From Sycon ciliatum (lineage: Eukaryota; Porifera; Calcarea; Leucosolenida; Sycettidae): a stretch of 64,000 nt of DNA. Of this stretch, positions 1 through 64,000 are shown piece by piece (the stretch's first letter is position 1; the number at the start of each line of letters is the position of its first letter). The position numbers and the translations under genes were made by a program. The notes under the pieces were generated by a model that was not told the origin of the DNA, ran no database searches, and saw nothing but the letters and a program-made list of their open reading frames with translations. The stretch lies in the NCBI RefSeq assembly GCF_964019385.1, contig NC_088649.1, positions 15,844,347-15,908,346 on the forward strand. Direction: 5' to 3'.

Positions 1-125
1 CTTTCCCTCAAATTAGTGAATTTTGTACAGCAGTAAAACAATAAATGTAAAAAAGAGAAGAAACACATGAGAACGAGTTATGCAGCAACCTTCCAGGACT
101 GTAAATACTGTATAGCAGGAAATTT
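1..125. repeat. SINE-like 3' end plus short interspersed repeat
   Basis: The first ~40 bases (AAATTAGTGAATTTTGTA region) resemble 11823-11860, which lies just downstream of a tRNA-like promoter, so they may be the 3' part of the same SINE family. Bases 44-125 (AATAAATGTA...GAACGAGTTA) recur at about 6660-6738 on the same strand and, inverted, at about 37500-37556. No coding potential is seen. Confidence 0.4.
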
Positions 126-261
126 TCGTACGAAATATATTTTCGTACGATTTCGTACACCGCCTTTTTGTACTAAACTTAATTCCGCATGTGTTTACCG
201 CTGCCTGCATGAACTTGGTAGTCCTCTTCTGCGAGATCGCTTTACTTCTGCTCTTGTTCTG

Positions 262-279
262 CCCCCCCCCCCCCCCCCC
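262..279. repeat. C18 homopolymer
   Basis: An uninterrupted run of 18 C. Similar G runs of 13-20 occur at 2103-2115, 11323-11337, 26596-26614 and 47269-47288. Confidence 0.95.
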
Positions 280-333
280 GACACCTGATATGGCTTCAGT
301 GCGACCTCTTATTTACGCGTTGACAGATGTTAA

Positions 334-1419
334 AGGGGAACTGTCACCAAAATTTTTCTTTGTCTTATCTTGTAGTTCTTTGGCTCCTGATCAGAATGGT
401 GTTATTCTTTTTTCTCTGCGATGACTGGAAGTGGGTGAAAACTTGAAAAGAAGGTCCCCAAAATTGTCCCGAAGTACCGAGTGACGTCACGCCGGACTTG
501 ACCCCCACGCGTACATTCATCGTCAAAAACGAAGTCCAGCCCGTGTGCTGGTCGATCGAGCCAACTGTTTGATGTACGGTGCATGCTTGCCTTCTGAACT
601 CGGGTACTGATGTGTACGTTGTACACAATGAGAATGCCAAAAAGGGACAAAACAAACACAAGTCGACAGCAGTTTGTCGCACTGGTACTTCCTCCACGAA
701 GCTCCAGCTCTTTTTTCCTTTGTGATTACGAAGGAGTGGAATGATGTTTGTCTGCTGTTAGTGTGACACACATACCTCGTACTTGAACATTTTGTCGTTG
801 TATCGAAGGTGGCGGTGTTGCCCACCCGGCTCTGAAATGAAAGGCGTTGGAGTTTGTCAACTACATCTTCAACAACATCGCCAGCTAAATTGCCTTCACG
901 TAGCTACATTGCGTTCCTTTGGGGCTCGGGTTGGTGGTGTTATCGCCGGCCGGAGGAGTACTGTTTTCTGCATACGCGCTCATCATCGTGTTGTTCCTCA
1001 CACGAAAAGTTCAAAACAACGACGTACTTCCGTGCTCACAAATAAAACTTAGATCCTCAGCTGCTTTATATTTTGATTTGGCTGTGTAGCTGCACGTAGG
1101 TCTCTGCCTCTTTGGCATTCTCCTTCGGTACGGCGTACCCATCTGTGTTAAAGTTCAAAAGGCACACGTGTACTTTACATCGGAACAGCTAGCTCGATCG
1201 ACCAGCACACGGGCTGGACTTCGTTTTTGACGACGAATGTACGCGTGGGGGTCAAGTCCGGCGTGACGTCACTCGGTACTTCGGGACAATTTTGGGCACA
1301 TACTTTTAAAGTTTTCACCCACTTCCAGCCATCGCAGAGAAAAACAGATAAGACCATCATGATCAGGCGCCAAGGAACTACAAGATAAGACAAAGATGTT
1401 TTTTGGTGACAGTTCCCCT
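334..1419. mobile_element. TTAA-flanked (Kolobok-like) element with ~240-bp inverted arms
   Basis: The ends AGGGGAACTGTCACC and GGTGACAGTTCCCCT are inverted and flanked by TTAA at 330-333 and 1420-1423. The inverted similarity is not limited to the tips: about 334-570 pairs with about 1190-1419, including shared stretches around the GTGACGTCA and CCAGCACACGGGCTGG sequences. TTAA duplications are used by the piggyBac and Kolobok superfamilies, and the AGGGG start fits Kolobok better. No transposase is recognisable in the ~620-bp centre, so this is probably a non-autonomous foldback derivative. Confidence 0.75.
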
Positions 1420-1423
1420 TTAA

Positions 1424-2012
1424 TTAAAGGTTGCGAGAGGGCCACAAAAATCGGAGGCTTTCCCACGTTTCTCTTCCAACAAATGCAGTGTACAATGCCT
1501 CGATCTTACTACGATGGACTTACTGGAGACAGCGTTCACTTGCGCACCTGCACTAAAGACAGTTCACTTTCGTCCCAATGCAGTCCACCGGCTTCTACCT
1601 CGTCTTGATGACTCAAAGGCGACTGGACCCGACGGTATTTCCGCTCCGTCTTGAAGGAATGCCATAGGGAACTTGTAAAGACACTATCTCAGCTCTTTGC
1701 TTCCAACAAAGAATCCAGCCACGGAATTCCACTTGGAAAAGTCTTCCACGAGCGGGGTCAGATTCGAGTCGTAAAGGGTGGGGGAGGGTACATCAGATCA
1801 ATCAACGAGATGCCAAATCCCGAAATCCCATTGGCCACATCTCAAAAGACAGAACTACGGAAAAAAAATGTTTTTTTTCTCCAAAACATCCACACCACGA
1901 CTTACATGACCTTTATTTTGGTTGTGGCGTCGAACAGCCCGACAGGTAGGTAACCCAATTGAATACGGCTCAAATATCTGGGAGAACAAAGTAGAACTCG
2001 GATAAGATTTTT
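1424..2012 (+). repeat. Repeat R1 copy a (LINE-derived)
   Basis: The sequence starting AAAGGTTGCGAGAGGGCC recurs at 10719 and parts recur at 14508 and 27700. It includes a degenerate RT-linker segment: around 1605-1700 the plus strand reads (with a one-base gap) SKATGPDGIS then LKECHRELVKTLSQLFA, the motif that starts RT domains of CR1/L2/Jockey-type LINEs. The tail (TGACTTACA... ACAGCCCGACAGGTAGGT ... GGGAGAACAAAGTAGAA) is shared by all four copies. Stops and indels mark it as a relic. Confidence 0.65.
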
Positions 2013-4015
2013 ATTATTATTATATATTTGAGGGATGACCCAGATGCAGGTAGCCATTTGAGGCGTTCTCCACTGGTGCGATATTGAATAGGTAGCATAA
2101 CAGGGGGGGGGGGGGTAGAATAAATTAGCCAGGCACATGGAATGAGACAATAAAACTTCAAAGGAAAGTGTAATGTGCGATTACTGCTGAGGTGTAGGAA
2201 TGCCAGTGGTTTTATGGGCATGCTCATGTGTATATAGACGTAATTTCTTCTTAAATTCCTGCATGGAGTCTGCAGGGAGTCTGTAGGGGTTATCTTCGGT
2301 GGTAGACAGTTCTAAAGTACAGACATTCTAAATAGGAACATAGACTTTGATAACGATTCGTATTTAGGTAAACTGATTTGAGCCAGCGCAAGCGAAAAGG
2401 GGCGTTATCCCGCTGCACGTGATTTTGAGAAAATTGCACTTCAAGTGAATCATCTGATTTCCGGCTGTCACGTTCGGATCGAACTTGAAACTGTGCGTTT
2501 TCTGTGGTTATGTGTGAGATACGTGATTTCTTTGGAGCAAATTCACTATGTCGATAGGAAAGTCAACATCCTACAGCTCCTGTAGAAGAAAACCCTGTCT
2601 AAATCGACCCACATACCACGCATTGGCGATCAAAAATCGATCTATCGAGAGCGCAACCTCCGCTGCATGCGCAGCATGCGCGAGTGTGAAAGGTAAAGGA
2701 ACTTGCTTTCAGCGCAGCTGCCTTCCTCCCTTCGGTTTCCCCTGAGTCATTGGGTTGGTGTAGCTACTCACCATGAGCTACCGTAAACGTTTCACCATCA
2801 AAAAAGCGCTGAAATCTCTCCTGGCCTGAGAGAAGATGAGGCTGAATTGTTTGGTGATAGAAATATTATCAACACCTAAGAACAAAAAATTAGTGTATAT
2901 AACTGCTCCTTGCCAGACTTTGACTTCATATTGCATCCTGATGATGGCAATTTGCCGAAACGTTGAAAATGATTCTGTGAAATGAAAGGAGTTGTGAATT
3001 TGCAGTTTGCAGGGAATGAGCATGTGTGCTCACCAATTCTCTTCGAGTTATGAAGCTGCAGGATGCCTCACCGCTACTTCGTTATATTTTTTAGGTGCTT
3101 GAAGTTGCTCATATGTTGCTCAGACGAGTACGATCTGATTCTTCGTCAAGGTGAGACATGTCGCAGTCGATCCACGTCGGTCCCGTGGAGAACCGGTCAC
3201 ATTTGAGTATGCTCAGAGAATGCGCTGATCGAGAAATTATGTGGAATTTGAAACTTACTTGTTTCTTTGCTCAGCATACTAGACAACTGAAAACTTTAGC
3301 GGAAGATCCCAAAAACACATATTTAGAATTGACCATTCTGACCTCTCAATTGAATATAAGATGTAGATGTTAAGGGTTTTGTTGCCTACTGATGTCTATG
3401 TCTCTTTAGAACCAAATTTTATGACACTAGATCAATTTTTGAAAATACCGATTTTTCGCCTGAAAATGGTAGGAATCCAGGTGGTTTTGGGTAGTCCTCA
3501 AAGGGTGCTACTGTCCTGGACATGAAAATCCGGTCGGTGTTCAAGCGACCCATGGGCGCTGGCCATGCAGCCGTGAGTACGCACACCGTGCACACATTCA
3601 TTTCTGCGCTGTAGCGCTGTAGCATTTTTGGATTGTGAACGTGAACTATGGATTTGGTGTGAATTTTGGCACGTGTCAATGCATATTGCTGGAAGTGACT
3701 ATACCTGTACCCGGTACCAGTCAACTTTCCACCATTGCAAGAAAACACACAGTACACCCAGCAGAAGAAGAAGAGAGAGGAAAAGAAACAGTTGTGTTAT
3801 GATTGTTTTATTTTATTTATTATTTATTACAGCATCTCATAGCACAGTGAGAACACCGGCCAAAACAAAGAGAGAGGGTGTTAGCCAACCACGGCAAGGA
3901 AGGGAGAAGGGGAGGAGAAGAAAAAAAGGAACCGGCATGGATAAGTAGTGATTGCAACAAAATGAGAAACACAAAATCAAAGTCAAGTTATATTTGCAGA
4001 AGCTGGGAAGCTGGG
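2013..4015. other. No gene recognised
   Basis: This stretch holds only short ORFs of unrecognised sequence, a G13 run at 2103-2115 and a hammerhead-like motif at 2938-2961. AT-rich DNA at 3800-3830 precedes the Tc1-like relic. I could not define transposon ends here. Confidence 0.5.
2938..2961 (+). other. Hammerhead-ribozyme-like core
   Basis: The order CTGATGA, a short GGCA/TGCC stem, then GAAAC matches the conserved core and stem II of hammerhead ribozymes, which are known in Penelope-like and other retroelements. I could not pair a convincing stem III or stem I around it, so it could be chance. Confidence 0.2.
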
Positions 4016-4717
4016 CTAGTATCTGGTGTGACCACCATTATTTGTGATGACTTCCTGCAGACGCTTTGGCATGGATGTTGCGAAACTCGCCACATCGGCA
4101 GGCTGCAGCGCTCCCCAATCCAGATCCACGGCCTTTCGCAGCTCATTCGCAGTTTGGCAGTTGTGTGCTACCAGTCGTCGTTTCAGCAAGCTCCAAATGT
4201 TCTGGATCGGGTTTATGTCTGGTGAACGAGCAGGTTGAAACGCAATGATCGGCATGACGTTTTCGAGGATGTGCTGCTGCGCGTTAGGTGACAGAGACAC
4301 AGTGCCGAGGACGTGCACCCTCGCCGGATGCTGTGACTGCTCAGCAACAGGCACAGAATCGCGAGGAAACCAGAACATGATCCGACCGTCGGGGCCGGCA
4401 GCAAAACAAGCTTCGTCGGCGGATACTATCCGGTCGAAGGCGTGGCCTTGGTGGAAGACAACCCACGCAAGACGGTGGAGCTGGTGTGCCTCTGTGAGGA
4501 CGACTTTCCTATGCGGACGCCCAAAGCGATGGGCTTCTGATAGGCGCCGTCTCACCTGCCTAGCACCTACTGATTCGGCTGCTGGACCAACATTAGCCAA
4601 ATCGGTTGCTGCTTTCTCCCTGCTGGAATAGCGGTTGTTTTCAACAAACTGCTGGATGTGCTGAAGTTCGTCAGGGCCTAGTGTGGGCTGAGCGCCACTC
4701 CCCGCTTTCGTCTTCAC
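4016..4717 (-). pseudogene. Tc1-like transposase, internally deleted
   Basis: The 233-residue open frame is the central and C-terminal part of an IS630/Tc1-type DDE transposase, which cuts and rejoins DNA at TA sites. Near residue 100 the text SADEACF fits the first catalytic Asp block, and near residues 170-185 SPDINPIQNIWSLLKR is the typical third-block motif (D..NPIE.LW). The middle block with the second Asp (usually a DNAP or DGAP type motif) is missing: LENVMP runs straight into IIAFQPARSPDINP, consistent with an in-frame deletion of several dozen residues. The N-terminal helix-turn-helix region is also incomplete. The protein cannot be catalytically active. TIRs were not resolved. Confidence 0.8.
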
Positions 4718-5066
4718 TGTAACACCAGCCTCGACCTACTCGATAGTATTGTTTACCTGAACAATGCAACATAGAGAAATGCATATTTGAGTAAATGTCG
4801 CTCTCATTCTGCTCGTATATCCATGGCTTTGATATTTTGCATGCTTACTGGGGTTTTCTTATTGCCGGTCAAGTCGTGAATGCGCCTGCTGCTCAGCCCA
4901 GATCGGTAGAGCCACATGGCGACTCATTACCTCCACCAAACCCACTGCGAAGAAGAGAGTCCTGTTTGTTGGAAACTTGATGCATGCAATTACTGCAGAC
5001 CAGCTGAAGGAGTTCATCGCAGCAAGAGCAGGTGAGGCTGACCACAACATCCAAGTGTTTGACATA

Positions 5067-6327
5067 AATATATGAGCCCCAGCCAGCAGAAACCTGAACA
5101 TGTGTAATTTTTTCAAAAATTATTTTTTCGCTCGAAATTGATTCTACACTATTAATCATTCAAGTTATCAAGTTTGGTGACAATCTGATAAGCGAAAGCA
5201 TGGAAAATAGAGTTTGAAGTCACACAGGTCAAGATTCAGTACAGTTGGCGCAGCATCCATGCCCAGTGACTCCATGCAAGTTGATCCTACAGTTTCTGAT
5301 TGTGATGTGGAACAAGTACATGTAAGTAAATAGAATGCAAGTCAGGCTTGCCCTCTTGGTGCTGCAGGCATGAGTAGTTCAGAAGTGTGACGATATTCCG
5401 TATACACCACTACCTTCTTTACAACACCAGAGTGCAAAACGATACTGATTGGTGGCTGGCCTTCCAAATTGTGTTCAGGGATCTCTGTGCTGGCAGTTTG
5501 AGCATTGTCCCAAAGCTTGCCATACTGATAGATGTACTGACCAATACCACTGACATCCACTCCCTTGCACACTTTCACTCAGACCATGATTTCAGCATAA
5601 TTGTATTTCGATGATATGAGCGAATACTCGCGTTGTGTAGCACGTGAAGATGTTGCCCCAAAGCGTTCAACCGGTTTGACTTTTTAGGAATCCCCTTTCT
5701 CAGCACAGGGAGCAGCCAGCTTGGCATCGTCTGGCAAGGTAGAGTACTAATAATACTACGCTCTGTTTTGCGCCGTGAGAAGCCCTCCATCAGTGTCTGC
5801 AACATCATTGTTGTCGATGTAGAAATACGGATCGCTCAGCGGGTCGACATTCAGCTTCTCCTCGCAGTCGCTATTACTCCAGCACTGACTATCGTCGCCA
5901 CCAGTATCTAGTGTCGATTTTATGAGGGCTCTTCGTTGCTATGAATATGAGACTCGCCACTGCTGGACAAACTCAGCGAGATCGCCACCAAAGAAATAAT
6001 TCTGATCGCGAACTAACTTTCAGCGCCGCTTCGTACAGGGAGTCTCACGCTGACAACTCTCGACCTAAGTCCTTGTCGCGACACCTGTCGCCATCGCTGT
6101 GTCTAAACTCAATCTCCGTTTGACGAGCTCTCACCTAGCGCTAAAATCAATTGACCAGACTCATTTGAAGAAACTTGAAACTCCTTGGACAACGAAGACA
6201 CCCACTCGATCGAAAAAGAATCTTCAAAAGCAAGCTCACTGCGCGTCCCAAACTTTGACGTCACATTTTGATGATTGATATCAAGTACACAAGTGCTGGT
6301 TTTCGCTGGCCGGGGCTCATATATTTT
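5067..6327. mobile_element. ~1.26-kb element with ~45-bp TIRs
   Basis: The left end (TATATGAGCCCCAGCCAGCA from ~5070) is the reverse complement, with few mismatches, of the right end at ~6293-6327 (GCTGGCCGGGGCTCATATAT). A TSD could not be fixed. Two minus-strand segments inside, 5342-5578 and ~5765-5950 (the second rich in Asp, Glu and Asn), look more protein-like than their surroundings but match nothing I recognise. Superfamily unknown. Confidence 0.6.
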
Positions 6328-7632
6328 TTAATCCTCCACTGTGCGTAATGTTGCCAGTGCAACGGAAGAATTGTTTCTCATCAACAAGCTCTTCTGGCCC
6401 AGGGCTGTGTACACAAGGGAGTAAAACTTCGATAAGTACACCCAGTCTGATGCCCGTGGAGATCAACAACCAGCGCAGAGGGGAAGCTTTGCGAAAACGA
6501 ATTGTACAAGGCGAACGCCAAACTCCTACTGTACTCCTAATGCATGACATTGTGATAGACTAGTTGACTACAAAACAAGTTGTTTCACACGATAGAAAGT
6601 TTCGCCGTATGGTTCATGGCAGCTCATCAGGTGTGCAATTTGAAACTCGGGTATTGCGCCAATAATAAATGTAGAAAGGACGAAGGACATATGGAAACGA
6701 GTTAAGAGTAACTCTGCACCACTGTAAATAGATACTAATTCGTTTTCGCAAAGCATCCCCCTTCTGTATTAATCTTTGATATTTCTCAGCCACCTAAGCT
6801 GAGTGGTGTGCTGCTTTGCTGCTTTGAATTGTAGTGAGACCGCTTTGTCAAATATCCTACTGGTCTCGTCATCGTCCAGTAACAAACGACACTCTTTGTT
6901 CCGTTGGGACTGTAGCTTTCGCTCATTTTCGTCGCACTTACCTTCCCCTCTTTGTCCTCTCCTTAACCTTGAACCTTCCGAGTTGGAACGCTACGGAGAT
7001 GTGTTGAAGCTAGATGACAGGACGTCGAATGTCTCAGTACTCTGTCAGTTTTGTGCCTAGTTGTTGCACTTATAAATACAGCCTCTGTGCTACGCGTACG
7101 AGTCCACAATGGAGGAAACAGTTCCGCACGTAGATTGAGTAAATTACGGGTTATAGTTACGGGGGAGGTTGGAATCCGCGAGCGGCAAAAAATAATAATA
7201 TTTCATAATATTTCTACCCCAAACCTGCGCAGCAGGATGCTCAAAGGACTATTATTATTATGCTCTATTCGCGTTAGCATCAGTGAGCTTATAAAGCTCA
7301 CATATAGCCTTCGCTTAAGCCGCAAGAAGGAGCAAGTGAGCGCGAGGAAGCGCAATGCACACAGAGCGTCAAAACAAAACAAAACAACAAAGAGAAAAAA
7401 GAGACAAGCTGCAAGAAGGAGCAAGTGAATGTGAGGAAGCACAGTGCACATCAAGCATCAAAAAAGACAAGATGGAAACGCAAAGTTATGTCCATTGTTG
7501 CATTATCGGCTGCATACAACCTTCACCAGGTCCTGCCACAGGTCCTGCCACTGGGGGCGATCTGGGGCGAGCTGCTGCAGCCTGTTGCAGTCATCTCCAT
7601 TATCTATATATAAAGGTATAAATATTGTTTCA
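6328..7632. other. No gene recognised; short repeats
   Basis: Holds the interspersed repeat near 6660-6738 and a segment at ~7035-7070 (CTCAGTACTCTGTCAGTTTT) that recurs at 36777-36817. Lys/Arg-rich short ORFs at 7300-7430 are low-complexity purine-rich DNA. No coding gene is supported. Confidence 0.5.
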
Positions 7633-8055
7633 TTAGCAGCTACATACAGCCTTCACCAGTTCCCGCCACTGTCGACGGTCTTGGGCAAGCTGCTGCAGCA
7701 TGTTCAAGTCATCGCCAGTTTCTAGGGCGGTATTATTTTTCAGCTTTTTGAGATCATTATTGAGCGTTCGCGGGAGCGTTGTTCTTGGGCGTCCCCTAAA
7801 GCTGGGGCCGTTACCCCCTAAGAAGTAAGCTCCCATGGCACGTCTGGCTGGGGCTGCCTCTTCCAAACGCAGCACATGACCAAACAGCCTCCATCTAGCA
7901 TCTCTGATGATTTGGCTCACGGCGCGAGATTCTGTGCGTTTATAAAGGGAAGTGTTCTTTATTTTGAGCGGGTATTTAATGCCTATCACTGTTCGCAGCT
8001 GCTGCCTGCGAGTCCAATTTCTGCTCCTGTGTCCCCGTGAGACTCCATGTGCCAC
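7633..8055 (-). pseudogene. RTE-like LINE, C-terminal domain
   Basis: Reads RRQQLRTVIGIKYP, then ARWRLFGHVLRL, the conserved C-terminal stretch of RTE-type polyproteins. It overlaps the RT block by ~80 bases in another frame, so one indel separates them. A related copy lies at 15045-15753. The element's 3' end is probably near 7630, close to short TATA-rich sequence. Confidence 0.75.
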
Positions 8056-9481
8056 AGTTATAAAGCAGGATTGGTAGAATGAAGCTATTATAGAGGCGCA
8101 CTCGTAGAGACTCTCTGATGTGTTGCCCTCTCAGCCATATCACCCACATCCGGTGAAGTGCGCTTGTAGCCAACCGCTTTCGTCTGCCTATGTCCTCATC
8201 CACTCCAAGCATCGAGCCCAGCTTTATTGTGTGTCGCCACTGTTCCTCTATTCGATCCTTTTGTCTGCTTATCATGGTGTGTTCCGTCTTCCCCTCATTC
8301 ATCTTCAAGTTCCACTCTGCTAACGAAGAGGATATTGCAGGAAGGCAATTTTTTAGATACTTTTGGTCGGTATTGATGAAGTCCACATCATCTGCATATT
8401 CCGACTCTCCGGGCAGAAGCAGCTGGACGTCTCGGTCTGGTCGCGGCGGTAGACGGTTTTGTACCTCTCTTAACGCAGCTTCCAGGTATATCGTAAACAA
8501 TACCGGCGACAGAGAATCTCCCTGTGGAGTCCCATTGTATGTTTCAAGTGGCTGGCTCAGGATGTTGTTAAGCCGTACTTTAATGGTTGTATCCGTAAGT
8601 AAGCACTGAATAAGATGTAATTCGTCCCGGTTCACAATAGTCTCCAGCACGTTCATGAGCTTTGGTCTTGAAATAGTGTCAAAGGCTTTCGACATATCAA
8701 TTCCCAAAATGGCGATATCTTCCTTTACTCTTTGGCATCTTGCTGCCAACCATCTGTAGGAATACACAGCATCCGCTGTACTTCTCCTGCTGCGAAATCC
8801 GCTCTGGCAGGGCGAGAGGTATTGATCAACTGCCGGCTTAATACGCGTCAATACGATTAGAGACAGTAGCTTGCGTAGTGTATTTAGAAGGGTAACTGGC
8901 CGCAAATTTGCAGGAGGACCTCTCTTCTTGCCCGGTTTCGGCAACGGGACCAATATACCATCACCAAGCTGGATGCGTTGATCTTTAGCGTAATTATTGA
9001 ATAATGTGGCTATGTTACCATGCAGTGATTGCGTCCCATACTTCAGGAGCTCAGCCGGGATTCCATCGGGGCCGGATGCTCTGCCGTTATTTAAACGTTT
9101 TGCAGCCTTGGACACGTCCTCAGTCGTTATGGATCGGTTCAGTGGCATTTCACTCCTCTCCAACACAGTTGTTGCTAGTGCCTGGTCGCAGAATATAGTT
9201 CTGAAGTGTTCCTTGACCGCTTCCATCGATTCCGCAGGTTGAGATATAATTTTGCCTTCAGCATCCTCAACGATAACCGGTGATTGTTTCTGACGACGGA
9301 GTAGCTGGGTTGCTTTGAACATCTTTGCGTCATTCTTTATTCTTCCTATTTCTCCCACTCGTTCATCAAGCCTGATCGATGCTATCTTGAGGCATTCCCG
9401 CCGAATCTGGTGTGAAATGCGATTGCGTTCTTGCTTCATCTCAGAAATCTTCCCAGCGTCTTTGCAGTTAGTGAGATCCAA
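7976..9481 (-). pseudogene. RTE-like LINE, reverse transcriptase part
   Basis: A 501-residue open stretch contains the RT landmarks in order: NGRASGPDGIPAELLK, LRPVTLLNTLRKLLS, SGFRSRRSTADA, DMSKAFDTISRPKL, GTPQGDSLSPVLFTIYLEAA and EYADDVDF with the two catalytic Asp. The thumb and connection region follows (NEGKTEH, GSMLGVDEDIGRRK, LLYNCGTW). The catalytic box is present, so inactivity comes from frame breaks at both ends. The upstream frame is the endonuclease block and the downstream one is 7633-8055. Confidence 0.85.
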
Positions 9482-9525
9482 ACGTAACTTGCGTTTTTTT
9501 CTCGGCTAGCTGTTCAATGGCACTG

Positions 9526-10616
9526 TTATAGCCATTTGTATGTACTTTTCTTCTTTTTTGTACTATGCCAATGGATGATGCAGCTGACTCCTTCATAATG
9601 CCGGTGATCTTCCATGTTGTCCATCTCACTGCATGTCAATTCCAGACCCCGCTCGATTGCCGCTTGGTATGCCTCCCTCTTGCTCAAGTCACTGAATTTC
9701 TCATTGGTCTCCCTTGATATGCATGGCGCATTCAATTTCTTGTAAATATTGGTCAGGTTGACTTTAGTGAGGACAAGGCGGTGGTCACTCTCCATCTTTG
9801 TCCCCGCATATGACCTCGCATCTTCCACCACAGAACGCTCACTATTCCGACAGAATATATAATCGATCTGGTTGTATATGGGTATTGCTGAACCACCGTC
9901 TGGGTTGTGACGCCATCCTGTCCATGTTGTGATATGTGCCGCACGGTGTTGGAATGCAGTGTTGCAAGCAAACAGGTGGTTGTCCGACGCAAAGTCAGAC
10001 AGAGCCTGTCCACTGTAATTGCGGCGGCCTCTTGAGTGTGCTCCGCAGCACGACAAATCATGTCTCCCCGTAGCTGTAACGGAACGTTTTCCAACTTTTG
10101 CATTGAAATCACCTATCACGAAAAGCATGGCTGATGATGGAAGCTTCTGAATTGTCTCCAATAAACTGTTGTAGAATTCATCCAGACAGGCAGGATCCTC
10201 CGCAACGCGTCCAGATGTTGGTGCATAAACGTTGATAAACGAGCACAGAGTTCTATCGGACAGCCATAGCTGCAGCACAGCGATCCGGTCAGAGATACTC
10301 CAGTATCTGTGAATTCGGGGCAGTAAACTTATTTTTACGGCGAATCCAAGTCCATAGTGTCGAGAGGTCGACGAAAGACACAGGAGTCGATAATTATCAA
10401 TAATTCCATCGAAGCCCTGAGAGATTTTTGTCTCTTGCAGGCAGCAGAGTTCAGCTCCATATCTTGTTAGGTCACAAATAAGTTGATTTTTTTCAAATTT
10501 GAATTTAGTCCACGAACATTGAAAGTTCCGACGTGAAACAAGCTACTCTTGTTTCTACGACTGCTACTCAGAATACTGCGGGTCCTCAAACCCACCTGCT
10601 GATTAGCGAAAGACAT
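9526..10616 (-). pseudogene. RTE-like LINE, apurinic endonuclease part
   Basis: An ATG at 10614-10616 opens a frame running into VGTFNVRGLNSN, the start of an APE-type endonuclease domain. A one-base slip in an A-rich stretch near 10500 shifts the frame, after which ELCCLQETK, GDFNAKVG, QIDYIFC and SDHRLV follow in order; these are the catalytic and DNA-binding landmarks of LINE endonucleases, which nick target DNA to prime reverse transcription. The frame closes near 9526 where it should continue into the RT block at 9481. Motif style (GDFNAKVG, QIDYI) suits the RTE group. It is one element with the next two features, damaged by at least three frame breaks. Confidence 0.8.
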
Positions 10617-10718
10617 AGGCCATAGGGTTCAAGAACAGAACCACCATGGCTGAGAGGCGTCACTCTCTCATCCAAACGCCCGCAAAGGACTAGTTTTAAA
10701 TTTAGGAATGAGCCACCT

Positions 10719-11690
10719 TAAAGGTTGCGAGAGGGCCGCAAGTTATGAGAACTCGGAGGCTCTCACGTTTCTCTTCCAACAAATGCAGTGTACAAGGCCT
10801 CGAACTTACTACGATGGACTTACTGAACACAGTATTCACTGGCTCACATGCACTAACGACAGTTCACTTTTGTCCCAGTGCAGTCCACCTGCTTGTACAG
10901 TCCATTCATCGGAAACTGGCCCGCTGGCTTTTGAAAGTCGGATTTGGACCGAATTGAGGATCAAAAACCCACTTTAAATCTCAAAAATCTGGGTTTTGGA
11001 TCTGTTTCTCCATACATTTTGCCATTGCATACCTGTCCTAATATTGTAAAACCTGGCTGAATTTCTATTTCCCTGTTCTTGGACTTTTCTGGCCTCAAAT
11101 GTGGCAAGGATTAATTGCACGGGTCACACAATGCAGGATGTACTGTTGTTTTCACGATATGTACAACTATGTGAGAGAGACACCAAAAAGTTAGGGTGCC
11201 AGTTTCCAATGAATGGACTGTAGCTCGTCTTGAATTCCTCAAAGGCGACTGGACCCGACGGTGTTTCCGCTCCTGTCTTGAAGGAATGCGCCAGGGAACT
11301 TGTAAAGACGCTATCTCAGCGTGGGGGGGGGGGGGGGTAGATGAGATCAATCCCGAAATCCCATTTGCCACATCTCAAAAGACGAGAACTACGCCAAAAA
11401 TGCCGTTTTACGATACATGCACAACATGACTTACAGGTTTTCTAATTTGGTTGTTGCATTAAACAGCCCGACTGGTAGGTGAACAAATGGATTATCGTCC
11501 AAATCTCTGGGAGAACAAAGTAGAATTTTGATAGGATGTATAATCACTTTCTGGAATAATTTCTTATTACTCTATTTTGCATGCTAGTTTGTAGGTGGAG
11601 TGTGTGGGTTACAGTGAGGGCTGCGTGCCACCCGCCTGTGTAGATTCACACAAAGTGTAAGTTACAAAGTGTGAAGAAAAATTAATGTAG
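10719..11690 (+). repeat. Repeat R1 copy b (LINE-derived)
   Basis: Long copy of R1. It shares the AAGGTTGCGAGAGGGCC start, the degenerate RT-linker segment (11230-11310, reading KATGPDG.S then LKECARELVKTLSQ) and the full tail to the CCTGTGTAGATTCACAC segment near 11640. It contains a G15 run at 11323-11337. Bases 10711-10720 (AGCCACCTTA) resemble the right end of the TTAA element at 58825-61781. Confidence 0.65.
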
Positions 11691-11701
11691 AACTGTTTCT
11701 G

Positions 11702-11840
11702 ATGGGATGACGACTACACCATAGCTCAGTGGTTACAGCATCACTGGTTACAAGCGAGGGTCCCTGGATCGAGTCCTTGAGGTGTCGGTCAATTTTTTCT
11801 TCAGACTGTTCTCCTTTGTGTCTTACCCTCGAATTAGTGA
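11702..11840 (+). repeat. tRNA-derived SINE head
   Basis: TAGCTCAGTGGT at 11722-11733 matches a pol III A box and GGATCGAGTCC at 11766-11776 matches a B box, with ~33 bases between them as in tRNAs. The acceptor-stem pairing of a real tRNA is not seen and the sequence runs into a non-tRNA body (CTCGAATTAGTGAACTC), so it is a SINE rather than a tRNA gene. Window bases 1-40 resemble the body. Confidence 0.6.
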
Positions 11841-11864
11841 ACTCTTTATAAGCAGCTATATAAG

Positions 11865-12250
11865 CAGGGTGGCCAAGGATGTTTTGGGATACGTTAACCG
11901 TAGCAGACACCAGAAACCAGATCTTGCGATACAAGAGCTATCACTAAAGCAAAAGAATATTCGTCTGAGTATCAACAACTCCACCGACCCAGCAGTCAAG
12001 GCCAATCTGAAAAGACAGCGAAATGACCTTCAACACACCATCAGAGACAAGTGTCGAGCCAATGCTGAGGCGCTTCTGGAGGCCAAAGCAGCAGAGAGTG
12101 TGAGAGGCTGAAGGACGGGGCATGCATGTTTAAGGCTGTGCACCTCATGAGACGACGGAAAGCCCAGAAACCGGCTGTGGGGGACGAGACTGGACGGTTT
12201 GCTGGCAGCGACGGTCAAGCGGCAGCTATCGTCAGAAGTCACTTTATGAA
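11865..12250 (+). pseudogene. LINE endonuclease-to-RT linker fragment
   Basis: The plus strand reads a basic, helical segment (RDKCRANAEALLEAKAAES, then in another frame MRRRKAQKPAVGDETG), the type of linker found between the endonuclease and RT domains of L2/CR1/Jockey-like LINEs. A frameshift near 12110 separates the two parts. It is continuous with the RT pieces downstream. Confidence 0.55.
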
Positions 12251-12448
12251 GCCGTTTCTTTCAGTTGCATTCGGGTAAAAGTCAATTAGGCTGAGAATTG
12301 TTCTCAAGGAAAAATTCGCAACACACCGTCGCCAGTATAAAACATTAGAAAACTGTTAGAAACTGGAAAGCAGCCGACTCGTGTAGACGGATTGTGAACG
12401 CGAGAATCTAATCCTAAATTAGAATAAAAATAACCCCGCTCAAGTAAC

Positions 12449-13030
12449 ATGCCTCTGTTCTTGCACCGAATCTCACCAGCATTATCAATATGTCTCTTAG
12501 AACTGGACAGGTTCCGCCAACCTTCAAAGTGTCACATGTCAGTCCATTATGTGGCGACCCAACCCTGCCCCAGAACTATCGTCCAGTGTCTCTCCTCCCT
12601 ATTATCTCCCGTATTCTGGAGACAATGGTTAAGAGACAGCTCACTGCCTATTTGGAGGCACACCAGCTATTGCCCGACAATTTGCTTATAGCAAGCACCA
12701 TTCGACTGAGGATGCACTTGTGTTAGCTGTTAGTCTATGGTCCACCGCTAGATTCAAACGAGAGTTCACTGGGCTTGTTTATATGTCAAAAGCTTTCGAC
12801 CGTGTTAAGCATGAACGTCTAGTTACAGTTTTGTTTTCCCTTGGTATAGCTGGAACTGCCTGGAATGGTTCGCTGACTACATCTTAGGGTGTTTCCAGAG
12901 TGTCAAAGTTCTGGACACTGTTCGTGAATCCGTCAGTTGCTCCCATGGTGTTCCCCAAGGTAGCATCCTTGGGCCACTGCTTTTTGTGCTCTACACTAGT
13001 GAACTCCACACCATACTGCCACCGTCTGTA
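12449..13030 (+). pseudogene. LINE reverse transcriptase, first part
   Basis: In successive frames the plus strand reads NYRPVSLLPIISRILETMVK, then MSKAFDRVKHERLV, then GVPQGSILGPLLFVLYTSEL up to ILPPSV at ~13027. These are RT fingers and palm blocks of an L2/CR1-like LINE. Several frameshifts and stops show it is dead. The next block (catalytic box) begins at ~13300, beyond a ~260-bp insertion. Confidence 0.75.
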
Positions 13031-13290
13031 TGTTGCGGATTTCTGTTCGACTAAGATTTACGCAAGTTGTTGTATTTGGTTCTTGTCTGGTAGAGTTCAG
13101 TGTCTGATGTCATATATGGTCTAAGTGTACGCGCGAATATGGTATGGTGTTTTTTCCGTTGTCTTTTTCTCGAGTCTTGTTTTCGTTTTTATCCTCCTGT
13201 GCCCTCGCCGTTTATTATTGAGAAGTGAATACTAGTATTGAAGCTAACTGAACGGAGTGTTGCTGTGTGGCGGGGGCCAGGAAGAGAACA
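13031..13290. mobile_element. ~260-bp insertion inside LINE RT, possible solo LTR
   Basis: This segment interrupts the RT between ILPPSV and the block preceding LADD. It begins with TG, ends with CA and has a pyrimidine-rich interior, as a solo LTR might. I found no clear 4-6-bp duplication at its edges, so the identity and exact edges are unproven. Confidence 0.3.
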
Positions 13291-14176
13291 ATTTACTATT
13301 TCATGTACAGCACCAAGAACTTGCAGATGACAATGTCATGGACTGCTCCAATTCTGACCCTGCTATGGTGTGCAGAACCCTCACGCAAGCCATTACAAAC
13401 CTTGCTACCTGGCTGTAGGACAATGGCCTGCTCCTCAACACTCCCAAGACACAGTTGCTCTTCATTCGGCCACGAGGCGCAGCTGCAATACAACCGGAGG
13501 TCTTCTGCAATGGCGAGAAATTCTGTGTGACCCCTACAGCCAAGTACCTTGGTTTAGTCCTGGATAATGATTAATCCTGGGCTCCGCATGGGGAGTATAT
13601 TGGTCGCAAGACAGCGCGAACAATTGGTCAGCTCTGGAGGCATGGACGAGGTCTGAGTTTGCTTCCCCGGCGAACATGGTTTCTGAGCATGATCCTTTCC
13701 CTGCTGTGTTATGGTTCAAATCGTTTCTTTCCAGGACTTGGCGCACACCTGCTTGATCAAGTCTCCAAACTCTCCAAGACGGGTCTACGGTCAACCCTCC
13801 AACAGCGTAATCTCGTGCCCACAGCTCCTCTTCTATCCCTGCAGGTGTCCCCAGCCTACTGCAACTGCTAAATCAAAAGTTTCTGGTCCTAGTTCATCGG
13901 TGCCTCCACCACAAAGCTAGCCCCCTGCTTTAGGAGATGTTCACAGGCACTGCTCCAGTTGGCGTCCCCAGCAACATCCGGGCAACTTGAGGGCAGCAGT
14001 CCAATCTGCTATTTGTGCCTTTTCTCCGCGGTCCCTTCGGGCGACGTTCCATCCGGTTCGTAGCAAGTGTCCAGTGGAATGCTCTTCCCGTCAGCGTCAG
14101 AACTGAGGGTGGAAAGTGGACCTTCCAGGCTCTCACACATGCACTAGATCTAGAGGTGATTGCAGCGGAGCAGTAA
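13291..14176 (+). pseudogene. LINE reverse transcriptase, second part and C-terminus
   Basis: Reads QHQELADDNVMDC (catalytic box as LADD), LATWL, DNGLLLNTPKTQLL, KYLGLVLDND, then a C-terminal domain ending RFVASVQWNALPVSVR and a stop at ~14174. In-frame stops and frame changes occur (for example at 13560-13575). A pyrimidine-rich microsatellite follows at once, perhaps as the retrotransposon tail. Confidence 0.7.
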
Positions 14177-14216
14177 CTCAGTCAGCTACTCTCACATACT
14201 GATCGATCTCTGTCTC

Positions 14217-14294
14217 GATATCTTTCTCTCCCTCCCCTCACCCCCCTTCTCACTCTCCCTCCTCTCTCCCTCTCCCTCTCTCTCTCTCTCTTTC

Positions 14295-14336
<42 letters not shown>

Positions 14337-14377
14337 CTCTCCCCCCTCTCTCTCTTACTCTCACTCTCTCTCTCTCT

Positions 14378-14408
<31 letters not shown>

Positions 14409-14436
14409 TCTCCCTTTCCTCTTTTTTCTCTCTGTC
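14217..14436. repeat. CT-rich microsatellite
   Basis: Imperfect (CT)n/(CCCT)n tract downstream of a LINE stop codon. Confidence 0.9.
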
Positions 14437-14507
14437 ATACTGTATCTACGACCTAAGCTTGATTTTTTACTTCTTCCCCACTCATCTACTACCATGTTCA
14501 TGATCAT

Positions 14508-14870
14508 TAAGAGAGCATGTCTCTCTTCCAAGAAATGCAGTGTACGATGGACCTACTGGACCCAGCGTTCACTTGCGCACCTGCACTGATGACAGTTCAC
14601 TTTCGTCCCAATGTAGACCACCCGCTTCTACCTCGTCTTGATGCCTCAAAGGCAGCTGGACAGAACTACGCAAAAAACCTCTTTTCCGATACATGCCCAC
14701 CATGACTTACAGGGTTTGTAATTCGGTTGTGGCTTTGAACAGCCCGTCAGGTAGGTCAACCAGTTGATTATACCTCAAATTTCTGGAAGAACAAAGTAGA
14801 ATTTGGATAAGATGTACATTGTACGTCAAGTGTGTGGGTTACAGTGAGATCTGCGTCCCACCCACCGGTG
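14508..14870 (+). repeat. Repeat R1 copy c, internally deleted
   Basis: Shares TCTCTTCCAA.AAATGCAGTG with copies a and b, then jumps at ~14655 to the common tail (CATGACTTACAGGGTTTGTA ... AACAAAGTAGAATT). An AGAGAG-rich tract at 14875-14940 follows. Confidence 0.6.
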
Positions 14871-15044
14871 TAGATGAGAGAAAGAGAGAGAGAAAATGAT
14901 AGAGAGAGAGAGAATGAGAGGGAGAGAGAGAGAGAAACATAGGGAGATGAACAAATTAAGGAGATACATCCGGTTGATTTGACGTTGCACTGTCGGGCTA
15001 ATAATTATAGGATTACAAGTACATTGATTTGTAACTAGTTGGAT

Positions 15045-15753
15045 GAACATATTGCCACACGCAGAGCCTTCCAGCTCTTACGACAGGCAGCTGTTGCCCG
15101 GAGCAAATGGAGATCTTCCAGAGTCAGGAATCTACCCTGCCCGGCTTTCTGCAGATCTTGATGCGGCATGCTGGGAAGAGTGACGCGTGGCCGGCCAAGC
15201 CATCTGGTGCTGTTGTTTGCGAAACAGATTTCCATTGCCGATACTGCGGGGTTGATGGTGGCAGCCGCAAGATGTGACCAAATAGACGCCACCTGGCATG
15301 GCGGATGAAGATGCTGATCTCCGCCATTTGGCACCTCTGGTACAGTACTTCATTGGAGATGCGCTGTGGCCATTTGATGGCAAGGAGAGACCGCAACTGA
15401 CGTCGGTGGAAAGCATCCAACTTCTGGAAAGCAGATTGCGTGAGGCGCCAAGTGCCACAGTTGTACGCGAGGACGGGTAGGACGAACGCCGGCTACAGTC
15501 ACAGGCGCAGACGCTCACTCACAGCAGATCTCCGTTTCCAGAGGTTAAACATCGAAGTGAAGGCCGCTGAAGCAAGCTGCTTCCTTCGTGCTACGTCAAC
15601 TTCGTCGCCAAGAAGAGATCCTAGTTTTTTTCGGACCATTCTCCACTCCTCACCAATCCTTTCGTTGCTTCTGAGCACCTGAGTACGTTCCATTTTACTT
15701 GGGTTGACACTCACTGACCCTATCAATATCAACTGGAAATGTAATATCATCAA
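15045..15753 (-). pseudogene. RTE-like LINE C-terminal fragment
   Basis: On the minus strand, in several frames, reads NPSKMERTQVLRSNERIGEE, GSLLGDEVDVARRKQLASAA, RRQLRSLLAIKWPQRISNE and ARWRLFGHILRLPPSTP. The order and spacing match the last third of the 7.6-10.6 kb element, but the sequences differ enough to be another family. RT palm blocks are absent, so it is 5'-truncated; frameshifts abound. Confidence 0.7.
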
Positions 15754-16690
15754 ACATCCAAATACTATCTTATATTACCCGAATACCATAATATCATTAT
15801 GATTATCAACTCCCTCAGTATTTAAAGTGTAGCAATAGAATCACACCATCTATCACAATATCAACATGCAATAACTATCATAACGTATCGCATTCGATAT
15901 CCATACTTATCCTGTTTTCTTTTTTCCGTCTTGCATGTTGCTTTCTGCCTAAACATCAGCATCTTGCAGATTTGATATCTGCTTACCACCACTCAGCATA
16001 AGCGAAATTATCAATCATTTGATTGACGATGACGCGAAAATGCAAATAACAACAATAAGTCAAACAATAATTTAATAACCAGCGAGGAGACAACAATTTG
16101 ATAACCGCAAACAGTAAGGCCATCATTTTTTGATAGGTATGTTTCGCGTCGTCCGCACGCATACGTTTTGATTTTTTCGGAAAAAAATAAAAAATTGAAC
16201 ATGCACAGTGAGTGTACGATTGTGCGAGTCATCAGTGTGTACAGGTTGCATACGGCGAAGCTGGGATTCAGAAATGGCCTCTAGCCTAGGCCAGCGCTGG
16301 TAAATCGTTTGTTCGGCATCTGGGAGCAATATTCTATGAGCTTACACCAGACCGCATGGATCGCCTAAGCTGAGAGGATGCGTTGTTCCGGAGCTCTTTG
16401 CACCGCTGCTGAAGTCTGAGTACAATATTCCAGCGAAGCATAGGCACCATGACCAATGGTTGCCTCCTCTGTCCAAAGTGAATATTTACTCATGCTGATA
16501 ACCCAGATGTTGTGCTTCGATGTACGATTTTTCTTTCGAATGTACACCATGCACGAGCTATTGTGCTATGTAAAGCGCATACACCTCTGATCAGCCTTTT
16601 TTTATTATTTTGCAACTTTTTATTTTTTCCACCTCTCGCATATGATTCTGGAAGTTGAACTGACGCGAAACATAGATATAAAAAAATGAT
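15754..16690. other. No gene recognised
   Basis: AT-rich unique-looking DNA with short ORFs only. Nothing supportable was seen. Confidence 0.4.
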
Positions 16691-16920
16691 GGCCTAATAC
16701 TAGCTGGATCGACATTTGTGTACACTTTATTCATGTAATGTAAAACTGTGGAGAAAATGTGCAATAAAACGATGAAAAATGTGAAGAAATTTGGATTGAA
16801 ACACGTATTTGTACAACACTCATCAGGAATCACATTTTTCATCGTTTTATTGCACATTGTCTCCACAGTTTTACATTACATGAATAAATTGTACACAAAT
16901 GTCGATCCAGCATGTATTAC
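16691..16920. repeat. Foldback repeat with ~83-bp arms
   Basis: The arm at 16703-16786 (GCTGGATCGACATTTGTGTA...) is the near-perfect reverse complement of 16826-16911, with a ~40-bp loop. Weaker pairing extends outward to ~16691/16920. The RNA or single strand would form one long hairpin. Probably a MITE; a TSD was not fixed. Confidence 0.8.
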
Positions 16921-17271
16921 TGGTTGCGGTTATAAAACAATTATTTATGATTTTAAATAGTTTTTACTCGGTTAAGGAGGCAATTTAATAATTATGGTAA
17001 AAGTGGAGAGAACAACATATTACGAGTTATGACAAACAGTCCACCAACGTGACCAGATCATATGCAGGCAGCGAGTGCGACAAAATGGCACAAAACTTAC
17101 AAGGAGTACGGAGACATTCAGCAACCTGACACCTAGCTCGAACACTTCTCCAAGGCGCAAGCCAACAAAATTCCAACTTGAAAGGCTCAGGGTCGGACAT
17201 GTCCAAGAGGGTAGGAAAGCATATTTTTGTTGGATAGAATGACTCCTCCATTCTTCTATGCAGTCATACTA

Positions 17272-17609
17272 CCGTATTTCTGCAAATGGTAGGCCGGTCT
17301 ACTATTTTTTCAAACTCCTTTTAATTGAGGACGGTCTTGTATTCGAGGACGGTCTTTTCTTCTTTCAACCCAGTTTGACCCCGGTCTTCTATTTTTCGCC
17401 ACACAGTTTTACCCCCATTCTTCCATTTTCTTCTACACAGTTTGAGCACTGTCTTCTATTTTTCCCACAGTTTGAGCACGGTCGTACGACTCATTTAGTA
17501 TACCCGGTCTTTCAATAGGACACGGTCTTGTCTTTTTTCAATCACCCCTGCCCCAGCCTTGTATTCAAGGCATTGTATACGAGGACGATCATTTATTTGC
17601 GGAAATACG
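17272..17609. mobile_element. TA-flanked MITE, CCGTATTTC ends
   Basis: CCGTATTTCTGCAAAT at the left and ATTTGCGGAAATACG at the right are inverted; TA precedes the left end. The interior is an array of a degenerate direct repeat (GGTCTTCTATTTTTC and GGACGGTCTT). The TACCGTA-type end fits Tc1/mariner/pogo MITEs and is shared with 43116, 46167 and 47219. Confidence 0.65.
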
Positions 17610-17639
17610 ATGATTGTACACCCTTGAGAAACACCTCAA

Positions 17640-18152
17640 CTTCAAAACTATGTATTTGTACCGCTGCCTGCATGGACTTGCTAGTCCTCTTCTAGAGATC
17701 GCCATCCTGCGAGAGCACCACGTGGTCTCCACCATTGAGGAGATCACCCCGAAGTTGAGAGGTGCCAAAGTGTTCTCGATCGTCGACGTCAAGTGTGGGT
17801 ACTGGAATGTGGAGCTCGACGACGAATCCAGGTACCTCACCACCTTCAACACACCATTCGGGCGCTACAGATTCCTTCGCATGCCATTCGGCTTCAAGAT
17901 GTCGCAAGATGTCTTCCAAGCAAGGATCGACCAGACGTTCCAAGGGTGCCTAGATGTCGCCGGCATCGCAGACGACATTGTCACATACGGGACGCGAGAC
18001 GAGGACCATGATCTCAACATGCAGCAGATGATGGTTCGCTGCGAGCATTCTGGTCTTAAGTCAAACCAAGACAAATGCCGCATCAAAGAGGACAAGATCA
18101 AGTTCTTCAGCATCATCTGCAGCGCTGACGGATATCAGACGAGGCACTTTTG
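17640..18152 (+). pseudogene. Ty3/gypsy reverse transcriptase fragment
   Basis: From ~17703 the frame reads HHVVSTIEEI, FSIVDVKCGYWNVELDDES, TFNTPFGRYRFLRMPFG, DVFQARIDQTFQG and VAGIADDIVTYG, the palm of a Ty3/gypsy RT with the ADD catalytic pair. It stops at the connection (SADGYQTRHF). Protease, RNase H and integrase are absent. Bases 17640-17700 (CTGCCTGCATGGACTTGCTA) instead resemble 188-240 and a LINE C-terminus, so two elements are joined here. It is a fragment of an endogenous LTR element. Confidence 0.75.
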
Positions 18153-18941
18153 AAAGCCTTGGGTCCCTACGGGAAAGCCGCTAGTACGGTACGTCATGGG
18201 CACATAACGACCCGCCGAGGTTTGAAGGTGGCGTCTTGTGTACGCTATGTAATCTTCCACCTTGCTCGCCATGCACTGTTTATTCCGTCGTCCGTCAGGA
18301 CACCTGGTGGTCACATGTTCTCTGTACGGTACACTGATCAGCCAAAGACCTGCAGACTGTGTGATTCACCAGGCCACCTGGCTACTCACTGCCCAAAGGG
18401 AAAGCGTTCAGTACGGGAGAACGAAAAATCTCCACCAAATAATGAGCAAGCAAATGTGCAACAGCCGGCTGTACGTTCGTACTCTGATGCCATAAACGGC
18501 TCCCAAGCTCCGCCACAAAGCGAGCGCGAGGTAAAGAACCACGGCAACACAGACCAACCAGCCATAGCAGCAGACGTAACAGTCGAAACCTCAGCGGTGG
18601 ACACACAGGCGGGGGCACCGGCAGATGGAGCGGTGATCGAGCCCTATCCTGGGGTATCCGAAGTGCTCATGGAGGTACCTGCACAAAGTGCAACACCCAC
18701 AGCTCCCAAACACCCACCAGTCTGTGGAAAGACCAGTCACCAGTCTCCTGACACACCACCCAGTGCGTTTGTTCTGGCAGTTGGCAAGCACACATTTTGC
18801 ACAACACCTGCAATGCCCAAGCAACCCGACCTACAGGTCCAGTGGGCCAATGAGGCTGCAGCGCTTGAGCAGGGCCAACTGGCGTCAAGGATTGCATCAC
18901 GCAGTAGTTTGCTAGGCCGCAAGATCACCATGTGCTCGTAA
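18150..18941 (+). CDS. LINE ORF1-like protein with zinc knuckle
   Basis: A 263-residue frame. Residues ~68-82 read CRLCDSPGHLATHCP, a CCHC zinc knuckle that binds RNA. The following ~180 residues are Pro/Ala/Gln-rich and probably disordered. SPDTPPSAFVLAVGKHTF near residues 200-220 resembles SPDTDKDGFTMASGKHTF in the ORF1 relic at 25585-25985, which directly precedes a LINE ORF2, so this is most likely ORF1 of a related LINE. No ORF2 follows. The first ~20 residues overlap the end of the gypsy fragment, so the real start may be lost. Confidence 0.6.
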   Translation: MKALGPYGKAASTVRHGHITTRRGLKVASCVRYVIFHLARHALFIPSSVRTPGGHMFSVRYTDQPKTCRLCDSPGHLATHCPKGKRSVRENEKSPPNNEQANVQQPAVRSYSDAINGSQAPPQSEREVKNHGNTDQPAIAADVTVETSAVDTQAGAPADGAVIEPYPGVSEVLMEVPAQSATPTAPKHPPVCGKTSHQSPDTPPSAFVLAVGKHTFCTTPAMPKQPDLQVQWANEAAALEQGQLASRIASRSSLLGRKITMCS

Positions 18942-19176
18942 GTCTTAGTCAAAGTTAAACACGGACAATGAGGTTAACCCTTTGCGTGCTGAGTACGAGT
19001 TAACTTGGTTGTATTTTTATTTAAATTCGCAAACCGAACGGACTGAACATGTCCAATGACAAGGAAGTGAATGAAGTCCAAATAACCCAGGAATGGGGAC
19101 AGAGATGAAAAGAAAATAATGGGAACAGAAGGCTCTCGGCAAAGGAAGAAGAGAAAGGAAGGAAGGAAAAAGAATA

Positions 19177-19254
19177 ATGGAGAAGAAGAAGAAGAAGAAG
19201 AAGAAGAAGAAGAAGAAGAAGAAGAAGAAGAAGAAGAAGAAGAAGAAGAAGAAA
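19177..19254. repeat. (GAA)n microsatellite
   Basis: Near-perfect AAG/GAA triplet array of about 25 units inside purine-rich DNA. Confidence 0.95.
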
Positions 19255-19498
19255 AATCGTGGTCACGGCGAGAAGAAAGCTTTTAGCAAAAAGACAAAGG
19301 AAAGGATGAAGGAGAAAATGGGGAGACACATCGTGGTCACGGCCAAAGCCAGAGTAGCGGCAGGACACAGCATACAAAACAACACCAGGAACAAGCAGGC
19401 ATGAAGCATGGGCCATGCCGGCCCAGAAGCGGGAGACCCCGAAAGGAAGAGAGAAGAGAAGAGAAGAGAGAGAAATCGAAGCATTGCACATCTACATG

Positions 19499-19697
19499 TA
19501 CGCCCACACATCCACACACCCACACATCCACACATCCACACACCCACACCTACACCCACAAACACACACACATACATGTACATACCCACACCTACGCACC
19601 AATACACACATACTCAGACACATACCCCCCCCCCCCCACACACACACACGCACATGCGCGTGCACACACACACACACACACAAACACACACATACAC
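19499..19697. repeat. CA-rich microsatellite
   Basis: Imperfect (CA)n and CCACAC tract with a C run at ~19627-19637. Confidence 0.9.
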
Positions 19698-20834
19698 ACC
19701 TCAGACCTCAGACGTGCCCATCGCGGAAGCGATGATAGCGAACAGCTATGTTAGACATAGCAACTTGTGCTGGGATTACACCATTCAACAGCTTGCAAGG
19801 CTGATGAATTGACCGCCACTATTTTTAGCCTGGTATCCACCACACAGCTGTTTGAAGTGACTTTTTGTGGCCAGTGAATCCCTATTTTTCATTTTTCGAT
19901 TTTTTTCTTCACACACACACGGCTGTTATGCATGCATAATCCAGCGACATTATGTACGGTACGACATTTTCCCGTCGCCCCAGTGATCATGATGCTGTCG
20001 TACGCGACCTTGCTGCCTTTTTCAAATCTCTGGAAATATTCGACAAGGTTTCGCCTATGTTTCTGTCGATTCCAGCCGTTTTCTACGTTGGATTCGCGAA
20101 GTCTAAGCGAATTCACCTTCCTGCCTTCAAGCTGCGGAAGCAGATATTTTGATCGTCAAAATGCGCAATGGGAAAGTGAAGTTACGATCTTTTTCGTTTC
20201 GTTCTTCCTCGTCGTGCCGGCCATTGGCGTTTATCAGAATTGGCTCACATTCGAGGCTTCCTCCGAAGGGGTGCAGAATTTTTGGCAGCCTTCAAGCCAA
20301 TTTTCATTGAAAGGTTTGTCCTTTTCCTACGTCGTAGTTATAATTTCATTGCCGCCCAGATTATCGTTTTCGTGCCCAAGTCGATTTGCGTGGCGTACTT
20401 GGACGTCAATTGCAAGTGTCTGCTGATAATGCAGGACGAGTGGAAGTGTGTTCTCCTGCCTCAATGTCTAACGAAGACCCCGGTTTCGTCCGCCATAGGA
20501 GGGATCCGTGCATGCTTCGTTCTGGATGTTAGCAAGTACAAATCAGACATGCATCCAATGAATATTTTTTGAAATCCATGCTTTCAAAATGTATGTAGAA
20601 ACAGGACATTGTGTAGAGATTTTAAATGCCAGAGATGCAAGATTCCCCATCTGTCTGAGGCATGGGTTTTTTGTATTACTAGTGTTACTGCAGATTTAGG
20701 CCACGCACAATGTAGTCTTTCGACGATCCTGCTGAAAAGCACACACTTGCATGCGTAAAGACCATACTGAAATACTTCAAGTAATTGAACCACAACAAAC
20801 GACAACCATGATGCAGCTTATATATCTTGCACTA

Positions 20835-21234
20835 CATCAGCACTAAGCACAGCATGGCACTCAGGACAGGGCCGCTGGTGATGGCCGTATACGCGTACCC
20901 GGTTTTACCACTCTCGGCGTTCATGATAATTACATGTAACATGTTCAATATGCAAATGATTATGTAGAACACTAATAGGCTATCCTCGTACACTCCTCAC
21001 TAGAGTCCCTCCTAAACTGCTTTCTGCTTTAGTGAGGACTACTGTACAAGCTGCATTATGCAGAGTATCTGTTGCTACCGGAGTGTGTAGCCAAAACAAA
21101 CAGGTTATTATTCTGATGCGAATGAGATACACAGCATCACGCATCTTCATGACCGTGCCATTCCTATGGAGCTGGCTCAGGGCTTGATGGCAATGCAGTT
21201 CACCTGCTGAATTGACAGATGTCCATGAATTCAT
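20835..21234 (-). other. Open segments in hAT-like element, function unknown
   Basis: An 84-codon frame (21234 to 20983, starting MNSWTSVNSAGELHCHQALS) is also open, with a few substitutions, at 34014-34268 in copy 2. Just downstream, in another frame, the DNA reads DSLLVFYIIICILNMLHVII then NAESGKTGYAYTAI, a hydrophobic helix followed by a polar turn. This could be membrane-protein exons or chance; the substitutions between copies do not clearly favour silent changes. Confidence 0.3.
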
Positions 21235-21548
21235 TTTAAAATAACAAGTCGGTCAAGTGAGAATTCAAGTCGGCAGGAATAGCGCAAGCTCCCACGTAGG
21301 GAGCAACACACAATTCCCCAAGTATCGCCGAAGTCGCATCAAACTCTTCTTCACATTAATTACAATACGGCGAATTACATCAAAGCTGTAAGAAGCTAAA
21401 TAATTCTGTGACTTGAAACAAGCATTGATAGAAGAATAACACCTATAGCAGGTCCATGTGCTTTAAAAGTTGGAGACCGGAAGATATCCTCTATTTGTAC
21501 ACTAACAACACCAACATGGAAGCGTTGCGGGCAACCAACTCCGCCATG

Positions 21549-22021
21549 CTATGACACTTGATGATGTATTGTGGTACTTTGCTTATCACTGCAAGCCCAC
21601 TGGTTGACTTGATCATCATCCATTGCTACTTTCATGACGAAGATCAGCAGTGCAACTGTGGCAATAAATATCACCGCCTCCAATGCCGCACTTATTGGAG
21701 GAGCACATTCTACTGGAAATGAAACACTTCAATGTTAAGTTAGTGATGATCTGGAATAGTATGGAGAGTAGGGTGGTGAAGGGTTACACGCAAATTCAAC
21801 ATCCTTGCCGATGAGCACTGTGGAGCATGTGCAATGCAGAAACTGCTGTCCAATAGTATACAGAATCTGATTTCCAGCAATCCTAATATCCTCACATTGA
21901 TCCCAAGGTGAAGAGCACACGCATGAAGAGACGTACATGTAGCTGCTATGTCATCAACTTTGCGTTGAGAGAGTAGCAGACGATCGAATTCTATCCTTCT
22001 CCAAGATGAATTGCAATCAGT
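21549..22021 (-). pseudogene. Two exon-like segments: Cys-containing domain, 75-bp intron, membrane helix
   Basis: Reading down the minus strand, 22021-21788 encodes TDCNSSWRRIEFDRLLL..., CTSLHAC and later QILYTIGQQFLHCTCSTVL. One base is missing near 21903 relative to copy 2, where the frame is continuous. A donor-like GTAACC follows at ~21787, then a CACTAAC branch-like motif and TTTCATTTCCAG, giving a 75-bp intron at 21713-21787. Exon 21712-21549 continues in phase as ECAPPISAALEAVIFIATVA and LLIFVMK, a good membrane helix, and stops at TAG 21549. No family recognised. It may be a host gene captured by the element or the element's own gene. Confidence 0.4.
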
Positions 22022-22244
22022 CTAACGATTTATTTGTGCTCTTTTCTTATGGACGGAAATCTGGCTGTAAGCTGTCCTCAGGGGAGAACATGTTCTAGAA
22101 TAAGAGCAGTGGGGTTCCATCTGTTCACGTCATGATGGTAGTGAGTCAAGCAAACGTGCCCCCTTCTTGTTCCGAAGTTTCAAACACAACTAATTCCATG
22201 ATGCACTACATTACTAGAATTTATTACACTGCATCGTCTTGAAA

Positions 22245-22500
22245 ACAATTCCTGTATTGACTGTATTGACTCCAGGACATACTAACTTCAGTACTTCGCC
22301 GAAGGGAGGCTTCCAGGTCTTGGTGGTAGACTTATTCTCCTCCAGCATGGCCTCATACGACCTCTCCAAGGCACGAATCCATCGCCCCAAAACAAAAACT
22401 TTCTTCGATAAATTTGAAAAATGTGCAGAAAGACTGCACGCGTCGGCACGCTGTGCGTACGCGAGCTGTTGCGATGCTGGTTGCTACGGTACGCCGCCAT
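22245..22500 (-). pseudogene. First-exon-like segment at right end of hAT-like element
   Basis: ATG at 22498-22500 lies 31 bases inside the element end and opens MAAYRSNQHRNSS. In copy 2 (36512 downward) the frame continues through FLHIFQIYRRKFLF, RWIRALERSYEAMLEENKST and WKPPFGEVLKLVCPG; here a missing A near 22391 shifts it. Copy 1 also has 18 extra bases near 22441-22463. It is likely the 5' exon of whatever gene the element carries. No family recognised. Confidence 0.4.
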
Positions 22501-22644
22501 ATTGATAAATGTCGCACTCAGAACAGCCGTGCACACACACCACACCACATACTCCGGCATACACTGGCTGTTGGTAACCACCCAGGAGAATGAAAGAAAA
22601 GTCAGGAAGAGTCCGAGAAAGAGAAGAAAGACGTGTGCGACCAT

Positions 22645-22711
22645 TATCGTCGGGAAGTGAACCCGCAACCTCTCGATTGGAAATCGACTGCACATACCAC
22701 TGCACCATATG
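22645..22711 (-). repeat. tRNA-like SINE head, tRNA-Gly(UCC)-like
   Basis: The minus strand reads ATGGTGCAGTGGTATG (A-box region), an anticodon-like hairpin with loop TTTCCAA, and GCGGGTTCACTTCCCG (T arm and B box). The loop would put UCC at the anticodon, as in tRNA-Gly. The T loop has a C in place of the usual G and the acceptor stem is poor, so it is a SINE or tRNA pseudogene rather than a working gene. It sits ~110 bp beyond the hAT-like element end. Confidence 0.55.
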
Positions 22712-22778
22712 GGACACATACACACACACACATGTACATTGACAGCCACACATACAATTGCTTTGCAATGTTCTCAGT

Positions 22779-23345
22779 TCATAGAAGAAACGGGACTGCG
22801 GCAGCACTGAAATGACGAGGAACAGAGATGGAGCGAATACTGCTTGGCAGGTTGTTCCAGCATAGCGCACCCTGGAAGGCGAATGTCCCCTTTCCAGAGT
22901 TGCTGCGGGCGGGTGGCAGGCAGAGACCCATGCTGGAGTCCAGGCACGTGGACCGGCCACAAGCTGGCAGTAAGAGAACCTGCTCAGGACTTGCTTGGCC
23001 GTAACGGCAGCGCCATGCAAGGAATGCCAGCTTCTGCTTGTACACTTCGGTTACCCGATACAGTGAGAGGCGCTCCAGTAGGTCATGTGCGGATGTCCAC
23101 GGCGGGCGTCCGAACACTACACAGGCACCACGGTTTTGCAGAACCTGTAGTCGATGACAGTGCCTGGCTGCCAGAGATGTCGAAAATGCATTTGATCCAT
23201 ATAGAAGATCAGGCATTATGATGGACTGGAAATAAGTTATCCGGCCCTGTGTGCTGAGGCAACGCCGCATCCTCCACAGGACTCCGATCTTTCGTGATAC
23301 ACGGTGTGCACAGCGGGTTACGTGGTCATCCCAAGACATGTTGCT
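22779..23345 (-). pseudogene. L2/CR1-like LINE, C-terminal part
   Basis: Reads MSWDDHVTRCAHRVSRKIGV, LLYGSNAF, LQVLQNRGACVVFG, LSLYRVTEVYKQKLAF and CWNNLPSSIRSI before the stop at 22779. This is the thumb and C-terminal domain of an L2/CR1-like LINE polyprotein, out of frame with the RT block upstream. Between the blocks (23346-23500) another frame carries LNASKSQVISISFF. Confidence 0.75.
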
Positions 23346-23485
23346 ATCAAATGTTACGCCAAGGTAAAATGAAAAAGGAAATGGAGATCACCTGGCTTTT
23401 AGAAGCATTCAGGATCAAGCCACGGTCGTTTAGCCAGTTAGCAATAGCTGAAGCTGACGCAGACAGAATTGCAGACACTTCAGAC

Positions 23486-25578
23486 TTAGTCGGTTTGCTG
23501 CAAAGACAAAGCTTGTCCTGCAACATAGGGTATTTCCCGAGTGTATATGTTGAACAAAATGGGGCCGAGCACAGATCCCTGTGGCACTCCGCAGGTGCAG
23601 AGAGTGATAGTGCTGCGTGATGGTCCGATACACACACGCTGGGTCCGTTCGGAGAGGTAAGAAATGAACCACCGCAGGGCTGTGGCCGTGACACCAACAT
23701 TGAAGAGGTCGAGAATTAGTTGGTGATGTCTAACTTTATCGAATGCTTTGGACATGTCCAGTAAGCAGACACCTGTGTACATTCGTTTGTCCCGGGCAGT
23801 ATGGATACGGTTGGTGATGAGAGCTAGTGCATCCTCACTGGAATGGCCGCTGCGAAATGCAAACTGAGTGGAGGGAAGTGACTCCGTGATGTTCATGACT
23901 GATACAAGTTCCTTCTGCACCAGCTTCTCTAAAAGCTTGGACAGGATTGGGAGAAGGGAAATGGGACGGAAGTGAGTGGGAACTGCTGGGTCACCAGCTT
24001 TATTTAGCGGTGATACGTGTGCAAGCTTGAAGGCAGAGGGTACTGTACCACGGGATAGTGAGGCATTGAAGAGAGCAGCAACAGACGGAGCAATGATATC
24101 AGCACAGCACTTCAGAAGTACTCCTGGGATGCTGTCACTGCCTGTGGCCTTGGCTGCATTGATGCCTCTCAGGAGACGATAAACAGAGTTGGTTCGGACA
24201 TACTGGAAAGCTGATAACGCTGTGGGGCGTGATGGACCCTGTGGCATGGTGAGCACAGGGGGTCTATCATTATCAGTCACAACTTTACTGAAGGCTGTGG
24301 CGACATCCTCCACATCACACGTTGGCTCAATACGTTGGCGAGTTCGAGATGTTACAGTGTTGATGATATGCCACAGTTTGCGTGGATTGCGACTATGTTC
24401 AGCACATTGGATTTGGAAATACTCATTGCGTTTCCTACGATAGGCATTTCTGGCAGCCGCACAGGCACGCCTGAATGCCGAGTAGAGATGGGTGCTGTCC
24501 TTCTTCTGAAGCCACTGGCGGTGTAGCCTTTTCTTGCGACACTGGAGTTGGTACAATTCCCTGTCAGACCACGGGGGATATGAGCTCGCCTTCCTGCTGG
24601 TGGATTTGAGAGGGGCATGTCTGTCAAGAGCACGCATGAATTTAGTGTGCCAAGTGCTCCACATCTCATCAGTGGAGGAAGTCGATTGGAACCAGCTCAG
24701 GTTGGCATTGGCAAGCTCATCCCGAAATTCTGGAAGGTTTATGGTGCGCATGTTGCGGGTTAAACTGGTTCCCCGGCGTTGCGAGGAGTGTTGATGCTTA
24801 GCGGACGGTAGCGCGAGGTCCAGTCTAGCATGTACGGCCGAGTGATCACTCAGAGTGCAGGTTACGACATTGCAGGAGACTGTAGCAGGGCTACTGGTGA
24901 GGATCAGGTCCAGTGTTGTGCCGACGGGACATCTTGGGGTTATTCGGGTTGGGACAGAAACTAAATTTCTCAAACCGAAAGAGTGAATTGCATCATTGAA
25001 ACGGTGGAGCTGAGGTGTTACAGCTGAGCTAACATTAATGTTAAAGTCACCAAGCAGGGTGACAGATGGTGATACCACTGCAGCCTGGTGAAGAGCCTGC
25101 TCAAATCTGTCCCAATAATGAATTGTTTCAGCAGGGGGGCGATACATACACGCAAAAAGGTGCCGCTGTTTGGAGTGGTGCAGACTGATCCACACGGCTT
25201 CAATACCGTCCACCTTCAAATCTGGTTGTACGGTGACAGGAAGTGTAGCCTTGTAATACAGGCACACACCTCCACCAGGACGGCCGGCTCGATCCAGCCT
25301 GACAAGGCTGTATCCAGATATTTCTATCTCATTGTTAGCTACTGTGTTGGTGAGCCAAGTCTCGGCCACACCGACAATGTCCCAGTCCATCGAATGCACC
25401 AGGTCCGACAGTTCATGTACTTTGTAGCGCAGACTACAAATGTTGAGGAATGCAATGGTCAAATCTTGCTCCGACGGTGCAAGCACTGTTCTTGTTACAG
25501 TGGGTTGGAATGGTGTAGCGTTCGGATTGAGAGGAACTAGAGCTTGAGGAGCAGAGGTTGTCGAAATATGGTACTGTT
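23486..25578 (-). pseudogene. L2/CR1-like LINE ORF2, endonuclease and RT, catalytic box deleted
   Basis: The open frame begins after a TGA near 25578; the first residues of the endonuclease (LNICSLRYKV) come without an upstream ATG. Endonuclease landmarks follow: VAETWL, LLGDFNINV, TTLDLILT and SDHSAV. RT landmarks: AKATGSDSIPGVLLK, FRPISLLPILSKLLEKLVQK, FAFRSGHSSEDAL, DMSKAFDKVRHHQL and GVPQGSVLGPILFNIYT. The next block should hold the catalytic YADD/FADD, but the text goes GQALSLQQTD-stop, and the matching downstream frame resumes at CLCSKPTKSEV. A ~20-bp deletion between two GTCTTTGCAG-like repeats explains this. ORF1 remains lie just upstream. Confidence 0.85.
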
Positions 25579-25584
25579 TTCAAG

Positions 25585-25985
25585 TTAGCACTCAAATGTT
25601 ATTCCGTTGATTGTGCCCTGTGCGCCACTATTATCCGTATCCTCAGCACCTGAAACTTCATCACTTTTAGCTGCAGTGGAGAAAGCATTGCCGAGTTTGT
25701 CAGCCCGAGGAGTTGCTGAGAATGTATGCTTCCCTGACGCCATGGTGAATCCATCTTTGTCAGTGTCAGGTGACTGATGAGGTGCCTTCCCTCTGCCACT
25801 GAAAGATCTGTTGCCCTCCTGCATTGGCGTCCTGGTCTCACTGCGTTCCTGATACAGTGTCTGTGAAAGCATGTCAGTGGTTTGACATGTTTGCACTCCG
25901 CCCTGAACTGCAGACTGTCCAGCAGCTCCATCTGTACACAGGGCCGTAGCAGGCGGTCCGGCAGCTGCCGGACCAATATTCGGCC
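25585..25985 (-). pseudogene. LINE ORF1, 3' part
   Basis: The frame starting near 25980 reads GPAAAGPPATALCTDGAAGQ, then SPDTDKDGFTMASGKHTF, and ends GITFEC at 25585. It resembles the last third of the zinc-knuckle ORF1 at 18150-18941. It lies ~7 bases from the start of the ORF2 open frame, but in a different phase. The 5' portion with the zinc knuckle is missing: the sequence is cut at an A23 tract, so the element is 5'-truncated or interrupted there. Confidence 0.6.
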
Positions 25986-26008
25986 AAAAAAAAAAAAAAA
26001 AAAAAAAC
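25986..26008. repeat. A23 homopolymer
   Basis: Uninterrupted A run at the point where LINE ORF1 similarity ends. Confidence 0.95.
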
Positions 26009-26493
26009 GGAACCTCACAGATGTGAGCAGCTCAGGATGTCCACCCGGTACCATTGATGAGGATGTGTGCTATAAGTAGCATAGAGGTAGTATATAGTAG
26101 TGCCGGTAGTAGACCTACAAGTACATGTCATCAGGAGAATGACCCTGCTGAAGGTCATGGGGACAGTCATGCCTGTGAATGTTCCTACTCTGTACTTCCT
26201 GAAATGATTGTATTGATTCTTTTCTTCCTCCAATTCTTTCTAGATAGAGTTTGCACCAAAGATTTTCAGTTGCAATATCCTTTCTCCTCCTCCAAAGGTC
26301 CATTCTGGTTCTTTTATCACATGCATTTAAATGCGGTTGCTATGCCTTCATAGGCTTCAACAAGTTCTGTTTGGACGGACACAACATGCTGATGCCCTTT
26401 TTCCTGACTCATGCCGAACGTCCTTCTTCCTTTTCTCGCCCTATGTCACTCTGCATGGTCACGATTACATGCATGTACATGTACATGTACAAT

Positions 26494-26522
26494 CAAGAGT
26501 ACACGGGGGTTATGTACTCTTG
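26494..26522. mobile_element. 29-bp relic of the CAAGAGT-ended MITE family
   Basis: Starts CAAGAGTACA and ends GGGGGTTATGTACTCTTG, the two termini of the elements at 31379 and 41220 with nothing between. Flanks GTACAAT (26487-26493) and ATACAAT (26523-26529) match at 6 of 7 positions. Confidence 0.6.
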
Positions 26523-26595
26523 ATACAATGTATGTACTTCCAAGTACAATCATGTACTTTTGTACATGTACCGGCATATGTATGAGTATGGGCTC

Positions 26596-26614
26596 GGGGG
26601 GGGGGGGGGGGGGG
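26596..26614. repeat. G19 homopolymer
   Basis: Uninterrupted run of 19 G; could form a quadruplex. Confidence 0.95.
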
Positions 26615-27699
26615 AGCATCGAAGTCGGATCTTGCCGGACCAACCAAAATGGGGCTGCTACGGACTTGAGTACAACATTTACAAATACAGTGCCAGTCGT
26701 GAACGTGAACTCGCACTTTATGCATGACCTGATCCACTACGTACGAGTTAAGTGCATAGACCAGTGTACAAACTTTCGTAACTTCGTCAAACATAAACGC
26801 ATCGTTACAATCAATACACCGTTGGAAAGATCTTGATCTCACCTGTCCGGGGATATAAAGTTCTTTGCAATAGGATAAGAATTCATTGAGCGGCGACAAG
26901 ATGAACACGGAAATCACGGCCCAGAGTGAACGGGACTTTTTTGTTCATTACTTCTTTTTGTTGAAGAGCGTGCCAGGGGATTTCCCTTTGGCATGGCGCA
27001 TGCGTGATGGACATCAAATGAAGCGCTTGGATCTGAGCTTTGCAGCGCAGTTTGAATTGTGAAAATCTGTTGAATTTGGGCAAGAAGCCGAACAAGAATG
27101 TGAAATTGAGTTGTTGTGCCGTTCCGAGGCACGGTGGAGTAATTTGGAGAGGACGTGGAAGTGGCCCTGATGTGTCTATGGAGCTGAGAGCTGCCAGGAT
27201 GGATTCGCTTGGTCCTGATCTTTCCAACGAGCCCAGGACGATGAAAATCCATCAAGGTGGAGTAAAATGAGAATATATTTCGTTCGGAGCTGTGAGTGCA
27301 TACTCCACCAAGAGAGTCAGTGCGCTGGAAAGCCAGTGGATTGGAGAAAAGGGGCTCAACATGCAAAGGGTTAACCCATGCGCTTACCCAATCAGTCCAC
27401 CAAGACCAACACCTCAACTTAACCCCAACGCCACGCCCTTCAATCCCAACTTCATTCCCAGCACACCTCCAGCCAAGTGCCAGGAGCTTCGAACCATATT
27501 CTTAACCCTAGAACTACCAAAATTTCAACTACCCTAGATGTACCGGAGGCATCATATGACTCCACTGGACTTAAACATACCTGCTTGGAATTATTTTCGG
27601 GGATATGTGCAGAAACAGAAGTCCTTGGGGTAAAAAGTACCTTTTAAAAGGAAGAACCAATGACAGGTGCACTATCTTGGAGACAAGCAGCTGGCATTG
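26615..27699. other. No gene recognised
   Basis: Short unrecognised ORFs only. A 13-mer-rich CCAAC stretch at 27400-27470 is compositional. Confidence 0.4.
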
Positions 27700-28075
27700 C
27701 GCGCAGCGAAAGGGCGACCTCTCGTCAGTTTACGGAAAAATGAAAGAGCATTTGCTTGCCATGCTCATCCTGCAAACAGAACTACGACAAAAATGCCTTT
27801 TTACGGTACATGCACAACATGACTTACAGGGTTTGTAATTTGGTTGTGGCGTTGAACAGCCCAGCAGGTAGGTGAACAAGTTGATTTTGGTACAAATCTC
27901 TGGGACAACAAAGTAGAATTTTGATAGGATGTATATCACTTCCTGGAAGAATATCTTATTACTCTATTTTGTCATACTAGTTTGTAGGTCGAGTGTGTGG
28001 GTTACAGTGAGGGCTTTTACCCACCCGCCTGTGTAGATTCACACCAAGTTTGAGCTAAGAAGTCTGAAGAAAATG
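27700..28075 (+). repeat. Repeat R1 copy d, tail only
   Basis: Shares CATGACTTACAGGGTTTGTA, ACAGCCCAGCAGGTAGGTGA and the ACCCGCCTGTGTAGATTCAC stretch with copy b. The RT-linker part is absent. Confidence 0.6.
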
Positions 28076-28140
28076 TTGAACGCTGAATTCGCCGGGAATG
28101 GATGTGTTAGTGCCTCTACAGCGTGCAAAGTAAATATACA

Positions 28141-28602
28141 TCTATGGAGGTGCACGGCTGGATGTGGCTGCCATTGGAGTCTGGTAGGTTTGAGCAAACA
28201 TTCTTCGATGCTCGGGTGTATAACCCGTATGCTCGTTCAAACCGAAACCCTGCCTCCCTGGTGTCCGTCTATGCCAGACACGAGAAGGAGAAGTGTCGCA
28301 GCTACGAAGCACGAGATTTGCACATCGATCATGCGTCATTTGTCCCCATCGTCCTCAGTTGCACTGGCGGGCAAAGCCAAGCAGCGAAGGCTCTCTACCG
28401 CAGGGTTGCGTCCATGGTATCGGAGAAGATAGGAGAGTCTTTCTCGTCGGTGATTGCCTTTCTTCGAGTGAGGTTGGGCTTTGCCCTCGTCCGAGCAGCT
28501 GCCGCTGCCATTCGTGGTCATCGACGTCCAGCCTCTTCCTCTGCCGTTGATCAGAACCGGTCAGCAGCGTTGGCTGTTGCGCAGTGTGGCTTGGCGTTGT
28601 GA
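28141..28602 (+). pseudogene. C-terminal domain of a retrotransposon RT, possibly restriction-like nuclease
   Basis: After a frame break near 28185 (ARLDVAAIGVW in one frame), the DNA reads GRFEQTFFDARVYNPYARSN, YARHEKEKCRSYEARDL, SFVPIVLSCTGGQSQAAKAL, RRVASMVSEKIGESF and FLRVRLGFALVRAAAAAIRG, then a stop. From memory this pattern recurs at the C-terminus of long RT polyproteins in aquatic animals, and the FDARV...E..R...F.PIV.S..GG order is compatible with a PD-(D/E)XK-type nuclease. Neither clade nor nuclease activity can be confirmed here. No RT lies directly upstream. Confidence 0.5.
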
Positions 28603-28675
28603 GAACTAACTACTTGCACTGTATCCCCATTGTACTTGCACTTCCTGTCAAATATCCGTCTTTTCTTTTTCTCTA

Positions 28676-28750
28676 TTTGTTTTCTTTACCAGGCGTGGGC
28701 AATTCCCTGGACTATCAAAATGGGTGCCTTATTATTTTATCTGTTTCTGG
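28676..28750. repeat. Dispersed repeat ACCAGGCGTGGGC
   Basis: The sequence CTTTACCAGGCGTGGGC...TATCAAAATGGGTGCCTTA recurs at 50531-50596 and its first half at 48015-48040. Probably a SINE or MITE portion. Confidence 0.5.
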
Positions 28751-28924
28751 TATAATGACAGTCCATTGCAGATTACAATTTTTTTTACATCTATGCTGTG
28801 ATAGGTGATTTCAAGTAGTGCTTTGAGCCGAATTCTGACTTTGGCGCTCATAATATGGCCGAATTTGGACATTCTCTCAGCCGATAGAAAAGCCGATTAG
28901 GCGAAAAATCGGGTCGATTTGGGA

Positions 28925-29330
28925 AATGCCTAGCTGGTGCTCATGGCCAATGACACTACCATGCTCGCTGCGAGTTCTGGGGCTGGTCAAGGGGATATTG
29001 CGTTGTGGCAAACAGAGAGCAGATGCGGAGGACCAGGCAAGAAGTGCAGCTGGTACGGGTAGGCAAGCGAGGCAACAGTACAGCGGATGGCCAGCCTGGT
29101 TAGGTGTCCACCAGGACCGAAAGCATCCAGTGCGCAGGACTGAACATTGTTCAGACGCTGAAGGTGACTCTGCACAGCTTCCATCCACACAAGAGGCGCA
29201 TACTCCATGACTGGTCGTACAAAAGCCTTATATACGGTCCACCTGCCGGCGCAGGTGAGGATGCGGGCGGCTCTGTTTAGGACACCAAGCCGTTGGCGTG
29301 CACGGGTGGCTGCGGAGCGTAGGTAGTTTG
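28925..29330 (-). pseudogene. LINE RT C-terminal fragment
   Basis: The minus strand reads LGVLNRAARILTCAGRWTVY then KAFVRPVMEYAPLVWMEAVQ and LQRLNNVQSCALDAFG, the C-terminal region after the RT palm in CR1/Jockey-like LINEs. Only ~130 residues remain; frames are broken at both ends. Confidence 0.65.
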
Positions 29331-29347
29331 TAAATTTTATTATTTAA

Positions 29348-30348
29348 GGGGTCAGCCTACCCCTAAATTCCATATGGCATTCAATTGACCGTAACTTTGG
29401 CATCTCTCCATGGATTTGAGTGAAAGTTTGACCACACACTTCTTCCACTATGCTGGCTCTCTGGACATGATTTAAAAATTCTTGAGCCTCGCTGACAGGC
29501 TTTCCAGGCCGGAAAACTCGAAATTCCAGCATAGTGCCTCGGTGTGCGCGACACCCAGGAGCCAAAAGAATGCATTTACAATTTGTTCACATTTTCGTGC
29601 CCATTCTGTCCGTGCGTGGGATCCAAACCTAAAACAAGTTCACAAGCAGCCATGGGTGGTGGGGTAGGGCCCCTCAAAGTGGCCCTGGAATCTGTCACAA
29701 CGGAACGAGTTTGCGTTCTCTCACAGACTCCCACAGACCCAAGTCAATTTTTGATTTTTTTTAGGTTTAGCACGTGCTACGAGGTCGTACTTTTGATACA
29801 ACATCCAGTGCTGGGACGTCCACAGCAAGCCATTTCCACAGCGCTGCACACCAAATCCAGGATACCCTCAAAAATTGGCAAAGACTACCACTCGCGTTAC
29901 ACTACTGCCTGGTACTGAATCCTACCTGACTTCTTGACACGACTCAAACTTGTCAAAGTCACTGAATCAACGTCAACCACAATATTCAAGCCACATATCT
30001 GCAACGTCACGAGGGTGCTGGCAAAGGTCCTGCTGCACGTGCAGCCCAATACGTGGCTAAAAAACGTGATTTTTGGACTTGGAGCAAAATTCTGCACACT
30101 TTCGCGTGTTTCCATGATAGGACAAGTTCCACACGGTCTGCTCATATTCAAATACAGTGTTGCCAAAAAAATATATATATTTTTCCTTGCAAGGGAACAT
30201 TTTTTCGGCCATAACTCTTGAACGTCTGGTCAGATCGAGACAAAATTTTCATAGATTTTGCAGCTATTCATGCTCTTTCAACTGACGTAGCACTCGATAT
30301 GAATTTACAAATTCGATTTTTCACCGAATTTTCGGGTGGTCTGCCACC
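29348..30348. mobile_element. TTAA-flanked 1.0-kb element
   Basis: TTAA at 29344-29347 and 30349-30352 flank ends that are imperfect inverted repeats (GGGGTCAGCCTACCCCTAAA and its counterpart TTCGGGTGGTCTGCCACC). No ORF of known type. piggyBac or Kolobok type by target site. Confidence 0.6.
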
Positions 30349-30508
30349 TTAAAATTAATGATCTCCCAAAGGCATAGCCTATCTGGGGGATCAGGTGATC
30401 GCTAAAGGTCAACTGGGTGTCCATCTTCACAACAAGGAGGGTGATGCTGGTTGTCTCGTGTACCAGTGTGCCACCAAACAGGAGTGCATGGAGATCTAAG
30501 CCGGCGCG

Positions 30509-30634
30509 TCAGAGGGTGACTGTCATGGCCTGGGATTTGGTCGGGTCAAAAATCACTTTCCATGTATGGCCTCTGAGGGTGGCTGTCATGGCCTTGGATA
30601 TGGTCGGTTGAAAAATAACTTTCCTTGTTTGGCC
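30509..30634. repeat. Tandem repeat, two 63-bp units
   Basis: GGGTGACTGTCATGGCC...ATGTATGGCC is followed directly by a diverged second unit starting at 30572. It lies downstream of the gag fragment on the minus strand. Confidence 0.8.
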
Positions 30635-30639
30635 CCACT

Positions 30640-31068
30640 GGTGCAGTCTGTCAATGCCCAGCCTGCTGCAGCCAATACAGTTCCTTTTCACAGTGCTACC
30701 CGACAGAGCGATACGCAATCGCAGCAGCCATTCGTTTTCCTCAAACTCATTCTTGACACAGATGTCCTCGAACAGGTGGAGATAACGCTCCAGTGGCTGC
30801 CTTCCGTCGTATGTCGATACTTTCATTAAAGGCCCACGCCCACCGCTGTGACAGGGAGCCTCCGCTGTACCTCCCATCAACCTCACACGCGCAGCGTCAC
30901 CCATTCCATCAACTTATCGCCTTCAAATACATACCGAATTCCGTTGGCGAAAAGTTGGCTTCCAAATAACCTAGTTCCTGTTCCATGCTCGCTTCGTATC
31001 CTGGAGTGGTCTCCAAATGTTGTGAACCCTCTGTGATTCTCTAAATTGTCAGGATCGAACGACCACAC
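30640..31068 (-). pseudogene. Ty3/gypsy gag fragment
   Basis: The minus-strand frame from 30904 reads KVSTYDGRQPLERYLHLFED then FEENEWLLRLRIALSGSTV, matching the start of the retrotransposon gag (capsid) domain: P-x-YDG, a helix, then a W-x-x-x-LR-x-x-L-x-G motif. Capsid proteins of this kind package element RNA. The frame degenerates near 30640. An open stretch at 31068-30883 precedes it. No protease or RT follows. Confidence 0.55.
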
Positions 31069-31284
31069 TGCACGAGGACAACTATTAACTCTTGAGAGTA
31101 TATTTCACTTCGATCAACAGCAACTAACGCTAAAACCACCAGGTAGTTATAGCGTGAAAATGACAGCAAACCCATACAACATACAAATATAGCGCACACA
31201 GCAAATCACACATAGCGCATGTAGCGTATACCACGTCGTACACATCAGCGGTACGGCGGAGTCAAGATACAACTGCATTGAAAC

Positions 31285-31962
31285 GAACACAATGCCACAA
31301 GCGAGAAGGCATGTCACACTTGAGAAATTGTGGTTTCATAATAAGAGTTTCCATGACTTTTGAGATTATGCACAGCAACAAGAGTACATAACCCCCAAGA
31401 GTGTGCAACTGCCTGCACAACCACTATGCTGTGCTGCGACGGCAGAACTTCACATCACGTGACATGGTTCAAAAGGTTATGCTGGCAAACAGTGCAAAGT
31501 GACGACAAGAGAGTTGTACCCAAAGCTGGGCTGCGTACAACCCTGTATCTATCATGCACAGAGTGCAAATATTGTGTACGGGTTCATCACGTGATGTGAA
31601 GTTCTGCCGTCACAGACCCCATAGCTGGAATTGCACACTCTTGGGGGTTATATACTCTTGACAGCAAGGGTACGGGCCTGTAATTCTTAAGGCTTGAGCG
31701 GGAAGATTGCTTGTGGATATAAACCATGTTGGCCGTCTTCCACATCCTAGGTCGGACTCCAGACCGGAAGCACTGATCTCTGTCTCCAGTCTGCCTGTAC
31801 AATGTCCTTCATTACTTTTAAAATTGCTTGTCCACCCAGCTTCGCAAAATCCCTTCTGGCACTCTCTTCAAATCCCAGATATCCCTGCTGTTGCAGAACT
31901 CTGTATGCTCGTGTAGCGACCACCCTGCCCATACACGTAGTCACTAATCTCTGCTCACCCAA
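31285..31962 (-). pseudogene. LINE RT fragment split by a MITE
   Basis: Upstream of the MITE the minus strand reads GVRPRMWKTANMVYIHKQSS then SLKNYRPVPLL; beyond the MITE (31378 downward) it resumes LLCIISKVMETLIMKPQFLK. With the MITE and one 7-bp duplication removed, the motif is continuous, so insertion split a standard RT block. The rest of the LINE is missing. Confidence 0.7.
31379..31660. mobile_element. Long-TIR MITE with 7-bp target duplication, copy A
   Basis: Ends CAAGAGTACATAACCCCC and GGGGGTTATATACTCTTG are inverted for ~31 bp, and the inversion continues inward (CGGCAGAACTTCACATCACG against CGTGATGTGAAGTTCTGCCG), leaving a ~120-bp core. ACAGCAA flanks it at 31372-31378 and 31661-31667. 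It interrupts an RT gene, which validates the edges. No coding capacity. Confidence 0.85.
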
Positions 31963-32152
31963 TTTTTCATCACTCTTCCTCCTCTCTCACACCATTATCG
32001 CTTATTGGCCAATGGGTACCGTGAGAATAAAGTTTTGACAACAACCACGTTATGAATTTGCAGTTGAAAGCCCTATTTGAATAAGGTGACGAGCTGTCTT
32101 TGATGATGCTGTGCGGTCCATGTACCCCATCTTTATCATAGCTACGGGAATA

Positions 32153-32657
32153 AGGCTGCGTTTACACAAAGACAAAATGAAACGAAACGAAACGCAACGA
32201 AAACGGGCTGGCCTCCAATCGTTTTCAAATCTTTTACACGAGAACGGAAAATCGTTTTGAACCGTTTACACTAAAACGGAAAACGGGCGATCAGGCTAGA
32301 AGTTAGCACGTGCTGGTTTGGCGCAAGGGCGGGAAGTAACACGTTAGTTGGAGTTGGTACGTGCTGGTGGTCGCAAGGAATGGGTGTTTCCCGCTAGTTA
32401 TATTCTGGCAAAGAATGGTTTCCATGACCACGCTCCGTTTCCAATCGTTTTCACTGTTTTCACCGTTTACACGAGAATGAAAACGTTTTGAAAACTTTTC
32501 AAAACACTTTGAAGTGCTTTTCCATTTCGTTCCGTTTAGGTATCGTTTTCGGTCGTTGTCGTGTAAACGATAGTAGTAAACGCAACGATATCATTCCGGT
32601 TGGCGTATTTCGTTGTCGTGTAAACGCAAATCGTTTTCAATCGTGTAAACGCAGCCT
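32153..32657. mobile_element. TA-flanked MITE, AGGCTGCGTTTACAC ends
   Basis: AGGCTGCGTTTACAC at the left and GTGTAAACGCAGCCT at the right, flanked by TA (32151-32152, 32658-32659). The interior has repeated ACGAAAACG/CGTTTTCAAT motifs in both orientations. Non-coding. Confidence 0.75.
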
Positions 32658-34803
32658 TAAGCATCATTACCGCATAGTGAGGACTCTTGATTGCCATTTA
32701 GAGTGAGATTCGTTTGGAAATTGACTTACATATCCGTAACGATCTTGTTATTCTGAAATGCTGAGCCACTGAGATCCGTCAAACCGTAAGAGCGCAAAGA
32801 ACTAGATGCAATAAGGCACAGAATAAAGCGGTATTTTATACAAAAAATAAAGGACCAAGGAACTACACGTTATGCTATACAGTCCATTAACACCACCAGT
32901 CACTAAACAATCAGCTCGTGCGATAAAAGCGCACGACACTGACCGACGGTACAGACGTTTCACGGCTGTTATGCATGCATAATCCAGCGACATTATGTAC
33001 CGTACGACATTTCCCCGTCACCCAGTGATCCATGATGCGGTCTTACACGACCTTGCTGCCTTTTTCAAATCTCTGGAAATATTCGGCAAGGTTTAGCCTA
33101 TGTTTCTGTCGATTCCAGCCGTTTTCCACGCTGGATTCGCGAAGTCTCGGCGAATTCACCTTCCTGCCTTCAAGCTGCGAAAGCAGATATTTTGATCGTC
33201 AAACTGCGCAATGGGAAAATGAAGTTACGATCTTTTTCATTTCGTTCTTCCTCGGCGTGCCGGCCATTGGCGTTTATCAGAATTGGCTCACATTTGAGGC
33301 TTCCTCCTAAGGGGTGCAGAATTTTTGGCAGCCTTCACGCCAATTTTGATTGAAACGTTTGTCCTTTTCCTACGTCGTAGTTATATTTTCATTGCCTCCC
33401 AGATTATCGTTTTCGTGCCCAAGTCGATTTGCGGGGCGTACTTGGACGTCAGTTGCAAGTGTTTGCTGATATATGCAGAACGAGTGGAGGTGTGTTCTCC
33501 TGCCTCAATGTCTAACGAAGGCCCGGTTTCGTCCGCCATAGGAGGGATCCGTGCATGCTTCGTTCTGGATGTCAGCAAGTACAAATCAGACATGCATCCA
33601 ATGAACATTTTTTGAAATCCATGCTTTCGAAATGTATGTAGAAGCAGGACATTGTGTACAGATTTTAAATGTTAGACAGATAGGCATGGGTTTTTTGTAT
33701 TACTAGTTTTACTGCAGATTTAGGCCTCGCACAATGAAGTCTGCCGACGATCCTGCTGAAAAGCACACACTTGCATGCGTGAAGACCATACGGAAATACT
33801 TAAAGTAATTGAACAACAACAAACGGCATCCATGATGCAGCTTATAATAATATTATATCTTGCACTGCATCAGCACTAAGCACAGCATGGCACTCAGGAC
33901 AGTGCCGCAGCCGCTGGTGATGGCCGTACCCGCTTTTACCACTCTCGGCGTTCATGATAATTATTACATGTAACATGTTCAATATGCAAATGATTATGTA
34001 GAACACTAATAGGCTATCCTCGTACACTCCTCACTAGATTCCCTACTAAACTGCTTTCTTCTTCAGTGAGGACTACTGTACAAGCTGCACTATGCAGAGT
34101 ATCTGTTGCTACCGGAGTGTGTAGCCAAAACAAACAGGTTATTATTCTGATGCGAATGAGATACACAGCATCACGCATCTTCATGACCGTGCCATTCCTA
34201 TGGAGCTGGCTCAGGGCTTGATGGCAATGCAGTTCACCTGCTGAATTGACAGATGTCCATGAATTCATTTTAAAATAACAAGTCGGTCAAGTGAGAATTC
34301 AAGTCAGCAGGAATAGCGCAAGCTCCCACGTAGGGAGCAACACACAATTCCACAAGTATCGCCGAAGTCGCATCAAACTCTTCTTCACATTAATTACAAT
34401 ACGGCGAATTAAATCAAAGCTGTAAGAAGCAAAACAATTCTGTGACTTGAAACAAGCATTGAAAGAATAGCACCTATAGCAGGTCCATGTGCTTTAAAAG
34501 TTAGAGACTGGAAGATATCCTCTATTTGTACACTAACAACACCAACATGGAAGCGTTGCGGGCAACCAACTCCGCCATGCTATGACACTTGATGATGTGT
34601 TGCGGTACTTTGCTTATCACTGCAAGCCCACCGGTTGACTTGACCAACATCCATTGCTTCTTTCATGACGAAGATCAGCAGTGCAACCACCTCCTCCGAT
34701 GCCGCACTTATTGGAGGAGCACATTCTACTGGAAATGAAGCACTTTAATGTTCAGTTAGTGCTGATCTGAAATAGTATGGAGAGCAGGGTGGTGAAGGGT
34801 TAC

Positions 34804-35044
34804 ACGCAAATTCAACATCCTTGCCGATGAGCACTGTGGAGCATGTGCAATGCAGAAACTGCTGTCCAATAGTATACAGAATCTGATTTCCAGCAATCCT
34901 AAAATCCTCACATTGATCCCCAAGGTGAAGAGCACATGCATGAAGAGACGTACATGTAGCTGCTATGTCATCAACTTTGCGTTGAGAGAGTAGCAGACGA
35001 TCGAATTCTATCCTTCTCCTTCTCCAAGATGAATTGCAATCAGT
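34804..35044 (-). pseudogene. Exon-like segment, copy 2 of the Cys-containing segment
   Basis: Same segment as 21788-22021, but continuous in one frame: VDDIAATCTSLHACALHLGD then QCEDFRIAGNQILYTIGQQF and CTCSTVLIGKDVEFA, followed by the same donor-like GTAACC. A few extra Arg codons come from a CTT expansion near 35015. The partner exon (membrane helix) is damaged here: ~16 bases are missing near 34685 compared with copy 1. Confidence 0.4.
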
Positions 35045-35240
35045 CTAACGATTTATTTGTGCTCTTTTCTTGTGCACGGAAATCTAGCTGTAAGCTGTCC
35101 TCAGGGGGAGAACATGTTCTAGAATAAGAGCAGTGGGGTTCCATCTGTTCACGTCATGATGGTAGCGAGTCAAGCAAACGTGCCCCCTTCTTGTTCCGAA
35201 ATTTCAAACACACCGAATACCATGATGCACTACATTACTA

Positions 35241-36255
35241 CTTCCTCCGAGTCATCGAAATTACTTTTGATATAAAACGGGGTATTTACTCACCAGCACT
35301 CGTACCAGAGGCAAGGAATCGGACATAGGCGATAGTCATCAGTATAGGGTGACGGCAAAGTTATATTGTCGGTTATTGGAAGCTGGAATTTTTGAACTAT
35401 AACAGTAGACGCAATTTCTTCGCTGATGTCGCTGCGATGGTAATTTCGACTCGCTCAGATCAGTCAGGCATTGCAGCCTGCACATTTCTCGTGCTTATGG
35501 CCATTCGCTCAAGCCTCATCACTTTTTTACCTTAGCTGGGGTGAGAATGACTTCGTGGAACAAGTGGCAGCGCTTGGAGAAACATCGAGGGGTCAGCAAA
35601 CTAAATGCCTGCAACAGCGATAAAAATGTGTCGCTCTGGCTGAGACACTCAGTACATGATTGTACCTGCAAGAGCTGTGTAGACTCTACACGTAGTGCTA
35701 GTGATGCACGCGCAGGTGCCGTACCATGGTATACCAGTGCTGCTGAAAAAGAGGGCGTGCTGGACGTGATAGTACACTGACCTGCATGAGCTGTAACCAC
35801 ACAGCTAAAATAAATGGGCATGCCACGGCTAAAAAAAAGTTCATTTCAAGATCGAGGTGATTCCGCCGATGGTAATCAACCGACCTCGCAGCGATCATGT
35901 ATTCTTACTAGGCTTCGTTGGTGGCGAAGTAAAAATCACCCAAAGCTAGCAGACGACAAGCATCGTGAGCAGCTCTTGTCCTGTGGAGAAAGTCAAAGCG
36001 TTTGAGATGAGGCGCGACCAACTTTCAACCTTCCTTGAAATATTTCGGAACGATATTTTGCGTCCATTGACATCACCGACGACGAGGACTTCATCTCTGC
36101 ATGAAAACTCTCAGTCCAACTGTCCTGGAACGTTACTCTAGTCTTCAGACTATCATACTGTGTAATAAATTTTGAATGGCTTAGCTTATGGAGTTGTCAG
36201 TAACAAGTGACAAGTCACTAGTCAAACTGCGACAATTTCGATGACGCGGAGGAAG
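35241..36255. mobile_element. TA-flanked 1015-bp element inserted in hAT-like copy 2
   Basis: CTTCCTCCGAGTCATCGAAA at the left pairs with TTTCGATGACGCGGAGGAAG at the right (one mismatch in 22). TA at 35239-35240 and 36256-36257; the empty site in copy 1 (22213-22216, ACTAG) has one TA. Internal ORFs of 60-100 codons match nothing known. Tc1/mariner-type target site, non-autonomous. Confidence 0.85.
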
Positions 36256-36269
36256 TAGAATTTATTACA

Positions 36270-36512
36270 GGGCATCGTCTTGAAAACAATTCCTGTATTG
36301 ACTCCAGGACATACTAACTTCAGTACTTCGCCAAAGGGAGGCTTCCAGGTCTTGGTAGACTTATTCTCCTCCAGCATGGCCTCATACGACCTCTCCAAGG
36401 CACGAATCCATCGCCCCAAAAACAAAAACTTTCTTCGATAAATTTGAAAAATGTGCAGAAAGACTGCACGCATCGAGCTGTTGCGATGCGGGTTGCTACG
36501 GTACGCCGCCAT
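36270..36512 (-). pseudogene. First-exon-like segment, copy 2
   Basis: ATG at 36510-36512, 31 bp inside the element end. Reads MAAYRSNPHRNSS, FLHIFQIYRRKFLFLG, RWIRALERSYEAMLEENKST and WKPPFGEVLKLVCPG without a break. The frame then runs by chance into the inserted 1015-bp element. Compare 22245-22500. Confidence 0.4.
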
Positions 36513-36832
36513 ATTGATAAATGTCGCACTCGGAACGGCCCTGGTTTCACAACTAACTGGCTAACAGCTCTAGCAGATCTTGGATGTGCACTCCAACAGC
36601 CTTCCAACTTGGAAGGTTCTAAGTTATAGAAATAACATCAGGAGGGAAAGGTGAGCGCAAGCAAGATAAGCACGAGCTGAAAGTCTCCGCTGTGAAGGAC
36701 ATTGGTGGATGTTCATGCATTGCGATGACGATACTGGCAAGACCAATGGACAATAAGGTCGAACCACGATTCAAGATGTCTCAGTACTCTGTCAGTTTTG
36801 TGCCTAGTTCTTCCACTTTCTGACTGTACATA

Positions 36833-37484
36833 GTAGTGTTGAAACGAGCATATCTATAAAAAAAAACCGAACGATCAGTTCCACTAACGAGCAAGCTATC
36901 GAGCGAGCTAACGAGTTTCATTGATGTGGCAAATATGAATTTTTGAATATACTTTTTTCAAAGTTCGATTTTTTTCAGCTGGTTCAAATTATCACCGCAA
37001 ATTATCACCACTGGCATAATTGGGGTTGCTGCTGCTTCACTTTGGACTACTGTTTGGTGTCGAGATGTCTTTTCGGCGCCGTGGTTAAGTAGACTTTGTA
37101 AGAATAGACCGTTTTGCAAAGATTGCAAGTAGCCCTGGTCTTCGCTGCATCGCGGGAGAATACTTCCAAACGACTGAGCGTAACTTTCACTCAGATGCGG
37201 AACAAGACATCAGTAGAGTCCACCAAAGCTGCAATGACAACACAAACAACTCAAGTGTCGTGCAGGCATACAGACACTGTAACTGCGAGTGATTTTCACT
37301 TTGAGCGGGACTGGACTCTCGATCGACCAGGGAATCGTAACATATTTTACAACTCCCCGGTCGACATGTACTGCCATGTGTACGGAGTACGGTGTTCGTT
37401 AGTGCAAACGAGCTGGCCGCACAAACGAGCCGAGTTTCTGGCGAGCGAGCTAAAGAGTACTCGGTGAGATCGTTTTAACACTAG
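36833..37484. mobile_element. TA-flanked element, GTAGTGTTGAAACGA ends
   Basis: GTAGTGTTGAAACGAGC and GATCGTTTTAACACTAG are inverted with few mismatches, flanked by TA (36831-36832, 37485-37486). Internal CGAGCGAGCTAACGAG-like repeats. Non-coding. Confidence 0.6.
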
Positions 37485-39364
37485 TATGAAAAATCTAGTG
37501 ATGGAGAGTTACTCTTAACTCGAATTCAAATGTCCTTTTCCTTTCTACAGTTATGGTTGGTTCAACATCCGACTTTAATATATTTACTCTCTTACCCTTG
37601 TGACTTCTTTCACTTGTGATTTTTTCTCCTCCCCTCCCCATTACTTCCCATTACTATTAGCAATAACCTTGCCATGCCGTGTATGTCGCTCACATGTATA
37701 AAAGGAGGCGCCATCGCCTGTTTGTGTAACTCTAAAGCTGGTTCTCCAACTCGGCAAATCAGTTGATCTATGCGAATTTGTGCCTTTGTATCACCTTGAC
37801 GTTTGTATAGGAAAAGGCATGCAACAACGTTATTGAAAAGACCCTAATGTATTATCTGCATCAAAACTTGTTTCATTCATTCCCAAGGATCAAAGGATTA
37901 ACTCCATCATTGAATAGTGTTCAAGGTGTAGACTAATATGGGCACAAGTGCTGAATATTTCTAATTGCTGCTTTGAATACGTAAGTTAAAGCTTTCAAAC
38001 GCCAGATCATGTAGAACTCACATTTTGGCAATGTTTGGGCACGACATGACAACTCCGTTGCTACATGTACACGGACCACAGGCATTGGAAGGTTCACTCC
38101 AAGCTAGCACCATACAAATCACAGCTACCGATAAGAGCTGCGAATATCCAAAGGAAATGACCAGACGCACAACCAGAACAGAACAGAAAACGTTACGGCT
38201 TCTGGTAGAAACTCAAAAATACAACACAGCAGTGCTATCAATTACCTAAACATAATATTTGTATACGTACACAAGGACGCTAAACATTCTAATTTTGCGG
38301 ACAAGATGAGAAAATCAACGCTGAGGTGGAAAAATATAGGTAGAATCTGGATAAATCAAACCCCAGTCATTCCAATTATCCAACCCCCAGAACATATGCC
38401 CGTTTTGAGGTTCGAATTACCAGACTTTGCTATTCCCGTAGCTATGCAAAAGGTGTAACTTCAGTAACGTATCGCGCTAGCCAGGGTCCACACAGCTTTA
38501 TTGCCATGTGTTTGTTTGTTTGTACCGTCGCGTACGTCGGCATGCCTGGCGCTATCCCGTACCTGTCTCGTACCGTACCATCAGAGACAGCTGGCCACAA
38601 TATTCAAATAGGGCTTTCAAATGCAAGATCATAACGTGCAGCAGCTTGGAAGAATGAGTATGTATGCGAAGTGTATCGGGGGGGATGCATACGGTGCGAT
38701 AGTGCGGGTTCGAATCCTAGGTTATGTCTTGAGTAAATTAGGAGAGATGAAAAATTTATAACATCACTATGCTTTTTTGCCTTGGGCATCAAGGTGGTAG
38801 ACGGTGTCGTATTACCTTCGAATGCAAAGAGAAAGTTATTTTCTTTCGCTCAGGGCCCTACGCTATTCTTTTTTGCCTAGCTCATCATGCATGGTATTCG
38901 AACAGATGGAAACTTTTGCAGTACAATGATGTAGCCGATCAGTTCGTTATGGTATGGTTGGGCATTGTAGCCGTCATGGTCGAAGTAAAACACTATAGCC
39001 AATTAATGGAAAAAAAAACATTTCCATCAGTTCTAATAACATGCATGAGCTAGGCAAAAAAAAAGCTTAGCGTAGGATGCTGAGCTTCCAAGCTCCCTCA
39101 TGTTAATATCAAGAGTAGTAAGATTACGATTGAGCTGTCTTTAAACTCTGATAAGGCCCTTGGCGGCAACGTTGCTCATTGGTCGTTTTCCTGGATAACG
39201 AGACAGACCTCATTCTAAAAAAAATAGCATAATACAATATTGAGTGACACGTTTCCTATTCTTTAGTCCGCTATACTACAGAAACCCATTTAGCAGAAAA
39301 GCATTTAAAGGAAGCCATTATGCGCTTCTAGCAGGGCATAGAACTGAAGGTGGCTGGGCTAGTA
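37485..39364. other. No gene recognised; TATA-like and B-box-like sites
   Basis: TATAAAAGG at 37696-37704 could be an LTR or gene TATA box but no coding region follows. GGGTTCGAATCC at 38705-38716 is a perfect pol III B box without a clear A box. The rest shows short unrecognised ORFs. Confidence 0.35.
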
Positions 39365-40270
39365 GTAGTAGAAGTATTAGTAGTGTTTATTAGACTAGGG
39401 AGTCCCAACAGGCAGGGCCCCGCCATTGTTACAGGGAACCCTAGGTGAATCTTTGTGAGGCGAGCAAAAGTATCAGCAGATTGTGCCCAACGACAATTTG
39501 GAGGAATAGCATTCCACCGACATGCCGCCAGAAGTGAAACCGAGTGCAGTCCGTACTCAATTTCTGCAGTAGGTAATGCTGAGACAGCTGTATCCTGGCC
39601 ACGAGTACGAGCATTTGTGTGCGGGCCAGCTGAACGCAGGGTAAACAGTGATTGAAGGAGGGGCTAGCAATTGATGACAAGTAGTGATAGACCAAACCGT
39701 ATAGTTTCAAATTAACTCTTTACTCAAACGAATACAGATGACACAGTTGTAGAACTAATGCAGTTGGGGTCATTCTATCTAAACCAAATGCATTTTTCAT
39801 CGCAATATGGCTGACCGTTACAAGCCTGGGTATATGGGGTAGTTTTCAAGCAGTGCACATACACATTACTTGCATATCCTAGATAAAAAAAATCATCGAT
39901 TAGTATACAGAGGTATTTTACAGTAGAGACAGGGGAAATGACAACACCTTTACAGGTCAGGTACAGGGCTGGGCTCAGTGCAGGCAGGGCAGGACCCCGC
40001 ATCACCATGAACTGTGTATTGCTCTAGCCACCGCATACTATCCTGCAAGCGTAGCATGATTGTAGCCACATCAGAGCCGAATACGTAGAACGCAATATCA
40101 TCAGCGTGCAGCTGCACCATACTCCCGTGTCTCTTTCTGCTGCACGCGTTTGGAACAGTCTTCCACCTGATGCGAGAAACATCACCCCCCTCCAGTTCAA
40201 GGGTGTGCTGCACGCGTATTGTCTTACTGTAGCATGACAGCAACCCCCCTCCCCTATCTTGAGTATAGTA
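39365..40270 (-). pseudogene. L2-like LINE, catalytic box to C-terminus
   Basis: Minus strand: QLHADDIAFYVFGSD (catalytic box as HADD), later SPVSTVKYLCILIDD, and in another frame SAGPHTNARTRGQDTAVSAL then ACRWNAIPPNCRWA near the end. The C-terminus resembles that of the intact LINE at 54218. A (TAG)n tail at 39361-39385 marks the 3' end. It continues the RT at 40640-42245 across a 362-bp MITE. Confidence 0.7.
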
Positions 40271-40632
40271 CAGTTGTGGCAAGTGAAATCCGACACTTGG
40301 CATAAGGGACTGCACCGTGCATCCTGCAGCCTCTGCAGCCCTGCATATGTACAGTACATGTGCTGCATACAACTTTATCTGTCTGATGACAGAATTCGTA
40401 CTCATCACAGTCAAGGTTCAAAAGGTGCTGGCAAATATGAATGGGAATTGGATACCAATACTCCTGATGTGTACCATGTTTGTGAACTGTGTGTATCTAA
40501 GCTGTGACCTTTCGACCTGTTTGGGATGCATACGGCTCTATAGTACCAATTAGGTGCAGTGCATTACATCATTGATGTCCATTTGAGGCGCTGTCCCCTA
40601 TGGCAAGTGTCGGATTTCACTTGCCACAACTG
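40271..40632. mobile_element. TA-flanked MITE, CAGTTGTGGCAAGTG ends
   Basis: CAGTTGTGGCAAGTGAAATC and GATTTCACTTGCCACAACTG are inverted for ~40 bp; TA at 40269-40270 and 40633-40634. It is a deletion derivative of the 1515-bp element at 44136-45650, whose left ~280 bp match it in reverse orientation. Inserted in a LINE RT. Confidence 0.85.
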
Positions 40633-40639
40633 TACTAGT

Positions 40640-42245
40640 AATATGTAGTAATCCTGATGCTCTGATGCATGCCGAGGCTAGCTGTGCTCAGTCTCCGGCT
40701 AGCTGTATGCTCAGGATGCTTTCTTGATCTTCTCTTCTTCTTCTTCTTCTTTTTTCCTTTCTCTTTTCTTTAAAATGTTTTACTGCCAGAAGTGGTCTTC
40801 ATATAAGGAGGCAGATATGCCTGTTTGTTGTACGACTTTAAATAAATCCAACCAACCAACCAACCAATACTCTCGCGAATAAGTTCGGATATTCGGCGAA
40901 CGTACATGCAGAAAGGCAATGGCCCGACAACAGACTCCTAGGGGACCCCTCTTGTACAGGGTTTGGTGTCACCCTTCTCACCATTGACAGTAACCTGCTG
41001 ACTGCGATTCGTGAGATAGTCTGAGAATCACTTGAGGACAGTATTGCCTACGCCAGGTGCGGCTATCTCATCCAGTAGACCTGTTGGGTGCACACGGTTG
41101 AACGCCTTGCCCATATCCGCAAAGACTTCTAGTCAAGTTCTGTCTATGCAAAGTGTCAGGGCATCCTCACAGCTATGATGTGAGAGGTACGCAAATTGTT
41201 CAGCTGCTATGGCAGATAGCAAGAGTACATAACCCCCCAGAGTGTGCAACTCCACTATGGGTGCTGTCCCGACAGAATTTCAAGTTGACGTCATTTTGAT
41301 GATGCAATGCGCACTGTACACGGATTATCAGACGAATCCGGAACCTGTGGTTGACCGAAGCCGATCGATCTTGTACAAATTATTGCAAAGAAAAACGTGT
41401 GATGCGTTGACACCCGTACACATGTTGTAAATCACTGCTGCAAGGAGCATTGCGTCATAAATAATGACGTCAACTTGAAATTCTGTCGGGACAACAGGGT
41501 ATGTGGGAGTTGCACACTCTGGGGGGTTATGTACTCTTGCAGATAGGTCTGGATTCTGGTGAAATACGAAGTGACTTGCTTGTGGACAATCTTCTCTAGG
41601 ATCTTGGCAGCGATATGTAACAGTGAGATTGGTCTGTAGATGGTGGCTGAGGTCTTATCACCACATCTGTAAACAGGGCAGACATGGGCAATTTTGTAGG
41701 CAGCAGGAAAGATGCCAGATCTAAGGGACTGGGGGACGATAAAAGTTAGGGGATACGAGACTTAATCTCTGCATTATTTCTGGATGCCGGACAGAATATC
41801 ATAGGAGCCGGTGGCTTTGCTGGATGCCAGAGATTCAAGGAACTTCGAGATGGCATCGACGCTGACAGTATCAAACTCCAAAAGGGTAGCGCCATTGGGG
41901 TCTGCAAGAGGCAGGGGCACCTCGACTGGTCTGGCAGGGTCATGGACGATCTCGGCAAAGGCACTAGTAGTCGTCAGATCAGCGAGTGTGGCTGCTGGTG
42001 CAGCCCTCACTGCTGTTCTACCAGACTAGCTATTGATACTGGCCCATTAGCCTCGTGGGTCATGGCGACGATTTTCGAACTCTCTGATGTAATACTGTGA
42101 CTTCAGCTGCCTATTGAGGAGAGGGCCTTCTCGCCGTATTGCACGATACATCTGCCGAAGCTGTTGATCTAACGGGTGAGTGCGTACCTTTCTATGTATC
42201 TTGATTCGTTGCTGGAGGAGGTGTTTCAACCGAGGTGTCTAGCCA
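40640..42245 (-). pseudogene. L2-like LINE RT, interrupted by a MITE
   Basis: Reading down the minus strand: LKSQYYIREFENRRHDPRG (linker), EFDTVSVDAISKFLESLASS and KATGSYDILSG, then YRPISLLHIAAKILEKIVHK, the MITE at 41220-41539, then AAEQFAYLSHHSCEDAL, MGKAFNRVHPTGLLDE and TRGVP before the next MITE. Same LINE as 39365-40270. Stops and frameshifts throughout. Confidence 0.75.
41220..41539. mobile_element. Long-TIR MITE with 7-bp target duplication, copy B
   Basis: Same terminal ~30 bp as 31379-31660 (CAAGAGTACATAACCCCC), but the inner arm differs: GACAGAATTTCAAGTTGACG against CGTCAACTTGAAATTCTGTC. CAGATAG flanks it at 41213-41219 and 41540-41546. It sits in an RT gene. No coding capacity. 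Confidence 0.85.
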
Positions 42246-42345
42246 GCTACCGACTCTGGAATGGCCTGCCCGATAATATGAAGTCGCTAGTATCTGACGG
42301 TGGATTCAAACGCATGCTACGCGTATTTTTATTTGGTTAAATGTA
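42222..42345 (+). pseudogene. LINE C-terminal fragment
   Basis: Plus strand reads YRLWNGLPDNMKSLVSDGG then FKRMLRVFLFG and a stop, the last ~35 residues of a CR1-like LINE polyprotein (W.GLP.....V....FK..L). It abuts the minus-strand LINE. Confidence 0.6.
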
Positions 42346-42467
42346 ATGGCTTTCGTAACCTGCTGATGAGGCTCGATAGAATCATGCTACGATGACCCGA
42401 CTTGTAAATTTGAGATCTCTTTTTCTCAGATGGAGAGCCAAGAAACTTTTTAACCCATTGAACGCTG

Positions 42468-42530
42468 ATGACGTCTATAAACGTCATTGAAAATGCCCCC
42501 CATGCGCGGGATGACGTCTATAGACGTCAT
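42468..42530. repeat. Two CRE-like palindromes
   Basis: ATGACGTCTATAGACGTCAT at 42511-42530 is a perfect 20-bp palindrome; 42468-42487 is the same with one mismatch. They are 43 bp apart. Preceded by TTAACCCATTGAACGCTG. Confidence 0.8.
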
Positions 42531-42574
42531 GGGATATAATGATTTCTGTCACTGTCTGGTGTGTAAAAGCACTG

Positions 42575-42631
42575 TTAGTCAGTTGGATCATGGTCCTGCC
42601 TCTAGTACGATAGGTTGTTGGTACGAATCCC
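42575..42631 (+). repeat. tRNA-like SINE head or tRNA relic
   Basis: TTAGTCAGTTGG at 42575-42586 resembles an A box and GGTACGAATCCC at 42620-42631 a B box, 33 bases apart. Cloverleaf stems are poor. Confidence 0.4.
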
Positions 42632-42645
42632 GCTTGGTAACAGTA

Positions 42646-43115
42646 TGCGTCTTTTTTTCTTCTCTTTTCAGCGATCTTTCAGCTGCAATTGCACACATTT
42701 AGCGTATTTCACGCAATTTGAGCAGACTTGCGTCCCCTATTGTGAAGCGCTATTCTTTTCGGGGACTGTATCGATTCTGTCACCCTGTGGTTGATAGCCT
42801 TGGCAATCATTTCCAAAATATTTGAGGACACCAGTTGCCAGAACCCTGGAGTTTTAGAACTTGCTATTGGCCCTGTTTTTAGCATTTTATATGCAGAGTA
42901 CCATAGGCAAGGCCCAGTAGCGCTAAATGGGTTTAACATGGAAATCGATAGCATACCTTGTGTCCACAATTTCCCATGTTTATAATACAAACCTTTTTCC
43001 TGCTCGTCCTAACCCTGCCTCCCCTCACTGTTACTTCCATTTTCGTATTATAATTATAATTTTACTTTCTCTTCATCTCTGACTCTTTTTACTGGTTGTC
43101 ATCGCTTTCATAATA
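42646..43115. other. No gene recognised
   Basis: Short ORFs only, nothing supportable. Confidence 0.4.
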
Positions 43116-43409
43116 CCGTAAAGTACCGTTGATCCGCCCCCTCTCTAATTCCCGCCGCCTGTCGATTTTCTACCTGTGAAGCGATTTCGGCGTAGACAAC
43201 GAAATACGATGTTGAACCGACGCTTGCACTGCTGTACTCAATATGTGCCAATCCAGGATGAGAATGTGCACAATTTAGCACATCGAGTCTGATCCTCCAA
43301 GTTGTTGTACATCGTACTGCACTTGACAGCCTTGATCTAATTCCCGCCCCTGTCGAAAAACCAGCTGGGAAGCGGCATGGCGTGGGGGCGGATCAACGGT
43401 ACTTTACGG
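43116..43409. mobile_element. TA-flanked MITE, CCGTAAAGTACC ends
   Basis: CCGTAAAGTACCGTTGATCC at the left and its exact inverse at the right, continuing for 25 bp; TA at 43114-43115 and 43410-43411. The interior repeats CTAATTCCCGCC. Same TA-CCGTA start as 17272, 46167 and 47219. Confidence 0.85.
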
Positions 43410-43434
43410 TATTGGGCAGAACTGCCCGTTTGAC

Positions 43435-43764
43435 ATGCGATGTATATTAAATAAACAACAAAAACAACAACAGCTTGCTCACTCCATAAAATATCAATAT
43501 GCCCCACAACACATACGCATGCTCAACACCCCCGCTCAAGTTACGGCCCAGTACAGCCTTGGACACGCACGCACTTGGCACCTCCCACCCTCCAGAACCG
43601 ATCGCTGTAAAGACTCCCCACTGTACAAGTCCCTAGAATACTACAATGCCCTCCCTGCTAGCATTCATGACGTCTCCTCCCGACCTGCTTTCAAACAAGA
43701 AATCTGCTCACTGCCGATTAACTCAATCTGCTCCTGCAGCGCTCACCCTCTCCCATACTTGTAA
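43435..43764 (+). pseudogene. L2/CR1-like LINE C-terminal fragment
   Basis: A 109-codon frame ends ...PPSRTDRCKDSPLYKSLEYY then NALPASIHDVSSRPAFKQEI and a stop, the typical C-terminus (W/YN.LP..I.......FK) of L2/CR1 LINEs. The first ~25 codons are probably unrelated. Confidence 0.6.
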
Positions 43765-44135
43765 AGTTCAAAGTGATGTAAATCACTTTCCAACTGTTTA
43801 ACCCACAATCTCACCTTCTCATAAATGTATCTCTTCTTGGCGATGGTGCCATCGTGAGCATAAAGAATTCAAACAACTTTGGTGCTTTTTTGACAACATT
43901 CACATCATCTTTGTTCAATATGCGTACATGTTGCGAACTACACCCTTGTTTGGTTTGATTGGGCCAGCGTTGCTCGGACTACACCGTGTGCCCGCACTCA
44001 ATCCAGATTTGCCAATCGATGAGACCCCTGCTGGAACATTTAATCCGCTGCTTGTTATGACCAGCACGAGCGGTGAAAGTACAATATGAGATTTAGACCA
44101 CGTGATGTGTGAAACTTTCGCTGTTTGCGGATCTA

Positions 44136-45650
44136 CAGTTGTGGCAAGTGAAATCCGACACTTGTCATAGGGGACAGCGCCACAAATGGACACCAATGAT
44201 GCAATGCACTGCACCTAATTTGTACTGTACTATAGAGCCGTATGCATCCCAAACAGGTCGAAAGGTCACAGTGTAGCTACACACAGTTCACAAACATGGT
44301 ACACATAAGGAGTATTGGTATCCAATCCCTATTCATTTTTGCCAGCATCTTTTGAACCTTGACTGTGATGAGTACGAGTTTTGTCATCAGACAGATAAAG
44401 TTGTATGTAACACATGTACGAGGTGGTTCGCAATTTTTGGACATGTCGTAATTTTTGGAAAAATCAGTTAAATATGGAAGTAGAATCCTCCTGAGTTGTT
44501 GTCCTCTCCTTGGTGGACAAATCTTCGATAAGAGTGTCTTCTTGTGGTCCTCAAGTTTCTTTGCGCCAATTTTTAGCGGTGAAGGCCGTTTCTTTCTGGG
44601 CGTTTTCTTTATTATTCTTAGGTAATGTAATGAGTATCGCATAACGGAGAGAATGTCGACATGGGGGATGTTGTATCCCTTCCATCAACTCCAGGGACTA
44701 CGTCTTCCACCTCGAATCCGCCTGGAAGAGTCTCCTCGCCTTCTCAACCGGTGCGTTTGTGGAGGGGTTCTGGTCAGGAGAAATATTTTTTAGCAGTGCG
44801 AGCGTTCCACTCACCTGGCACCAGTGAGCACTTCCTAACCAAGAAGGACGCAGCGGCTAGTTACGGCGCTAGCCCTCCACTCTTTGCGAAATATGAGAAG
44901 GAGATGGGCCACTCTGGAGTACTCTCCTCTGTTCTTGAATATTACGTCCGTGAAAAACCTTTAGTGACCCTTTAAATTGTGTGTCACATTGAAAAGCCTT
45001 GAAAAGCTTGCTATGGCCTGTCATTAGAACTCATATCAGCCGGTCTCATAGGCATAGCCTTACCCCATTTTCATGTCCTGGGCAAGTTTTACTTGTTCAC
45101 ACCATTGCAGACTGCTGCTAGATGCTATTTAATTTAGTTGTCCAATAATTGCTCGCATTGAAAAAGCAGTAGAAAAAGACACCTTCAATGGTTTGGTTGG
45201 GTTTGGTTTTTATTATTTCAGTTCGTTGCCTCAACAGTACAAAGTACAAATATCAAGAGGAACGAACGAAAAGAGAAAATAAAACAGAGCAGAGAGGAAG
45301 ATGCAACTGAAACTGAGGAAAGAAAAACGGAGAGAAACGGAGAAGGAATGTGGGCTGGGCGGATTCATGAACCATTACTAGAGCAGGGCAATGCATGAAT
45401 CAGGTCAAGTTGTGACCTCATGCTTCAACTCTATGCCTTCAGGTGTGTGGGGTGGTGGTAAAGTATAAGTGTGCCAGTAGAAAGCAAGAAAGAAATTTAA
45501 GTTATCTTACAAACCAACATAATGGGGTGCTATTTAGAGTGTCCAAAAATAGCAAATGACCTCGTACTGTCCGTATGCAGGGCTGCAGGGGCTGAAGACT
45601 GCATGGTGCAGTCCCTTATGCCAAGTGTTGGATTTCACTTGCCACAACTG
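44136..45650. mobile_element. TA-flanked 1515-bp element, CAGTTGTGGCAAGTG ends
   Basis: Left CAGTTGTGGCAAGTGAAATC and right GATTTCACTTGCCACAACTG, flanked by TA (44134-44135, 45651-45652). Longer relative of the MITE at 40271-40632. Contains a 104-codon ORF (44661-44975). Superfamily unresolved beyond the TA target. Confidence 0.8.
44661..44975 (+). CDS. Hypothetical 104-residue ORF in a DNA element
   Basis: ATG-started frame, Ser/Pro/Thr-rich for ~35 residues, then GQEKYFLAVRAFHSPGTSEH, KKDAAASYGASPPLFAKYEK and EYYVREKPLVTL, which looks globular. Not recognised. It may be the N-terminal part of the lost transposase or a captured exon. A minus-strand ORF at 44277-44642 overlaps only its neighbourhood and is less convincing. 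Confidence 0.3.
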   Translation: MGDVVSLPSTPGTTSSTSNPPGRVSSPSQPVRLWRGSGQEKYFLAVRAFHSPGTSEHFLTKKDAAASYGASPPLFAKYEKEMGHSGVLSSVLEYYVREKPLVTL

Positions 45651-45678
45651 TATTAAAGGGCATGCCGATTTGCACTTA

Positions 45679-46149
45679 GGGGTCGTCCGTAATTATCGAA
45701 AAATTAAAAAATCCGTCCTCGTGCAAAATTCTCTCTGACCCACCCACCCACCTCCCATTTTTTCCCATTAATTTTTGGATTTTTACCGATGCCCGGCTCG
45801 AAAATAATAACTCCTGAGTCCTGACCCCATGTTCACTGATTGCACCTACATGTACATGAATGTCAAGTACTAGTAGCTAAGTAAAGTGAGTAGGTCTACC
45901 GACGGCCATGCACGTCCTACAACTACAAAAGAGTCATGTACCGGTATATCATACTGGTGTTTGCGATCCTACACTACGTCTACAGTGCACTACATGTCAG
46001 TGCAACAAGTGTATGAAAGTCACGGACGAAAACAAAAAGTACGAAAAATCGAAAAATTAAATTCCGCCAGCGCTCTTGACCACCCACCCCCTTGGCCTTT
46101 CTGCATGAGGACGGATTTTTTAATTTTTCGAATAATACGGACGACCCCT
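45679..46149. mobile_element. Harbinger-type MITE (TTA duplication)
   Basis: GGGGTCGTCCGTAATTATCG at the left pairs with the right end near CGAATAATACGGACGACCCC, total TIR ~47 bp; TTA at 45676-45678 and 46150-46152. TWA duplications with GGG-starting ends suit PIF/Harbinger. Non-coding. Confidence 0.75.
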
Positions 46150-46166
46150 TATCATAATATTATTAC

Positions 46167-46461
46167 CGTATATTCTCTATTATAAGAACAGGTCTCCATT
46201 ACTAGCACAGTCTCTAATACTAGCACACTGTGAGCACCTTTCGAAACATTATAAGCACAGTCTCTATTACTAGCACGGTCTTGGTGGAAATCAATGCTAC
46301 ATGCATGATATCTAGCATGTATTTCTTCTTGTTCTGTATGGATGTATTGGTTGAAAAAATATAAGCACGGTCTCCAATATAAGTGCGGTCTCCAATATAA
46401 GCACGGGATAGAGGGGTGTTGAAAAAATAGAAGCACGGCGCTTATAATAGAGAATATACGG
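46167..46461. mobile_element. TA-flanked MITE, CCGTATATTCTC ends
   Basis: CCGTATATTCTCTATTATAA and its inverse, flanked by TA (46165-46166, 46462-46463). The interior is an array of ATAAGCACGGTCTC-like direct repeats. It starts 14 bp from the Harbinger-type MITE. Confidence 0.8.
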
Positions 46462-47218
46462 TATGTTCTTGATAACACAGTAGATGTCTACAAGTGACAA
46501 CAAAGAAAACTAACAGCTATAGAAATATTGAGTACTTACACACAAGTTTGAAGCGTTCATGATGTCTTCGTTGCAAACAGCCTGTGAGATCCAAAGATAT
46601 TATGCCACATAGGAACTTGGGTTCCCTCTCTCGACAGCCCTCCTTCTGTTGCGAAATGCCGATTGGTCGTACAGAGAAATACCAGTACTAGTAGTGCTTT
46701 TCGGAAAAGCAGGGCCAAAGTGCTCCTTCTCTTGGCAATGGTACTGATGACTGTGAAAGAAGAACTGTGCGGGACTACATGTACCGGGTTCATGCACTAA
46801 TGCTATACTGTTAGGCTTTGCAAATTTGGTTACATGAGAAATTTCAACCAGGGTCGAGTTCAGGCTCAGTTGAAAGTCTGTACGATAGACAAAATGAGTG
46901 ATACGCACAAAGAGACCCCAAATGTAGAGTTGCACACTTTTGCCAGTTTTGGGGGTTACGAAAACTCACAGCACGTGTGTCAAATACGTTCGTACTACGT
47001 ACAAACGAAGTATAGTGTGCATTTTAGCTTCCTCCTTATTGGACTGTTTTCACAGCCATTGTAGCTTCCTCCGTGTAAGACTGTTTTCACAGCCATTTCA
47101 GCTCATTTTCTCTCGGTACTAAGCTGTTGATCTTGCACTTGTGTTTATTTTGCCCGTACAAGAGGCTTGGAACCTTGAGTATAGTGTGCATGCGGTTTTG
47201 TTGACAAAACTAAAATTA
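46462..47218. other. No gene recognised
   Basis: Short ORFs on both strands, none recognised. Confidence 0.4.
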
Positions 47219-47268
47219 CCGTAAAATCCCGCCAACAGGCCAGAGCGCCCCTACCTCCTCGACGCTTT

Positions 47269-47288
47269 GGGGGGGGGGGGGGGGGGGG
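47269..47288. repeat. G20 homopolymer
   Basis: Uninterrupted run of 20 G, 50 bp inside the left end of the element at 47219. Confidence 0.95.
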
Positions 47289-47524
47289 CGGATGGGCGAG
47301 TCCTACTTGCCGCATGCAGTACTGTACTATATTGTACTGTACATGAAAAAGTACCCTACGAAAACCCTTGATTCCAAACCTACAAAAGCCTCTTGTACGG
47401 GCAAGAACAAAGTAATACAGCTAGCGTGTGTTGAAGAAGAAAATGAGCGGAAACATACTGTATGCTGTGAAACACGCATGAGGCATGATCAGGACAAGAC
47501 AGTTGAAAAGAAAAGGAAAGAAAA

Positions 47525-47563
<39 letters not shown>

Positions 47564-48056
47564 TCACACAACAACAACAACAACAAGTGCCATACGCATG
47601 AACGTTAACGGCCAACGCCAAGGCTGTACCCTACGAAAACTATTCGTGCATCTCGTGCACCGACCAAAAGTCAAGAGCCAGGAGTCGTACAGATCCGTCA
47701 AAAATCAGGCTTTGTGCGATCCCTGGCCTGGTCAAGAGGATGGGCATCAGGAAAAAGTACAGTACCTGCTACCTTGGCCGTTACCGAGGCCCGCTGCCCC
47801 GTATAACTGACTGCAAGTGGTTCCTAAACCAGTTCCTATTCCTCATTGTTGTTTCTTTTTTCCCCTCTAGTTTTCTTTTTACGGTATTATAATTTCACGG
47901 AGAAGGCGGAGAGCCCGAACGTGTGCAGTTTTATTTTTATTATTTGCCATGGCGACCCCCGTAAGTCCAAATAACGGGCAGGGTTGGGCCTTTTTCTTTC
48001 TTCTCAGATTGAAATTCTTACCAGGCGTGGGCCATCCCCTGAAAAAGAAACTGGTA

Positions 48057-48640
48057 CAGGTCTGCTCTCGATATAACAACTCTCACTTGTACATAAACCT
48101 CGCTAGTACATAAAAAAATCAAATCCCGCGCCGAAACAGCATCACTCCCATACAAATTTTGTTCTACACAACATAATCCTACATAACATAAACCTCGACA
48201 TAACACACGCTACAGCGCGGTCCCCGACGTGCGCACTCTCGATACAACATAAATTCACTTGCACGGTACGATCAAGCGGTAGCTGTAGCTGGGCAGTTTA
48301 GTCCTACATAACGTAAACCTCGGCATAACGCACCCTACGGCGCAGTCCACGACGTGTGCACTCTCGATACAACGTAGATTCACGTGCGCGGTACAATCAA
48401 GCTGTAGCCGTAGCTAGCCAGTTTAGTCTTATTGTGCATAATTATATTCTGCGGCATTGATGGTATCTGATGTCGATGGTGGTACAGTGTGTATGTTTGC
48501 ACGGTTGAACCCGCCTTGTAATACCCTTCATTTTGAGGTGCATCTTGTATTTTACACACGGTTTTCTACATAACATAACTCTCGATATAACATACTTTTT
48601 GCGTGGTCCCAGAGATTACGTTATATGGAGAGTAGACCTG
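48057..48640. mobile_element. pogo/Tigger-like MITE (TA duplication), nested
   Basis: CAGGTCTGCTCTCGATATAA at the left and TTATATGGAGAGTAGACCTG at the right; TA at 48055-48056 and 48641-48642. Ends of the CAG...CTCGATATAAC type are usual in pogo/Tigger elements. The interior is largely a two-unit tandem repeat. Confidence 0.75.
48177..48426. repeat. Tandem repeat, two 125-bp units
   Basis: The unit TCCTACATAACATAAACCTC...CAGTTTAG at 48177-48301 repeats, with substitutions, at 48302-48426. Each unit carries CTCGATACAAC-type motifs that resemble the element's own termini. Confidence 0.8.
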
Positions 48641-48751
48641 TATTGTGTTACTCCTTGGTGGGCACTGTTACGTACATTTCCAATGGGGTCGAGCATGCGT
48701 CTGCAGTACAGTACGGCATCACAGAGTCATCTGGTCATACGAGGATACAAT

Positions 48752-48770
48752 CAAGAGTCCATAACTCTTG
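48752..48770. mobile_element. 19-bp relic of the CAAGAGT-ended MITE family
   Basis: CAAGAGTCCATAACTCTTG flanked by ATACAAT on both sides (48745-48751, 48771-48777). The 7-bp duplication is perfect and has the length seen at the full-size copies. Confidence 0.6.
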
Positions 48771-48866
48771 ATACAATCAATCACGTCCCTGACAAGAAGT
48801 CAGGGAGGGGCGCGGATGGGAGAGATGGGGCGCTCTGGCGCTCTGGCGGGATTTTACGGTATAATA

Positions 48867-49128
48867 GGGAGGTTCTGCTATACGTGAAACGTCGAGAAAT
48901 CACGTGGAATGTGTACTGGGAATTTCCCCTTCCATATTTGGCAGTTTTCTGCATGCAGTTGATCGATACCCAGCAAATCCGTACGCATTTACTCTGCGTG
49001 TGCCACAACGTAGAGAACCCCATCTCCGCGTAGAAATCTGGAGCCAAAACACGCGAAGCCGTAGACTCTAACCCAGACACCTGCTCTCTACGTGATTTCT
49101 CTACGTTTCACGTATAGCAGAACCTTTG
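48867..49128. mobile_element. TA-flanked MITE, GGTTCTGC ends, copy 1
   Basis: GGGAGGTTCTGCTATACGTG and CACGTATAGCAGAACCTTTG; inverted similarity continues to ~34 bp (AGAAATCACGT). TA at 48865-48866 and 49129-49130. Related copies at 58650 and 62959. Confidence 0.75.
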
Positions 49129-50460
49129 TACTGACTTCTTGGGATGAACCAAAGGCATTTCGCGAGTTCGCATTGCACGCGTCCATCGCAGATCGCGTCG
49201 CATCGTGAGTCGCGTGCGATGCGAACTCGCGAAATACCATTCACAGAAGAAGTCAGCGATGCGACAAAGCCTTGCTGATTTGGGTACGCCACCACGGTAT
49301 TCGCGCGGGCGGTACAACTTCTATAAAATGATAGGCAACTCTTGAACCTTTGTACAACTTTGCAGTAGAAAAGGCCAACATCGTACGCCAAATCGCTTGT
49401 CGCATCGCAAAAGTTGAGCCAAGCTCAACTTCCGCGATGGCCCTGTTGCGGCAGTTGAGTGGGGTCCGCGATGGTTGCGATTCGGGGATTTCCCGGTTTC
49501 GCGGCTGTCGCAACGCGTGTCGCATCGCAAAAAGCGGGATTCACAGAAGCTTTTTTTGCGATGCGACACGCGATGCGACGCGATCTGTGACGGATGCGTG
49601 CGAGGCGAACTCGCGAAATACCATTCACAGAAGAAGTCAGCGATGCGACAATGTCTTGCTGATTTGGGTACAGTCCGTGCGCCAAGCTGCAAGGGGAGGT
49701 ATATTATGCTCGGCAGGCCGCGAAAGAGAGGCTTACTGGAAGACTAAAGGCCGATTCACAATACAAATTTCTGCGACGTGACACGAGTCGCGAGCTGTCG
49801 CAAGCTGTCGCAATGCACCTGTCGCAGAAGTTGAAGAAAGTTCAACTTTTGCGACATGCGACACGTGACACGCGACATACACAAATGGAGTACAGTTTCG
49901 ACCCTGGGTGCACGTGCAGTGCACGTGCATAGTACAACTTGTGCATGAGGATGTCGCAAACATGAAGAATATTGTGAACCGTGTGTCGCTGTCGCAGCTC
50001 GTAGCATGTGTCACAAGTCGCATGTCGCGTCGCAGAAAGTTGTATTGTGAATCGACCTTTAAGCGGGATTCGAATACTCACAGAAGATTTTTGGCGATGC
50101 GACACGCGATCTGCGACGGACGCGTGCGATGCGAACTCGCGAAATACCATTCACAGAAGAAGTCTGTGATGCGACAACATCTTGCTGATTTGGCTACGTC
50201 ACCATGATATTCGCGTGGTTTGATACAACTTGTACCAATTTATAAGCAACTCTTGAACCCTTGTAGAACTTTGCTGTAGAAAAGCTAGAAGGTCAAAATC
50301 GTACGCCAAATCGCTTGTCGCATCGCATCGCATCGCAAAAGTTGAGCCAAGCTCAACTTCTGCGATGGCCTGCGATGGCCCAGTGGAGTGCGACATGACT
50401 GCGATTTGGGGTTTTCCCGGTTTCGCGCCTGTAGCATCGCATGTCGCATGCGACGCATTT
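49129..50460. repeat. Cluster of GCGATGCGAC-rich inverted and direct repeats
   Basis: A ~380-bp unit (GCGATGCGAACTCGCGAAAT...CACAGAAGAAGTC...CGTACGCCAAATCGCTTGTC...) occurs at ~49205-49520 and ~50095-50450, with a shorter part at ~49555-49690. Each begins with a local inverted repeat of TTTCGCGAGTTCGCA. The MITE at 49747-50059 separates the copies. CpG-rich and non-coding. Confidence 0.7.
49747..50059. mobile_element. TA-flanked 313-bp MITE, GCCGATTCACAATAC ends
   Basis: AAGGCCGATTCACAATACAA at the left and TTGTATTGTGAATCGACCTT at the right; TA at 49745-49746 and 50060-50061. Internal TGTCGCA/TGCGACA motifs are densely repeated. An inverted partial copy lies at 58459-58649. Confidence 0.8.
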
Positions 50461-50983
50461 TTCCCCCCTTTTTATTTTCCCAGTACATGTACGTAGGTAT
50501 TTTACTACTCCGTGGTTTTTCCACAACTTCATTCTTTTTACCAACCGTGGGCCATGCCCTGGGTTATCAAAATGGGTGCCTTAATATTTTTTAATTATAA
50601 TACCATTGCATTTATGATACGACTGTAGACAATTGTTTATCCACTGCACATGCGACAAGCTGCAACAGCGACACACGGTTTACAATACTGTTAATCAACT
50701 AATTTTCGCTGGCAATTTAATTTCCCTGATTTCGCCGCTGGGTATTATTATTATTGTTATTATTTGTTTTACATCGGAAGCTCAACAGTGCAGCTGCACA
50801 AATATGAAGAGGCCGATGGGACCGAAAAAAATAAGAATAAATTAAAATTAAACAATGTATATACATCAGTGTAAATGCTCATACATCAGTGTAAATGTTC
50901 AAATGTTTAGAAAAAAAGGGGGGATGAGTGGTGAACATAAAGAAAAAAGAAGAATAACGTATGCTGAATGATCCTGGGCAATA

Positions 50984-51001
50984 TATTATTATTATTATTA
51001 T
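50984..51001. repeat. (ATT)n microsatellite
   Basis: Six ATT units directly before the open frame of the Penelope-like element. Confidence 0.85.
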
Positions 51002-51130
51002 CACGACTACCTCAGATTCAGTACACTACTGGCCGAGAATGACAGCAAACAGCAAGTCAAACTCCTCGCCAAGTACGAGAAAAACATCAAATGGCTGCGT
51101 GCAAAGCGGTATGGCTCCTTTAAGCCCAAC

Positions 51131-53827
51131 ATGGACACGATTATTAATCTGGCCAACATCGAACTATCCCCTGTGCAAAAGGAATTACTTTGCCGGGGAA
51201 CGGAGTTTGGTATTCCTCCTTCTAACAACATAAAGGAAATAGTTCTTACGCAATTCGAAATGTTCCACAAAAAACTCATGAAGAATTTTACACCAGTGTC
51301 TGAAAATCAGCGTGCTATCTGTACGGCTAATCTTCGAGCCATCGCCGAAGAACACGCAGAAAAACCTCCAGACCGAAGCACATTTTCATTATCCAGAGAA
51401 CACCTTAAGGCTCGACGTCATCTTACGAACAACAACGATATTAGAATCACAAGACCAGACAAGGGCCGAGCTACAGTTATTATCAGCACACAAGAGTACA
51501 ATACAAAAATGGCGGTCATCCTTGAGGACACGAGTAAGTTTGTCCAACTCGGTCCGGTATCTACTCATGACAACACAGTTCGAGTAGAGAAAAAGTTGAA
51601 TAGTTTTCTCAAGAGACTTAAAGAAAATAAACAGATATCGGAGGAAGAGTTTTTCAAAATGCGGCCAATTGGTTCCGTCCGGCCACGTCTCTATGGGCTA
51701 CCAAAAATACATAAACCGAACTGTCCGTTGCGCCCCATATTATCCATGGTTGCATCACCACAATATAATATCTCTACATGGCTGTGTGGTTGGCTTGACA
51801 TCGTGCAAACGTTCTATTGCAAACATACAGTTAAAGACACCTTCGAATTCATTGACGTCCTTCGCTCCCACCCGGTTCCGGCCTCCGCGCATATGTGCTC
51901 GTTTGATGTTGTTAGTCTGTTCACGAACGTCCCGTTAGAAGAGACTATCAATATTTGCCTAGATGTGTTGTACCGAAATGATGAAGTTGACACGCCATGG
52001 ATATCGGAGACGGCGTTCCGGGAACTGATGTTGCTCGTGACGACTGGTGTGGAGTTTTCCTTCGGTGACATTATGTACAGGCAGGTTGATGGGGTAGCCA
52101 TGGGCTCTCCATTGGGTCCAGTTTTAGCGAATGTGTTCGTTGGTTACTGCGAGTCACTGATTGCAGAACAGTTGTGGCCAGCATTGTACGTTCGTTTTGT
52201 TGATGATTCCTTCACCTGGTTTGATTCTCTTGAAGATAGCCAAATCTTTCTTGGTATTCTAAATGACCTACATCCTTCCATACGTTTTACGTGTGAACAC
52301 GAACAAGCCAACAAACTTCCCTTTCTAGACGTCCTTGTGGAAAAGTCTAGTCAGGGTACCGTAACATCTGTGTACAGAAAGCCTACATTCACCGGCCAGT
52401 ACATAATGTTTGACTCGTATTGTTCGTACCAATACAAGGTGAATTTAGTGCGTAACTTGGTGGATCGAGCAGAGCGTATTTGCTCCTCTTCCAAACTAGC
52501 TGAGGAACTGGACTTCCTTAAGTCCATTTTTCTAAAGAACGGGTACCCTGACGATCTATTGAAGGAACTCATGAGCGAAAGGCTGGATAAAAAGGAAAAA
52601 CGTTTTGGCCCGGACAAATGTCCCACGTATCTTTCTCTCCCCTGGAAAGGTAACCTCTCATTATCCATGAGTCGCTTGGTACGGAAAATTGTACAGCAAA
52701 CTTACTACGCGGTACATTTTGTACCCGTTTTCACAACTGTACGTGCGTTCACGGTGAGGAAGGATGTCCTACCAACCCAACTTGCATCTAAATTGGTATA
52801 CCAATTTGAGTGCCGACAATGCGGTAGTCGGTACGTTGGTAGGACTCTTCAACATCTGAACGCACGTATCAAGCAGCACGTCCCACTGCATATGCTGACT
52901 GGCTCGGCACGGGCACTGCGACCAAAACGCGGCAGGCCACTGAAGAACCCTCGGGCACAGCCATCGTTAGCACAATTTCCGTCATCGGCAATAGTGCCTC
53001 CATTACCCGTATCGAGAGCCTTGGAGTCGGGTAATGGGCATATTGTCACCACAACACAATGCACCATAACAACACAAGATAACACACCACAACAACATTC
53101 GGCTCAAGACCAAAGTGGACGCTGTGATGAGGTAATGCCCTCATCGCCGTCTTTGCCGTTGCCTCCCCCAGAACCGCCACCTACATCTATCATCGGCGGT
53201 ACTGGGGCTGAGTCTGTGGTGTCGGTGTCGGTGGCACGTGCATATATGGATGAGGCAAGCACTGATTGTGAACAACGAGAAAGAAGGCTGAAGGGAACGG
53301 AATTCAACAAAGAAAGTAACACGACCAACATTCAAAGACCTAGACGATCAACGGCTAATTATTCAATGAATTATTACAGTACTGGAGATCAAGCATCGGC
53401 GAGGACACTGGGAACACAAGATTTAACAACAACAACAACAACAAGTTGCCATCAAGATCAAAGGAGGAGTCAACGAACAGAGGTTAAACAACGTCAAACG
53501 AGCCTGGGACCGATCAGTGTTGATGAGGAGAATGACACGGAGGACGACACTGAGGACGAGTTGGGAGATGAGACGGAGGACGAGGCTGCGGTTGTTGGAG
53601 ACGAGGAATCAGATGGTGATTGTGATCGTAAGAAGTCTGCCGTTTTTCTTCACTTGTTGTCTCACCCTAAGTGTCTGCAGGTGTATGATGATTTTAGTTT
53701 TTCTGTTCTTTGTCGTGCACGGTATGCTAGTCAGTTGAAAGTACTTGAGGCTGTTTGTATTCGTTTGCATAAGCCTGATCTTTGTAAGCAGAAGAAACAT
53801 GTAGTTGCGTTAAAATTGTTTTCGTAG
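51131..53827 (+). CDS. Penelope-like element polyprotein (RT plus split GIY-YIG)
   Basis: 898 codons from this ATG; the same frame is open upstream to ~50984 (KYEKNIKWLRAKRYGSF), so the true start is upstream or truncated, and a splice acceptor-like CTACCTCAG lies at ~51016. RT landmarks: RLYGLPKIHK (~186-195), SFDVVSLFTNVPLEE (~257-271), GVAMGSPLGPVLAN (~321), YVRFVDDSF with catalytic Asp-Asp (~353-361). GIY-YIG part: YQFECRQCGSRYVGRT (~557-572) and NARIKQHVP. Its usual second half, SAVFLHLLSHPKCLQVYDD and QLKVLEAVCIRLHKPDLCKQ, comes only at ~838-890. Between them lie ~250 residues of Pro/Ser/Thr- and Asp/Glu-rich sequence with an AT-hook-like RPKRGRPLKNP (~597-607). No stop or frameshift is seen. 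The region 53828-54160 downstream has no gene. Confidence 0.9.
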   Translation: MDTIINLANIELSPVQKELLCRGTEFGIPPSNNIKEIVLTQFEMFHKKLMKNFTPVSENQRAICTANLRAIAEEHAEKPPDRSTFSLSREHLKARRHLTNNNDIRITRPDKGRATVIISTQEYNTKMAVILEDTSKFVQLGPVSTHDNTVRVEKKLNSFLKRLKENKQISEEEFFKMRPIGSVRPRLYGLPKIHKPNCPLRPILSMVASPQYNISTWLCGWLDIVQTFYCKHTVKDTFEFIDVLRSHPVPASAHMCSFDVVSLFTNVPLEETINICLDVLYRNDEVDTPWISETAFRELMLLVTTGVEFSFGDIMYRQVDGVAMGSPLGPVLANVFVGYCESLIAEQLWPALYVRFVDDSFTWFDSLEDSQIFLGILNDLHPSIRFTCEHEQANKLPFLDVLVEKSSQGTVTSVYRKPTFTGQYIMFDSYCSYQYKVNLVRNLVDRAERICSSSKLAEELDFLKSIFLKNGYPDDLLKELMSERLDKKEKRFGPDKCPTYLSLPWKGNLSLSMSRLVRKIVQQTYYAVHFVPVFTTVRAFTVRKDVLPTQLASKLVYQFECRQCGSRYVGRTLQHLNARIKQHVPLHMLTGSARALRPKRGRPLKNPRAQPSLAQFPSSAIVPPLPVSRALESGNGHIVTTTQCTITTQDNTPQQHSAQDQSGRCDEVMPSSPSLPLPPPEPPPTSIIGGTGAESVVSVSVARAYMDEASTDCEQRERRLKGTEFNKESNTTNIQRPRRSTANYSMNYYSTGDQASARTLGTQDLTTTTTTSCHQDQRRSQRTEVKQRQTSLGPISVDEENDTEDDTEDELGDETEDEAAVVGDEESDGDCDRKKSAVFLHLLSHPKCLQVYDDFSFSVLCRARYASQLKVLEAVCIRLHKPDLCKQKKHVVALKLFS

Positions 53828-54160
53828 GTGCACAGCATGATTGTTTGTCTCACTACACAGTTTTAGCGTTATAATTATTAGTTTTCACCCACCGTTGCAC
53901 TTAGCTCTCACTTCACTTCTATTGTCTCACCTTCCCTCATTCTATTTTGGCACTGTATTTTGTTCTCGTAACACATCATTGAATGTATATTTAATCATTG
54001 TTCAGCATGGTTACTCTTCAGTCACGACTTTCCACTGATGAATGTGACAAGAAAATTAATTCTGGTAAACTTTCCTGGCTTCGTTGTAGTGTGGCGATGA
54101 CTGCAGAATTTGTTCTTTTTATTGCTATTATAAAATTGTTGTCTCCACGTCGATTATTTG

Positions 54161-54189
54161 CATTATTATTATTATTATTATTATTATTA
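54161..54189. repeat. (ATT)n tail of the LINE
   Basis: About nine ATT units; on the minus strand an (AAT)n tail ~30 bp after the ORF2 stop, the usual 3' end form of many LINEs. Confidence 0.8.
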
Positions 54190-54217
54190 AATTTTTGATA
54201 GGGCAATCCCCACAGGC

Positions 54218-57127
54218 CTAAGGCCTTCTTACAGGGTACCCTAAATGTGCCAATACAAGGTAACGGAAGCGAGAAACAGATGTGCAAAGGCGAATGTCAG
54301 CAGGTAGAGAGTTCCAACGATCTGAGCCTAGAAAACTAAGAGAAAAAAGACCATACCGATTTAAAGCAGCGGGAAGAGTAAGGGCTTTAGAAACTTGAGA
54401 GCGTGTGCGGGAGTTTGTGTGTGACGATGCACTGCGCAACGAAAAACAACTAGAGAGTAGGGGGCTTGCTAGATCATTTAGTGAACGAAAAATAAGAACA
54501 AAAAGTCTGAGCTGATACCGAGCGGCCAGTGGGAGTAAATGGTTGCGTTTTTGTAGTGCACTGATGCTGTTGAAGCGAGTGAGGTTGAACACCGTGCGCA
54601 AGGCACGTCTACTCAAGCGAACCAGGCGCTCATATTGACCCTCACGAAGGCAGTGAGCAAACGCATTCGACCCATACTCGAGAACTGATTGGATGGACGA
54701 TATGTAGAATGTTTTCTTGGCGTGCTCCGTGAGTTGGTGTCGTATCTTCCTGAACACAGCGATCTTGTTTCCAATCTTGCGCTCAAGGTGGGCGATGTGG
54801 GCACCAAAAGTAAGGTGTTCATCCAAAACGATTCCAAGATACTTCACTTCAGGCAAAGGGGCAATTGAGGTGTTGTTCAGTTGAAGGCTGACGTCAGGGG
54901 TCAAAGGTGTGGACTTCGACCTGAAGATTATGAACTGAGTCTTGTCCGGATTGAGGCAGAGACCTCGTGCAGCCAGGAAATCACGAACAATGGTAATATC
55001 CTCAGCGAGATCGAGTGTGAGTTGGTTTAGGTCCTTGCCAGCTTTGTAGAGGGAAACATCGTCTGCGTATTGCCGTGCCTTGCAGTGCTTCGTTGCAGAG
55101 GGAAGATTACGAACTGATATATTGAATAAAGAGGGCCCAAGGACAGAGCCTTGCGGCACACCTCTGTTTCCTGCGTATGTGTCTCCCTGAGCTGTCTTCG
55201 TGACGACACGCTGTTCCCGATTCTGTAGGTACGTAAGGAACCATTGCAAAGCTGTACCTCCCACGCCAATGTCTGTCAATTCTTGTAGGAGCATGCTATG
55301 GTTTACCGAGTCAAATGCCTTGGACATGTCCAGGAATGCAGCAACAACAAAATGTCCTTGATCAAGAGATGTGTGCCAGTCGTTCACTACACACGCCAGT
55401 AGGTCTTCACAGGAGTGGTGCTTGCGGTACGCAAATTGCTCCGGAGGGAGTAGTGGTGTCTCAGTCGGAGCAGTGTAGATGTGATCCATGAGTTGTTCAT
55501 GTGCCAGTGTCTCCATAAGCTTAGCCATCTGGGGCAACAGTGATATCGGCCTGTAGTTGGTAGCAATGGACTTGTCACCTCTCTTGTAAATGGGACGTAC
55601 ATGCGCAAATTTGTAACATTCGGGGAACTCACCAGTGGAGAGAGAGGACGAGAAGAGCCGTGCAAGTGGTTCTGATATTTGTTCTCCAAGTGTCTTGTAG
55701 ATGGTGGGAGGGATCAAGTCAGGACCTGTGGCCTTGCGGTTGTCAAGACGTCGTAGGAGAGCCAGGATGTCATCGGCTGTCACAGCGGTGAACTCCGAGA
55801 AAGAGTGTAGAGGCAGTGGCCCATGTGGAACTGTCAGAGGGATTTGTGAATTGAGTGAAGGGTCTGTAATGACCTTGGCAAACGTAGTTGTGATATCGTG
55901 CAGACTTGCAGCAGGATTTTGCGAGATCTTCTTCCTTCCAAGTAAAGTGTTGAGAATGAACCACTGGGCACGTGGATTGCGTCGATGGTCATGCAGTTGT
56001 TGCTGGAAAAACGCAGAGCGCTTTTTCTTAGTAAGCAATTTACATTGCCGTCTAAGGCCTCTGAAGTTCTGGACAAGATGTGCACAGTCTGGGTGTTTGA
56101 TCATGGCACGGTGGGCACGTTTTCTTCGGAAAAGCAGTTGACGGAGTTCATCATCGACCCAGGGTTGCGGCATCTGTTTCCTGGTAGCACGTACTTGTAC
56201 CAACGGGCAGTATTGGTCTAGTGAAGAAGTGATCTTGTCCTGCAAGCTCTGGAGATCATCGTTGTGAGTTTGTAAATTGTCCAGTTGTTGAGCTACACTT
56301 GTCTGGAATTCACAAATAGGTAGCGTACGAATGGGTGGTTTGCGAGTGTAGAAGTGATGTTGGGAGCGTACGATTGGTAGTGAGGAGGTGCATAGTTGTA
56401 CAGTTACAAGTTGGTGGTCGGACACGTCGCACGGTTCTACTGAGCAGGTATGGAGATAGAGGTCGGTGTGTGCTTGACTATTAGGTGAGATGTATTGCAA
56501 TGTATTCGGTACTAGGACTAAGTCTAGAGTGGATTGGCTGGGAAATCTCGTTGGTGCATTGACTATGTTACGGAGGCCTAGATCATGACAATATGTTTCC
56601 AGATGGTGGTAATGTGGATGTTGCCTGTCTTGCACATTGACATTGAAATCACCAACCACAATAAGAGTAGACTTTGGTGGTGAAGACTGAAGTGTGTCAT
56701 CTGTCATTTCGGTGAGCTTCTGCCAGAAATTGACTGTCTGTGTAGGAGGGCGATATGCACAGATGACTGTCAGTGGATGTTGTGGTAGGGAAATGTGGAC
56801 AGAGAGTGCTTCAGTGTCATGGGTAAGACTAATCATTCTGCTCTTGAATTCGTCACGAACATAAATGCATACTCCTCCGCCTTTCTTGCATGATCGGTCT
56901 AAGCGATGGAGATCATATCCCGGCAGGTGTATACAATTGTCAGTTACAGCATCAGACAGCCACGTCTCCGTAACACCAAGGACATCAATGTTATACTTAT
57001 GCAATAGGGAGGAAACGTAATTCAATTTACTAAAAAGACTACAAATGTTGATGTGCGCAATTACAAAGCATGAGGTGGGAGCAGTTACAATGCATGAGGT
57101 GGGAGGCTGGGGTACCCTGGCAATATC
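54218..57127 (-). CDS. L2-like LINE ORF2 (endonuclease-RT), intact
   Basis: Nicks target DNA and reverse transcribes the element RNA. The frame follows the ORF1 UAG (57128-57130) directly: ~969 codons without a stop. Endonuclease: HINICSL (Asn ~27), VTETWL (Glu ~54), VVGDFNVNV, STLDLVLVP, VSDHQLV. RT: NRKATGPDLIPPTIYK, NYRPISLLPQMAKLMETLAH, FAYRKHHSCEDLL, DMSKAFDSVNHSML, GVPQGSVLGPSLFNI, RQYADDVSLY (Asp pair ~689-690), LCLNPDKTQFI, KYLGIVLDEHLTFG. The C-terminus ends DRWNSLPADIRLCTSVSRF. The first in-frame ATG is only at ~56836, after the first two catalytic endonuclease residues, so synthesis probably needs UAG readthrough or a non-AUG start. A recently active copy is plausible. Confidence 0.92.
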   Translation of the reverse strand, partial: DIARVPQPPTSCIVTAPTSCFVIAHINICSLFSKLNYVSSLLHKYNIDVLGVTETWLSDAVTDNCIHLPGYDLHRLDRSCKKGGGVCIYVRDEFKSRMISLTHDTEALSVHISLPQHPLTVICAYRPPTQTVNFWQKLTEMTDDTLQSSPPKSTLIVVGDFNVNVQDRQHPHYHHLETYCHDLGLRNIVNAPTRFPSQSTLDLVLVPNTLQYISPNSQAHTDLYLHTCSVEPCDVSDHQLVTVQLCTSSLPIVRSQHHFYTRKPPIRTLPICEFQTSVAQQLDNLQTHNDDLQSLQDKITSSLDQYCPLVQVRATRKQMPQPWVDDELRQLLFRRKRAHRAMIKHPDCAHLVQNFRGLRRQCKLLTKKKRSAFFQQQLHDHRRNPRAQWFILNTLLGRKKISQNPAASLHDITTTFAKVITDPSLNSQIPLTVPHGPLPLHSFSEFTAVTADDILALLRRLDNRKATGPDLIPPTIYKTLGEQISEPLARLFSSSLSTGEFPECYKFAHVRPIYKRGDKSIATNYRPISLLPQMAKLMETLAHEQLMDHIYTAPTETPLLPPEQFAYRKHHSCEDLLACVVNDWHTSLDQGHFVVAAFLDMSKAFDSVNHSMLLQELTDIGVGGTALQWFLTYLQNREQRVVTKTAQGDTYAGNRGVPQGSVLGPSLFNISVRNLPSATKHCKARQYADDVSLYKAGKDLNQLTLDLAEDITIVRDFLAARGLCLNPDKTQFIIFRSKSTPLTPDVSLQLNNTSIAPLPEVKYLGIVLDEHLTFGAHIAHLERKIGNKIAVFRKIRHQLTEHAKKTFYISSIQSVLEYGSNAFAHCLREGQYERLVRLSRRALRTVFNLTRFNSISALQKRNHLLPLAARYQLRLFVLIFRSLNDLASPLLSSCFSLRSASSHTNSRTRSQVSKALTLPAALNRYGLFSLSFLGSDRWNSLPADIRLCTSVSRFRYLVLAHLGYPVRRP

Positions 57128-58243
57128 CTATTGGTCTTTTAGGAGACCTTCAACTTCACTGGGGGTGAGGCTCTTACCGTTCTGGGTTATTGTGTCCTTT
57201 GGTAGATGGCATATAATGCCTTTAGAGCGCAGGGCTTTGTACTGGGGTACCAAAGCACGTCGGCGTTCCTGTTCTCCCCTGGTCAGGTCGTGTGACACGT
57301 ACACGTTTACATCATGGTGCTTGGCCCTTGTCTTGTTGCGCATCAGTTTAGCTTTGCCATGGCTGGTGAGGGTGGCGCGCACCAGGCGCGACTGCTCCGT
57401 TTGGCGTCTTGGAGTGATGCGCTCCGCCGAGAGGATATCACTGGTATCCAAATCCGGCACCAGGTGAGCAACAGTACGTTTTAGGTCTTCACCTGTGTTC
57501 TCCGTGATCCCGCGCAGGATCACATTATCAGCACGTCTTCGCTGTTCACTGGCCTCTTCCACCAGGTCCCGTATGAGGGAGACATTCGCTGTGCCGATTT
57601 TGGCAGTACCTGCCATTTGTTGCTGTTGGGTATCAGTGGTGGCGTCTGGCTGTCTAGACGTCACGTCATCCAGCTTCTTCTCAAGTTCCGTAATGGCGGA
57701 ACGAGCTCCATCATCTATTTTTGATACATTCTGTACCTGTCTCTCAACAAGGCCTTTCAGTTTGCGTGTCTCGGCATTGAGACGGTCGAGCTCGATAGCG
57801 TGCTCCGCGATGAGCTTCTCGGCGGCTGTGAGGCGTTTGTCTAGAGCTAGAGCCTGGACCAGTTCTTTTCCGATCGTCGTGAGGTCTGCACGAATTTCTT
57901 GCTTGAAGTCTGCGAAGAGCACTTGTAGGTTCGCCACCAGATCCTGGTGCGCACAGTCGTTTGCGCTAGCTGTTACAGGAGCGCTGCCCAATTTGCGGAC
58001 CACTTTCGGTGCGCCTGACTGACTGCAGGTGATATCAGTGCTCGCGTCCGAAATGCAGTGCAGACTTTCCGTCGGACTTTCAGGCTTACGCTTGCCGCAG
58101 AGGGGCTGAGGGCTAGACCCACAGGACACTTCTGATTCTAACTCACTAGACCTTCTCTTTCTTAAGCTTGCATTCAGTTTCGGCGGGGACAATGCCCCCG
58201 ACACACGACCAACAAAATCCTTAACTGTCTTTGACGCCATCAT
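57128..58243 (-). CDS. LINE ORF1 protein (coiled coil, RRM-like)
   Basis: RNA-binding chaperone-type ORF1p of the same LINE. ATG at 58241-58243 (a second at 58238-58240) gives ~371 residues starting MMASKTVKDFVGRVSGALSP; the frame is open further upstream, but that part is repeat DNA. A basic Ser-rich segment (~25-60) is followed by a heptad-like helix (~130-225: LVANLQVLFADFKQEIRADL ... AEHAIELDRLNAETRKLKG), then RRRADNVILRGITENTGEDL, SAERITPRRQ, LVRATLTSHGKAKLMRNKTR and YVSHDLTRGEQERRR, the RRM-like and C-terminal domains seen in L1-type ORF1 proteins. Ends LLKDQ then UAG, in frame with ORF2. No zinc knuckle, unlike the ORF1 relics at 18150 and 25585. Confidence 0.88.
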   Translation of the reverse strand: MMASKTVKDFVGRVSGALSPPKLNASLRKRRSSELESEVSCGSSPQPLCGKRKPESPTESLHCISDASTDITCSQSGAPKVVRKLGSAPVTASANDCAHQDLVANLQVLFADFKQEIRADLTTIGKELVQALALDKRLTAAEKLIAEHAIELDRLNAETRKLKGLVERQVQNVSKIDDGARSAITELEKKLDDVTSRQPDATTDTQQQQMAGTAKIGTANVSLIRDLVEEASEQRRRADNVILRGITENTGEDLKRTVAHLVPDLDTSDILSAERITPRRQTEQSRLVRATLTSHGKAKLMRNKTRAKHHDVNVYVSHDLTRGEQERRRALVPQYKALRSKGIICHLPKDTITQNGKSLTPSEVEGLLKDQ

Positions 58244-58458
58244 AAGGTACCAACCGGCCAAAGTAAATCGCAGGCCAAAATTTGTCATAGAAGCAAATGA
58301 TGCATTATTGAGCCATGCCTGCATGTGAGGGCAACAAATACCAATCGATTTCATTTTTGAGAACCCCAATCGGCCGAAGTTAAATGACGCCAAAAGTTTC
58401 ATTTGGAGATCGGCCAAAGTAAGTTTCTCACCGGCCAAAATTTGTTGATTTACAGTAT

Positions 58459-58649
58459 TCTTCATGTTTGCGACATCCTCATGCACAAGTAGTACTATGG
58501 TGCACCCAGGGTTGAAACAGTACTCCATTTGTGTATGTCGCGTGTCACATATCGCGCATGTCGCAAAAGTTGAACTTTCTTCAACTTCTGCGACAGGTGC
58601 ATTGCGACATCTCGCGACAGCTCGCGACAGCAGTTTCTTGTCGCAACTA
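58459..58649 (-). repeat. Inverted partial copy of the 49747 MITE
   Basis: The minus strand from 58649 matches 49780-49975: CTGTCGCAGAAGTTGAAGAA and GTGCATGAGGATGTCGCAAA are shared. The match stops at ~58459, where LINE 5' sequence with repeated CGGCCAAA motifs begins. Confidence 0.7.
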
Positions 58650-58820
58650 GGGAGGTTCTGCTCTACGTTTTGGAAACGCGACGCAAAGAATCACGCGAAC
58701 TTTCTTCGCGTTCCCGTAACGTAAAGAAATGCTGTTCTGCTCTACGTTTCACCTAGAGAAGTCACGTGGAATGTGTACTGGGAATTTCCCCTTCCATATT
58801 TGGCAGTTTTCTGCATGCAG
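58650..58820. mobile_element. Truncated GGTTCTGC-ended MITE, copy 2
   Basis: TA at 58648-58649 then GGGAGGTTCTGCTCTACG. From ~58755 it matches 48900-48962 (GTGGAATGTGTACTGGGAAT, CATATTTGGCAGTTTTCTGC). It ends at TTAA 58821-58824, where the next element is inserted. Confidence 0.55.
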
Positions 58821-60386
58821 TTAAGGTGGCTCGCGCCTATTTCTAAACTCGTCTTCTGCGCAGGTTCTCGCGCATCCTACGTTCGAGAAAAGTGCATGCG
58901 GAGTTGGCGTAGCGAGCTTGTAGCGCACTCCAGTTTCGAAGGGTCCAGCTCGAGCAGATGGCCTGAGTACGAAACTCTCGTACTCGAGTCTAGAGAGTGA
59001 GCTTTTTTCTTCTTTTTTTCACTCCTTCACTTGGCTACTTTTTTTTAGGTGCATTTTTTACTTGTGGAAATTGTCACCTGTCAGAGAAGTGTTGGGATGT
59101 CCCTTCCAGCAGGCACTGCCCATGCCCATGGTCGGCTTCGGAAAAAGAGTAGAATAAAAGCGTTGGAGTCTATGTGGATGTCTTGGAAGGAATGGGGGAC
59201 GGCACAGACGGGTACGTGAATGTGTAAAACCTGAGTATTTTGTATTTTTGTTGAATTGGTTCAAGTGACTTGGCGAGTCCCTTCCACAGTAGAACGCCAT
59301 TCTTCGCAAAATTTGTCTGACTATTTTGTCAAGAATGGCCGTTCTATAATGATCAATCGACTCTGAAGCCAGTGAATTGTGGAGGTCGCGCTTGAATATA
59401 AATTGAAATGGTCACGAATGTACGAAAGTATTTTTGATTCGAACATGTACTGGACAACGTGGTTGCATTGTGTCAGTAGAGGGTACTACTGCAGTATCTC
59501 ACCATTTCTTTATGGTAATCGCTGTCCACCAAGAACTCTACTATAGTTATTGCCACGGCTTGATCACAGCGGTACACTGAATTTTTGTTGAGAAATTCCT
59601 TCAATTTATTGTCTTATCACTCTGACTAGACTCAGTGCTTGAGCGTTTTATTTAGGATGCATTTTTTAGAGATTGATATTTACCAGTATGTGTTTCACAT
59701 CACTCCTGACGAGAATAAGCATTTGAAAGCAACACTGGCTGACAGCAATCATGCTCCCCAGGCTCAAGTGTGTGTGTGTTACAAGGGTGTGCATGGCAAT
59801 TTGGTAGAGTATGTGTGAACACAAAGTCCACTATTATATTCACAAACTCAAGTACATCGCAAAATTGTGCCTTTGTATCGTATATTGTGCCTTCATAACT
59901 TTGACTAGCCCTAACCTGCTGTCTGACAGGTGTGTCATTGGTGAATGTACATGTACACTGTCTCCCTTCACAACTACGTGCATGTAACACAATATTTACA
60001 GTGCACTTGCAGTGTATATAGCTAGATCAATGCACAGTAATCAGTAAATTGTGGCTGCCTCTGTCACATTGTCATATTCACGCGACGTACATTCTAAATC
60101 ATCGAAAATGCACAAACCTATTTCTACGTGTGCAGAAGAAGATTGAACACATTCTTTCCTTGCATCTGCGCCTTGATCCTTGAAGGATGATGGCGTTCCT
60201 ACGAATGCGGAAAACTCGGCCTCTAGCCGAGTCTGACGCGAACCGTGAATTTTTTTCCTTGACATTGGTTGATGGCATCAGTCACATCTAAGAGTGACAC
60301 TCTATCTCAAACATATTTACGCAAAGAAGTAGTAATCTTATCTTCATTGGAGCGATGGTCTGCAGGCGTGCGATCATGTGTGTGCC

Positions 60387-60388
<2 letters not shown>

Positions 60389-60422
<34 letters not shown>

Positions 60423-61009
60423 AGTCACTGTTTACACGCACGTTTGTGCGTGTGTGGTTGTGTGTGTGTGTCTGTCTGTCTGGCCTGGTATGAGGTTGCT
60501 CAGGATAGGTCTGCCTGGCGGGTGGCCTGTCTTATCTGCCATCGGTCATTTCGCCAGCCAGGTGACAAACAAGGCACAAATGTGGCGCAGAGCAAAGTCT
60601 CCCCATCCAGGATCAGCGTGGTGCTGTGCAGTGTGGTACATGCAGAAGGTGGTTTCACTCTCGTGGTGGCCTGCGTGTGCATCATTGTTTGCCCCTGGAA
60701 CCATCGAAAGTGTCCGCGCTGGCATCATCTATTCCGCTCAGCGTCCATGCTTCTCTCTTGTGTTTGACATGCAATCAGCAATTCAAGTCAGTGCCTGGTT
60801 TCAGACGTCACATGTGCGACCGTGGCCATCGGGCAACCAAGTCTGACAGAGCGTCATATTGTGTTCGCTGTTCTCGCTGCAGCCGTCAGTTCCGTCGACA
60901 GAGTGACCTGAGTCGTCATCTCCGTTTCTGCTCCTGACAATGACTCCGGCTTCTTTCGGAATGGTGTGGCCCTTGGGCAACCATGCTACAGTAGCAGTAG
61001 TAGTAGTAG

Positions 61010-61048
<39 letters not shown>

Positions 61049-61228
61049 CTGCCTCGCCTAATAGCTATCATCGCCTTTGACGATGGGCTTTCCAAAGGTC
61101 CAAAGATGTGTGTGTGTGCGTGTGCGTGTGTGTGTCTGGAGCGCCACCGGGTGGCGTGCTCTTTCTCTCTCTCTCTCTGCTGCCCCTCCGGGGCCCACGT
61201 GACCCTAGTGGTAGTGGCTCGACAGGAC

Positions 61229-61270
<42 letters not shown>

Positions 61271-61320
61271 ATGTATGCGTGTGTGTGTGTTTGCATGTAT
61301 GCGTGTGTGTGTGTGTTTGT
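60389..61320. repeat. GT microsatellites
   Basis: (GT)n arrays at about 60389-60421, 61013-61046 and 61231-61266 with further TGTG-rich stretches. An (AGT)n tract at 60992-61013 precedes the second. Confidence 0.9.
60505..60937 (+). pseudogene. C2H2-like zinc-finger fragment, probably LINE-derived
   Basis: Frame one reads CLICHRSFRQPGD (incomplete finger); after a frame change near 60620 the 60626 frame gives CGTCRRWFHSRGGLRVHHC, CLTCNQQFKSVPGFRRHMC and CSRCSRQFRRQSDLSRHLRF ending in a stop. RxPGD and GGLRxHxC fingers of this spacing occur in LINE polyproteins, and repeats follow the stop as in a LINE 3' end. A host zinc-finger gene is less likely because of the frame break and short length. 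Confidence 0.5.
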
Positions 61321-61811
61321 GTGTGGTATGTGTGTGTACACTTGTGTCAATGTGTATTGCAGGGTTGGGTGGGCTAGTAGAGAAGGGTAGATGTATATGG
61401 ACATGTACATGGGATATGTAGGTGTGCATGTACATGCACCAAAGCAAACTTATCAAAATGGCATTCTGCGCCTATATGGCGAAATTGAGCATTGAAGCAT
61501 ATGTTTTTTATTTTCTCATTGGCATGTACACAGTTAGTCCATTCAATAACCAAAAAATGAGGAAGATTGTAAATCAGGTTCTTGATGAAATACCCATCCG
61601 CTATACATCATAAATCCTGTACAAATTTGACAATTTAGTGAAATTGTCATCGCCTATATCTCAAAAGTTAGCATTGAGACCCCGTTTTTTTAACTCGCCA
61701 TTTGCATACACTACCTAAGAGCAACCGCCCACCAAATTTTCAGAGCAATCGTTAATTTTTTTGAAATAGGCGTGAGCCACCTTAATCAAGAGTACATAAA
61801 CCAGAGTGTGT

Positions 61812-62300
61812 ATTTAGAAAAGCGATCCTGTCAGCTTTTCTATTATTGTGTTCACATGGCGCTACCTAACGACACCGCTATTCAGACACGTTGTCTACGT
61901 AGCTACGTAAGTTTCTACGTAAGATGCTCGGTACCTGGTCCTGGACCAGGGAGCTACTCCATCATGGCTCCTACCATCGCGCGGCCGGCTGGCCGCATGC
62001 GTGTGTATTGGAGACTTTTTGTTGTTGCCTTTTCGGATGTGCATGCACGAGGAACTTCCTTCTTTGGAACTGCTTCTTGCATGAGCTGTTTCGGATATTT
62101 CGTCGCCTGGCCTGGCTTATTTCGTTTCGGCGCTGCTGAGACCTCCTTTCGCGGAATATTACTCAATGACAGGTGAGTTGACCAGTTCCCTTTGATTCAT
62201 TTGCTTGTGTTGACTCTTTCATCTACGAAAAGTGTGCTGATTTTGGGCGGAATCAGCGGCAATAAAAAATGGAAAAGCTGACAGGATCTCCTTTCTAAAT
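61812..62300. mobile_element. TIR element, TTTAGAAA ends, copy 1
   Basis: ATTTAGAAAAGCGATCCTGT and CAGCTTTTC at the left pair with GAAAAGCTGACAGGATCTCC and TTTCTAAAT at the right. A second copy starts at 63936. TSD unclear. A degenerate CAAGAGTACATAAACC end lies just left at 61787. Confidence 0.6.
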
Positions 62301-62441
62301 TTAGCTTTTCCGCTGCCGAGGCCTCCTTTTACGGAATACTCGATAACAGGTGATCTCTGAGTTGACCAGTTTCCTTCGATTCATTTGCTTATGCTCACCC
62401 TTTCATTTACGGAAACGTGTGCTGATTTTATTCGGATTTAG
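62116..62441. repeat. Diverged direct duplication of ~135 bp
   Basis: 62116-62250 (CGGCGCTGCTGAGACCTCCT...) resembles 62307-62441 (CCGCTGCCGAGGCCTCCTTT...), including GTGAGTTGACC/CTGAGTTGACC and TTCGATTCATTTGCTT stretches. The unit straddles the right end of the TIR element, so the duplication and the element are intertwined. Confidence 0.6.
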
Positions 62442-62958
62442 ATCCATTTTTATCTCTTTGCCCTTGCCTACAGTGTGCGAAGAACGCGAGTTCACCTTCT
62501 TGACGGTAAGGCTTATGTTAGATGTGTTGTCGAATTACTCATATTCATTGTACATTGGTACGTTACAAGTAAGGCACTGGTCAGTGGCATACTATCGTTG
62601 GCAGTTCCCAATCTGGAGGGAAAGGTTCAAGGACTCATTGACCGAGTTGGCCAAATAAATTCGCATACCAGGGAAAATCTCCATTGTGGAGAGGTTCAGT
62701 AATTTGTTTGCTTCATACGAAACAAGCCAATGGGTGCAGTCTCGTCTCGTGAAAATCTCGTACGTGTATGTATGTTTGGATTTGTTTACTTGAGTCTGGG
62801 CTGTTTGATTTGTGAGTACCGCCGAGATTGCACTGCCCGAAAGCAAGAATTACGATCTGCAATCTGTTTGTAGTACCAGCAAGAATGTGCAGTACATGTA
62901 TCGTACTTTCTCTGTTGCTGTTTCAGTTGCCGTCATGTGGCTAAAGAAAGGTTCAGTA

Positions 62959-63236
62959 GAGAGGTTCTGCAAAACGAAAATTCGAACGAAGTTTCGCGAC
63001 AGTCCTTGCGAAAGTGTGTACGAATTTTTGCACGAACTTTGCGTTCTGCACATTTTCGTAGTTTGCGCGGGCCAAGTGCACGTACGCCATGACCCGATCT
63101 CAGGAAATTTCCTACGACAGTTCATTTCGCGTTCCCCGCAAGTTTCGCGTCCAAAGTTGCGAAAGTTCGTGCGAAGTTTCGCACTTCATGATGTAGAGCG
63201 AAGGTTCGTACGCATTTTCGTTTTGCAGAACCTCTC
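62959..63236. mobile_element. TA-flanked MITE, GGTTCTGC ends, copy 3
   Basis: GAGAGGTTCTGCAAAACGAA at the left and TTCGTTTTGCAGAACCTCTC at the right; TA at 62957-62958 and 63237-63238. The inner part repeats CGAACGAAGTTTCGCG-like motifs in both orientations. 278 bp, non-coding. Confidence 0.85.
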
Positions 63237-63935
63237 TAGTGACTCGTTTGTTTCATACGAGACGAGTCAATGAGTCGGTGTGGCTTAGAATCTTTCGCTG
63301 TAGAAGAAATCTATTCGTATGTCTATTGGAGAAATAATTGTATTCACTGGTTATAAAAAAAGTTAAGACAAACTCACAGAATAGATACCATCGGTCCCTT
63401 GGTGTTCGTCCTAAAGAGGTTCGACTGGATATCATTCATACTCACCAAAAGATGTGTAAGATTTTATTATCATGGAGTGCCTTGTTTATCTCTCAGTATC
63501 AGTACCTCGAACCATAGCCTTGCCCCTTTTCTCCTCAGGATCAGTGTAGTTGTTGGAACGAGGTTTTGGACTCAGCAAGGATTCGTTTACATTTTAATAC
63601 ATGTTTATTATTCCTCCTTTGCTGTGTTGTTTTAGAAAATCGTGGACTAACAGTTTGAAGTCATTGAACTACTTCCAAAAGTTGTATCGGCATCAACAGG
63701 ATTACCATTTCAGTGCAAAATGATGCTGGATGACCTTATCACGATAACCCATGATTTTAAACCATTATGAACACAGAATCAACAAAAACATCTGTGACAC
63801 GCACCTGGCTACATTTCTCAAAGAGTCATGAAATTCTGCAACAGCAAGTTGCAACATGCACAGAATGACCTCCGTATAAAAAAAAGTGTCACCACAACCA
63901 GACCACGACTCACATGTTTCCCCGCCGAAGAACAT
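63237..63935. other. No gene recognised
   Basis: AT-rich DNA with short ORFs only. Confidence 0.4.
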
Positions 63936-64000
63936 TTAGAAAAGCGATCCTGTCAGCTTTTCTATTATTGTGTTCACATGGCAAGAAAAACGACACCGCT
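63936..64000 (+). mobile_element. TIR element, TTTAGAAA ends, copy 2 (cut by window end)
   Basis: ATTTAGAAAAGCGATCCTGT...TGTGTTCACATGGC is identical to 61812-61861, then differs slightly before CGACACCGCT. The remainder lies beyond the window. Confidence 0.65.

Follow-up and report, generated by a model that had tools for sequence, protein, structure and literature searches.

The stretch of Sycon ciliatum DNA analysed here (the window; 64,000 nucleotides of contig NC_088649.1) contains large open reading frames (ORFs) between positions 4019 and 63273, most of which encode the endonuclease and reverse transcriptase (RT) of non-LTR retrotransposons. Two MITE copies, A and B, both sit in RT pseudogenes on the minus strand (Table 1). 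As proposed in a preliminary description of this DNA, the RT reading resumes across A, with the joined flanks being continuous in a single frame (NYRPVPLLCIISKVMETL). When compared with another RT from the window, these joined flanks gave an E-value of 1.7e-5, as against 0.002 for the right flank alone (both against a set of four proteins), while the Pfam RVT_1 search did not report the RT piece at A. RT matches are also present on either side of B, where the frame shifts at the junction or close to it. Comparison of an RT protein of the window with viral contigs gave no match.

Table 1. Members of the MITE family and related tip sequences in the window (TIR, tip; positions refer to the window).
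Feature	Position	Strand	Description
MITE copy A (subfamily A)	31379..31660	.	282 bp
A left tip (TIR)	31379..31408	+	30 nt, 97% complementary to 31631-31660
A right tip (TIR)	31631..31660	-	pairs with A left tip
A subterminal inverted repeat, left	31434..31462	+	29 nt, 97% complementary to 31587-31615
A subterminal inverted repeat, right	31587..31615	-	pairs with 31434..31462
A target duplication ACAGCAA, left copy	31372..31378	.	7/7
A target duplication ACAGCAA, right copy	31661..31667	.	7/7
MITE copy B (subfamily B)	41220..41539	.	320 bp
B left tip (TIR)	41220..41253	+	100% complementary to B right tip, 34-35 nt
B right tip (TIR)	41506..41539	-	pairs with B left tip
B subterminal inverted repeat, left	41262..41295	+	34 nt, 97% complementary to 41463-41496
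B subterminal inverted repeat, right	41463..41496	-	pairs with 41262..41295
B target duplication CAGATAG, left copy	41213..41219	.	7/7
B target duplication CAGATAG, right copy	41540..41546	.	7/7
Tip-like end C, single	61787..61810	+	3-nt gap relative to B tip
Candidate footprint D	26494..26522	.	29 bp: 10 nt from one tip and 17-18 nt from the other, separated by 1-2 nt filler
D flank GTACAAT, left	26487..26493		6/7
D flank ATACAAT, right	26523..26529		6/7
Candidate footprint E	48752..48770	.	19 bp: ~14 nt from one tip, with 1 mismatch, and 7 nt from the other
E flank ATACAAT, left	48745..48751		7/7
E flank ATACAAT, right	48771..48777		7/7

The coordinates and structure of A and B agree with the preliminary description, both being MITEs with near-perfect inverted tips of about 30-35 bp. 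Each is bordered by an exact 7-bp duplication, with registers of 6, 8 or 9 bp failing to fit. A scan for any inverted 7-mer (span 14-400 bp) enclosed by a perfect 7-bp flank repeat returned three sites in the whole window, all of them with this tip; the same scan of 20 block-shuffled windows gave eight matches summed over all 20. Both copies are predicted to fold into strong hairpins (z = -10.5 for A and -16.5 for B). Their inner arms had been regarded as unrelated, which does not hold for this pair: 64 bp of the arms align with 84% identity, and scores as high as those of the three arm pairings arose in 0, 2 and 10 of 1000 shuffles. The one unrelated part is the centre, the score of the central core being equalled in 539 of 1000 shuffles. 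The arm alignment thus rules out that the tips alone are conserved between A and B, a notion that is partly restored by a third subfamily, T, described below. GGCA core sites were confined to A and played no part in the analysis.

The right-hand part of the window contains several other elements. The region 58821-61785 carries GGTGGCTCRCGCCTATTTC ends, located at 58825 and 61781 and each bordered by TTAA on its outer side, which suggests a TTAA-type transposon of about 2.96 kb. Tip-like end C, for which no partner was found within the window, starts one base past the right TTAA of this element. The start of another inverted-repeat element (61812-62300), with arms of 36 nt (89%), lies within end C, and the end of this element recurs at 63934-64000, where the further copy is cut off by the edge of the window. 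In addition, an inverted repeat pair at 62953-63242 (45 nt, 89%), with the ends GAGAGGTTC and TA outside both, looks like a Tc1/mariner-type MITE.

The family is abundant in the host genome (538,412,230 bases, or 538 Mb, in 313 contigs). Tips of the family are of the form CAAGAGTACATAAC. An exact search for the 18-bp tip identified 4816 copies (2578 + 2238), compared to none for the backwards control; neither viral contigs nor a further contig set contained a match to the tip. Among 100 listed places, there were 30 head-to-head tip pairs less than 330 bp apart, all of which were fetched. A 7-bp duplication flanks 25 of these 30 pairs perfectly and another three with a 6/7 match, and it is absent from two (L010 and L021). 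An 8-bp duplication as the rule, which the preliminary description had named as the mark of an ordinary hAT-like family, fits none of the 30 pairs, and neither does a 6-bp one. L010 has no duplication at the listed pair, but a 6/7 one with an outer tip. L021 contains a 42-bp tip-to-tip palindrome (381-422) whose flanks are inverted rather than direct repeats. Of the remaining 40 listed tips, ten belong to one tandem array.

The lengths of the copies are similarly consistent, with 26 of the 30 listed pairs measuring 280-329 bp (duplication perfect in 23, 6/7 in three) and the full-length listed copies clustering at 280-293 and 320-329 bp; a few other copies outside these clusters range from 205 to 426 bp. 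Ten 10-kb stretches around some of these remaining listed tips, together with L001, contained nine further pairs of MITE length with mutated tips (205-426 bp). Seven of these have a duplication matching at 6/7 or 7/7, and two, L042 (269 bp) and L043 (268 bp), are without a matching one. When the 28 duplications of the 30 listed pairs (all except L010 and L021) were pooled from both strands, which makes the motif symmetric by construction, their consensus was the palindrome GTANTAC, with frequencies of 0.82 for T2/A6 and 0.45 for the outer G/C. The T2/A6 bias is also seen in 6 of 8 half sites at the four window sites, where it had been picked up, post hoc, before the genome copies were pooled. 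Short and uniform in length, with inverted tips, target duplications and a high copy number, the genome copies bear out the proposed long-tip MITE family with 7-bp duplications.

Sorting of the 26 full-length listed copies together with A and B yielded three subfamilies: A, with three copies of 282-285 bp; B, with nine copies of 320-329 bp; and T, with 16 copies of 280-293 bp. Mean identity inside each subfamily is 0.96-0.97, so the family was probably amplified fairly recently; copy B itself is 91-99.7% identical to the eight fetched genome copies of its subfamily. Subfamilies A and B have their arms in common, whereas T and the other two have only 31-38 bp of the tip in common, and T possesses a subterminal inverted repeat of its own. 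Four arm comparisons of T with A or B gave scores that were reached by 1 of 1000 shuffles in one case and by 87 to 240 in the others, so that a remote relation between T and A is possible on these alignments, and the earlier view of unrelated inner arms stands, as far as tested, for T versus A and B. A common tip with different insides is thus real at the level of the genome, and its simplest reading is that one enzyme serves all three subfamilies. Since all three consensuses keep a subterminal inverted repeat, the idea that the tips alone are recognised is left unsupported, and this repeat may be needed for recognition in addition to the tip. A separate T-related structure is found at L049 (G000:C1:5683700-5684900), where about a dozen near-identical tandem units of ~44 bp, made up of a T-type left end and flank-like bases, run into the start of a T-type element and are preceded by A-like sequence. 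The composition of its units, a T-type left end with a few flank-like bases, rules out this 44-bp tip array (C1:5684016-5684614) as a series of scars.

A search of the window for the 7-nt end of the tip revealed two much shorter sites, D and E, that were absent from the preliminary description. In E, the two tip remnants overlap in a 2-nt microhomology (AC). A flank match of 6/7 or better at the spacing of D occurs at 0.5% of window positions, and the left flank of D overlaps a (CATGTA)3.3 tandem repeat (26472-26491). Altogether, four sites in the window (A, B, D and E) combine the tip with 7-bp flanks matching in at least six positions, compared to none for flanks of 6, 8 or 9 bp and one for flanks of 5 bp. 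At least one such site was obtained with 21 of 200 permuted tips, one of which gave four, making this control less clean than the 400-tip control of the larger scan that follows.

This larger scan covered L009-L048 and the window (194,130 bp after removal of overlaps, chosen around tips and thus non-random; L001-L008 left out) and considered sites of 12-60 bp that are bounded on both sides by a 7-nt tip (one mismatch tolerated) and have 7-bp flanks matching in at least six positions. Ten sites were found, six with 7/7 and four with 6/7 flanks, whereas 400 permuted tips averaged 0.06 sites, with no more than 4 for any one of them. Flanks of 5, 8 or 9 bp gave none and flanks of 6 bp a single unrelated stretch. 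The ten sites are 19-49 bp long between the duplications; less clean among them are L010, which is composite, L046, which contains a run of 19 C, and a 39-bp site in L045 with a non-consensus middle. The tip repeat itself continues to 31-34 nt, beyond the part kept at these sites: with one mismatch allowed, the kept tip measures at most 19 nt at all 20 ends, with 18 or 19 nt recurring as the limit. Based on this anatomy, we infer that the short tip-to-tip copies are excision footprints. They agree, as far as their sequences tell, with an excision by a long staggered cut that leaves up to about 17 nt of each tip.

Alternatively, D, E and the other short copies could be internal deletions of long-palindrome MITEs generated by replication slippage. 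Hairpins are prone to deletion, and the strong predicted folding of A and B fits this idea, as do longer copies that are shortened but retain the tip in full. Two such copies were among four more matches at 61-260 bp: L031 (100 bp) resembles a T element with an internal deletion, and L040 (205 bp) may be a deletion or another subfamily. The other two, L025 and L045, are tandem composites in which duplication, scar, duplication, scar and duplication follow one another. We consider slippage an unlikely source of the short copies, because it does not explain why the kept tip should stop at 18-19 nt inside a repeat of 31-34 nt and leaves these tandem sites unaccounted for.

A similar arrangement of whole elements is found at L041. 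Here, a scan with looser tips returned spans of 426 bp and 733 bp, which the coordinates resolve into two copies standing back to back (4131-4863 overall), one of 426 bp (4131-4556) and the other of 300 bp (4564-4863). The 7-bp repeat stands before, between and after them, as if a second insertion had occurred at a used target. Judging from their layout, the arrays at L025, L045 and L041 suggest repeated use of a single target. A search of L001-L008, L039-L048 and the window (14-nt tips, at most three mismatches) listed no tips that were separated by over 400 bp and had matching flanks of 7 bp, and the genome stretches examined showed no copy of coding length with these tips.

The preliminary description had placed 7-bp duplications outside the usual superfamilies, a claim that is contradicted by two Drosophila elements of the P superfamily, Galileo and 1360, the latter also called hoppel. 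Several P-superfamily features, namely a duplication of 7 or 8 bp, a palindromic target of the GT...AC type and tips of about 31 bp accompanied by subterminal inverted repeats, are indeed present in the sponge family. For 1360, 7-bp duplications are reported for 274 of 279 insertions, with the motif GTTNAAC/KTNBWAB (PMC3276498), and Galileo mostly generates 7-bp duplications at the target GTATTAC (PMC4168063), with many of its copies consisting only of tips and a spacer (PMC4168063, PMC3573991). Like GTANTAC, both published motifs have T2/A6. However, the target core of 1360 is GTTNAAC instead of GTANTAC, and the inverted repeats described for Galileo are much longer and internally repetitive, unlike the 31-34 bp tips with a separate subterminal repeat observed here. 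The Drosophila P element resembles the family in its architecture, with tips of ~31 bp and subterminal repeats (PMC7776569), and in its tip-retaining footprints, to which the short copies would correspond. Donor sites cut by its transposase carry 17-nt 3' tails (PMC2895639, Tables 1-3), a staggered cut considered unusual for cut-and-paste transposons (PMC7776569), and the reported junctions retain up to 17 nt per tip, joined through microhomology or filler and enclosed by two 8-bp duplications (PMC2895639). The 8-bp duplication and the 17-nt tails, set against 7 bp and a limit of 18-19 nt here, distinguish the two systems. MITE families with common ends and unrelated centres have a counterpart in the P-MITEs of Anopheles gambiae, which combine P-element ends with unrelated central regions (PMC1562414) but, as described there, have 8-bp duplications and known autonomous relatives.

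On this basis, A and B are most probably P-superfamily MITEs of the 7-bp (1360/Galileo-like) kind that are moved in trans, and D and E their excision footprints. In this scenario, a cut-and-paste transposase of the P superfamily would insert the elements into GTANTAC-like palindromes, with a stagger of 7 bp as read from the duplications. On excision, it would cut one strand at the outer end of the element and the other about 18-19 nt inside the tip, leaving donor ends with single-stranded tip tails. Joining of these tails via microhomology or filler would then produce the tip-to-tip footprints of 19-49 bp between two duplications. In our assessment, the anatomy of the footprints with its 18-19 nt limit speaks most strongly for a P-type enzyme, while the 7-bp length and the target motif point to the 1360/Galileo side of the superfamily. 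The outermost 14 nt of the tip match the Drosophila P tip at 10 positions, which is only a hint. We presume that, with a gap allowed, hAT tips of the CAGAG type would fit the family tip about as well. A P-type transposase would be marked by a THAP domain and an RNase H domain with a GTP-binding insert. Neither a P nor a THAP domain was detected among the scanned ORFs of the window, a partial set consisting of ten ORFs, 101 others of at least 100 aa that do not overlap the large RT ORFs, and eight near C (four of them included in the preceding sets). These ORFs yielded RT and endonuclease, one DDE_3 domain, one Tc3-type HTH, C2H2 zinc fingers and weak matches to unrelated families. Several points count against an assignment to the P superfamily: the P elements of Drosophila (PMC3276498), Anopheles (PMC1562414) and zebrafish make 8-bp rather than 7-bp duplications, the tip match is weak, the kept tip measures 18-19 nt and not exactly 17, and some pairs are without a duplication.

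These points lead to the question of whether a separate transposase lineage might combine a long staggered cut with a 7-bp duplication. The one known tip compared, that of Drosophila P, has four mismatches in the first 11 positions and thus falls outside the rule used by Repbase for tip likeness, which asks for the same duplication length and at most one mismatch in 11 (PMC4455052). Nevertheless, the family agrees with the P superfamily in target motif, length of the duplication, architecture and type of footprint, making an independent lineage improbable. Mobilisation by hAT enzymes that make an atypical duplication of 7 bp appears still less likely. hAT tips also start with CA, but hAT enzymes cut at the tip and form a hairpin on the flank, so that their footprints should keep no long tip remnant, whereas up to 19 nt are kept in the short copies here. 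While the example query of the Repbase paper does concern hAT families annotated with 7-bp duplications (PMC4455052), the hAT element hobo generated 8 bp in 1196 of 1198 cases (PMC3276498), a length that, as noted above, fits none of the listed pairs. A Dada-type transposon would account for the duplication length, given as 6-7 bp (PMC3706591), but is very improbable: the families described there target small RNA genes, those of U6 and U1 being without terminal inverted repeats (PMC3706591), whereas the present family has long tips, A and B lie in RT pseudogenes, and Rfam gave no RNA family at gathering score within the window. Finally, IS3EU (6-bp duplication, TA ends) and IS481EU (about 4, 15 or 25 bp, TG ends) are ruled out by their published characteristics.

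Returning to a P-superfamily enzyme, it is tempting to go one step further and speculate that a transposase with an 18-19 nt staggered cut, as compared to 17 nt in Drosophila, repeatedly returns to the same GTANTAC sites and thereby creates tandem arrays of duplications and scars, or of whole elements. We regard this more specific proposal as tentative and rather doubtful. If true, the genome of a non-model animal would hold thousands of readable scars that record both the geometry of the cut and its repair by end joining. The 17-nt cut has been presented as peculiar to P elements (PMC7776569), and the junction tables cited above come from Drosophila. With its thousands of tips and many putative natural scars, the family may make the position of the cut and the habits of repair readable from the genome of another eukaryote. 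It also raises the question of whether the long stagger is a superfamily-wide property that includes the 7-bp branch.
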